A DNA stretch of 42,878 nt, from NCBI GenBank assembly GCA_036504215.1, contig DASXVO010000060.1, positions 1 to 42,878 of the forward strand, in the 5' to 3' direction. Positions 1-42,878 of this stretch are shown piece after piece. Origin of the DNA: Vicinamibacterales bacterium (GTDB taxonomy: Bacteria > Acidobacteriota > Vicinamibacteria > Vicinamibacterales > Fen-181). The notes below the pieces were generated by a model. The model was not told the origin of the DNA. It ran no database searches and saw only the letters and a program-made list of their open reading frames with translations. How positions within the stretch are numbered: the stretch's first letter is position 1; every line of letters begins with the position of its first letter. A program made the translations under genes and the position numbers.

Positions 1-13
1 CGCCTGTCGCGAG

Positions 14-32
14 GACGGGCGAGACGCCCGTC
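14..32. repeat. dispersed palindrome, 8-bp stem
   Basis: GACGGGCG and CGCCCGTC pair around a 3-nt AGA loop. The same palindrome (ACGGGCG, TCT, CGCCCGT on this strand, hence opposite orientation) occurs three times at 25.9 kb, so this is a copy of a dispersed REP-like element. The sequence just after it (GTCCCACTCGGC) matches what follows the minus-strand copies (GTGCCACTCAGCC), so the homology extends beyond the palindrome. Confidence 0.75.
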
Positions 33-41
33 CCACTCGGC

Positions 42-167
42 ATGAGCGTGCCACTCGGCATGAGCGTGCCACTCGGCATGCCCGTGCCCCTCGGCATGCC
101 CGTGCCCCTCGGCATGCCCGTGCCCCTCGGCATGAGCGTGCCACTCGGCATGCCCGTGCCCCTCGGG
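42..167 (+). repeat. seven tandem copies of an 18-bp repeat
   Basis: Seven head-to-tail 18-bp units occur in two flavours, ATGAGCGTGCCACTCGGC (units 1, 2, 6) and ATGCCCGTGCCCCTCGGC (units 3, 4, 5, 7). A related unit, ACGCCCGTCCCACTCGGC, lies immediately upstream at 24-41 inside the right arm of the palindrome. The repeat therefore seems to have expanded from that arm. Translation would give repeated M-S/P-V-P-L-G hexapeptides, but the reading frame has no other support and runs into the next gene out of frame, so I do not call a protein. The remaining stretch to 271 holds nothing else I can support apart from the ribosome-binding site of the next gene. Confidence 0.85.
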
Positions 168-271
168 ACGCCCGGCGTCTGTGATATTCTTCGCCCGCCC
201 CTCTCGCCCCTCGTGTATGCCAGGTTCCGCCTGACTGCGTGCGTCTCGCCTTTCTTCCAGGAGGCTTGGTC

Positions 272-874
272 ATGATTCGCTCGCTCCGCCCGTCGCTGCT
301 GTTGTTTCTCGTCGCGTGCCTGATGGCCTTGATGGCGATGCCGCTCGTCGCGCAGCCGGCCAAGTCACCGAAGGCGCAGGCGCCCGTGCTCCTGACCTCG
401 TGCGGACAGAGCCCGGGGCCGGTGAAGGTCAAGGCGTTCCTGCAGCGCCTGCAGATCGACTACGACATGAAGGACACGGCCACGGTGGCCGACCTGGGCG
501 CCAAGCCTTACAAGACCCTCATCATCGTGACCGGCAGCAGCCTGAAGGGGATGGGCGGCGCCGGCGTGTCCATCGACGATGAGCTGAAGCGGACGACGGC
601 GCTGATTGCCGAAGCGAAGAAGCGCGGTCTGACGATCATCGGGGCGCACGTCGAGGGGATGGAGCGGCGCGCGAAGAATGCGGCGCCCGGTGACAATTCC
701 GACGAGATGTCGATCGACGCGGTGTGTCCGAAGTCGGCGTTCCTGATCGTCCGCAAGGACGGTGACGAGGACGGCCGCTTCACGGCGCTGTCGAAGAAGA
801 CCAACGTGCCGGTGATCTTCTTCGAGAAGAACCTCGAGCTCAGTGACGTCCTGAAGAACGTCTTCGGCAAGTAG
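272..874 (+). CDS. secreted DUF6305-like protein
   Basis: This is a 200-residue exported protein. The ATG at 272 is preferred over the upstream in-frame ATG at 239 because AGGAGG lies about 7 nt upstream and translation then opens directly with a signal peptide (MIRSLRPSLLLFLVACLMAL, cleavage near AQPA). The mature part begins with a strand ending LLTSCGQSPG, then alternates strands and helices (TLIIVTGSS, TIIGAHVEG, VPVIFFEKN), a small alpha/beta fold that resembles the DUF6305 family as I remember it. I see no catalytic motif. The stop is 11 bp before the permease start, so the two are probably co-transcribed, and a periplasmic substrate-handling role for that permease is possible but inferred. 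The function is unknown; the family assignment is moderate. Confidence 0.75.
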   Translation: MIRSLRPSLLLFLVACLMALMAMPLVAQPAKSPKAQAPVLLTSCGQSPGPVKVKAFLQRLQIDYDMKDTATVADLGAKPYKTLIIVTGSSLKGMGGAGVSIDDELKRTTALIAEAKKRGLTIIGAHVEGMERRAKNAAPGDNSDEMSIDAVCPKSAFLIVRKDGDEDGRFTALSKKTNVPVIFFEKNLELSDVLKNVFGK

Positions 875-885
875 GGAGCGTCGCC

Positions 886-2181
886 GTGAGCATGTTCACG
901 CAGGCCGGCATCGTCCTGGCCACCATGGTGGCCGTCTATGTCGTCGTGCGCGCCTTCCGCGTGTCCACGGAACTGGCGATGTTCGGCGCCGCCCTCGGCG
1001 GCGCCACGGTCGCCGGCTTCGGGTTTCCCGCCCGTCACGTGGCCGAAGGCGCCGCCACCTATCTCGACATCAACCTGATCTTCGTGACGGCCACGCTCTT
1101 CATGAACCTCCTGAAGGAGTCCGGAGGCGTGGCGTTCGTCGTCAGGGCGATCCTGAAGGGGTTCCACCGCAGCCGCGCGCTGCTGCTTGTGTTGCTGACG
1201 ATCCTGCTGCTGGTGCCCGGTGCGCTGACCGGCGCGGGCAGCGTCACGGTCCTGGTCGCCGGATCGCTCGTCGCCGTCGTGCTGCACTACATGGGAATTC
1301 CGAAGCACAAGGCGGCGGCGATCATCTTTCTCAACGCGGGTCTGAGCGCGGCGGCGCCGCCGGTCAGCCTCTGGGCGATGATGACGGCCGCCGGCGTCAA
1401 CATGCCCTACGTCGGCTTCTTCTGGCCGTTGATGCTGCCGTGTCTGATCGCGGCCCTGCTCACGAGCTTCATTCTCGGCTGGAGGAGCGAGGGGGCGACG
1501 GACGTCACCAAGGCGCTCGAGGAATTGCCAGAGCCGCCCCCCGGCATGGCGTGGTGGCGGGTGCTGTTGCCCTTTGTCGTCTTCGCAGGGCTCGTCTGGA
1601 TGGCGCGGCAGTGGCCGTTCTCCACGCCGATTCTCGGCCTGCCGCTGATGTTCGCGGCAGCCGCGCTGACGTCGTACCTGCTGTCGCCGGTGCGCCTCCA
1701 GTTCTTCAAGATCTCGCGGGACACCGTGGAGCAACTGCTCCCGCTGCTCGGCACGCTGACGTGCGCCGGGATCCTCGTCGAGGTCATGACGCTCACCGGG
1801 GCCCGCGGACTGCTCGCCGTCACGGCAGTCACGCTGCCGATCTGGGTGGTCTACGCCACGCTCTTCCTGGTGCTGCCGGTCTCGGAATCGGTGCTGATGT
1901 GGGGCGCCGCGCCGGTCATCGGCGTGCCGCTGGTGTTGCTGTTCAACAACCGCGGCCTCGATCCGATCGTCGCGCTGGCTGGCATGAGCATCATCTGGCC
2001 GCTCGGCGATGCGCTGCCGCCGACGGCCATCATCGGGCGCCTGACGGTTGACGTGGTGGGTCACAAAGGCTCGTACGGCCAGTTCCTGCGCGCCTGCCTC
2101 GTACCGGCGCTGATCATCATCGTCATGGGAACGCTGATGGTGATCTATTCGAAGAAGCTGTCGTTCCTGACGGGGTTGTAG
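886..2181 (+). CDS. DctM-like (ion-transporter superfamily) membrane permease
   Basis: This 431-residue protein is almost entirely hydrophobic, with about 11-12 predicted membrane spans. The layout and short motifs (GALTGAGSVTVLV near residue 110, followed by a re-entrant-looking LSAAAPPVSLWAMMTAAG, and a pseudo-repeat in the second half with LGDALPPTAIIGRL) resemble the TRAP large subunit DctM and its ion-transporter relatives, which import organic acids using a sodium or proton gradient. No DctP binding protein or DctQ small subunit of normal length is beside it; a 50-residue membrane protein and a DUF6305-like secreted protein flank it instead. It starts with GTG, 11 bp after the previous stop. 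The substrate is unknown; the neighbouring M14 and C69 hydrolases suggest an amino-acid, peptide or acyl-amino-acid product. Confidence 0.7.
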   Translation: MSMFTQAGIVLATMVAVYVVVRAFRVSTELAMFGAALGGATVAGFGFPARHVAEGAATYLDINLIFVTATLFMNLLKESGGVAFVVRAILKGFHRSRALLLVLLTILLLVPGALTGAGSVTVLVAGSLVAVVLHYMGIPKHKAAAIIFLNAGLSAAAPPVSLWAMMTAAGVNMPYVGFFWPLMLPCLIAALLTSFILGWRSEGATDVTKALEELPEPPPGMAWWRVLLPFVVFAGLVWMARQWPFSTPILGLPLMFAAAALTSYLLSPVRLQFFKISRDTVEQLLPLLGTLTCAGILVEVMTLTGARGLLAVTAVTLPIWVVYATLFLVLPVSESVLMWGAAPVIGVPLVLLFNNRGLDPIVALAGMSIIWPLGDALPPTAIIGRLTVDVVGHKGSYGQFLRACLVPALIIIVMGTLMVIYSKKLSFLTGL

Positions 2182-2249
2182 CGCAGGGGACAGGCGGATA
2201 GGGCGGATAGACGGGAAGGCTGCAGGCTGCAAGCGATAGGGTGTTCTCC

Positions 2250-2402
2250 ATGCCCATTGTCACCATCTTCTACTACGTGCTCGTCGCCTTCATCTCGGCG
2301 ATTCTGGTCGTCAACCTGCTGAAGTCACGGAAGTGGGAGCGCGACGTGCTCTACGTGCTCGTGCTGATTCCCTTCCTGCTCCGGCTGCTCCGCCTGAAGT
2401 GA
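2250..2402 (+). CDS. 50-residue membrane protein
   Basis: An ATG at 2250 opens a 50-codon frame ending in TGA at 2400-2402. It encodes two hydrophobic segments (about residues 3-22 and 34-48) separated by a charged linker, KSRKWERD. The second segment ends in a basic tail (LLRLLRLK). It sits between the permease and the M14-type hydrolase on the same strand, 9 bp before the next ATG. The GAGG ribosome-binding site of the downstream gene overlaps this gene's stop codon, which is what one expects of a translated gene in an operon. By position it could be a small accessory subunit of the permease (compare DctQ), but it is much shorter than known small subunits. No family is recognised. Confidence 0.6.
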   Translation: MPIVTIFYYVLVAFISAILVVNLLKSRKWERDVLYVLVLIPFLLRLLRLK

Positions 2403-2411
2403 GGTGACATC

Positions 2412-3572
2412 ATGACCGGTCGCCTCCTGGCGCAGAAGACCATCATCCTCGGCCTTGGCATCGTGCTGCTCGCCACGTCGGGCGCCAGCTTCTACAAGAG
2501 CCGCCGGCTTCCGGAGCCGGTGGTTCTCGGTCCGGGCATCACGGACGTCAAGCGCCTCGCCGATTACTTCGAACCCCTGCGATCCACGGAGAACGACTGC
2601 AACATCTACGTGCTCGACAGTCATCAACCCGGTGCGACGATGATGATCTTCGGCGGGTCGCATCCGGAGGAGCCGGCGGGCCGGCTTGCGGCGTGGCTGC
2701 TGGCCGAGAACGCCGTGGTCCAGAAGGGCCGCCTGATCGTCGTGCTCAGCACGAATCGCAGCGCGACGACGTCGACGCGGCTCGGTGGCGCCTATCCGCC
2801 CGATTTCTCGATCAAGACCAGCTGGGGCGAGCGGACGTTCCGCATGGGGGACCGCTGGACCAATCCGCTGGACCAGTGGCCGGACCCCGAGGTGTTCTTC
2901 CACTACCCGAGCGGGCAGCAGCTTGCCTACGTCGATGTTCGGAACGTCAACCGCACGTGGCCCGGCCGGCCCGACGGCACGCTCACCGAGCAGACGTCGT
3001 ACGCCTTCATGCAGGTGATCGCACGCGAGAAGGTGGACATCGCGATCGACCTCCACGAAGCCGAGCTGCAGTATCCCGTGATCAGCACGATCGTCACGCA
3101 CCAGCGCGGACAGGACATGGCGACGATGGTGGCGATGACGCTCACCGACATGGAAGGCTTCAAGATCGGCACCGAGTTCTCGCCGAAGAACCTCCACGGG
3201 CTCTCGCACCGCGAAATCGGCGATTTTTCGCCGGCCGTGTCGCTGCTCTTCGAAGCGCCCGAGCCGTTCCTCGACGCGACGCGCGGCATCACCAGCCGCG
3301 AGCAGTTGCTGACGGGGAAGGATGAATTCGTCGTGAAGGCGGGGCAGCACGGCCTGTTGTTCGAGAAGATCGACGAGAAGGGCTGGCCGATCGGCGTCCG
3401 GGTCGGCCGCCACACCTCGTCGATTGCACAGGTCGCGGAGACGTGGACCGAGGATCACCGCGACAGGCCCCTCGTGCTGAGCGGCGTCCCGCGCTACAAG
3501 GACCTCATCGACCATGGCGTCGGGTTCTACCTGCACGATCCAAGGAAGGCCACGAAGGTCGTGTACGAATAG
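2412..3572 (+). CDS. M14/AstE-type zinc carboxypeptidase or deacylase
   Basis: This is a 386-residue protein with an N-terminal hydrophobic anchor or signal (about residues 9-25). The zinc site of the M14 / succinylglutamate desuccinylase fold is visible: H84 and E87 in GGSHPEEPAG, and H215 in DLHEAE. N180-R181 in VNRTWPG match the substrate-carboxylate binding Asn-Arg of the family, and E281 in SLLFEAPEP is a good candidate for the general base. It should hydrolyse a C-terminal peptide bond or an N-acyl amino acid in the periplasm. The start is supported by GAGG 7 nt upstream of the ATG. Neighbours (permease upstream, C69 dipeptidase 12 bp downstream) fit peptide or acyl-amino-acid use. The exact substrate cannot be read from the sequence. 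Confidence 0.8.
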   Translation: MTGRLLAQKTIILGLGIVLLATSGASFYKSRRLPEPVVLGPGITDVKRLADYFEPLRSTENDCNIYVLDSHQPGATMMIFGGSHPEEPAGRLAAWLLAENAVVQKGRLIVVLSTNRSATTSTRLGGAYPPDFSIKTSWGERTFRMGDRWTNPLDQWPDPEVFFHYPSGQQLAYVDVRNVNRTWPGRPDGTLTEQTSYAFMQVIAREKVDIAIDLHEAELQYPVISTIVTHQRGQDMATMVAMTLTDMEGFKIGTEFSPKNLHGLSHREIGDFSPAVSLLFEAPEPFLDATRGITSREQLLTGKDEFVVKAGQHGLLFEKIDEKGWPIGVRVGRHTSSIAQVAETWTEDHRDRPLVLSGVPRYKDLIDHGVGFYLHDPRKATKVVYE

Positions 3573-3584
3573 GTGAAGAGAGCT

Positions 3585-5297
3585 ATGAGACCGAGAACAA
3601 TCCTGATTCCGACATTCGTGCTGTTGTGTTCGACACTCGTGATGACCGCGGGACGGCAGGCGCCGCCACAGTCGAAGGCGATGGGCAGTTCACTGGCGAA
3701 GATCTGCCTGCGGCCCGAGTTGCTGCCGGCGGACGCCGATGTCGCCGATCTCTGCGATCACTGCACGTCCGTGCCCGTCGGCAAGGACGCGTCGGCGGAC
3801 GGCGGCACGCTGACGACGCACTCGTGCGACGGCCACTACGAATTCCAGATCCACATCGTCGCCGGCAAGAAGTCCCCGAAAGGGACGATGCGCCCGGTGA
3901 TGAAGGGAGGCGGCTACGGGCAGGATCGCCCGCAGGCCGTCAAAGTCGGTGAGATTCCAGAGGTCGAGCAGACCTTCACCCGCTACGACGCCTCGTACTC
4001 GTTCATGAACGAGAAGCAGGTCGGCATCGGCGAGACGACGATCGGCGGGCGCCGCGAGCTCTTCAACGACGAGGGGTGGTTCGACATCATGGAACTCGAG
4101 CGCGTCGCGCTCGAGCGTGCGTCCACCGCGCGCGAAGCGATCACGATCATGGGCGAGCTCGCCGAGAAGTACGGCTACGGCGACGGCGGCGAGTGCCTTA
4201 CGGTGATCGATCCGAAGGAAGCGTGGCAGTTCGAGATTTTCGGCGCGGGTGCCGTCGAGAAGGGCGCCGTGTGGGCCGCGAAGCGGATCCCGGACGGCGA
4301 GGTCGGCGTCAGCGCGAATCACTCGCGCATCTCGACGCTCGACCTGAAGGATCCGAACTACAACCTGGCTTCGGCGAGCGTCCTCAAGGTGGCCGAGGAT
4401 CTCGGCTTCTGGAAGAAGGGCGAGCCCTTCTCCTACCGCAAGGCCTACGGCGGCACGCCGACGCTCGGCAGCACGCGGCGCGAGTGGCGGGTGTTCAACA
4501 TCCTGGCGCCGTCGGTGAAGCTCGACCCGTGGGACCTGGACCTGCCGTTCTCGGTGAAGCCCGACAAGAAGGTGACGCCCCAGGACCTGATGCGGATTCA
4601 CCGCGACTCGTATGAAGGCACCGAGTTCGACATGACCAAGGGGCCGGCCGCTGGACCGTTCGGCAACCCCAACCGCTTCGGCACCGGCGCTCGGCCGCCC
4701 GAGGGCTACATGGGCTGGGAGCGGTCGATCTCGATCTTCCGCTGCTCGTACGCCACGGTGATCCAGTCGCGCGGCCACCTGCCGGCGTGGATTGGCGGTC
4801 TCGTGTGGTTCGCCGAGGACGATCCGAAGACCTCGGTCTACATGCCCCTCTACGCGGGCGCGACGAAGCTGCCCGAGTCGGTGCAGATCGGCACGCGCGC
4901 GGCGATCGATCGCAAGGCGGCGTGGTGGGCGTTCGACTTCGTGAGCAACTGGGCGAACCTTCGCTGGAACGCGATGCACAAGGACATCCGCGCCAGGGGC
5001 GACGCCATCGAGAAGGGGTTCTTCGACCAGCAGGCAGACGTCGAGAAGAAGGCGCTCGAGCTGTATCAACAGGACCCGGCCAGGGCTCGCGAGTATCTCA
5101 CCGACTACACCAACACGATGGTGCAGAAGACCGTCGAGGAATGGTGGAAGTTCTCGGACTTCATGATCGCGAAGTACAACGACGGCTACATCAACGAGAA
5201 CGGCCACGAGAACTCGGTCGGGTACCCGAAGGACTGGCTCGACATGGTCGGGTTCGGAAAGACCAGGATTCTGAAGGCGGGCGAGAAGCAGCAATAG
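3585..5297 (+). CDS. C69-family dipeptidase (PepD-like)
   Basis: This 570-residue secreted hydrolase belongs to the N-terminal-nucleophile C69 family. The diagnostic block DHCTSVPVGKDASADG places the nucleophile at Cys60 when counted from the ATG at 3585. In the family this Cys becomes the N-terminus after propeptide removal, so the first 59 residues would be signal peptide plus propeptide. The frame is open from a GTG at 3573, but that codon lacks a ribosome-binding site, whereas GAAGAGAG precedes the ATG and a signal peptide (MRPRTILIPTFVLLCSTLVM) follows it. Later conserved stretches (GIGETTIGGR, GEGGEC-like GDGGECLTVIDP, VSANHSRIS) also fit the family. It probably cleaves dipeptides in the periplasm. 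It is the last enzyme of the presumed operon beginning at 272. Confidence 0.88.
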   Translation: MRPRTILIPTFVLLCSTLVMTAGRQAPPQSKAMGSSLAKICLRPELLPADADVADLCDHCTSVPVGKDASADGGTLTTHSCDGHYEFQIHIVAGKKSPKGTMRPVMKGGGYGQDRPQAVKVGEIPEVEQTFTRYDASYSFMNEKQVGIGETTIGGRRELFNDEGWFDIMELERVALERASTAREAITIMGELAEKYGYGDGGECLTVIDPKEAWQFEIFGAGAVEKGAVWAAKRIPDGEVGVSANHSRISTLDLKDPNYNLASASVLKVAEDLGFWKKGEPFSYRKAYGGTPTLGSTRREWRVFNILAPSVKLDPWDLDLPFSVKPDKKVTPQDLMRIHRDSYEGTEFDMTKGPAAGPFGNPNRFGTGARPPEGYMGWERSISIFRCSYATVIQSRGHLPAWIGGLVWFAEDDPKTSVYMPLYAGATKLPESVQIGTRAAIDRKAAWWAFDFVSNWANLRWNAMHKDIRARGDAIEKGFFDQQADVEKKALELYQQDPARAREYLTDYTNTMVQKTVEEWWKFSDFMIAKYNDGYINENGHENSVGYPKDWLDMVGFGKTRILKAGEKQQ

Positions 5298-5382
5298 CCA
5301 GAGGTCAAGTTCCCGGCCGCTCCGGCCGATATCACGTAGTGACATCTCAGGCCTGAGGTGTCCATGCGCGGCGGAGGCGAGA

Positions 5383-8300
5383 GTGGTCGGGAACAGGCAG
5401 AAGGCGGTAGGTTGGAACGCGAGAGGCCGGGCCGCCCGGACGCGGCGACGGGGCCTGTTCGCGATGGGCGTCTGGCTCGTCCTCACCGCCACCGTCCGCC
5501 CCGCCGCCGCGCTCGACCCGCGGATCGGCCTCACGCAGTTTCATACCCTCACCTGGCAGATCGAGAACGGACTCCCACAGAACAGCGTCCAGGCGGTGCT
5601 GCAGAGCCGCAGCGGCTACCTCTGGCTCGGCACGCAGGCAGGCCTGGCCCGGTTCGACGGCGTCCGCTTCGTCGTCTTCGACCGATCGAACACGCCCGCG
5701 TTCCAGCGCGAGAACGTGCGCGCGCTCGCCGAGGACCGCGACGGTGCGATCTGGATCGGGACCGACTCGGGTGTCCTTCGCTACCGGAATGAACGGTTCA
5801 CTCGACTCGGCACGGCCGACGGGCTGCCGAACGAGCAGGTGCGCTCGCTGCTCGTCGACCATCGGGGCGTGCTCTGGGCCGGGACGCTGTCGGGTGTGTG
5901 CCAGATCCGCAACGGGAAGGTCGACGTCAGTGCGGCGGCGTCCGGATCGCCCAACCAGGCGACGCTCCGCATCGACGAATCGCGCGACGGCACGGTCTGG
6001 TTCGCGACGGCAAACGGTCTCTATCTCTACCGCCAGGATCACTTCGAACGGCTCGGCCTGGCCGACGGGCTGCCGGACCTCGTGGTGTTCGACGTGCACC
6101 AGGACCGCGACGGCGTGGTGTGGATCGGCACCAGCCGCGGCCTCGCGCGGATGGCCGGCGACCGACGTATTGCCCTCTCGCCGTTGCCGGTGGACGACTC
6201 GGTCCACACAATCTGGGAAGACCGCGAAGGCACGCTCTGGCTCGGCCTCGAACGCCGGGGCATTGCGCGCGTGCAGAAGGGGCGATTCGAAATTTGCGGC
6301 AAGGCACAGGGGCTGGCCGGGAACTACGCCGTGGACTTCCTGGAAGACCGCCACGGCAACATGTGGGTCGGCCTGTTCGACGCCGGTCTCGTCTGCCTGC
6401 GCCAGACGCCGTTCTCGGGTTTCGGCGTCCGCGAGGGACTGCCGAGCGACGATGTGCAGACCATCCTGCAATCGAGCGACGGGACGGTGTGGATTGGCAG
6501 CAACGGCGGGGGCTTGTCGGCCACTGCCAACGGGCAGGTCCGGACGTTCACCGCGAAGCAGGGCCTGGCCGACGACATCATCATGGCGCTCGGCGAGGAC
6601 CGCGACGGCACGCTGTGGGTCGGGACGCCGCTCGGGCTGAGCCGCATCCGGCGCGGCCGGATCGAGACCCTACCCGACCCTGACCACGTCCTGCAGGGCG
6701 GCGTCCGAGCCGTGGCGATCTCCGCTGAGGGCGCGCTCTGGATCGGGACGAACGCCGGTGGGCTCTGTGCATTGAGCGGAGGGCGGCTCCAGGCCGTGCG
6801 GTTGGCCGGCGATCCGGTCTCGCCGGGTATCCAGGCTCTGCTGCTCGCCCGAAACGGCGTCCTGTGGGTCGGCGGGTCGCGTGGCCTGACACGGATCCAG
6901 GACGGAAGGGCGAAGACGTTCACGACGGCTGACGGCCTCGGCGACAATTTCGTCCTGTCGCTCTTCGAAGACGAGAAGGGCGCAATCTGGGCTGGCACCT
7001 TCGGTGGCGGCTTGAACCGGGTGAAGGACGGCATCAGAACCATCGCCGTTCGTGAGGGACTGTACGACGCCGCGGTCTTCACCATCCTCGACGACGGAGC
7101 CGGCAACTTCTGGATGTCGTGCAACAAGGGCATCTACAAAGTCGCGAAGGCCGACCTCGACGCGGTGGCAGATGGCCGCCGTGGACACCTCGACTCCATC
7201 GGGTACGGTGTGGCCGACGGGCTTCGTGGGGCCGAGGGCAACGGCGGGTCACAGCCGTGCGCGTGGCGGATGCGCGACGGCCACCTGTGGTTCGCCGGGA
7301 TTCGCGGTGCGGTCATCGTGGACCCGAAACCGATGGTGGTCGCGCCGCCGCCGCCGCTGCTGGAGCAGGTGTCCTACGATCGACGGGTGGTGGATCCGAC
7401 CAACGGCATGGTGTTGCCGCCGGGATCCGGGCAGTTGGAATTCCAGTACACGGCGCTCGATTTCAGGGCGCCTCAAGGCGTGCAGTTCCGCTACCGGCTG
7501 GAGGGATTCGACTCCGAGTGGGTGGATGCCGGCACCCGGCGCACGGCGTTCTACACGAACGTGCCGCCCGGCTCGTACGCCTTCCACGTGTCGGCGCGGA
7601 ACAAGGACGGGAGCTGGAATCCCCGCGCGGCAACCCTGGCCTTCCGGTTGCGCCCGCACTACTACCAGGCCGCCTGGTTCTACGTGCTCTGCATCATCGT
7701 CGCGCTGCTGGGCGCGACGGGGATCTACGGCCTGCGGGTGCGGGGCATGAAGGCGCGCCAGCGGCGGCTCGCACACCTGGTGGACAAGCGCACCCACGCA
7801 CTGCGCGTCGAGATCGAAGGGCGGCGCCAGACGCAGATCCGCCTCGAGGAAGAGATCGCCGAGCGGAGGCAGGTCCAGGAGGAATTGGCCAGGGCCATGG
7901 CGCGCGCGGAGGCGGCCAACCAGGCCAAAGGCACGTTCCTCGCCAACATGAGCCACGAGATCAGGACACCGATGAACGGCATTCTCGGCATGACCGAACT
8001 GCTGCTCGACACGCCGATGTCGGCCGACCAGCGCGACCAGCTCGACATGGTCCGTGGATCCGCGCAGTCGCTCCTGACGGTCATCAACGACGTCCTGGAC
8101 TTCTCGAAGATCGACGCGGGCCGACTCGAGCTCGAGTCGCTCGCCTTCGGCCTGCGCGACCTGATCGACGACACGATGAGGTCGTTCGACGTGCTCGCCT
8201 CCGACCGAGGGCTGGATCTGACGTGGGCGGTGGACGAATCGGTGCCTGACACGGTGATCGGCGATCCCGGACGCATCCGCCAGGTGTTGAACAACCTGCT

Positions 8301-9075
8301 GGGAAACGCCATCAAGTTCACGGAGATCGGCAGCGTCGCGCTGCGCGTGTCGGACCTCGCCCGGCATCCACACGAGGTGACCCTCCGCCTGTCGGTCCGT
8401 GACACCGGTATCGGCATTCCCGCCGACAAGCTGACGGAGGTCTTCGAGCCGTTCACCCAGGCCGACGAATCGACCACTCGTCGGTACGGCGGGACCGGCC
8501 TGGGACTGACGATCACCGCGAGACTCGTGCGGTTGATGGGTGGTGAGATCTTCGTGGAAAGCCTGGCGGGCAAGGGCAGCACCTTCTCCTTCACGGTCCG
8601 GCTGGGCCTCGTGCTGGCGCCGTCGGCGCAGGAGGTGGCGCCGATCGCCGTGCCGCCGCCCCCCAGTACCGTCGTCGCGCCGGAACCGCTGCGCGTGCTG
8701 GTGGCCGAGGACAACCTGGTCAATCAGCGTCTCATCGGGCGCCTGTTGCAGAAGTGGGGCCACGAGGTCACGATCGTCTCGACGGGAGAGCTGGCGGTCG
8801 AGGCGGTGGGGCGCCAACAGTACGACCTCGTGCTGATGGACGTGCAGATGCCGGGGATGGACGGGTTCGAGGCGACCCGGATCATCCGGTCGCAGGAAAC
8901 GCCCTCGGGAAGACACCTGCCCATCGTCGCCATCACGGCCCACGCCATGAAGGGCGACCGGGAACGCTGTCTGGCCGCCGGCATGGATGGCTACCTGTCG
9001 AAACCCATTGAATCAACCCAGTTGCGCCGCGTACTCGACCAGTCGATTCACGGCCGGCCGAGCACAATCGCCTGA
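5383..9075 (+). CDS. hybrid sensor histidine kinase with Reg_prop sensor
   Basis: This 1230-residue one-piece sensor begins with a signal region (about residues 28-44). Then come some 14 Reg_prop-type blades (repeats of the form EDRDGxxWIGT) forming a double beta-propeller to about residue 640, a Y_Y_Y immunoglobulin-like domain (about 655-755), one membrane span (about 766-787), a coiled-coil linker, HisKA with phospho-acceptor His858 in SHEIRTPMNG, HATPase_c with N975 in NLLGNAIKF and G-boxes DTGIGIP and GGTGLGL, and a C-terminal receiver with Asp1153 in LMDVQMPG. There is no DNA-binding or HPt domain, so signal must pass to a partner elsewhere. The GTG at 5383 has GGAGG upstream; an ATG at 5464 is the alternative. 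The position between peptidase genes suggests it senses the peptides or polymers they act on. Confidence 0.92.
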   Translation: MVGNRQKAVGWNARGRAARTRRRGLFAMGVWLVLTATVRPAAALDPRIGLTQFHTLTWQIENGLPQNSVQAVLQSRSGYLWLGTQAGLARFDGVRFVVFDRSNTPAFQRENVRALAEDRDGAIWIGTDSGVLRYRNERFTRLGTADGLPNEQVRSLLVDHRGVLWAGTLSGVCQIRNGKVDVSAAASGSPNQATLRIDESRDGTVWFATANGLYLYRQDHFERLGLADGLPDLVVFDVHQDRDGVVWIGTSRGLARMAGDRRIALSPLPVDDSVHTIWEDREGTLWLGLERRGIARVQKGRFEICGKAQGLAGNYAVDFLEDRHGNMWVGLFDAGLVCLRQTPFSGFGVREGLPSDDVQTILQSSDGTVWIGSNGGGLSATANGQVRTFTAKQGLADDIIMALGEDRDGTLWVGTPLGLSRIRRGRIETLPDPDHVLQGGVRAVAISAEGALWIGTNAGGLCALSGGRLQAVRLAGDPVSPGIQALLLARNGVLWVGGSRGLTRIQDGRAKTFTTADGLGDNFVLSLFEDEKGAIWAGTFGGGLNRVKDGIRTIAVREGLYDAAVFTILDDGAGNFWMSCNKGIYKVAKADLDAVADGRRGHLDSIGYGVADGLRGAEGNGGSQPCAWRMRDGHLWFAGIRGAVIVDPKPMVVAPPPPLLEQVSYDRRVVDPTNGMVLPPGSGQLEFQYTALDFRAPQGVQFRYRLEGFDSEWVDAGTRRTAFYTNVPPGSYAFHVSARNKDGSWNPRAATLAFRLRPHYYQAAWFYVLCIIVALLGATGIYGLRVRGMKARQRRLAHLVDKRTHALRVEIEGRRQTQIRLEEEIAERRQVQEELARAMARAEAANQAKGTFLANMSHEIRTPMNGILGMTELLLDTPMSADQRDQLDMVRGSAQSLLTVINDVLDFSKIDAGRLELESLAFGLRDLIDDTMRSFDVLASDRGLDLTWAVDESVPDTVIGDPGRIRQVLNNLLGNAIKFTEIGSVALRVSDLARHPHEVTLRLSVRDTGIGIPADKLTEVFEPFTQADESTTRRYGGTGLGLTITARLVRLMGGEIFVESLAGKGSTFSFTVRLGLVLAPSAQEVAPIAVPPPPSTVVAPEPLRVLVAEDNLVNQRLIGRLLQKWGHEVTIVSTGELAVEAVGRQQYDLVLMDVQMPGMDGFEATRIIRSQETPSGRHLPIVAITAHAMKGDRERCLAAGMDGYLSKPIESTQLRRVLDQSIHGRPSTIA

Positions 9076-9095
9076 ACAACTCCCGGAGGCCCATC

Positions 9096-10457
9096 GTGAT
9101 CCATCGCTGGTCCCGTGCTCTGCTCGCCCTCTGTCTCGCCGCCGCCGCCACGCCCGGCACCGCTCAGCAGAACCCGCCGTCGTTCCACGCGCGGATCGAC
9201 CGCGCGTCGAGCGACGTGATGACGAAGGTCATCGCGTGGCGTCGCGATTTCCATCAGCATCCCGAACTCGGAAACCGGGAGGTGCGGACGGGAAAGGTGG
9301 TTGCCGACCATCTCAGGAGCCTGGGGCTCGACGTCCGCGCCAACATCGCCCGCACCGGTGTCGTTGGCGTGTTGCGGGGCGGCAAGCCAGGTCCCGTCGT
9401 GGCGCTTCGCTCCGACATGGACGCACTGCCGGTCACCGAGGAGTGTGAGCTGCCGTTCAAGTCCAAGGTCCGCACCGAGTACAACGGGCGCGAGGTGGGC
9501 GTGATGCACGCCTGCGGCCACGACGCGCACATGGCGATGCTGATGGGAGCCGCCGAGGTGTTGGCGGCGATGAAGGCCGACCTCCCCGGCACGGTCGTCT
9601 TCGTCTTTCAGCCCGCCGAGGAGGGCGCGCCGAGCGGCGAGGACGGCGGGGCGACGGTGATGATCAAGGAGGGCGCGCTCGACCAGCCGAAAGTCGATGC
9701 GATCTTCGCCCTGCACGTCTTTCCCTACCCGACCGGATCGATCGTCTTCCGGCCTCGCGGCCTGATGGCGTCCAGCGACACGGTGCGCATCGAGGTGCGC
9801 GGACGCCAGACGCACGGCGCGCTGCCATGGGCCGGTGCCGACCCGATCGTCGCCGCTTCGCAGATCGTCCTGGGGCTTCAGACCATCATCAGCCGCCAGA
9901 CCAACCTGACGACCGCGCCCGCGGTCATCACGATCGGCATCATGCAGGCCGGCAATCGCGCCAACATCATCCCGGACGAGGCGAGGCTCGAGGGCACGGT
10001 GCGCACGTTCGACCCGGCCATGCGGACCAAGATCCTCGATGACATCCGGCGAACCGCCACCGGCATCGCGCAGGCGGCCGGAACCACGGCGGAGGTTCAG
10101 TTCGTCGACGGGAACCCGTCCGTTTACAACGACCCCGCGTTGACCGAGCGGATGACTCCGTCGCTCAAGCGGGTCGTCACCGGTGAGTTCGACCCGAACA
10201 GTGCCGTGACGACGACGTCCGAGGACTTCGCGGAGTACCTGCAGAAGGTGCCGGGCATGATGTTCTTCCTGGGCGTCTCGCCGAACGGAACCGACCCGTC
10301 GAAAGTCGAGCCGAACCACTCGCCGCGATTCTTCGTGGACGAGGGCGCTCTCGTCACCGGCGTCCGGGCGCTGGCGAGCGTTGCGGTCGACTACCTGAGC
10401 GGACGGTCTCGTTCCGGTGTCACTCCTGTCGAAGGGCGGTCAGCGGATCGACGCTGA
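9096..10457 (+). CDS. M20D amidohydrolase (N-acyl-amino-acid hydrolase type), secreted
   Basis: This 453-residue protein has a signal peptide (RALLALCLAAAATPGTAQ). Catalytic elements of the M20D/HipO/IAA-amino-acid hydrolase family are present: C140 and H142 in HACGHDAH, E175-E176 in FQPAEEG, H207 in LHVFP and the late metal-binding His in PNHSPRF, with the dimerisation domain between. It should release amino acids from N-acyl (for example acetyl, benzoyl or peptide) conjugates at a dinuclear metal site. The GTG start is preceded by GGAGG at good spacing, 20 bp after the kinase stop, so it may be co-transcribed with it. Its last 38 bp overlap the end of the convergent permease gene. Confidence 0.9.
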   Translation: MIHRWSRALLALCLAAAATPGTAQQNPPSFHARIDRASSDVMTKVIAWRRDFHQHPELGNREVRTGKVVADHLRSLGLDVRANIARTGVVGVLRGGKPGPVVALRSDMDALPVTEECELPFKSKVRTEYNGREVGVMHACGHDAHMAMLMGAAEVLAAMKADLPGTVVFVFQPAEEGAPSGEDGGATVMIKEGALDQPKVDAIFALHVFPYPTGSIVFRPRGLMASSDTVRIEVRGRQTHGALPWAGADPIVAASQIVLGLQTIISRQTNLTTAPAVITIGIMQAGNRANIIPDEARLEGTVRTFDPAMRTKILDDIRRTATGIAQAAGTTAEVQFVDGNPSVYNDPALTERMTPSLKRVVTGEFDPNSAVTTTSEDFAEYLQKVPGMMFFLGVSPNGTDPSKVEPNHSPRFFVDEGALVTGVRALASVAVDYLSGRSRSGVTPVEGRSADRR

Positions 10458-12876
10458 GCGCCCGGCGCGCGGGGACGTAGCAGGCCACGGCTGCCACCAC
10501 CACGAGCAGCGCCGGGACGCCGAGGAAGACGACCGGGTCGGTGGGCGAGATGCCGAACAGCATGAAGGCAATGAGCCGGCCCGCGACCACCGACACGGCG
10601 AGGCCGAGCCCGACGCCGATGCCCGACAGCACGAATCCCTGTCGCATGACGAGTCGCAAGATGTCCTGCGGTGATGCGCCAATGGCGACGCGGATTCCGA
10701 CTTCCTGCGTCCGGCGGCTCACCGAGTACGCCATCACGCCATAGAGACCGAGCGCGGCGATGATGCCGGCCAGGAGTCCAGCCGGGCCCGCCACCGTCGC
10801 TGACAGCCGGGGACCCAACATCGACCGTTCCATGAACTGGTCCATGGTCTTCGTGTCGAAGATCGGCATGTTCGGATCGATCGATTGCACCTCGCGCCGC
10901 ACCGCGGCCAGCGTCGTGTGCAGGTCACCGCGATAGTGGACGACCATGGACACGCGCGGGCGCGGCCGCTGGTCGTACGGCACGAACAGATAGGGCGTCG
11001 GCCTTTCGGCGAGTTGGCGGTACTTCCCGTCGGCCGCCACACCGACCACCTGCATGAACGGGCCGTTCGGGATGTCGTACTGCACCCGCTTGCCAATCGG
11101 GTTCTGGCCCGGCCAGAACTGCCGGGCGAACTGTTCGTTGACGATGGCCACCGGGAGCGACGACGCCGTGTCGTGCTCGGTGAATGCCCGGCCCTGCCGA
11201 AGCGGCGTTCCCATCGTCCTGAAGTACTCGCTATCGACGGTGGACGCCAACGTCTGCTCCTTGCTGTTGCCCTTGCGGCCCGTACGGCCTTCGACGATGA
11301 CGTCGCCTCCGGAACTGCTGAAGTCGAGCGGCACCCATCGCGCGATCGTCGCCGCCTGGATGCTGGGCAGATGGCGCACCCGGGCCAGCAGCACCCTGTA
11401 GAACTGCCTCGCGCGTTCATCGTCGTACCCGAGGAGGCTCGGGCTGAAGGACATGATCACGCGGTTGTCCGTGCGGAAGCCGGGGTCGATGGTCCTGGCA
11501 CCGCCGATGCTGCGGGCGCACAGTCCCGCCACGATGAGGAGCACGAGCGACGCGGCCACCTGCCCGACTACGAGTACGTTGGCCAGCGTGAAGCGCCGGT
11601 GGGACGGGTCGTGCGCCGCGCTCGACTTGAGCGCAGGGACGAGGTCGCCGCGCGAGACGCGCAACGCCGGCAGCAGGCCGAATGCGATGCCCGCCAGCAG
11701 TGAGATGCCGAGCGTGAACAGCACGACCCGGGCGTCCGTCTGGAAGTCGAAGACAATCGGGATGTCGGTCGGCACCTGGATCGAGCCGACGTACTGCGCT
11801 GCCATCGATCCGGCGAGCAGGCCGACGCCGCCGGCCAGCAGCGCAAGCAGCACCGATTCGACGAGCAACTGACGCACGATCTGCCCGCGGCTGGCTCCAA
11901 GCGCGGCCCGCATCGCGATCTCCTTGCGTCGCGTCGACGACCGTGCGAGCAGCAGGTTCGCGACGTTCGCGCAGGCGATGAGCAGCACCAGGGCGGTCAG
12001 GCTCATGAAGATCCACGCCAGGCGGTTGGAGTCGCCGGCGATCTCCACCTCGGGGCGCGTGTCCAGCTCGCGGAAGACATGCGCCGTGACATCGCGATTG
12101 CTCTGCGGGTATGCAGTCGCGAGTCTGCCGGCAATCGTTCGGACTGCGGCCTGGGCCTGTTCGACCGTGCCGCCGGGGCGCAACCGGCCGATCATCCGGA
12201 ACTCGCGGTTGTCGCGCGAAGCCAGCGCCACGTCGTAGCCGGTGGCCAGCCTCGGCATCATCGAGATCGGCACCCACAGGTCCGACCCGAAGTAGACGGA
12301 GTACACGCCGTGAAACTCGGGTGCCGCCACCCCGACCACCGTGAACGGCTGGCCGCTCAGCACGACCGACCGGCCCACGATGCCGGGGTCGGCCTGGTAA
12401 CGTCGCTGCCAGATCCGATGGCTCAGCACGACGACCGGATCGCGCCCCATCGACGCGGCCTCTTCGGGCCGGATGCCTCGGCCGAGCGCGAGACGCGGCC
12501 GCACGACCTGGAAGAAGTTGCCGCTCACTGCCTCCCCGTAGATGCGGCTCGCGTCCTGGCCGATCTGGCCCACGGCGCATTCGACCAGTCCGTAGGACGC
12601 CAGGCCGTCGAACGTCTTCTCCGCCGCGTAGTCCTGGTACTCGACGTACGGGAATGCGTCGTAGTAGGGACCGTTGCTGGTTCTGCTGTAGATCGACACC
12701 AGCCGATCCGGCGCCTCGACCGGGAGTGGTCGCCAGAGCAGGCTGTTGAACATCGAGAAGAGCGCGCTGTTTGCGCCGATGCCGAGGCCGAGCGACAGCG
12801 CAGCCACGACCGTGAACAGCGGGTTCCTCGCGAGAAGACGAATTCCCTGGCGGATGTCCCGGTAGATAGCGCCCAC
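10420..12876 (-). CDS. ADOP-type ABC transporter permease (FtsX/MacB_PCD)
   Basis: The 818-residue protein has an N-terminal membrane segment in FTVVAALSLGLGIGANSALF, a MacB-type periplasmic core (about residues 45-260), a first FtsX domain (about 285-400, three spans plus the start of a fourth), a second periplasmic core (about 450-680) and a second FtsX domain (about 690-805) ending PARRALSVDPLTALRQE. This duplicated architecture without a fused ATPase is the ADOP pattern common in Acidobacteriota. MacB-like permeases usually work in extrusion or mechanotransmission rather than import; the substrate is unknown. No ATPase gene is adjacent. The GTG start has GAGGTG about 5 nt upstream. It is divergent from a second ADOP gene of identical length. 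Confidence 0.9.
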   Translation of the reverse strand: MGAIYRDIRQGIRLLARNPLFTVVAALSLGLGIGANSALFSMFNSLLWRPLPVEAPDRLVSIYSRTSNGPYYDAFPYVEYQDYAAEKTFDGLASYGLVECAVGQIGQDASRIYGEAVSGNFFQVVRPRLALGRGIRPEEAASMGRDPVVVLSHRIWQRRYQADPGIVGRSVVLSGQPFTVVGVAAPEFHGVYSVYFGSDLWVPISMMPRLATGYDVALASRDNREFRMIGRLRPGGTVEQAQAAVRTIAGRLATAYPQSNRDVTAHVFRELDTRPEVEIAGDSNRLAWIFMSLTALVLLIACANVANLLLARSSTRRKEIAMRAALGASRGQIVRQLLVESVLLALLAGGVGLLAGSMAAQYVGSIQVPTDIPIVFDFQTDARVVLFTLGISLLAGIAFGLLPALRVSRGDLVPALKSSAAHDPSHRRFTLANVLVVGQVAASLVLLIVAGLCARSIGGARTIDPGFRTDNRVIMSFSPSLLGYDDERARQFYRVLLARVRHLPSIQAATIARWVPLDFSSSGGDVIVEGRTGRKGNSKEQTLASTVDSEYFRTMGTPLRQGRAFTEHDTASSLPVAIVNEQFARQFWPGQNPIGKRVQYDIPNGPFMQVVGVAADGKYRQLAERPTPYLFVPYDQRPRPRVSMVVHYRGDLHTTLAAVRREVQSIDPNMPIFDTKTMDQFMERSMLGPRLSATVAGPAGLLAGIIAALGLYGVMAYSVSRRTQEVGIRVAIGASPQDILRLVMRQGFVLSGIGVGLGLAVSVVAGRLIAFMLFGISPTDPVVFLGVPALLVVVAAVACYVPARRALSVDPLTALRQE

Positions 12877-13101
12877 AGTGCACCTCGGCTTTGAGGAGGT
12901 TGATCACTCCGGAAGAGATCTACGCGAAAGCCGTGCCCGACTTCGATGTTCAGCTAACATACTTACCAGAAAACACTTGCGGCCGTGCGTGGACCGCTGG
13001 CCGGGTGGCCAACTGTTCGGCCGCGCTCGGATCAGTTCGGAAACGGACAGTCGGGCAGCCTCGCCGCAACGAACGCTCGATCGATTTCGTCTAACTCGAA
13101 C
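12877..13101. other. divergent intergenic region between two permease genes
   Basis: A 225-bp region separates the start codons of two oppositely oriented ADOP permeases and must carry both promoters. It contains the only AT-rich patch nearby (around 12950-12975, with TAACAT and CATACT), a reasonable place for -10 elements. I cannot identify paired -35/-10 boxes on either strand with confidence, and no clear operator palindrome is visible. Confidence 0.4.
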
Positions 13102-15558
13102 ATGCGAGACCTGTCGTTTGCCGTCCGGTCCCTCTGGAAAGACAAGGCGTTCAGCGTCGCGACGTTCCTGACGCTGGCGCTCTGCATCGGGGCCAACACG
13201 GCCCTGTTCGGCATCGTCCACTCGGTGCTGTTGAAACCGCTGCCGGTGCCGCAGCCGGACCGGCTCGTCTTCCTCCACAACAGCTACCCCAGGGCTGGCG
13301 CCGAACGCGGGAGCAGCGGGGTCCCTGACTATTTCGACCGCGTCGTCAAGATGACCACGCTCGACTCCCTCGCGCTCTACAACACACGCAACCGCGCGAC
13401 CGGCGAGAGCGGCCGGCCCGAACGGGTGCTGGTCATGGGCGTGACTCCGTCGTACTTCCGTGTCGCCCGCGTCCAGGCCGAGCGCGGCCGCACGTTCACC
13501 GAGCAAGAAGGGGAACTCGGCCACGAAGACCGCGTGATCCTCAGCCACGCCTATTGGCAGGAGCGCTACGCCGGCGACCCGGGCGTCGTCGGGCGGCAAT
13601 TGCGCCTCGACGGCCGACCCTACACCATCGTCGGCGTGATGGGGAAGGAGTTCCTGTTCATGGAGCCCGACGCGCGGCTCTGGATACCCCTCGCCTTCAC
13701 GGCGGAGCAGAAGTCCGACGACAATCGCCACAACAACAGCTGGGACAGCGTCGGCCGGTTGCGTGACGGGGCGACGATTGCGCAAGCGCAGGCGCAGGTT
13801 GACCTGATCAACGCCGGTGACATGGACCGCTTTCCGGCGATGAAGGAACTGCTGGTGAACGCGGGCTTCCGCACGATCGTGCTGCCGCTGCAGGACGACC
13901 TCGTCCGCAACGTCAAGAGCCGGCTGTACCTGTTATGGGGCGGCACGCTGCTGGTCCTGCTGATCGGGTGCGTGAACGTCGTCAACCTGGCGTTGGTGCG
14001 GTCTCACGCGCGGCTGCGCGACCTGGTCACGCGGCTCGCGCTCGGCGCCGGCCGCTTCGCGATCGTCAGGCACTTGCTGACAGAGAGCATCCTGCTCACG
14101 TTCGTGAGCGGACTGGCCGGCCTGATGCTCGGGTGGGGCAGCCTCCGCCTGCTCGGTCGTCTCGACCTGGAGCGGATTCCCCGCGGCGCCGAGATTGGCC
14201 TCGACCTCGTGACGGTGACTGTCACGATGGGACTGGCCGTGCTGCTCGGCGCGGTGATTGGCGCCTTCCCCATCGCGAACACCTTCGGCGTCAATCTCAG
14301 CTCGGTGTTTCACGAAGGGGGCCGGACGGGCACCGCTGGACGCGGACCGCGGCTGCTTCGGCGGGCGCTCGTCGTCACGCAGGTGGCAGTGGCGTTCGTG
14401 CTGCTGATCGGCACCGGCCTGCTGGCCGCCAGCTTCCGCCAGATCCTGGCGATTGACCCGGGCTTCGATCCCAGACAGGTGCTGACGGCAAGCGTGAGGC
14501 TCCCGGTCGAGCGGTACAAAGGCGATCCGGAACTCCGCGCGTTTGCCGATGAAGCCGTGCGGCGCGTGCGCGCCATCCCTGGCGTGACCCACGCCGGCAT
14601 CACGAGTTCGATCCCGCTCGGCGACAATCACAGCGACAGCGTGATCCTGGCCGAGGGATACCAGATGAAACCGGGCGAGTCGATCCTCTCGCCGACTCGC
14701 GTCGAGGCGAGCGCCGGTTACTTCGAGGCGATGCGCATCCCGCTCCAGCACGGACGCTATTTCGACGGTCGCGACGGGGCCGGGTCACAGCACGTGATCA
14801 TCGTGGATACGCGGCTGGCGCGGCGGTTCTGGCCGAACCAGAATCCCGTCGGCCGTCGGATGTATCGGCCAAGCGTCGCTGAAGATCTGCTCGCCGCCAC
14901 CGCGAAGACAGACTGGCTGACCGTGGTTGGCGTCGTCGGCGAGGTGAAACAGGACGCGCTCGTCGCGGCGAAGGCGCCGGTTGGTGCGTACTACCTTCCG
15001 GCCACGCAGGAGACGATCCGGGCGGTGACCTTCGCCGTCCGCGGCGCCGGCGATGTCAAGGCGTTGTCATCCCCGCTCAGGAAGACCATCGCGGGGCTCG
15101 ACCCCGAACTCCCGGTCTTCTCGATCAGGACGATGGAGCAGGTGACCGACGACTCGCTGGTGACGCGCCGCTGGCCGGTGTTCCTGTCGATGGGGTTCGG
15201 CGTCGTGGCGCTGCTGCTCTCGGCAGTCGGCATCTACGGCGTACTCGCGTACCTCGTCACCCAGCGCACGAAGGAGATCGGGATCCGGATGGCGCTCGGC
15301 GGCACGCCGCGAACCGTCGTCGACCTCGTGTTGAGGGAAGGGGTGGCCCTGTTGCTGGTCGGATTTGCGACCGGCGCGATCGGGCTGGTGGCGCTGCGGC
15401 GGGCGCTCGAGACGCAGCTGTACGGCATACAGGCCAGCGATCCTGGCGTGCTGGCGATCGCCACGCTCGTGCTTGGCTCGGTGGCGATGCTGGCGTGTGC
15501 GATCCCCGCGCGCCGCGCCACGCGCATCAACCCGGTGCTCGCGCTGAACAGGGACTGA
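13102..15558 (+). CDS. ADOP-type ABC transporter permease (FtsX/MacB_PCD)
   Basis: This is a second 818-residue duplicated orphan permease with the same layout as its divergent neighbour: N-terminal span (FLTLALCIGANTALFGIVHS), periplasmic core, FtsX domain (about 285-400), second core, and a C-terminal FtsX domain ending PARRATRINPVLALNRD. The frame is open from 12985, but the conserved protein starts at the ATG at 13102 (MRDLSFAVRSLWKDKAF), so the upstream 39 codons are discarded although no strong ribosome-binding site precedes that ATG. The two permeases clearly share a family but differ in most residues, so they are paralogues and not a recent duplication. The gene ends 12 bp before the convergent S9 peptidase stop. 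Substrate unknown. Confidence 0.9.
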   Translation: MRDLSFAVRSLWKDKAFSVATFLTLALCIGANTALFGIVHSVLLKPLPVPQPDRLVFLHNSYPRAGAERGSSGVPDYFDRVVKMTTLDSLALYNTRNRATGESGRPERVLVMGVTPSYFRVARVQAERGRTFTEQEGELGHEDRVILSHAYWQERYAGDPGVVGRQLRLDGRPYTIVGVMGKEFLFMEPDARLWIPLAFTAEQKSDDNRHNNSWDSVGRLRDGATIAQAQAQVDLINAGDMDRFPAMKELLVNAGFRTIVLPLQDDLVRNVKSRLYLLWGGTLLVLLIGCVNVVNLALVRSHARLRDLVTRLALGAGRFAIVRHLLTESILLTFVSGLAGLMLGWGSLRLLGRLDLERIPRGAEIGLDLVTVTVTMGLAVLLGAVIGAFPIANTFGVNLSSVFHEGGRTGTAGRGPRLLRRALVVTQVAVAFVLLIGTGLLAASFRQILAIDPGFDPRQVLTASVRLPVERYKGDPELRAFADEAVRRVRAIPGVTHAGITSSIPLGDNHSDSVILAEGYQMKPGESILSPTRVEASAGYFEAMRIPLQHGRYFDGRDGAGSQHVIIVDTRLARRFWPNQNPVGRRMYRPSVAEDLLAATAKTDWLTVVGVVGEVKQDALVAAKAPVGAYYLPATQETIRAVTFAVRGAGDVKALSSPLRKTIAGLDPELPVFSIRTMEQVTDDSLVTRRWPVFLSMGFGVVALLLSAVGIYGVLAYLVTQRTKEIGIRMALGGTPRTVVDLVLREGVALLLVGFATGAIGLVALRRALETQLYGIQASDPGVLAIATLVLGSVAMLACAIPARRATRINPVLALNRD

Positions 15559-15570
15559 CCTGCCTCCCTC

Positions 15571-18381
15571 TCACCTTCCCCGGTACGGGACGCCGTTCGT
15601 GATCCAGTCGGCGGCCGGCTCGCCCTTCAGGTAGTGGTCGAAGTACTGCTTCATCTTGATCGAGTAGTCGAGCTTGTTCGGGTACTTCTTCAGGTGATGC
15701 GGCTCTCCCCGATACTGCAGGAAGATGCAGTCCTTGCCGAGGCGGCGAAGCGCCAGGTAGAGCTCGATCCCCTGGTACCACGGCACCGCACCGTCTTCGT
15801 CGCCGTGCTCGATGAGCAGCGGTGTCTTGACGCGATCCGCATAGAACAGCGCCGAGTTCTCGAGGAACAGGTCTCGCTTCTCCCAGAGCGTGCCGCCGAT
15901 CCGGCTCTGGGTCTTCTCGTACTGGAACAATCGTGCCTGCCCGGACTCCCAGCGGATCCCGCCGTACGCGCTCGTCATGTTCGCGACGGGGGCGCCTGTG
16001 ACTGCAGCCGCGAACATGTCCGTCTGCGTCACGACGTAGGCCGTGCCGTAGCCGCCCCACGAGTGGCCGTGCAGGCCGAGCGCCTTGGGGTCCGCGACGC
16101 CCATGTCGACCAGCCTCTGCACGGCCGGCACCAGACACCTGAGCATCGATTGTCCCGGGTGACCCACGGTGAAGACGATGTCGGGCAGGAAGACCGCGTA
16201 GCCGGCGCCCGCGTAGACCGAGAAGGACGGACGGTGATTCACGACCGGTTCGTTGAACTCGTAGAGCCGCTGTGACTGCCGCTCGTAGAAGTACGTGATG
16301 ACCGGGTAGCGCGTGCCAGGTTTGTAGTTGGCCGGCTTGATCAGCACACCCTGGAGCGCAACGCCGTCCAGGCTCTTGTAGTCGACGAGTTCTGCCGTGC
16401 CCCACGCAAAGTCGGCGAGTTGCGGGTTGGCAGCGGACACCTTGCGCGGCTGCTTGAACGTCGAGTCCGTCGCCCACACGTCCGGGAACTCACCGAAGTC
16501 CTCGCGCGTGTAGAGCAGCACGTCGGCATTCCTGGCCTTCGCAACGAACTTGAACGACTTCTTTTCGTCGAGGCGAACATCCACGCCCGGCTTGGCGATC
16601 GAGGCGGCGTAGAAGCCCCAGTTCTTCTCCTTGTTGTGATAGGCCGTCAGGAGGAGGGGTTCGCGGCTCGAGAACGACTTCGACTCGGCGTCGAGCGTCA
16701 CCACTCGGAACGTGACCTCGCGAGCCCGGCCCTGCCTGCCCGTGATGTTGACGGTTGGCCCGCCGGCCGTCGGGATTTGCCAGATGTCGTATCGGTCGTA
16801 CACCAGGAAGCTCGCTCCCTGATCCACCCAGCCGCCGAATCCGTACGATGGCGGCGCGTCGGGGGTGTCGTGCTCCTCGTCCACGAGCGTGACGCCGAGG
16901 TCGATCGCCACGTCCTTCGACGTGCCGGCTGGCGTGGTGCAATCGACGAGGTGCCACTGCCTGTCGCCGAAGTACGCGAACCACTTTCCATCGGGTGACA
17001 TCGAGGCCTGATCGCGCAGCGCCTTCACCGCCAGTCGCCGTGCGCCGGTGTCCAGATCGACGATGAAGAGATCGCGACGGCGCTCGTCCCAGGTCGTCTG
17101 CTTGAGATAGGGGACGTCGGAGGTGCCGAGCGCGACGCGCGGGTTGTCCGGGATCGCCACGTCCGGCATCTCGATGTTGGCGAGCGGCACGATCTTGCCC
17201 GTGTCCACGTGCAGAACGGCGCGGTAGGTGCGGTCCTTCTCGCGCTCCCACATCAGCTTCTGCTGCGGGATGATGCGGGGGTCGTTCCAGTGCCACACGT
17301 CGCCCTCGACCTTGGCGAGAAGGGCGTCGGTGTCGTACGGGTCGGGCGTGCCGTCCGGCTTGTCGGTCTTCGTCGACTGGTTCGCGGCCGGGTCCTGAGG
17401 CTTGAAGCCGAAGAATAGGTGCGCGCGGTCCTTGCTCCACGCCAGGTCGTTCTTCAACGGCAGTATCCAGCCGGCGGGTGCCTGTTCGCTCGACGCCACC
17501 TGGCGGCTCTGGCGCGTCGTCGCGTCGAACACCATCAGTGTGGCCGACGCCGCAGGCTTCTCGACGCCGGTAAGGAATGCGAGTAGCGCGCCGTCCTTCG
17601 ACCACGTGAGCATGTCGTACCGGCCGTTGTCGGCCTGGACGATCGCCGCCGGGGCGGCCGTCGCGTCCGTCAGCGGCCGCACGAACACGCCGTTGCCCTT
17701 GCCTTCGTCGGCCGAGACGACGTAGGCGAGGAACTTCGACGCGGGATCGAACGCGAACGAGGCGACCTTCGGGATCTCCATCTCGGCACCGGTCGCCAGG
17801 TCACGCAGTTTCAGCGTGCCACCGGGCTTTCGGGCATCGTCCTTCCGGGCGTTTGTCGGCGGCGCGGGTTTCGCGGCCTCGCCGCCAGCGGGCTTCGCCG
17901 GTTCGGAGGGCGACAGCAGGTACGCCAGCCACTTCGAGTCGTCCGAGAGGGCGAACTTGTCCACGCTCTCGACGGTCGTGACGACTGACGCTGCCGACAC
18001 GTCCACGAGCGCCATACCGGGCTTCGGCTTGTCCTTGCCGGCCTTCTCGCTGGCCGCGAACGATGGCTTCACGACCAGCGCGACCCATCGGCCGTTCTTC
18101 GAGATGACGGGCGATCCGCCGAGCGGCACCTTCACCACCTTGCCGCCCGCGAGCGCCTGCACGATCGCCTCCCCATCGCCGCGATCGGGCTGCAGCCCAT
18201 AGGCCAGCACCTTGCCATCGTCGGAGATGACGGGTTTCTCGATCGCCCTGAACTTCATCAGATCTTGAAACGTGATGGTCTTCGTGCCCGGCGCCGCCGC
18301 CGCCAGCGCGGCGACCAGCACGAGCCAGAGCCCACCGAGCGGGATGACGCCCTTTCGTGCACGAGTTCGAATCGACGGCAT
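15571..18381 (-). CDS. S9-family (prolyl oligopeptidase-type) serine peptidase, secreted
   Basis: This 936-residue protein has a signal peptide (GLWLVLVAALAAAAPG), a long N-terminal beta-propeller (about residues 35-640) and a C-terminal alpha/beta-hydrolase domain. The triad is visible: Ser774 in GHSWGGYG, Asp863 in HGDEDGAVP and His895 in RGEPHHLKK. Such enzymes cleave short peptides, often after proline or small residues. The start ATG has AGAAGGA upstream. A 190-bp spacer separates it from the Asp-box gene upstream on the same strand, with a strong hairpin in it, so the two are probably separate transcripts. It is one of four secreted peptidase-like genes within 16 kb. Confidence 0.9.
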   Translation of the reverse strand: MPSIRTRARKGVIPLGGLWLVLVAALAAAAPGTKTITFQDLMKFRAIEKPVISDDGKVLAYGLQPDRGDGEAIVQALAGGKVVKVPLGGSPVISKNGRWVALVVKPSFAASEKAGKDKPKPGMALVDVSAASVVTTVESVDKFALSDDSKWLAYLLSPSEPAKPAGGEAAKPAPPTNARKDDARKPGGTLKLRDLATGAEMEIPKVASFAFDPASKFLAYVVSADEGKGNGVFVRPLTDATAAPAAIVQADNGRYDMLTWSKDGALLAFLTGVEKPAASATLMVFDATTRQSRQVASSEQAPAGWILPLKNDLAWSKDRAHLFFGFKPQDPAANQSTKTDKPDGTPDPYDTDALLAKVEGDVWHWNDPRIIPQQKLMWEREKDRTYRAVLHVDTGKIVPLANIEMPDVAIPDNPRVALGTSDVPYLKQTTWDERRRDLFIVDLDTGARRLAVKALRDQASMSPDGKWFAYFGDRQWHLVDCTTPAGTSKDVAIDLGVTLVDEEHDTPDAPPSYGFGGWVDQGASFLVYDRYDIWQIPTAGGPTVNITGRQGRAREVTFRVVTLDAESKSFSSREPLLLTAYHNKEKNWGFYAASIAKPGVDVRLDEKKSFKFVAKARNADVLLYTREDFGEFPDVWATDSTFKQPRKVSAANPQLADFAWGTAELVDYKSLDGVALQGVLIKPANYKPGTRYPVITYFYERQSQRLYEFNEPVVNHRPSFSVYAGAGYAVFLPDIVFTVGHPGQSMLRCLVPAVQRLVDMGVADPKALGLHGHSWGGYGTAYVVTQTDMFAAAVTGAPVANMTSAYGGIRWESGQARLFQYEKTQSRIGGTLWEKRDLFLENSALFYADRVKTPLLIEHGDEDGAVPWYQGIELYLALRRLGKDCIFLQYRGEPHHLKKYPNKLDYSIKMKQYFDHYLKGEPAADWITNGVPYRGR

Positions 18382-18503
18382 ATGGATGTCCTTCTGAACG
18401 AGGAATGTAGCCGGTGGGGCGGGGACCGTGGTCGGCGGGAATGATACCAGAGGACCGGGCCCCGCAGCGATCTCCGTGGCGACGCGGCGCCGGCCGGCCG
18501 GAC

Positions 18504-18540
18504 GCCCTTCCCGGCTGCCGAATTGGCAGCCGGGGAGGGC
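18504..18540 (-). terminator. strong hairpin, probable terminator of the Asp-box gene
   Basis: GCCCTTCCCGGCTGCC and GGCAGCCGGGGAGGGC form a 16-bp stem (one G-T wobble) around a GAATT loop. It lies 31 nt past the stop of the minus-strand gene ending at 18572. There is no T tract on either side, so it is either a non-canonical intrinsic terminator or a transcript-stabilising hairpin. Confidence 0.55.
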
Positions 18541-18571
18541 TCAGGGGACTGAAGCTTCCGTGGCCTCCTGC

Positions 18572-21500
18572 CTAGATCCCGAGTTTCTTGACCTGCTCCT
18601 GGATTCCCGCCAGTTCCTTCTTCAGTTCATCGAGGTAGTCGAACGTGCTCCGCCCAACCTTCTGATCGGCGCTGCCGGCCATCCTCGCGATGCTGGAGAG
18701 TTGATCGATGAGCATCGGCTGCGGATACGGGCCGGACGCCGTGACGAGCCTCGCGCGGAGGGCCTCGAGCGCGTCCGATTGGCCGGCCTTTGGCGCCCGC
18801 TCGATCGCGCGATTCAGCCGCTCAGCCGTCGCCCGCGCATCCACGACCGCCGCCTGCACTCGGCGCAGCAGATCGAGCTGTTCCTGCAGATCCGCCAGTG
18901 TCACGCCGTCGGCCGCCACACGCGGATCGAGCTTCACCACGAGCGGCTTGGTCTCGACGAGATCGCCGATCGTCAGTCGCACCTGGTAGGCGCCGGGCAC
19001 GACGATCGGTGCGCCGCCGCCGCGGCCCCCGCCGGCCACGCCGTCGTAGCGCAGATCCCACACGAAACGGTGAAGCCCAGCCGTCTTCATGAGACGGACG
19101 GCCACCGCGCCGCCGCGCCGCGGCGTGTCCTCGTCCGCGGGCGCCTCACCGCGGGCGTTGGAGGGCCCGGCACGCAGGGGCGCGTCACTGGTGAACGTCC
19201 GCACGACCCTTCCGTCGGCCTCGAGGACGTCGATCTTCACCGGGCCCGCCGGTTCGGTGGCGAGGAAGTAGTCGACGATCGCGCCGGGCGGCGGATACTG
19301 CGGCTGATCCGGCCGACTGCCCATCGGGCTGTAGCGCGTTCGCCACGCGGGGCGAAGATCGATGAGGCCGCTCTTCCACGCCGACGCCGCGAGCTTCGCC
19401 TGCGCGGCCGCGGCCGCCTGGTGGATCGGTGTGACGTTGTCCAGGATCCAGAACGATCGCCCCATCGTGGACAGCACGAGATCCTGCTGGTGCACCCGAA
19501 TGTCGGTGACCGGCGTGATGGGCAGGTTCTGCTGGAACGTCTGCCAGTGCGCGCCGTTGTCGAACGAGATGAACAGGCCGAACTCGGTGCCCGCGTAGAG
19601 CAGGCCCTCACGGCCCGGATCCTCGCGGACGACGCGCGTCGGGTAGTCTCCGGGAATCCCGTTCCTGCCGTCGGTCAGGCGGGTCCAGGTGGCGCCATAG
19701 TCATCGGTCCGGTAGAGATACGGCTGCCAGTCGTTCAGCAGGTATCGGTAGACCGCGACGTACGCCGAACCTTTCCGATGCGGTGAGACCTCGATGTTCT
19801 GCACGCGCCCGCCCGGTGCGAGCCCCTTGGGCGTCACGTTCGTCCAGGTCTTGCCGTTGTCGCGCGTCACGTGCACCGGGCCGTCGTTCGATCCGGCCCA
19901 GATGACGCCCTTCTCGATCGTGGACTCGCGAATCGCGTAGAGCGTGGAATACATCTCCTCGCCCGTGATGTCCCGTGTGATCGGCTCGCCCGACACGCCC
20001 TGCTTGTCGGCTTCGTGCGCCGTCAGATCCGGGCTGATGACTTCCCACGTCGCGCCCTCGTCGCGCGTCCGATGAACGAACTGCGATCCGTAGTAGATCA
20101 CCTTCGGGTCGAAGGGCGACAGCTCCATCGGCGACACGCGCTGGAACCGGAACTTCAGATCGCGCGCGGGATGGCCGTACCGGTTCTGCGGGTGGACCCA
20201 CCGCTGCTGTTCCTGGCCGACCGTCATGTTCATCCGCGAGAACTCGCCCTTGCACGAGCCGTAGACGATTGTCGGGTCATCGATCTTCGGCATGATCGGG
20301 CCCGTTTCGCAGCCCGGTCCCTGGGTCCACGTCTGGACCGCCTGGTCGACCCCGAGGCCCGTCGCCGGCAGGCTCGGCACGATGACCGTGGTGTTGTCCT
20401 GCTGGGCGCCGTAGAGCCGATACGGGTACTGGTTGTCGAGCGCCACCTGGTAGATTTCGGCCGTCGCCTGGTTGTACTGCGTTGACCAGGTTCGACCGCC
20501 ATCGAGCGTGACATTCGCGCCGCCGTCGTTCGACTGGATGAACACCTCGGGGCGATCAGGGTTGATCCACATCCCGTGGTTGTCGCCGTGCGGCGTCGGC
20601 AGGGCGCGCCACGTCTGCCCGCCGTCGCTCGACTTCCAGAAGGACAGGTTGTTCACGTAGACCACGTTCTCGTCCTTCGGATCGACGTCGATGTACGTGT
20701 AGTAGAACGGTCGCGCCACCAGGCCCGCCTGCGTGCCGACCCGCCGCCACGTCGCCCCCGCATCGTCCGACCGGTACACGCCGGCCTCGGGTTCGGGCGC
20801 CTCGAGAATCGCGTAGACGCGCGAGGGGTTCGACGGCGCGAGGTCGATGCCGACCTTGCCAATCAGCTTCTGCGGGAGACCGTTGGCCAGGTGCGTCCAC
20901 GTGGTGCCGCCGTCTGTCGTCTTGTAGATGCCCCCCTCGCTGGCCGATCCGCCGCTGACAATCGTCCACGGCCGACGTTCACCGCGCCACGCGCCCGCGT
21001 AGATCTCGTCGGGATTCGACGGGTTCATCGCCAGCGAGACGACCCCGGTGCGATCGTTGATGAACAGCGCCTTCTTCCAGGTCTTGCCTCCGTCGCCCGT
21101 GCGGAAGACCCCGCGCTCGGGGTTCGGCCCGAACGCCTGGCCGAGGGCCGCGACATACGCGATGTTCGGGTCCTTCGGATGCACTTTGATCGCGCCAATC
21201 TGCCCGACCTCCTTCAGGCCCGCGAACACCCAGGTCTTGCCCGCGTCCGGCGACCGGTACACGCCCTTGCCGAGGATTACGTTGCTGCGGATCGCGGCAC
21301 TACCCGTGCCGACGTACACGACGTTCGGGTCGGACGGGGCGACGTCGATGGCGCCGATCGAGCCGGTGGAGAAGAAGCCGTCCGACACGTTGATCCACGT
21401 CTGGCCGCGATCGGTCGTCTTCCACACGCCGCCGCCCGTCGCGCCCATGTAGAACGTCGACGGCTGCTGGCGCACGCCAGCCACTGCCGTCACCCGGCCA

Positions 21501-21688
21501 CCGCGGTGCGGACCAACCGAGCGGTAGCGCAGTTCCTTGAAGAGCGCAGGGTCGATGAGGACGTTGGGATCGGACTGAGCCTGCACCGGAGGCCGCAGGG
21601 CGCTACTGACCAGCAAGGCGAGGCCGGCGAGTGCAAGGCCGCCGACGATCCATCGAAAGCGGCGAGAGGAACGGGCGCGCATCATCAT
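18572..21688 (-). CDS. secreted Asp-box (BNR/VPS10-like) beta-propeller protein
   Basis: This 1038-residue protein is usually annotated as 'glycosyl hydrolase' or 'sialidase-like'. After a signal sequence (WIVGGLALAGLALLVSSAL) it carries at least eight Asp boxes (TTDRGQTW, SPDAGKTW, TGDGGKTW, TTDGGTTW, SDDAGATW, SSDGGQTW, TRDNGKTW, TDDYGATW), which form sortilin/VPS10-type propeller blades to about residue 780, then a C-terminal beta-sandwich and helical tail (QLDLLRRVQAAVVDARATAERL). No sialidase catalytic set (RIP motif with Tyr/Glu pair) is evident, so glycosidase activity is unproven. The frame stays open 385 codons further upstream, antisense to the lytic transglycosylase, but the ATG at 21688 has GAGGT upstream and is followed by the export signal. 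Confidence 0.85.
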   Translation of the reverse strand: MMMRARSSRRFRWIVGGLALAGLALLVSSALRPPVQAQSDPNVLIDPALFKELRYRSVGPHRGGRVTAVAGVRQQPSTFYMGATGGGVWKTTDRGQTWINVSDGFFSTGSIGAIDVAPSDPNVVYVGTGSAAIRSNVILGKGVYRSPDAGKTWVFAGLKEVGQIGAIKVHPKDPNIAYVAALGQAFGPNPERGVFRTGDGGKTWKKALFINDRTGVVSLAMNPSNPDEIYAGAWRGERRPWTIVSGGSASEGGIYKTTDGGTTWTHLANGLPQKLIGKVGIDLAPSNPSRVYAILEAPEPEAGVYRSDDAGATWRRVGTQAGLVARPFYYTYIDVDPKDENVVYVNNLSFWKSSDGGQTWRALPTPHGDNHGMWINPDRPEVFIQSNDGGANVTLDGGRTWSTQYNQATAEIYQVALDNQYPYRLYGAQQDNTTVIVPSLPATGLGVDQAVQTWTQGPGCETGPIMPKIDDPTIVYGSCKGEFSRMNMTVGQEQQRWVHPQNRYGHPARDLKFRFQRVSPMELSPFDPKVIYYGSQFVHRTRDEGATWEVISPDLTAHEADKQGVSGEPITRDITGEEMYSTLYAIRESTIEKGVIWAGSNDGPVHVTRDNGKTWTNVTPKGLAPGGRVQNIEVSPHRKGSAYVAVYRYLLNDWQPYLYRTDDYGATWTRLTDGRNGIPGDYPTRVVREDPGREGLLYAGTEFGLFISFDNGAHWQTFQQNLPITPVTDIRVHQQDLVLSTMGRSFWILDNVTPIHQAAAAAQAKLAASAWKSGLIDLRPAWRTRYSPMGSRPDQPQYPPPGAIVDYFLATEPAGPVKIDVLEADGRVVRTFTSDAPLRAGPSNARGEAPADEDTPRRGGAVAVRLMKTAGLHRFVWDLRYDGVAGGGRGGGAPIVVPGAYQVRLTIGDLVETKPLVVKLDPRVAADGVTLADLQEQLDLLRRVQAAVVDARATAERLNRAIERAPKAGQSDALEALRARLVTASGPYPQPMLIDQLSSIARMAGSADQKVGRSTFDYLDELKKELAGIQEQVKKLGI

Positions 21689-21720
21689 GACAGTGACCTC
21701 GGGGGGACTGGATCGCGTGG

Positions 21721-21726
21721 AGTATA
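21721..21726 (-). promoter_or_regulatory. candidate -10 for the Asp-box gene
   Basis: TATACT on the minus strand would give a leader of roughly 25 nt before the ATG at 21688. No convincing -35 is seen at 16-18 bp. A perfect 6-bp hairpin (GCGGGT, CTCG, ACCCGC) lies upstream in the same 108-bp divergent region, at about 21754-21769. Confidence 0.3.
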
Positions 21727-21796
21727 GCTGGGGTGCCCGGTCTCGGCGTAATAGCGGGTCTCGACCCGCGATCGGCCAGGGACGCATAATGGGGAG

Positions 21797-22849
21797 GTGA
21801 CTCATTCCTGCCGCCTGGTTGTCGCGTCTGCCCTTGCCTTGGTCCTGGCCAGTGGAGTGGCCGGGGCCCGCGTCGTTGCGCAGGACGCTTCCGCCGCCCA
21901 GCCGTTTGGCGAGTGGCTCGCCGACCTGCGCAAGGAGGCGCTGGCCAAGGGGATCAGCGTGGCGACGGTTGACCAGGCGCTGACCGGGATCGAGCCGCAG
22001 CCGGCTGTCGTGCAGCGGGACCGGACCCAGGCCGAGCGGACGTTGTCCATCGACGACTATTTGAAGCGCCGCATCGACAGGAAGACGGTGAAGACCGCGC
22101 GCGAGATGGCGAAGCGCCACGCTGGCGTCCTGTCGAAGGTCTCCGCAACCTACGGCGTGTCGCCGGGCATCATCGTCGCCATCTGGGGACTCGAGTCGAA
22201 CTTCGGACGGTTCAGCGGCGTGCGTCCGACGATCGCGTCGCTCGCGACGCTCGCGTACGACAACCGCCGGGCCACGATGTTTCGAAACGAGCTGATCGAT
22301 GCGCTCCGCATTCTCGATCGCGGCGATATCGACGCGGCGCGGATGAAGGGCTCGTGGGCCGGCGCCATGGGCCAGCCGCAGTTCATGCCGTCGAGTTATC
22401 TCAAGTACGCGGAGGATTTCGACCGCGACGGCAAGCGCGACATCTGGTCGTCGGAGGCGGACGTCTTCGCGTCGATTGGCAACTACCTGAAGCAGAGCGG
22501 CTGGAACGCGAAAGCGGCGTGGGGTCGCGCCGTCAGGTTGCCGAAGGACGCCTCTGCCAGGCTCGGGGCGGCCGCGCCGCTGCGGCAGCAGGGCTGCGAA
22601 GCGGCCCGGCAGATGAGCGAAGCGCTGCCGCTGTCCCGCTGGCGCGCGCTCGGCGTCAGGCCGATCGGCCGGGGCGCGCTGCCGAGGGCGGAGATGCTGG
22701 CATCGCTCGTCCGCGCCGGGTCGCGCAGTTACCTGGTGTTCGACAACTACGGCGCGCTGCTGCAGTACAACTGCGCTCACGCCTATGCCCTGGCCGTGGC
22801 CCTGCTCTCGGAGAAGATCGGCCCCATCCCGGCCACCGGCCACAAGTAG
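21797..22849 (+). CDS. MltB-like lytic murein transglycosylase
   Basis: This 350-residue exported enzyme has a signal peptide (LVVASALALVLASGVAGA) and the SLT_2/MltB catalytic domain. The catalytic acid is Glu133 in IWGLESNFGRFSG. Further family motifs are GSWAGAMGQPQFMPSSYLKYA, which follows the usual GAWAGAMGQ pattern, and DFDRDGKRDIW. It cleaves peptidoglycan glycan strands, leaving 1,6-anhydro-MurNAc ends, in the periplasm. The GTG at 21797 overlaps GGGGAGG, so the exact start is uncertain; no better in-frame ATG exists before the export signal. A lipobox cysteine is not evident, so it is likely soluble. Confidence 0.9.
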   Translation: MTHSCRLVVASALALVLASGVAGARVVAQDASAAQPFGEWLADLRKEALAKGISVATVDQALTGIEPQPAVVQRDRTQAERTLSIDDYLKRRIDRKTVKTAREMAKRHAGVLSKVSATYGVSPGIIVAIWGLESNFGRFSGVRPTIASLATLAYDNRRATMFRNELIDALRILDRGDIDAARMKGSWAGAMGQPQFMPSSYLKYAEDFDRDGKRDIWSSEADVFASIGNYLKQSGWNAKAAWGRAVRLPKDASARLGAAAPLRQQGCEAARQMSEALPLSRWRALGVRPIGRGALPRAEMLASLVRAGSRSYLVFDNYGALLQYNCAHAYALAVALLSEKIGPIPATGHK

Positions 22850-22864
22850 CGCCCACGACTGTCG

Positions 22865-22880
22865 GCAGAGCGTCCTCTGC
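22865..22880. terminator. small hairpin between convergent genes
   Basis: GCAGAG and CTCTGC form a 6-bp stem around CGTC, 15 bp after the transglycosylase stop and before the convergent radical SAM gene end. It could act as a bidirectional terminator, but the stem is short and no T tract follows. Confidence 0.3.
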
Positions 22881-22951
22881 GGCTCTCTCGCGGAATCGAC
22901 CCCCGGCCTCGCGGTCCGCCGCCTTGCCGCCTGCCCGCCGTTCCGCCTTCG

Positions 22952-23830
22952 TCACCCGACGCCGTAGAACGTCTCGATCGGGACATCCACCCGCTCGCGG
23001 ACGATTGCCGCGAGCGCGTCCAGTTCCTCGTCGGTCAATGGTCGCACCCACCGTTCAGCAGGTGTGCGGGCAATGGTGTAGATCTGCAGCCCTTTCAATT
23101 GCGCACCGGCCCTTCGGAGTTCGATCACGCGGTTGCAATAGGCGACCACCTCCTGGACGGACGGCACTGCGTCATGGACGCGCATCCAGAGCGATTGGAT
23201 GACCACGGGCCGAATGCGCGCGGCATCGAGGATGCCCTCGAGCACCTGCTGCAACGTCACGTTCGGGCGATCGATCAGCGTGAAGTGCTCCTCGGTACCC
23301 GCATCGAGCTTCGCCCAGATCTCACCGTTGTTGGCGTCGAGCACGACCAGCGCGTCGCGGACGGCCGGGCGTGCGAGATAGGCGGCGTCGGTGATGAGCA
23401 CGATCTTCGTGCCGTCGAGGTCGAACCTCCGCCTCGCGGCTGCCGCAATCTCGACCGCCGCCTTGAGGTGCGGACACGTCGTCGGTTCGCCGTCTCCCGA
23501 GAACGCGATGTCGCGCACGACGCGTGAATCCGGCGCGATCGCGGTGAACGGCGGCGCGTCGTAGAGGGATCCGTCCGCCGCAGCCGCCAGCACGGTGTGC
23601 AGTTCGGTCGCCAGGCGATCGAGATCCACCTTCCTGACACGCGGCGGGACGTGCCGGTCGACCTGGCAGTAGACGCAATCGAAATTGCACTCCTTGCCAG
23701 GGTTGAGATTGATGCCCACCGACACGCCGTGGCTCCGGCGCGAGACGACCGCGTAAACGAAGAGGTTGTCGGCCCAGCGTCGCTCGTGGCGCTGATAGGC
23801 CGCGCGTAGCGCAGGCGAGATCTCGGACAT
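22952..23830 (-). CDS. radical SAM protein
   Basis: This 292-residue cytosolic enzyme has the radical SAM iron-sulfur motif C48-x3-C52-x2-C55 (CNFDCVYC), preceded by VGINLNPGKE, and a SAM-binding glycine stretch FSGDGEPTT. It would cleave S-adenosylmethionine to a 5'-deoxyadenosyl radical. The 'INLNPGKECNFDCVYCQVDR' pattern belongs to a small conserved group of uncharacterised radical SAM proteins; no substrate-specific motif or extra cluster is obvious. It follows the sigma-factor operon on the same strand after 31 bp, so read-through is possible. The ATG at 23830 lacks a good ribosome-binding site. Confidence 0.85.
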   Translation of the reverse strand: MSEISPALRAAYQRHERRWADNLFVYAVVSRRSHGVSVGINLNPGKECNFDCVYCQVDRHVPPRVRKVDLDRLATELHTVLAAAADGSLYDAPPFTAIAPDSRVVRDIAFSGDGEPTTCPHLKAAVEIAAAARRRFDLDGTKIVLITDAAYLARPAVRDALVVLDANNGEIWAKLDAGTEEHFTLIDRPNVTLQQVLEGILDAARIRPVVIQSLWMRVHDAVPSVQEVVAYCNRVIELRRAGAQLKGLQIYTIARTPAERWVRPLTDEELDALAAIVRERVDVPIETFYGVG

Positions 23831-23861
23831 GAGAAGATCATAAAGGAAAAGATCGTCCCGG

Positions 23862-24566
23862 CTACTTGACGATCGTCGCTTTCACCTCGACCGTCTGCTT
23901 CCGTTCGACGTTGTCCACGAAGTCACTCGACTGCGCGACGATCATCGGCTTTCCCGACTCGAGATTGAGGTAGAGTCGCTGAGAGAACGTCGGGAACGAG
24001 GGGACCTTCATGGCCTCGGAGGTCTTTTCGTCGACGGCGCTGAATTCCACGCTCAGCGATTCCAGGCTGATGTGGCCGCCTACGATCCGCGCGCGGTTCA
24101 CGTCCACGTTGAGACCAACCGACCGGTAGTTGTAGGAGGTCATCGGTCCAACCGATGGGGCGGGAGGCGCCACGTTCTCCCCCCTGACGGTCTCGGCCCT
24201 CGGCGTCGGCGAGAACGTCGTCGTCGGCACGGCGAGGTTGACGCCGGCCCGCAGGCTGCTGCCATTGCCCGCGGCGACCATCAACAGCGCGCTACGCTTG
24301 ACCGGTTGGGCGTTGCCCACCTGGTAGCTGATCGTGACCTCGACACGGACGTTGTCCGCCGAGTCCGCCAAGGGCATCGCGACGCGTTCCTGGATCGCTT
24401 CGGGCGGCCGCGGGGTGGGCGCCGCCGCGGGTGGCGTCGCCGGTTTGGCCTGCGCTCTCGGGACGACTTGCGGCTCTGGTCCCTGAGCCCACGCCGGGCC
24501 AGCGGTTGCCAGAACTCCAAGCCACAGGACGACGAGACCGAACGTGGTGAGTTTTCGCGCGTTCAT
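23862..24566 (-). CDS. secreted protein of the sigma/anti-sigma operon
   Basis: This is a 234-residue exported protein with a signal peptide (LTTFGLVVLWLGVLATAGPAWAQG), a Pro/Ala-rich linker (residues 31-55) and a beta-rich domain containing VRVEVTISYQVGNAQPVKR and a C-terminal strand set ending QTVEVKATIVK. I recognise no family. Its ATG overlaps the anti-sigma stop in an ATGA, so it is translationally coupled to it. By context it could be an envelope protein controlled by, or feeding signal to, the ECF sigma factor; this is inference. Confidence 0.75.
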   Translation of the reverse strand: MNARKLTTFGLVVLWLGVLATAGPAWAQGPEPQVVPRAQAKPATPPAAAPTPRPPEAIQERVAMPLADSADNVRVEVTISYQVGNAQPVKRSALLMVAAGNGSSLRAGVNLAVPTTTFSPTPRAETVRGENVAPPAPSVGPMTSYNYRSVGLNVDVNRARIVGGHISLESLSVEFSAVDEKTSEAMKVPSFPTFSQRLYLNLESGKPMIVAQSSDFVDNVERKQTVEVKATIVK

Positions 24567-25312
24567 CGACGATTTCCTCCACTCTGGTTGGGACCCGACG
24601 GGTCCCGTGTTGGTTCACCGGCTGGCACTGCGCTGACCGGCATGGCAAGGTCCGAAACGGGCGGCGCCGGCACGACCGGCACGAACGTAATCGGGCGCGG
24701 TGGTGGCATGGGCAGTATCGGGTCGCCGAGATCGCCGGCTGGCGCGCCCGGAAGGCACGGCCCCGCCGGTTCGTTGCCGAACAGGGACACGAAGTCATCC
24801 ACCAGGATGCCGCCAGCCAAAGAAGCCGCCAGGACAGGCCGCTCAGGTCCTTCGGGGAACGCGCGCTGACGCCCGCGTCGTGCCGCCAGGCCCGCCGCTG
24901 GGGCGCCAGCGTCTGTCGGAGCGGTCTTCTTCGCGACGGTCGGCTCCACCGCTCTGGCGGCCATATCGCCGGGCAGGGGCTTCCCGACCTCGCGGGCCAT
25001 TCGGCCTGCCGGTCTCGATTGCAGTGCCTCGATGTGCCGGTTTGCGTGCTGCCAGCTGGCCACGATGCCAAAGAGGATGACGAGGGTGCCGACGAGGGCC
25101 ATCGCGGCCGGGCGGAGCAGGACCGCGAACGGCTGTCCCCACGGGCCGGCGGATCCGCGATCGCCGCCATCGAGCCGCGCGAGCACCGACAAGCGCAGAT
25201 CAACCGGCGGCGTGTCGCCCATCGTCCGCAGGGCGGCGTCAATCACGCCATCGAGCGGGTCCGGTGACGCCTGCCCCGGTGACGCCTGGTCCGGCTGTCG
25301 ATCCTCGCTCAT
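24563..25312 (-). CDS. membrane-anchored anti-sigma factor-like protein
   Basis: The protein is 249 residues counted from the ATG at 25312, whose first bases form an ATGA overlap with the sigma stop. It has a short cytosolic N-terminal part (DGVIDAALRTMGDTPPVDLR), one membrane span (about residues 50-72, MALVGTLVILFGIVASW) and a Pro-rich periplasmic tail with low complexity (PVVPAPPVSDLAMPVSAVPA). No His/Cys zinc-binding anti-sigma motif is present, so the assignment rests on topology and on being coupled to an ECF sigma gene. The frame extends upstream to 25603 inside the sigma gene, but that part is Arg-rich shadow. Confidence 0.7.
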   Translation of the reverse strand: MSEDRQPDQASPGQASPDPLDGVIDAALRTMGDTPPVDLRLSVLARLDGGDRGSAGPWGQPFAVLLRPAAMALVGTLVILFGIVASWQHANRHIEALQSRPAGRMAREVGKPLPGDMAARAVEPTVAKKTAPTDAGAPAAGLAARRGRQRAFPEGPERPVLAASLAGGILVDDFVSLFGNEPAGPCLPGAPAGDLGDPILPMPPPRPITFVPVVPAPPVSDLAMPVSAVPAGEPTRDPSGPNQSGGNRR

Positions 25313-25875
25313 GACCTCATCCCCAGGCTGACCAGCTTCTGCTTCAACAGCCGTCTGCCTTCCATCGCCCGCCACTTCGCGGTTCCCGTCGGCACACCGA
25401 GGATGTGCGCGATCTCGTCGAAGGTGTGCTCGCCCCCGGCCGACAGGAGCAACGGGTCGCGGTACCTGGCCGGAAGCGTCCGCACGAGGCGCCGGACCGT
25501 GCGTCGCGACTCCTCGGCGATGAGCGACTCCTCGTGCGTCGGATGGTGTGACGCGGGTTCCGGTCGGTTCCCGTCGTCGCTGCTGACGAAGCGCCGCAGC
25601 CACTCGCCGACCGTGCGCCGCCGATCCATGGCGCGGTTCCAGGTGATCGTCAGCAGCCAGGTCTTGAAGCTGGCCTCACCGCGGAAGCTGTCGAGCTTTC
25701 GGAAGGCCAGCACCAGGGCATCCTGCGCGACTTCCTCCGCATCTTCCCGGCATCGAAGCGCGGCCAGCGCGGCACGGAATACGGCCTGCTGATAGCGCTC
25801 GACCAGTTCGCCGAACGCCGCACGGTCGCCGCCCCGAGCCAGCTCGATGAGCTCAGCATCGCTCACACTCGACAT
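25309..25875 (-). CDS. ECF-type RNA polymerase sigma factor
   Basis: This 188-residue sigma-70 family protein has region 2 (about residues 10-85, with DAEEVAQDALVLAFRKL and the -10 contacting helix FKTWLLTITWNRAMDRRR) and region 4 (about 125-180, LPARYRDPLLL and helix-turn-helix TFDEIAHILGVPTGTAKW). It directs RNA polymerase to its own regulon, probably including this operon. I use the ATG at 25875; a GTG at 25896 adds seven residues. Neither has a clear ribosome-binding site. It is followed by the anti-sigma gene with a 4-bp overlap. Confidence 0.88.
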   Translation of the reverse strand: MSSVSDAELIELARGGDRAAFGELVERYQQAVFRAALAALRCREDAEEVAQDALVLAFRKLDSFRGEASFKTWLLTITWNRAMDRRRTVGEWLRRFVSSDDGNRPEPASHHPTHEESLIAEESRRTVRRLVRTLPARYRDPLLLSAGGEHTFDEIAHILGVPTGTAKWRAMEGRRLLKQKLVSLGMRS

Positions 25876-25904
25876 AGACCCGGAGGAGGAGTCCACGGTT
25901 GGAG

Positions 25905-25910
25905 ATTATA
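25905..25910 (-). promoter_or_regulatory. candidate -10 box of the sigma operon
   Basis: A perfect TATAAT on the minus strand lies 30 bp before the ATG at 25875 and only 9 bp before the GTG at 25896. If used, the GTG form would be nearly leaderless. The -35 position falls in the 49-bp repeat array and does not match TTGACA. Confidence 0.35.
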
Positions 25911-25923
25911 GGCGCGGGCCCGC

Positions 25924-26070
25924 CTGGCGGGGCGACTGGAGGCTGAGTGGCACGGGCGTCTCGCCCGTGCGCCTGGCGGGGGGACTGAAGGCTGAGTGGT
26001 ACGGGCGTCTCGCCCGTGCGGCTGGCGGGGGGACTGAAGGCTGAGTGGTACGGGCGTCTCGCCCGTGCGC
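25924..26070. repeat. three tandem 49-bp palindrome-bearing repeats
   Basis: Units start at 25924, 25973 and 26022, with a degenerate fourth start at 26071. Each has the form CTGGCGGGG, then ACTGAAGGCTGAGTGG, then a palindrome ACGGGCG TCT CGCCCGT (the first copy extends to a 9-bp stem). It matches in reverse orientation the element at 14-41. Elements of this type are dispersed in several phyla and give rise to spurious translated strings such as TGETPVPLS and HGRDARATQ. They lie between the sigma operon and the SRP RNA gene. Confidence 0.9.
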
Positions 26071-26080
26071 TTGGCGGCGC

Positions 26081-26110
26081 TGGACGCCGCACAGCCGCGC
26101 ACGGTACACT
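26081..26110 (+). promoter_or_regulatory. candidate promoter of the SRP RNA gene
   Basis: A TGGACG -35-like hexamer at 26081-26086 and a TACACT -10-like hexamer at 26105-26110 are separated by 18 bp. Transcription would start near 26117, about 20 bp before the closing helix of the SRP RNA. Confidence 0.4.
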
Positions 26111-26138
26111 GAACGGGTCACCGAGCGGGGGTGGGTCG

Positions 26139-26249
26139 CACCGCGGCCCGGATCCTGTGCAATGCCAGCCTGTGAACCGCGTCAGGGCCGGAAGGCAGCA
26201 GCGCTAAGCAGTGTCTTGCATGTGCCGCAGGGCCATCCGGGTCGCGGTG
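26139..26249 (+). ncRNA. ffs: small (4.5S-type) signal recognition particle RNA
   Basis: The conserved SRP domain IV is unmistakable: GTCAGGGCCGGAAGGCAGCA, with the GGAA tetraloop and the asymmetric loop that binds Ffh. The ends close with a long helix, ACCGCGGCCCGGAT against ATCCGGGTCGCGGT (one wobble), which sets the boundaries. It guides membrane-protein ribosomes to the translocon together with Ffh and FtsY. It precedes dnaX, the same neighbourhood seen in many bacteria. No Alu domain is present, so it is the short form. Confidence 0.93.
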
Positions 26250-26382
26250 GGATCCGCCGCCGCTCGCGTCGTCTGGATCTCTAATCCCGAGCCCAGCCCG
26301 CCCTCGCGCGTCGCGCTTCGGCGGGTCCGCCGTAGCGCGCCATGAGTGGGGCGGCGGGCGAAGGCGGAAGCCCTTTCATTCC

Positions 26383-28218
26383 ATGTCCTACCAGGTCCTG
26401 GCCCGCAAATGGCGCCCGCAGCGGTTCGACGACGTCGTCGGACAGGGGGGCGTGACGCGCACGCTGCAGAATGCGATCGGTAGCGGGCGCATCGCGCAGG
26501 CCTTCGTCTTCGCGGGTCCGCGGGGCGTCGGCAAGACGACGACCGCCCGCATCCTGGCGCGAGCGCTGAACTGCCAGGCCGGGCCGACTGCCCAGCCGTG
26601 TGGGACGTGCGACGCGTGCGTGGAGATTGCCGCCGGGCGCGACATGGACGTCCTCGAGATCGACGCCGCCACGCACACGCAGGTGGACAAGGTCCGCGAG
26701 GTCATCATCTCCGGCCTGTCGATCCCGCCGGTGCGCGACCGCTACAAGATCTTCATCATCGACGAGGTCCACCAGCTTTCCGGTCATTCGTTCAACGCGC
26801 TCCTGAAGTCGATCGAGGAACCGCCGCCGCACGTCGTCTTCATGATGGCGACGACCGAGCTGCAGAAGATCCCCGAGACGATCACGTCGCGGTCGCAGGT
26901 GCACGAATTCCGGACGATCTCCGAGCGGGCGATTGTCGCGCAGTTGCAGAAGATCGCGGCCGCCGAGAAGCTGGACGTGGCGCCCGACGCGATGGCGCTG
27001 GTGGCGCGCGCCGCCGACGGCAGCATGCGCGACGCGCTCACGGCGTTCGACCAGGTGCTGGCGTTCGCGGGCGAGACGGTCACGGCACTCGACGTGTCGA
27101 CCGTGCTCGGCCTGGTCGGCCGGGACCTGCTGCTGGACATCGTGACGGCGGTGGCGGACGAGCAGGCACCCGCCGCCTTCGAGTTGGCCGGGCGCGCGAT
27201 CGAGAATGGCTTCGACCTTCGCCTGCTCTGCCGTGAGCTGTCGCGGCTCGTGCGCGACCTGATGCTCGTCTCGGTCGATCAGAAGCGGCTCGACGATGTG
27301 GAGGTGGTGCCGGCAGGTGAGCGCGAGCGGATTGCGGCGCTGGTGAAGCGGTTCTCGCGCGAAGACCTGCTCCGCTCGTTCGACCTGGTGGCGCGGGCGG
27401 AAGCCGACCTGCGCGCGGCCGCCGAACCGCGCTATCACCTGGAGATGGCGCTGCTGAAGTGGATCCACCTGCGCAAGCTCGCGCCGCTGGCGGATCTGAT
27501 CGAGCAACTGCAGCAGGGCGGCGGGCTGCCTGGTGGCGGCGGGCGATCGAGCGCGTCCGGAGGCGGCGCGCGGACGGCAGGACCGCAGGCGCCCGTTCGA
27601 CGGATCGCTCCGGCCCCGTCCCCCGCGCCGGCCGCAGCGCCTCCTCGTCCGGCCGTCGTTCCGCCTGCCGCTCAGCCTCCGGCGGCTCAGGCCCCGAGAC
27701 CGGCGCCGGCCGCGCGGCCGGCGGCGAAGCGGCCCGAACCGCCGCCGATCGACACCTTCGACGAGGAGTCGGACGAGGAATCGTCCGTGCCCGACGAGCC
27801 CGCTGCGGCCGCGGGCGCCGACGTGAAAGATGCGTTCCTCGCCGAGGTGAAGCGCACGAAGGTCGGGTTCTTTCGCATGACCGTCGCGCAGGCGCATCGC
27901 ATCGAGGTCGAGGGCGACCGTCTCGTCTTCTCGTTCTCGCCGGCGCACCGGCTGCTGAAGGACCAGCTCGAGCAGAACCGCACGTGGCTCGAGCCGCTGG
28001 CGGCGCGCGTGGCGGGCCGCCGCATGCACGTGGTCGGCGTGATGACCGAGGCGCCTTCGCCGCAGGCGTCGGGTGACCGGTCGTCCGGCAGGGCCGGCGC
28101 CGCCGGCGCGCCACCGGGGCCGAGCGAGGCGCTCAAGGCCGAAGTCGCCGCGGATCCGGACATGAAGACGTTGCTCGAGTTGATCCCGCTCGAGATCAAG
28201 GACATCGAGAAGATCTAG
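26383..28218 (+). CDS. dnaX: DNA polymerase III subunit gamma/tau
   Basis: This 611-residue clamp-loader ATPase begins [13 protein letters not shown], the typical DnaX opening. It has Walker A GPRGVGKT (residues 45-52), four zinc ligands C64, C73, C76 and C79, Walker B with DEVH (127-130), and the arginine finger in TITSRSQ, where the usual SRC motif reads SRS. Domain III runs to about residue 370, followed by a Pro/Ala-rich linker (about 385-460) and a C-terminal tau-like domain. No A-AAA-AAG type slippery site was noticed, so a frameshifted gamma form is not predicted. It is followed by ybaB after 5 bp and then recR, the conserved order. Confidence 0.96.
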
Positions 28219-28223
28219 GGCTT

Positions 28224-28523
28224 ATGAACATCCAGAACATGATGAAGCAGGCCCAGCAGATGCAGGATCGCCTGCAGAAGCAGATGGCCGAACTGCGCGT
28301 GGAAGCGACCGCCGGCGGGGGCATGGTGACGGTGGAGATGAGCGGCAACAAGCAACTGCTGTCGCTCAAGATCGACCCCGAGGTCGTGTCGAAAGAGGAC
28401 GTCGAGATGCTGCAGGACCTGATCGTCGCGGCGATCAACGACGCGCAGCGCAAGGTCGAGGACGCCCTGCAGCAGCAACTCGGCGGCATGATGGGCGGGA
28501 TGAAGATTCCCGGGATGTTCTGA
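28224..28523 (+). CDS. ybaB: nucleoid-associated protein, YbaB/EbfC family
   Basis: This 99-residue protein starts [20 protein letters not shown], a coiled-coil helix, followed by the compact beta domain ([20 protein letters not shown]) and a Met/Gly-rich tail. Family members are dimeric DNA-binding proteins that coat the nucleoid. Length and position between dnaX and recR (5 bp on each side) are typical. Confidence 0.95.
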
Positions 28524-28528
28524 CGCCG

Positions 28529-29125
28529 ATGCCCCAGCCTGAACCCGTGACCCGTCTGATCGAGGAACTCCAGCGCCTGCCCGGCATCGGCCGCAAGAGC
28601 GCGCAGCGTCTCGCGTTTCACGTCCTTCGCACGCCGCGCGAGGATGCCGAGCGGCTGTGCGAGGCCGTCCGTGACGTCAAGGACCGCGTGACGTACTGCT
28701 CGATCTGCAACAACATCACCGACGTCGATCCGTGCGCGTACTGCAGCGACGAGGGGCGCGACCGGCGGCTCATCTGCGTGGTCGAGGAGCCGCAGAACGT
28801 CATGGCAATCGAGAAGACGCGCGACTTCAAGGGCGGCTACCACGTCCTGATGGGCGCGATCTCCCCGCTCCAGGGGATCGGCCCCGACGAGTTGAAGATC
28901 AAAGGCCTGCTCGCACGCGTCGAAGGCGGGCACGTGGAGGAGGTCATCCTGGCCACGAACCCGAACGTCGAGGGGGAGGCGACCGCGATCTATCTCGCGC
29001 GGCTCCTCAAGCCGCTCGGGGTTCGCGTGACGCGCATCGCGATGGGCGTTCCCGTCGGCAGCGACCTCGAATACGCGGACGAAGTCACGATGCACAAGGC
29101 CATGGAAGGACGCCGGGAGGTCTGA
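28529..29125 (+). CDS. recR: recombination mediator protein RecR
   Basis: This 198-residue protein has the N-terminal helix-hairpin-helix ([17 protein letters not shown]), a C4 zinc finger (C57, C60, C69, C72), a Toprim domain starting ICVVEEPQN and the C-terminal motif [16 protein letters not shown]. With RecF and RecO it loads RecA onto gapped DNA. It starts 5 bp after ybaB and forms one operon with dnaX. Confidence 0.96.
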
Positions 29126-29132
29126 CAGGCGT

Positions 29133-29744
29133 ATGCTGCCTCACGCGTATCAACTGCCCGCCGGTCTCCTGCTGATCCTGGCGGGGCTCCTGGCCTGCGT
29201 GGCGGGCTACCGTCTCTTCCGCGCGGTCCTCACCATCTACGGCCTCGTCATCGGTGCGTTGTTCGCGAGCACGCTCGTCGCGCCGGGCAACGTCACGGGC
29301 ATGCTCATCGCGCTCGCCGTGGGCGGCGTCGTGGGCGCGCTGATCCTCTACGCCGGCTACTTCGCGGGCGTGGTGCTCGTCGGCGCGGGCTTCGGCGCGA
29401 TGGCGGCGCACGCCGTCTGGACGCAGTGGGGTCGCGACCCCGGGGTCATCGTCATTCTCTTCTTCGCGGTTGCCGGGGGCGTCATGGCGTTTGCGTGGCA
29501 GCGCTACGCCGTGATATTCGCCACCGCATTTGTCGGGGCGCAGACTGCCGTTGCCGGTTTCGTCGCGCTCGTCGCGCACCGCGCGAATCGGCCGACCGGG
29601 ATGGACGAGGTCTGGACCGGGCACCTGGGGACGCCGTTGATTGCACGTCAGTGGACTTTTCTCGCCTGGATCGCCCTCGGCATCGTGGGCGCGCTCGTCC
29701 AGCTCAGGTCCGGCTCGCCGCGGAGATCCGGCGGGCGACGGTAG
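29133..29744 (+). CDS. DUF4203-like polytopic membrane protein
   Basis: A 203-residue protein with about seven hydrophobic spans rich in Gly and Ala (for example GLLLILAGLLACVAGYRLF, LIALAVGGVVGALILYAGYF, VIVILFFAVAGGVMAFAW). The pattern matches the DUF4203/TM7S3-TM198-like group of unknown function. It follows recR after 7 bp on the same strand and may be the last gene of the dnaX operon. The tail is basic (SGSPRRSGGRR). The 243 bp between it and the tRNA hold GC-rich sequence and a tRNA promoter candidate, nothing else I can name. Confidence 0.75.
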   Translation: MLPHAYQLPAGLLLILAGLLACVAGYRLFRAVLTIYGLVIGALFASTLVAPGNVTGMLIALAVGGVVGALILYAGYFAGVVLVGAGFGAMAAHAVWTQWGRDPGVIVILFFAVAGGVMAFAWQRYAVIFATAFVGAQTAVAGFVALVAHRANRPTGMDEVWTGHLGTPLIARQWTFLAWIALGIVGALVQLRSGSPRRSGGRR

Positions 29745-29916
29745 CGCGGGCCACCCGGTCACCGCGTGGCGACGGGCCACCGCGCCCAGGTCGCGACCGA
29801 GCGGCGACGGGCGACTCGCCATCGCCGAGTGGCCTCGGCGAGACAAGCCGTGCCTGACATGGGTGGCAGTGGGCGCACGTCGGATTTGTGAGAGGACATC
29901 AGGCGGCCTCAGCCGC

Positions 29917-29946
29917 TTGCGCGTGGCGGCCGGCCGGCGCTACAAT
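29917..29946 (+). promoter_or_regulatory. candidate promoter of tRNA-Asn
   Basis: TTGCGC at 29917-29922 and TACAAT at 29941-29946 are spaced by 18 bp, and AT-rich sequence follows (AACTTCTTCC). Transcription would begin near 29953, about 35 nt before the mature tRNA. Confidence 0.5.
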
Positions 29947-29987
29947 AACTTCTTCCCGGGCCAGCGCGCCCGCGCACCTGCCAGTGT

Positions 29988-30063
<76 letters not shown>

Positions 30064-30110
30064 TCCTTTCCGACACTCCGTCTCTCCGAATGTAGAATGG
30101 CGACGAAATC

Positions 30111-30142
30111 CCGCCGTAGCTCCGTCTGCGGAGCGAAGGCGG
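30111..30142. repeat. REP-like hairpin
   Basis: CCGCC-gta-GCTCCG and CGGAGC-gaa-GGCGG form an 11-bp stem with a symmetric internal loop and a TCTG apex. A related but imperfect CCGCCGTAGC ... GCGAAGGCGG arrangement lies between the SRP RNA and dnaX (about 26327-26371), so this is probably another dispersed repeat family. Confidence 0.55.
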
Positions 30143-30234
30143 ATGAGGAGCCGATCTTCCTCTACTGCCTTGCGACCTCAATCACCATGCGTCGACCTCA
30201 GCAGGATTCGGAGTGCACGTCCCAGGGGGTTGCC

Positions 30235-30275
30235 CGCCTTCGCTCGCCGAGTTGATCGCGCGGCGAGCTTTGGCG
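30235..30275. repeat. REP-like hairpin in opposite orientation
   Basis: CGCC-ttc-GCTCGCCG pairs with CGGCGAGC-ttt-GGCG around an 11-nt loop. It is followed by GCCTCGCCGTAGCG, the GCCGTAGC motif of the same family as the hairpin at 30111. The 261 bp between the two att copies hold these two hairpins and no gene I can support. Confidence 0.5.
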
Positions 30276-30323
30276 AGGCCTCGCCGTAGCGCCGCATGTC
30301 GTGGGTGCGCGGCGCGGAGGCGG

Positions 30324-30351
30324 GTAGGTTCGAGTCCTACCTGAGGAGCCA
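30324..30351 (+). repeat. attachment-site repeat (copy 2), tRNA-Asn 3' fragment
   Basis: This is an exact 28-bp copy of the tRNA-Asn 3' end, in direct orientation 289 bp downstream. The flanks differ on both sides. It is not a tRNA gene because the 5' half is absent. It marks a junction of an integrated element; from here rightward the base composition and codon use change. Confidence 0.8.
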
Positions 30352-30693
30352 CCTTCCATCCCGTAATATTCCTAGCGTTTCGCTCGATTCCAGCGTCCCG
30401 GCCTTGCCGCAATTACCCACAACCGGAGGGTCGGAACTTGCCGTTTGGGTTCTTCTTGGGTCTTTCCGGGACCAGAACCGAGGAACCGGGACGTACTATG
30501 CGCCGCCGGAACGGGAGTAGCGGAACGCCCAACGTCGGGGCCGAGCCTGCCCCTGCTGTTTGACGCCCCGAGATGGACGCCAGGGCCGATTCGACCGGTG
30601 CGGATACGCCTTCAAGCTGCAGCACTCCATTGATGGGTTAGAATGCCTCGCGTTTGATTGCTTCCCGACAAACCTCATCGGTTCGGACGGAAA
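30352..30693 (+). promoter_or_regulatory. leader region of the DISARM-like operon
   Basis: This is 342 bp without a supported gene. A TAGAAT hexamer at 30639-30644 is a reasonable -10 and would give a leader of about 43 nt to the ATG at 30694, but no matching -35 is seen at 16-18 bp. The rest contains short GC-rich inverted stretches and no recognisable operator or regulator gene. Confidence 0.3.
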
Positions 30694-32954
30694 ATGACGA
30701 TCTCGGAGACCGACGCCGCTTCCAGATCGCGCACGCTTGAAGCGCAGCTGCTGCCCGTTCACGCGGAGCTGGAGCCGATGCTGACCGGGACGCGAGCCGC
30801 CTTGGAAGGCGGACGGCTTGTGGTCATCGTCGGGTCCTGGCAAACAACACGCGCTGGGGTACTTCTCCCTTTTCACATCTACTTGGGTTGTGCCGGTCTA
30901 CACCACCTATTGCCCCTTCATCCTCAGGTGGGCGTTGTCTGCTTTCGCCCCACCGACCTTAGGATTCTAGATCTTCCGCTCTACAACACGACCGCCACGC
31001 TCGATGTGCGGCGATCGGAGCGAGTTCGACGGGCAAGCCTCGCGCCGCGGAGTGCAGAGGTGCTGACGCCATCCGATTGGGAACAAGGGCTGAACAGGCG
31101 CCCCGGACGTTTTCGCGATCTCGCACTACCGGCTTCATCATTTGTGCAGGTTTCTTCGTGGACCGGCGCTTCATTCGGCCGGCGGCGCCGTCCGGTCTTC
31201 GGCAGGATAGCGCGGAGTGGACCTGAACCGTCCTGTCTGGTCCACGCTAGAGGCGAGATTACCCGGGAGGAGGAGGTAGAACTTTCAACAGTGGATTTCC
31301 TTCTGGTCGATATTCAGGGCTTGCGTGGTTCATCTCGGTTCGAAGCGGTTGCTCGCTTGTTAAACCGGCGTTCAACGGAGCGCCCGACGGTTTTGATGGC
31401 ATCTGGACCGTGTGACTTGGTTTCCCTTGCCGAGGGCGGCACTTTGGACCAGGCACTATTCTGCCAAGTCGGACGTCCGCTGTCACCGATAGCCACGGAA
31501 ATCCGCTTGGTGGGCAGAGACAGGCTTGAAGCAGAGCGCAAGTTCGAATTCGCGTTCGGCGGTCTCAAAGACGGCGATCCGACAGATGTCAAATTGCTTT
31601 CCCTGGCGAAATCAGCATGGTGGGCGTGCCGCCAGAGGTTTGCGGGAGCGGAACAGGAGAACGAACTGCGGAAGTTCGACGCTGCGTTCGTCGGACTCGA
31701 ATCGGAGAATCCCACGAAGGCGAACATGCTGCGGTTGGGCAAAGAACTACTCGACCGTCATGCCAGAGACGAACAGCTCGAGACAGAGCGCAGAGGCCAG
31801 GTCATCGAGGCGACTGTCTCTGCCCACGGTGCGAGTGGAGTTCTGGTCCTTACTCGAAACTGGCAGCAGCCGACATCTTTCGCGCCGAACTGGAGAAGAT
31901 CGGATGGAGCGCCGAGGACCTTCAGACTCTGGGCGTAAGCATCCGTCCTCCGACATCGAGCCGCGAGGAAGGCATCGACAGTGTCGTGACGACGGGCTTC
32001 TTCGGACCAGCAACGCTAGACAACGCCCTTGGTACGAGGGCCCGGAATCTCTGCTTCATTGTCGATCCTCTCGAAGCGAGGGCGATCTGGTTTGGACTTC
32101 GAAGACTCATCTCAATTCTCGACCGTATTGGAGCATCCGATAGCCAGCCAGTTCTCCGAACGGTGCAGGAAGCAATAGAACGCTACGTTCCCGCATTCGC
32201 GACCGACGTTACGATCGACTGGCGATTCGAATCAGCCGCTGCCGCTTCAGGATTCGTCAACCACCTGACGGACGCCGTCGAGAGCGGTTTCGTCGCCATC
32301 CTTCTGAGCGATGGGACACGACTAGACGTCCACGAGAACGCTCGCTTTGAGGTCCTCAATGCATCGGCGCGGAGGCTGAAGACCGTCTCAGCAAGAGAAC
32401 TGAATCGCGGGGACGAGATAATCATCCTCGCTGATTCGCACGCGCTCTTTTCGGACCGCCTCCTGAACGTCCTCGACACGGGGCAGCTTGCCGCTGCTGC
32501 CGAAGCCCGTCGAACTTGGCTCGAAGTCGTCAGGGCTGTGTTCGACGCGCGGCGCCGGCGCGTCGCCGACATCGCGCGCACTATGCAGGAAGACGGTTTC
32601 GAGGTGAAAGCCTTCAACGTCCGCTCGTGGCTGAGGCGCGATCCCCAGAACACCCTAGTTCCTGACAGACTCGACAAGTTCCTCTCGTTCGCGAGAGCAC
32701 TCGGCGTTTCGTTGCCGGAAGAGGTTCTCCCCCAACTTTACGCGGAGATTTTGCGCCTCCGTCACGCTCACCGACGGTGTGGGCGCTATCTGGCTAGGGC
32801 TATCCGCGGGGCGTACTCCGGGCGCTTGGATGCTCCCACTTTGGCGAGGATTGAGCGGGACTGGGGAATGTCATGCCGCCAATTGATGGAAGCTGCCGAA
32901 CAAGTAACGGTAGAGGACGTTTTGAAGTCAGGACCTGCTGATGTCACTCACTGA
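30694..32954 (+). pseudogene. drmE: drmE-position gene of a DISARM-like system, split by a frameshift
   Basis: The first part reads from the ATG at 30694 (MTISETDAASRSRT) and ends out of frame at 31938. The second part continues in the -1 frame to 32954 but has no usable start of its own before residues that look real. Joining them near 31858 gives a continuous product of about 753 residues, reading GVLVLTR then KLAAADIFRAELEKIGW. One extra A in the run GAAAC (31857-31860) would restore the frame. Visible features are a strand-rich ATPase-like start (GRLVVIVGSW), a Walker-B-like LLVDIQG, two imperfect 44-residue repeats (about 282-325 and 326-369, each opening RKF) and FIVDPLEARAIWFGLRRL in the second part. 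It precedes drmA with a 14-bp overlap, the position and size of drmE in class 2 DISARM; the name rests on that and not on a recognised domain. It may be a true mutation, a sequencing error or recoding. Confidence 0.65.
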
Positions 32955-35900
32955 CTCGGACTACAACACCTTCGCGAGCACGCTTGCAAATCGCATCTCC
33001 AACCGACTTCGAGGGCTCGACACCAGCGCTGCGAGGATCGTCAGCAACCGTCCTCAGGACCACGTCCTATCTGGATTCCTCACCCCTACTGGGCGCCCTC
33101 CCGCGACGGGGGAGACGCCTGAAGAGGTTCTGGCGGACGACCTACCTCGCGACAGCCCATACCAGCAAACGAACATCGGAGCGGAGTGGCTTGCTCCTGA
33201 CAACGAGGCGTCAGGAGAACTCCTTGTCAGCGTGGCGGGTACCGTGTACGTCCGCCGTGTGCCGACATTTGAGGAGCAGAACGAGAGGGGTGTCTGGCGA
33301 ACGGTTGTTGATCCAGTGCTTGGCCCCCGGCGTCTGACGGAGCTCGTGCCGGTCTGGACACGAGAATCGATTGGTCCTATAGAGAAGACAGTGCCGCTTC
33401 GGGAACTGGTGACGAAGGGACGCGCGCAGCTCGACCTGTCACCGGACCTTCAGCCGTTCCTCGACCTCATTGCGTTGTCGGGGCTCTTTTCTGGACGCCG
33501 ACCGATTCGACTGCAACCGGAGCAAGTAGCAAGCGCGGACGCTTACACGCAGTTTCTTGCTCCTCAGAATGCGGACCGGATCGCACTCGCGTGGCGGCTG
33601 ATGCTTGACGTTCGGCGGCTCCCATACCCCGCCCAGTCCGGGCTCGTACGTATCGCCGCGCGCATAGTGAATCAAACCGATGCGGTTCCAGGCGCCTCGT
33701 TGGACTATGTGGATCCAAATGTCTACGCGATCGCCTTTAGCGTGCGCATCCCACGTGCGGCTCATCGACCGACGTTGTTCCAGGAGCTTCCCGCAAGCTT
33801 CCGTTTCAATCGGGAAATGCCGGGGGTAGGCATTAACGGTCAAATCGACGCGAATGCCGCCGCGGATACGCTCACGTTGTCCGTGGAGACCGTTCCCATC
33901 AAGAGTGTGCCTCGACTCGAACCAAGAGAGATAGAGGGTGCCGAGCCGACGTTCAATTCCCTTGCCGAAGACGCTCCCGCGGTGCTCAGACAAATCCGAG
34001 ACGAGATGTTGCGTTACGACCGACAGTCCTGGGCGACGAAGATTGCTCTACTGACAGGGCAAGAGCAAAGAGAGGCGGGCGAAGCGCGAGACCAATTCGC
34101 AAGGGAAGTCGAGAGGTTCAGTGCGGGGATAGCGCTCCTGGAAGACACCTCCTATCCACTGGTGCGGCGGGCATTTGAGTTAATGAACCTGGCAATGGAT
34201 GCAGCCTCCAGGAAATTCACAGCCTGGCGGTTGTTTCAGATCGTGTTCATCGTCTCACAACTGTCCGAGCTCGCAGCCCGCGAGTACCCGGAACTCGCTA
34301 CGACCGATGACGGCAGCGTGGAGGTGCTCTGGTTTGCTGCAGGCGGCGGGAAAACGGAAGCCTTCCTTGGTCTCATTTTGTGGCAAGCGTTCTTCGACCG
34401 CCTCCGCGGGAAACGCCTCGGTGTGACGGCATTCGTCAGATTCCCTCTGCGCCTCCTGACATTCCAGCAACTTCAACGCCTAAGCCGGTCACTGGCGAGT
34501 GCGGAGATCATCCGCGCCCGGGAAGGACTGGCTGGTGAGCGGTTCTCGATCGGTTACTTTGTCGGCAACAGCGTCACGCCAAATTCAATTTCTGACGACG
34601 ATCATCGGCGCTTTCAATCGCAGGGGATAGATGCGAGGTTGCAACGCCTCTTTGCTTGCCCCTTTTGCTCAGCGAAGGTCAAAGTCCGGTATGAACCCTC
34701 CTTGCGGTTGATAGAGCATCGCTGTACGTCCCCGGATTGTCCGGGTGGCGCGGAGCGCCTCCCCGTCTACGTCGTCGACGCCGATCTCTACAGCCAGTTG
34801 CCGACGGTCATTGTGTCCACCGTGGATAAGCTCGCACAATTCGGGCAAAACCAGCGGTTCGCGAACCTGTTCGGGCGGATTGACGCGGTGTGCGGTTCGC
34901 ACGGGGCAACATTTCGCGGCACCAATCGCCTGTGTGAAGCCGCCCGGCAGATCGCAGCGGGAGCCCGTCCGGAGAATTGCGGGCAATCGGAAGTGGACTA
35001 TGGTCCATTCCACGATCCGGCACCCGCACTCCTTGTGCAGGACGAACTACACCTCCTGAGTGAAGAACTTGGGACATTTGACGCGCACTACGAGACTGCA
35101 GTCATGCGGCTTTCGCAGAGTCTGGGGGCAAAGCCGTGGAAGATCATCACGGCAACCGCGACGATCGAAGAATACAGGCAGCATGCGTGGCATCTCTATC
35201 TGAAGAAGGCGCGGCAGTTTCCAGGTCCCGGCCCCGAGGCGTACGATTCCTTCTACTACAGACAGAACCAGTCACGACTGGGGCGGATCTTCATCGGCGT
35301 CCTCGGCGTAGGACGCAAGCACACGCCGGCTGTCACGAAGGCTCTTACAACTGTTTACCTCGAGCTCCAGGCTGCGCGCGACCTGGCAGCGGTTGATCTG
35401 GCTCGGGCTACGACGACCTATACCGGACGGGAGATGTCGGAACAAGAATTCCGGACATTGGTCTTCCTCTACGAGATGGCACTGACATACGTCCTGACGA
35501 GAAAAGGTTCCGACCAGGTGGCAGAAGCCATCGAGTCCAGGGTGAAGAAGGAGATACAGGAAACTGCCCCTCGCCACGGCGAGCTGAAGACGGACATGTT
35601 CAACGGCGGTGTGGACGTGGCTGAGATGATTGCCGTGATGGAAGCAATTGCCAATGGAACTGGCGAGAACGATCCAGCAGAGCGCGTACGGGGACTCGTC
35701 ACCACAAACATCATTGGGCATGGTGTTGACGTCGATCGATTCAACGTCATACTCTTTGCTGGCTTCACGCGCTTGGTGGCCGAGTACATCCAGGCTTCTG
35801 CCCGTGTCGGGCGTACGTATCCCGGCTTGTCTCTCCTGGTCGTCACTCCTCAGAGTGAACGGGACAGGAGCATCTTTGACCGATTTAGCAAGTTCCACGA

Positions 35901-36348
35901 ATACCTCGATCGTCTGGTAGATCCCTCACCCGTAAACCGGTGGCCAGAACCGGCACTCTTTCGGACCGTTCCTGGCGTTCTCTGTGGCTATTTGATGGGC
36001 GTCGCGGCGGCGATGGTTGGGGCACAGATGCCCACGGTAGAGAGCGTTCAAGATCGTATAGGGCAAAGGGGAGCCGAGGCACTGAACGAGGACGCGGTCG
36101 TAGAGTGGATGCTTCGAGCCTATGGTGCGGACTTAGCACCGACCCGTCAGTACGGAGATCGCGTTTCCATTCGTTCGAAGAACGCGTTTAGCGCGGTGGT
36201 CAACACGCCGCGAACCGCGGGGCGACCGCAACCTCTCAATACGTACCTCAAGGCGATGCGCAGTCTGCGTGACGTTGACGATCCTGCCTCTGTTAACGTG
36301 AGCGATGACGAGGACGTTAGGATTCTGCGGGTGCTCATGAATGGCTAG
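32941..36348 (+). CDS. drmA: DISARM helicase DrmA
   Basis: This 1135-residue SF2-type helicase has Walker A GGGKTEAF (K471), a DExH box DELHLL (D701-E702), motif III TATAT, and motif VI QASARVGRTYPG (Q951, R955, R958). A C4 zinc site is inserted between motifs I and II (C573, C576, C595, C600). The N-terminal 400 residues form a separate, less charged domain. This is the architecture of DrmA, the core DISARM helicase, which with DrmB binds and acts on invading DNA. Its ATG lies inside the end of the preceding gene and its stop overlaps drmB by 8 bp, so the set is translationally coupled. Codon use is less GC-biased than in the chromosomal part. Confidence 0.88.
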   Translation: MSLTDSDYNTFASTLANRISNRLRGLDTSAARIVSNRPQDHVLSGFLTPTGRPPATGETPEEVLADDLPRDSPYQQTNIGAEWLAPDNEASGELLVSVAGTVYVRRVPTFEEQNERGVWRTVVDPVLGPRRLTELVPVWTRESIGPIEKTVPLRELVTKGRAQLDLSPDLQPFLDLIALSGLFSGRRPIRLQPEQVASADAYTQFLAPQNADRIALAWRLMLDVRRLPYPAQSGLVRIAARIVNQTDAVPGASLDYVDPNVYAIAFSVRIPRAAHRPTLFQELPASFRFNREMPGVGINGQIDANAAADTLTLSVETVPIKSVPRLEPREIEGAEPTFNSLAEDAPAVLRQIRDEMLRYDRQSWATKIALLTGQEQREAGEARDQFAREVERFSAGIALLEDTSYPLVRRAFELMNLAMDAASRKFTAWRLFQIVFIVSQLSELAAREYPELATTDDGSVEVLWFAAGGGKTEAFLGLILWQAFFDRLRGKRLGVTAFVRFPLRLLTFQQLQRLSRSLASAEIIRAREGLAGERFSIGYFVGNSVTPNSISDDDHRRFQSQGIDARLQRLFACPFCSAKVKVRYEPSLRLIEHRCTSPDCPGGAERLPVYVVDADLYSQLPTVIVSTVDKLAQFGQNQRFANLFGRIDAVCGSHGATFRGTNRLCEAARQIAAGARPENCGQSEVDYGPFHDPAPALLVQDELHLLSEELGTFDAHYETAVMRLSQSLGAKPWKIITATATIEEYRQHAWHLYLKKARQFPGPGPEAYDSFYYRQNQSRLGRIFIGVLGVGRKHTPAVTKALTTVYLELQAARDLAAVDLARATTTYTGREMSEQEFRTLVFLYEMALTYVLTRKGSDQVAEAIESRVKKEIQETAPRHGELKTDMFNGGVDVAEMIAVMEAIANGTGENDPAERVRGLVTTNIIGHGVDVDRFNVILFAGFTRLVAEYIQASARVGRTYPGLSLLVVTPQSERDRSIFDRFSKFHEYLDRLVDPSPVNRWPEPALFRTVPGVLCGYLMGVAAAMVGAQMPTVESVQDRIGQRGAEALNEDAVVEWMLRAYGADLAPTRQYGDRVSIRSKNAFSAVVNTPRTAGRPQPLNTYLKAMRSLRDVDDPASVNVSDDEDVRILRVLMNG

Positions 36349-38395
36349 ACCAAGAAACACCGCAACCTCGGGAAATCGCGGCGAGGAGAGTCGGCAGCCC
36401 TCGATTCCTCCCATGCAACGGGGCGTCTCGCAACTGCTGTTCAATTATCTTCCCGGAAGGACCGTCGACTGGGAGGACGGGCTAGCAATTGTGCAACTAG
36501 GAGAGGTCCGGCTTTCAACCGGATGGGAACCAGACAGAATGGGCGCGGTTCTCTCCGAAGTATCGACCCTTCTCGACCGATGGCGATCGCGAGGCGGAAC
36601 GGTCGATCGGCGGTTTCCGCCTCCCGGAGAAGCGGCGCGCTTCACAATCGGTGCTCCTGAGGCGATAGACGCCCACGTTCTTCGAACCGTACTTCTGTGC
36701 GGTGCGTGCTCGCGCTTGGTCTTCGTCAAACCTAGTTCGTTTAGAGGTGAGAACGGGCGTCGCTGTCCGTCGTGCAACGCATTGCGACTTAGGCAATTAC
36801 CCCAGGTATTTGTCCACGGCTGCGGGGAACTAGTCCCCGTAGACGAATGGCTGCCCGCGACGAAGAAGAACCCAGACGGGTCCATCGAGGCGGTAAAGCG
36901 TCCTCTTCGGTGCCCTCGCTGCGGCACGGACGGGCAGCTATTCCTTCCGTCGCGGTCGGAACGTGTAAAGGACATGACCGTCGTCTGCCGGCGATGCAAT
37001 ACGGTCGTTGTTGAACGATTCACGGCACGGTGTCACCGATGTCTGAAGAACATCCTTAGGACAGGTCGTGACGTCGGAAGCGAGCCCGAAGCAGCAGGAG
37101 CAGGCGAGAAGGCAGACACACTGGTGACACGGATCGCCATGCGCATGACCCGGTACAGCGCCAGCGACTCGTATTATGCCCAATCGCTCACGGTGCTCCG
37201 CCTGGACCGACCCGCGGTCACAACCGAGCGCGATCAAGAGGTCGAGACGCTCGCTCAGATACTGCCGCCCAACCGGCGTCCCTCGGCTGCGGTAGGAGGG
37301 AGCGAGGGTCTGATGTCCCTCGTCAGGCGACTTCGAGACGCAGAAGTGGCTGGCGATACAGAGCGCACCGCACAGATCAGAAGGCTCATTGCGGAGGCGG
37401 CGCTAGGGAATCAGACCCCAACGCGACCTGTCGCGAGCGCTTCGGCTTCATGGACCGTCGCTGACCCGGACATTGAACGAGGCATTTCAGAAAGCCTTGC
37501 CTTTCGTCAAAACGTGACCTCGCGCCTGGCAAGGACCGTTGCGTCTGAGGCGGGCGGCGCCGGTGCCGCGCTGCTCGCGGACACTGACGAGCTGTGCCGA
37601 CGACTGGGGATAGCAGAGGTTCGGTTGGTTGAGGACTTACCGGTCATTACAGCGACGTTCGGGTACACCAGGCGGTCATTCGAACCAACGTACGAGGAGC
37701 TGGGCTCAAAAGAACTGCCCACCGAGCTTAGACCGTTCCCATCGCTTGATGAGCGAGCGGCGCGGCGAATTCTACTGCCAGAGGCGACTGGAACGGTGCC
37801 GATTCTGGCACGAGAGTCAGAACACGAAGGCGTGTTCTTGTCTCTCGATCATGACCGCGTCATCAAATGGCTGGCCGCGAACGGCGTGAACCTCGGTGCC
37901 GAGGAAGGGACACCGCCGATCGCAAGAGTCCTTCGGGCTTTGGAACCCGTCGATCGCTACTCCGACCGGATTTGGGACTGCCCGACTCGTCGATTTGTCT
38001 TCGGCGTGGTCCATACGCTGTCTCACGTGGCAATGCGGGCGGCGAGCCGGTTTGCGGGAGTTGAGCGGACGTCGATTAGCGAGTACATCTTCCTACCCTT
38101 GATGGGCACGGTCATCTTCGACAACTCCAGCACCTTCCGGCTAGGCGGAATGGAGAGCATGGTAAAGTACCAGCTCCCCGCCTTCCTCTCCTGTCTTTCA
38201 AGAGAGGCTCTCGACTGCCTCTACGATCCCGACTGTCTTGATCACAGAGGCGCCTGTCACGGCTGCATTCACTCCCCGGAAATCTCCTGTCGCGTCTTCA
38301 ACCACGGCTTGTCGAGGTCGTTCCTGTTCGGAGGTCACGCGCCCTGGGCAGACGTCGCGTCCGACCAACGGATTGTTGGCTACTGGCAGGTATGA
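36341..38395 (+). CDS. drmB: DISARM protein DrmB (DUF1998)
   Basis: The 684-residue protein has many metal-binding Cys pairs: C120/C123 with C142/C145, C191/C194, C216/C219, C231/C234, and a C-terminal DUF1998-type cluster (C618, C626, C632, C639, C642, C650, ending with HGLSRSFLFGG). The DUF1998 domain, together with the DrmA-type partner immediately upstream, identifies DrmB, which forms a complex with DrmA. The ATG is at 36341, inside drmA; the stop forms an ATGA overlap with drmC. No helicase motifs are present, as expected. Confidence 0.87.
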   Translation: MARPRNTATSGNRGEESRQPSIPPMQRGVSQLLFNYLPGRTVDWEDGLAIVQLGEVRLSTGWEPDRMGAVLSEVSTLLDRWRSRGGTVDRRFPPPGEAARFTIGAPEAIDAHVLRTVLLCGACSRLVFVKPSSFRGENGRRCPSCNALRLRQLPQVFVHGCGELVPVDEWLPATKKNPDGSIEAVKRPLRCPRCGTDGQLFLPSRSERVKDMTVVCRRCNTVVVERFTARCHRCLKNILRTGRDVGSEPEAAGAGEKADTLVTRIAMRMTRYSASDSYYAQSLTVLRLDRPAVTTERDQEVETLAQILPPNRRPSAAVGGSEGLMSLVRRLRDAEVAGDTERTAQIRRLIAEAALGNQTPTRPVASASASWTVADPDIERGISESLAFRQNVTSRLARTVASEAGGAGAALLADTDELCRRLGIAEVRLVEDLPVITATFGYTRRSFEPTYEELGSKELPTELRPFPSLDERAARRILLPEATGTVPILARESEHEGVFLSLDHDRVIKWLAANGVNLGAEEGTPPIARVLRALEPVDRYSDRIWDCPTRRFVFGVVHTLSHVAMRAASRFAGVERTSISEYIFLPLMGTVIFDNSSTFRLGGMESMVKYQLPAFLSCLSREALDCLYDPDCLDHRGACHGCIHSPEISCRVFNHGLSRSFLFGGHAPWADVASDQRIVGYWQV

Positions 38396-39237
38396 GCATG
38401 GAGAGATCCGCCTACGTCGCAGCCGCGCGAGTGGTCCCTTGGTTGGTGGCAGACATCGAGGCGTCACTGGGGCGCTGCAGTGACGGCGATCTGATCGACG
38501 AGCGGTTTTTGCAGGATTCCGCCTCGACCAGACTGCCGTCTGACGAACAAGTCGCTCTAGTGACACGAGGGCTGAAGGCGGTCGGCGTATTGCGTGAGTC
38601 AACACGGGGCGTCGAGTTCCAGAAGACCGGAATGCAGGACACCGCCGGGTATCGCCAGGGAGTTCGTGACACCGTAGCGGCTGGCGAGCGTGAACGGTCT
38701 TGCCGCGACGACATCTCACTGTGTGCCGCCGTTCCCAATCGGGCGCCCGACAACATTAGGGAATGCGCGACGATCGAGGCGTCAGACCTTAGATCCGGCA
38801 TCGTGGGCTTGATCTCTGCTACTAACAGGCGGCTGGTCTTGGCGTCGCCGTTCTGGGACGCAGACACAGCGGCGGACATTGCGGACATCGTAAGACGACG
38901 AATTGAGTGCGGTGTAACGGTTGATGTGCTTTCCCGGGGAGACAGCAGTAACGGTGTCTATAGACTCCGGAAAGCAATTGGCAACACATCCGCGCTCCGC
39001 ATCTTCAGGTGGTACGAGAATCAGGGCGCCGGACAAGGTGTAACGACCTTCCATTTCAAGGCAGTTGTCGCCGACGACGGACACCGCGCGTACTTGGGTA
39101 GCGCCAATCTGACTCGCGGTGGCTTGCGCGCCACGATGGAGTTAGGACTCATCGTCAAGGGTGACATCGGACGCAGAGTTGCACGAATTGTCGATAGCGT
39201 GCTCGCTGCGTCCGAGCGCTATGAGCCAAACGAGTGA
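38392..39237 (+). CDS. drmC: DISARM phospholipase D-like protein DrmC
   Basis: This 281-residue protein has one complete HKD motif: H221, K223 and D228 in FHFKAVVADDG, followed by GSANLT. The first half (residues 1-130) is a helical domain with no recognised motif. PLD-family nucleases act as dimers of single-HKD subunits or as two-HKD monomers, so this one would need to dimerise. It occupies the drmC place, coupled by ATGA overlaps to drmB upstream and to the methyltransferase downstream. In characterised DISARM, DrmC is reported to be less essential than DrmA and DrmB. Confidence 0.87.
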   Translation: MSMERSAYVAAARVVPWLVADIEASLGRCSDGDLIDERFLQDSASTRLPSDEQVALVTRGLKAVGVLRESTRGVEFQKTGMQDTAGYRQGVRDTVAAGERERSCRDDISLCAAVPNRAPDNIRECATIEASDLRSGIVGLISATNRRLVLASPFWDADTAADIADIVRRRIECGVTVDVLSRGDSSNGVYRLRKAIGNTSALRIFRWYENQGAGQGVTTFHFKAVVADDGHRAYLGSANLTRGGLRATMELGLIVKGDIGRRVARIVDSVLAASERYEPNE

Positions 39238-40787
39238 TGATGCTTCCGGTTCAACGAAAGGAAAGGGACGCGCCTCCGTCCTGCAAGGTGTACACGCCGC
39301 GTCCACTCGCTGACGCGATTGTGCGTGCGCTGGGCGACACACCGAGCGACGAATGGCTCGAGCCCAGCGTCGGCGGATGCGTATTCCTGCAGTCGCTAGC
39401 GGCATTCGGCGTTCCGCGCGCCAGAATTCGCGCGTTGGATCTTGATCCGCTCCGTCACGGTTTCGATCGCTTGGCGCGCACTCTGCGTGGGCGCGACTTT
39501 CTCGAGTGGAGCTGTTCGACGGTAGAGCGCTTCTCGAAGGTGCTCGCAAATCCGCCGTACATTGCGCTCAATCGGGTAGACGCGGATGTGCGAAAGGCAG
39601 CACTGAAGATTCAGTTACCGTCTGGAAGCAAGGTTCCGCTGCGGGCGAATTGTTGGCTAGCCTTTCTGAGTGCCAGCACAAATCTCCTTCGTCCGTCCGG
39701 CAGCCTGGGCTTCGTACTGCCAGCCGCTTGGTTGTATGCGGACTACGCCGCCTCCTTGCGACAGGAGATCGCCACTTTGTTTGCGGACGTCGAGGTGCAC
39801 CACAGCCGCAGACCCCTGTTTTCGTCCGTGCAAGAAGGGTCCGTGGTGCTTCTGGCGAGAGGTCTGCGGGCGAATGCATCTCCTGTCGCTGGGCACTTCC
39901 GCCAGTGCCACTACGAGACGAGTGAGGAACTGATCCGTGGACTCGAACGCAGTGGCGAACGCACGGTGCGACCATCGGGAGCGGAAGCGGAGGCTATGGC
40001 ACCTGCCGAGAACGCACGTGCGAAGCAGGAACTGCGAGTTCTAGGTCTGACTAAGGTAGTGGACGACCGGGCAGAGCGGGTCCGGGACGTGATGACGATC
40101 CGGCTCGGGGCAGTGACGGGTGATGCTTCGTACTTCTTGTTGACCGAGAACGAGCGAGAGGCAAGGGAGATTCCCAAGGGAGCTCTTGTGCCTGTCGTCT
40201 GCCGAGCGCACCACCTAACGAGCGGCAAGGTGAGCGAAGAGGACTGGAACCTGTTGCGGGACGCCGGCGAAAAGGCCTGGTTGTTTCGTCCGACGACGAG
40301 CGATAGTCACCTACCGGCGGTTAAGGCGTATCTGGGTTTGCGCCGGAACAACGGCGGATGCAACAGGAGTGCGTACAAGGTCCGATCTAGAGAACCTTGG
40401 TACCAGACGCCCATGCCAGATGTGGTAGACGCGTTCATTAGCGGGATGTCCAGCTGGGGACCGTGGCTGGTGTTTCGTGAGATGCCGGGGCTCTCCGCCA
40501 CGAATACTCTGTACGTCGTGCGCTTCGCTGGGGCATTCTCAATGGACGAAAGAGCGGCGTGGGCAATGTGGCTTTTGACGACCGATGCACGCAGGCTGCT
40601 GGCCGAGCGTGGCAGGCGCTACGCAGACGGTTTGGTGAAGTTCGAACCGGGCGATGTCGCTAACATGCCGATCCGCAGGCCGTCTCAGACTCATGGCGCC
40701 TACGCGGCCTACCAGCGCGCCGTTCGACTCCTGACGGCCGGAGAGGGACTCCGTTCGCAGGCGATAGCCGACGAGTGGTTTTGCTGA
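39234..40787 (+). CDS. N6-adenine-type DNA methyltransferase of the DISARM-like operon
   Basis: The 517-residue protein has the SAM-binding motif I EPSVGGCVF (residues 42-50), an acidic motif II in IRALDLDPL and catalytic motif IV NPPY (N106 to Y109), which marks amino-methyltransferases, usually N6-adenine of the gamma (TaqI/Eco57I-like) class. The C-terminal part (about 330-500) resembles a TaqI-like specificity domain, with NTLYVVRF and YADGLVKFEPGDVANMPI. No nuclease motif is seen. It starts in an ATGA overlap with drmC. In class 2 DISARM this position is held by the cytosine-5 enzyme DrmMII; the conserved Pro-Cys motif of such enzymes is absent here. It probably marks self DNA against the system. 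Confidence 0.82.
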   Translation: MMMLPVQRKERDAPPSCKVYTPRPLADAIVRALGDTPSDEWLEPSVGGCVFLQSLAAFGVPRARIRALDLDPLRHGFDRLARTLRGRDFLEWSCSTVERFSKVLANPPYIALNRVDADVRKAALKIQLPSGSKVPLRANCWLAFLSASTNLLRPSGSLGFVLPAAWLYADYAASLRQEIATLFADVEVHHSRRPLFSSVQEGSVVLLARGLRANASPVAGHFRQCHYETSEELIRGLERSGERTVRPSGAEAEAMAPAENARAKQELRVLGLTKVVDDRAERVRDVMTIRLGAVTGDASYFLLTENEREAREIPKGALVPVVCRAHHLTSGKVSEEDWNLLRDAGEKAWLFRPTTSDSHLPAVKAYLGLRRNNGGCNRSAYKVRSREPWYQTPMPDVVDAFISGMSSWGPWLVFREMPGLSATNTLYVVRFAGAFSMDERAAWAMWLLTTDARRLLAERGRRYADGLVKFEPGDVANMPIRRPSQTHGAYAAYQRAVRLLTAGEGLRSQAIADEWFC

Positions 40788-40849
40788 GCGTTACATAAGG
40801 TAGTGACTTCAACAGATCCGCTTGCTGTCATAAGGCCACACTGGCGCTG

Positions 40850-40869
40850 ACCCGCTGTAGTCGGCGGGT
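40850..40869 (+). terminator. hairpin after the methyltransferase gene
   Basis: ACCCGC and GCGGGT pair around an 8-nt loop, about 63 bp past the methyltransferase stop, in the 117-bp gap before the next gene. No T tract follows. It may end the DISARM-like transcript or separate the last gene from it. Confidence 0.3.
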
Positions 40870-40904
40870 GAGCAGCTCCGTCAACCCGTTTGTCTCGGAT
40901 TGAC

Positions 40905-41579
40905 ATGACCAGCAAAGACCCGCTTCTGACGCGCTTTGCCGCCGAGCATTCAATCGATGTGCGCAGTCTGCCGGACGCCGAACGGGACGAATTACATTGG
41001 GTGCGGCGATGTGCCGAAGCAGTCGATAGAGGCTACGCCGCTCTCTCCGAACAGACTATTGTCTCGGACCCGGCGGTAGGGGTGCTGTGGCATCTTCTCG
41101 CTCGGTGCCAAGAAATGGCGGAAGGCGCTATTGTGACTTTCGCGGCGGCGTCGGGTGCGGCAGCAGAGGTGCTGTCTCGCGCGGTTGTCGAGAGAGCCTT
41201 GGCGATTCAGTTCATTATCATGAGCCCTCGGGCGCGGCTAGCAGCGTATCTGCGCCACCACGTTGACGATGTCGATCGTCAGATAGCGCAGTGGAGGACT
41301 CTAGCGTCGTCGCTGCCAGACGAGGAGCGGCGCGTACACGTCGAGGCGTGCAACTACCGGGCAGTGGCGAATCGAACCATGCGTTCGCTTGTGGACCGCC
41401 TTGAGAATGAATTGGTTGGGAAGAATCGTCGTGAGAAGTGGCCTTCGCGTATTGCCGAACGATTCGAAGGGCTGCACGACCGCGTCATGTATCGAACGAT
41501 GTACGCTCGGCTTTGCTCCGAGACGCACTTCGACGCTGAAGAGACGCTTCGCTACATCGTTGGCAAGTTGGAGGGTTAA
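40905..41579 (+). CDS. DUF5677-like helical protein
   Basis: This 224-residue protein is mostly helical. A central EVLSRAVVERALAIQFIIMS segment and the late YRTMYARLCSETHFDA resemble the DUF5677 family (conserved R/E helix and a Ser/His pair near the end). No enzyme motif is evident. The frame is open from a TTG at 40890, but the ATG at 40905 is a better start. It lies 117 bp after the methyltransferase and 2 bp before the IS3 element, so it may be an accessory gene of the defence operon or an independent passenger. The C-terminus (IVGKLEG) ends immediately before the IS, so loss of a few terminal codons cannot be excluded. Confidence 0.65.
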   Translation: MTSKDPLLTRFAAEHSIDVRSLPDAERDELHWVRRCAEAVDRGYAALSEQTIVSDPAVGVLWHLLARCQEMAEGAIVTFAAASGAAAEVLSRAVVERALAIQFIIMSPRARLAAYLRHHVDDVDRQIAQWRTLASSLPDEERRVHVEACNYRAVANRTMRSLVDRLENELVGKNRREKWPSRIAERFEGLHDRVMYRTMYARLCSETHFDAEETLRYIVGKLEG

Positions 41580-41580
41580 G

Positions 41581-41600
41581 GTGGACCCCAAAGTCTAGAC
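41581..41600 (+). repeat. left inverted repeat of the IS3 element
   Basis: GTGGACCCCAAAGTCTAGAC pairs with the right terminal repeat at 42855-42874 with four mismatches. A short AAGATCTTAACTT-like sequence also recurs inside both ends (left GTTAAGATCTT at 41620-41630, right GATCTTAACTT at 42835-42845). Confidence 0.75.
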
Positions 41601-41688
41601 AAAGATCTGGGCCGAGATAGTTAAGATCTTGCCGTCCCTTAACAGGCGCGGAGGCCTCGCCAGAGGCCGCAGCGCCCCTCCGTGAACG

Positions 41689-42545
41689 TCAGGCAACCTT
41701 CGCCCCGGCGTACACCACCGCTGGCGTCCGGTAGGCGAGCGACTGGTGGGGGCGTTCGTCGTTATAGAACCGAAAGTAACGCCCCAGCTGGCGTCGCGCC
41801 TCAGGCACCGACCCGTAGTCCTTCAGGTACACTTCTTCGTACTTCACCGAGCGCCACAGCCGCTCGACGAAGACGTTGTCGAGCGCGCGGCCGCGACCGT
41901 CCATGCTGACCCGCGCCCCGGCGGCTTCGATCCGTGTGGTGAACCCCGTCGCCGTGAATTGCGCGCCCTGGTCCGTGTTGAAGATCTCCGGCCGGCCCCG
42001 TGCGAGCGCCTCGTCGAGGGCGTCCAGGCAGAACTGGCCATCAATCGTCACCGACAGGTCCCACGCCAGCACGCACCGGCTGAACCAGTCGAGAATCGCG
42101 ACCAGGAACACGAAGCCGTGCCGCAACCGCACGTACGTAATGTCGGTGCTCCACACCTGGTCGACGCGCGTGATCGGCACGTCGCGCAACAGGTACGGGT
42201 AGACCTTGTGCCCCGGATGGGGCTCACTGAGGCGCGGTTTCGGCCCGACCGCCTCCAACCCCAGCGCCCGCATCAAGCGCTGCACGTGCTTTCGATTCAC
42301 GGCATGCCCCACGCGCTGCTGCAACGCCACCTGCATCCGCCGCGAGCCGTAGAACGGCGTCGCGGTGTACTGCTCGTCCAGCAGGCGCATCAACAGCAGG
42401 TCCGCCTCGCTCACCGCCACCGGCTGGTAGTAGAACGAGGACCGCGGCAGCTCCAGCAAGGCACACTGCTGCGCGACGCTCAGTCTCGGATGCTTCGGGT
42501 CGACGACGGCGCGTCGGTCAGCGGTCGACCAGGTCGTGTATTTTC
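41689..42545 (-). CDS. IS3 transposase OrfB (DDE domain, expressed by frameshift)
   Basis: This is the catalytic part of the IS3-type transposase, with an rve-type DDE triad D(STDITY), D(NTDQGAQF) and E(VERLWRS) and exactly 35 residues between the second Asp and the Glu. The N-terminal part carries the HTH_21-like block [13 protein letters not shown]. No ATG precedes the conserved start: the frame is open back into orfA (reading [18 protein letters not shown]), so it is made as an OrfAB fusion by -1 frameshifting, probably at the A-rich codons AAG AAA ATA (42539-42547). The upstream limit given is the frameshift region. All catalytic residues are intact. Confidence 0.85.
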
Positions 42546-42817
42546 TTCAACCAGTCCAGCTCCACCTTGAGCTGGCCAATCTCCTGATACAGGGCCGCCT
42601 TCAGCGCCTCGTGGTCCTCCACCTCGGTGTCGCGCCGCGTCGCGAACACCTCAGGCAGCGCGGCCACCGCCTGCTTCTTCCACTTGGCGATCTGAATCGG
42701 ATGCACCTCGAACGTCGACGCCAACTCGCTCAACGTCCGGTCCCCGCGCAACGCCGCCACCGCCACTTTCGCCTTGAACTCCGCACTGTGCAGTCGTCGT
42801 TTGGCCATCGTCGGCAC
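42518..42817 (-). CDS. IS3 transposase OrfA (HTH)
   Basis: This 99-residue protein starts [20 protein letters not shown] and has a helix-turn-helix of the HTH_Tnp_1 type ([20 protein letters not shown]) and a leucine-rich C-terminal helix ([17 protein letters not shown]). It binds the IS ends and is the N-terminal half of the OrfAB transposase. Its 3' end overlaps orfB in the -1 frame. Confidence 0.88.
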
Positions 42818-42854
42818 TCCCTCTTCCGGGCCGACGATCTTAACTTACGCGGCT

Positions 42855-42874
42855 GTCCAGTTTTCGGGGTCCAC
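42855..42874 (-). repeat. right inverted repeat of the IS3 element
   Basis: Read inward it is GTGGACCCCGAAAACTGGAC. Four bases (TATA) remain outside it before the window ends, too few to judge the chromosome beyond. Confidence 0.75.
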
Positions 42875-42878
42875 TATA

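Follow-up and report, generated by a model that had tools for sequence, protein, structure and literature searches.

A DISARM-type operon on a tRNA-Asn island that probably combines DrmE with an adenine-type methyltransferase

The window, a stretch of 42,878 nucleotides from a Vicinamibacterales bacterium (contig DASXVO010000060.1), quite probably carries a DISARM-type anti-phage operon in which DrmE is combined with an adenine-type methyltransferase (MTase) that replaces the cytosine-5 methylase DrmMII. In the open reading frame (ORF) listing, positions 30694-40787 hold five genes on the + strand, drmE, drmA, drmB, drmC and the MTase gene, and successive genes overlap by 14, 8, 4 and 4 bp. 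The initial annotation had described five tightly overlapping genes here. Their coordinates, strand and order were right, but the gene at the drmE position is not one ORF but two. The features of the operon and its surroundings are as follows.

29988-30062, + strand: tRNA-Asn(gtt), the integration site (ARAGORN)
30324-30351, + strand: copy of the tRNA-Asn 3' end, an att-like direct repeat (28 bp identical)
30694-31938, + strand: N-terminal ORF of drmE, coding to about 31858 by codon usage
31617-32954, + strand: C-terminal ORF of drmE, in a shifted frame, coding from about 31858, with the DrmE_C domain
32941-36348, + strand: drmA, SF2/YprA-type helicase with an inserted C4 zinc site (PADLOC DrmA; PDB 7s9v)
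36341-38395, + strand: drmB, multi-Cys partner of DrmA (PADLOC DrmB; NCBIfam DrmB_fam)
38392-39237, + strand: drmC, PLD-type nuclease with one HKD motif (PADLOC DrmC; NCBIfam DrmC_I; PLDc_2)
39234-40787, + strand: N6-adenine-type MTase of the Eco57I/TaqI kind (Eco57I; PDB M.TaqI; PDLC03267)
40890-41579, + strand: DUF5677 gene just downstream, possibly part of the operon (PF18928, 3e-10)
41689-42459, - strand: IS3-type transposase near the contig end (Pfam rve, rve_3, HTH_21)

Profile searches recognised DrmA, DrmB, DrmC and DrmE, which bears out the earlier assignment of the locus to DISARM. DrmA (1135 aa) matches the PADLOC model with E 3.7e-118 and NCBIfam DrmAS with 3.2e-110 (369.8 of 950 bits, under the NCBIfam cut-off), and its sole PDB match is the solved DrmA structure 7s9v (1.3e-58). 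The short model fits it better than the long one (DrmAS 370 bits vs. DrmAL 237 bits). It has a Walker A motif (GGGK), DELH and an inserted zinc site (CPFC...C..C), and is thus the SF2 helicase with an inserted C4 zinc site that had been noticed before. DrmB, encoded by a gene of its own adjoining drmA, matches PADLOC with 1.1e-29 and NCBIfam DrmB_fam with 3.5e-19, under the cut-off; a Pfam profile search gave no DUF1998 match in it. DrmC matches PADLOC with 2.3e-12, NCBIfam DrmC_I with 7.4e-15 (under the cut-off) and PLDc_2, and its one HKD motif, HFKAVVAD, agrees with the single-HKD PLD protein described at this position. Because the NCBIfam matches to DrmA, DrmB, DrmC and DrmE all lie below the family cut-offs, these four proteins are diverged members of their families. 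The drmA, drmB, drmC and MTase reading frames are intact and keep their catalytic motifs. The initial annotation had also seen no SNF2 gene, and this held: PADLOC, Pfam and NCBIfam profiles found no SNF2-type drmD in the operon, and nothing in the genome exceeded the DrmD cut-off, the best hits being partial matches on other contigs that reached 364 of 610 bits.

YprA-type helicases are common to ARMADA, BRIGADE, TALON and Dpd as well (PMC12458937), so the locus could in principle be one of these systems instead of DISARM. This is very improbable. The locus bears the marks of DISARM, with drmA and drmB as two genes, a PLD gene of the DrmC type and a DrmE_C domain, whereas the fusion of the helicase to an OB-CON-DUF1998 part that characterises the other systems is not seen. 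DrmA profiles lead DpdF by about 100 orders of magnitude, and no BrxHII/SNF2 or PglX gene was found in the operon. The initial annotation had allowed that profiles might assign the helicase pair to a different system; they do not, and the DrmA and DrmB models match.

The MTase was described earlier as an adenine-type enzyme with an NPPY motif, and the present searches agree. It has a Pfam Eco57I domain (5.2e-8) with NPPY at residue 106, and its PDB match is M.TaqI (4.2e-9). The absence of a cytosine-5 methylase was likewise borne out, as PF00145 matches nothing across the entire genome, whereas it has a match in 10 of 14 control genomes. The best PADLOC models are those of generic type II MTases (MTase_II), with PDLC03267 first (1.8e-50), and no DrmMI or DrmMII model matches the enzyme among the PADLOC matches listed. 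This indicates that it is not the methylase of class 1 moved over. A relationship to DrmMI, which had been put forward for checking, was not upheld by the profiles. In a tree that includes DISARM-borne MTases, the window enzyme groups with stand-alone restriction-modification (R-M) enzymes (support 100/100). The closest MTases in 396 genomes of the phylum have 53%, 43% and 42% identity over nearly the full length. Each of these three closes a four-gene operon, in which the MTase is preceded by a protein carrying a GHKL ATPase domain at each end, by one that looks receiver-like by eye and by one of about 260 aa, and no DISARM genes were found in these operons. From its kin in paraMORC-like operons and its grouping in the tree, the window MTase looks as if it was taken over from a different type of R-M operon. 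The partners of the stand-alone plasmid MTases belong to no Pfam family, and the target motif is therefore not predictable.

These relationships raise an alternative, namely that the locus is a standard class 2 DISARM that has lost its cytosine methylase or had it replaced, and that the adjoining MTase is an unrelated R-M or orphan gene with no part in the system. The paraMORC-like setting of its nearest relatives would fit this, as would its family, which is PDLC03267 vs. PDLC03338 in the six sister-clade MTases tested and separate in the tree. However, the MTase gene begins within the end of drmC, with 4 bp shared, and no restriction endonuclease was found beside it, its neighbours being drmC and the DUF5677 gene. 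Furthermore, two other loci (L063 and L072) share the window order E-A-B-C-MTase with an adenine-type enzyme at the same place, the sister clade has an adenine-type MTase directly upstream of drmE, and the genome has no m5C gene to fall back on. We consider this alternative quite unlikely, although the MTase could be an orphan with something else to guard.

In the assembly, the drmE gene is interrupted. Pfam DrmE_C (PF24957) matches above its cut-off (E 6.9e-9), only in the ORF at 31617-32954, which also matches NCBIfam NF038316 (3.5e-10; 38.8 of 80 bits, under the cut-off) and a locally built DrmE profile (1.6e-26); the PADLOC DrmE models did not match the window DrmE. A change of frame by one base near 31858 divides the gene. 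When codon usage is modelled on the four remaining genes of the operon, frame 1 is favoured over most of the stretch to about 31858 and then frame 3 to near the end. The break falls at the apparent start of the second RecA-like domain, as judged by eye from an alignment with other DrmE proteins. The N-terminal ORF gave no match to DrmE profiles with hmmsearch --max or hhalign, and folded alone it yielded an unusable model (pLDDT 36). By comparison with relatives it would correspond to the RecA1-like part of a degenerate helicase fold, and its strand pattern resembles A5 by eye. Programmed -1 frameshifting is not favoured, the canonical slippery heptamer being absent at the switch by eye. The break may be a real mutation or a single-base assembly error, and unless it is the latter, the present copy may be inactive.

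This raises the question of whether the operon is decaying and non-functional, with drmE a pseudogene and the island a remnant. The frame break, an IS3 element within the island and the lack of a visible integrase, none being seen in the part of the island inside the window or among the listed ORFs of its continuation on contig C78, would all fit. In contrast, the other four genes are intact, and both drmE pieces keep an island-like codon usage (third-position GC of 63-66%, compared with 65-67% in drmA, drmB and drmC and 89% in the backbone gene recR), with no stop within either coding piece apart from the frame break, which may itself be an assembly error. Thus, decay seems unlikely, and we favour a DISARM-type operon with DrmE and an adenine-type MTase.

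The operon lies on an island at tRNA-Asn that is absent from the near relatives searched. A third copy of the att-like repeat ends the island at C78:3415-3441; C78:1-141 is identical to the last 141 bases of the window, and the sequence past the repeat on C78 matches, at 89% over 2 kb, the sequence behind tRNA-Asn in G334, a genome from the same family. This overlap, the repeat copy and the empty site of the relative place the right end of the island, which we infer from the overlap to be about 16 kb (30352 to 42878 plus C78:142-3414). GC content is 60.6% in the window part of the island vs. 67.5% in the backbone. No second full copy of the IS3-type transposase was found in the genome. No DrmA at E 1e-60 or better was found elsewhere in the same order or class (162 and 193 genomes), and none was found in phage records.

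We also surveyed 87 loci, 80 fetched from genome contigs with a DrmA alignment as query and seven from plasmids, in which ORFs were predicted and then classed with profiles built for this analysis. A DrmE-like gene adjoins drmA/drmB in 44 loci. The MTase in or beside the operon is N6-type in 24 of these, N6/N4-type in one (L080, PF01555) and cytosine-5 in six, and none was seen in 13; the set is biased to relatives of the window DrmA, so these fractions are not frequencies in nature. The local DrmE profile is backed by Pfam DrmE_C in 22/40 members and by NCBIfam DrmE in 21/40. DrmE of the sister clade described below is more diverged and weakly linked: four clade proteins were found by a profile built without them, and the PADLOC DrmE models detected neither of the two clade proteins tested. 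The initial annotation had proposed a mixed or third form. It is true that the locus fits neither class, but it is no odd one-off hybrid, since its combination recurs in 24/44 DrmE loci. Among the surveyed DrmE loci that have an MTase, most carry an amino-methylating one, and the whole sister clade of the window DrmA is among them. DrmE with an adenine-type MTase is a widespread, apparently unnamed DISARM set outside the definitions of class 1 and class 2, and its spread among relatives suggests that the two-class scheme is too narrow.

An 84-protein DrmA tree places the window beside a sister clade of 18 loci (SH-aLRT 98), and a careful 35-protein tree again makes them sisters (99/96). DrmE occurs together with an N6-type MTase in all 17 complete loci of the clade; L062, the eighteenth, begins at drmA. 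The window DrmE_C scores 88 bits against DrmE from outside the sister clade and 17 bits against the clade's own. Together with an MTase of another family, this points to an operon that is a mosaic around a conserved core, so that placement in one lineage is that of DrmA alone, on a long branch (1.0-1.2).

The fold of DrmE was predicted with AlphaFold for a relative (L042; 24 aligned sequences, pLDDT 79), not for the window protein. Over roughly residues 14-510 this model resembles SF2/SNF2 helicases with Z about 13. The motif GK[ST] occurs in the first 330 residues of 4/45 DrmE proteins, and G.GK[ST] in 82/82 DrmA proteins. From this we infer that DrmE is probably a helicase-like protein, mostly without ATPase activity, which may act as a scaffold in the position taken by the active SNF2 helicase DrmD in class 1. 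The predicted fold offers a first hypothesis, drawn from structure, about DrmE, the role of which was left open (PMC9142583).

How might such a system work? It has been reported that DrmAB binds DNA with a 5' overhang, that its ATPase is raised by unmethylated DNA and lowered on methylated DNA, and that DrmC is not essential (PMC9142583). By analogy with that DrmAB, the window MTase would most likely set a self mark on host DNA by methylating the adenine of a specific motif. The DrmA-DrmB helicase complex would load onto incoming DNA whose 5' ends are free and single-stranded, and modified DNA would hold it back. Host nucleases together with DrmC would then help to destroy the incoming DNA, and DrmE, SF2-helicase-like and mostly lacking the ATP-binding lysine in relatives, may act as a scaffold or as a subunit that binds DNA. 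The operon would have arrived with the island at tRNA-Asn, its MTase being recruited from another R-M operon type. It is possible, and we put it forward tentatively, that DrmE-type DISARM forms a third widespread class or classes with an adenine self mark and a plug-in methylase swapped with other defence operons, in which DrmAB reads a modification other than 5-methylcytosine and DrmE is an inactive helicase in the place of DrmD. If DrmE systems accept adenine and cytosine marks alike, the DrmAB sensor would not be tied to one modified base. The DrmA V1296-base contact was proposed as a methylation sensor with 5-methylcytosine tested (PMC9142583), which makes the base dependence of DrmAB a direct biochemical question. 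Detection tools sort DISARM by methylase and drmD/drmE (PMC9252829), and the survey suggests that this class rule does not hold for a large part of the DrmE-positive loci; such loci would go undetected or receive the wrong label. In summary, the mixed composition is real, recurs in other loci and points to an exchange of methylases in a system that is still recognisably DISARM, although the present copy may be broken.

The class 2 (type II) DISARM prototype, described by Ofir et al. in 2018, is reportedly from Bacillus paralicheniformis. The window shares with class 2 the order drmE-drmA-drmB-drmC with the MTase last and the lack of drmD, as the initial annotation had seen, but its MTase is of the Eco57I/TaqI adenine type instead of the cytosine-5 DrmMII, and its drmE frame is broken. 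With class 1, represented by Serratia sp. (PMC9142583), it shares DrmA, DrmB, DrmC and an adenine methyltransferase. Unlike class 1, it has no DrmD, its MTase falls outside the DrmMI family by PADLOC, and its DrmA fits DrmAS over DrmAL; the Serratia operon also encodes two methylases, one for adenine and one for cytosine. Class 1 DrmA is described as long, with an N-terminal EVE-like domain (PMC12458937). Under the PADLOC rules, type I requires drmD and drmMI without drmE, and type II requires drmE and drmMII (PMC9252829), and the window locus is neither, as it lacks DrmD, DrmMI and DrmMII. The MTases closest to that of the window, full-length relatives at 42-53% identity, lie in two-component-like R-M operons that resemble the paraMORC/HEF_HK elements, which have been linked to R-M genes (PMC8011034, PMC2292703), but there the MTase comes after the genes for the double-GHKL ATPase, the receiver-like protein and the protein of about 260 aa, with DISARM genes absent nearby. 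In the unnamed loci with DrmE and an N6-type MTase, such as those of Polaromonas plasmid pPNAP03 (L025), Salinarimonas rosea (L063), L057 and L068, the MTases are PDLC03338 and mostly lie upstream of drmE, and DrmE is more diverged, with PADLOC, Pfam and NCBIfam blind to it in the cases tested. These loci nevertheless share DrmE, DrmA, DrmB, DrmC and an adenine-type MTase with the window, with m5C and DrmD genes absent beside them, and the window DrmA is sister to theirs.

The 3' end of the tRNA-Asn gene occurs in three copies: in the gene itself and 290 bp downstream, both within window 29988-30351, and at 3415-3441 of contig C78 from the same genome (locus L126), where the third copy is the far end of the DISARM-bearing island. 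Past this last copy, the backbone matches a genome of the same family (L129) in which the site is empty. After the second copy, window 30352-30487 shows 84% identity to the sequence following tRNA-Asn in a same-genus genome (L127 1760-1896), and this segment is perhaps a left end common to a family of elements at the tRNA-Asn site. A DUF5677 gene (window 40890-41579), on the same strand as the adenine methyltransferase (MTase) gene and starting about 100 bp behind it, is possibly island cargo or an accessory gene. Just beyond the island's right end, in conserved backbone, L126 3674-6171 holds the gene of an AbiEi-type regulator and, behind it, what is likely its partner in a type IV toxin-antitoxin pair.

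In four of the surveyed loci with DrmA homologues, the gene immediately upstream of drmE encodes a GNAT-like domain fused to an ABC-type ATPase:

L040 4884-6752, GNAT-like/ABC-type ATPase fusion
L041 745-2997, GNAT-like/ABC-type ATPase fusion
L042 4945-6858, GNAT-like/ABC-type ATPase fusion
L073 4575-6671, GNAT-like/ABC-type ATPase fusion

These loci come from different phyla and no MTase was seen in any of them; the fusion is a candidate for a DISARM component that is not yet listed. L027, L048, L064, L071, L089 and others carry a DISARM-like drmA-drmB pair and no DrmE. Upstream of the pair stands a gene for a protein of about 350-550 aa, which in L027 is annotated as a sigma-70 factor, and a cytosine-5 methylase is encoded nearby. 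In Halorubrum (L083 2030-9589), an 810-aa protein with no Pfam match is encoded between two drmE-like genes, all three upstream of drmA.

The closest relatives of the window's MTase among 396 genomes of the phylum belong to four-gene operons encoding a double-GHKL ATPase, a receiver-like protein, a protein of about 260 aa and an adenine MTase:

L146 7773-13644, four-gene double-GHKL/adenine-MTase operon
L147 3683-9335, four-gene double-GHKL/adenine-MTase operon
L148 4475-10056, four-gene double-GHKL/adenine-MTase operon

In overall make-up these operons resemble paraMORC/HEF_HK elements, although the methylase is cytosine-5 in those elements and N6-type here.
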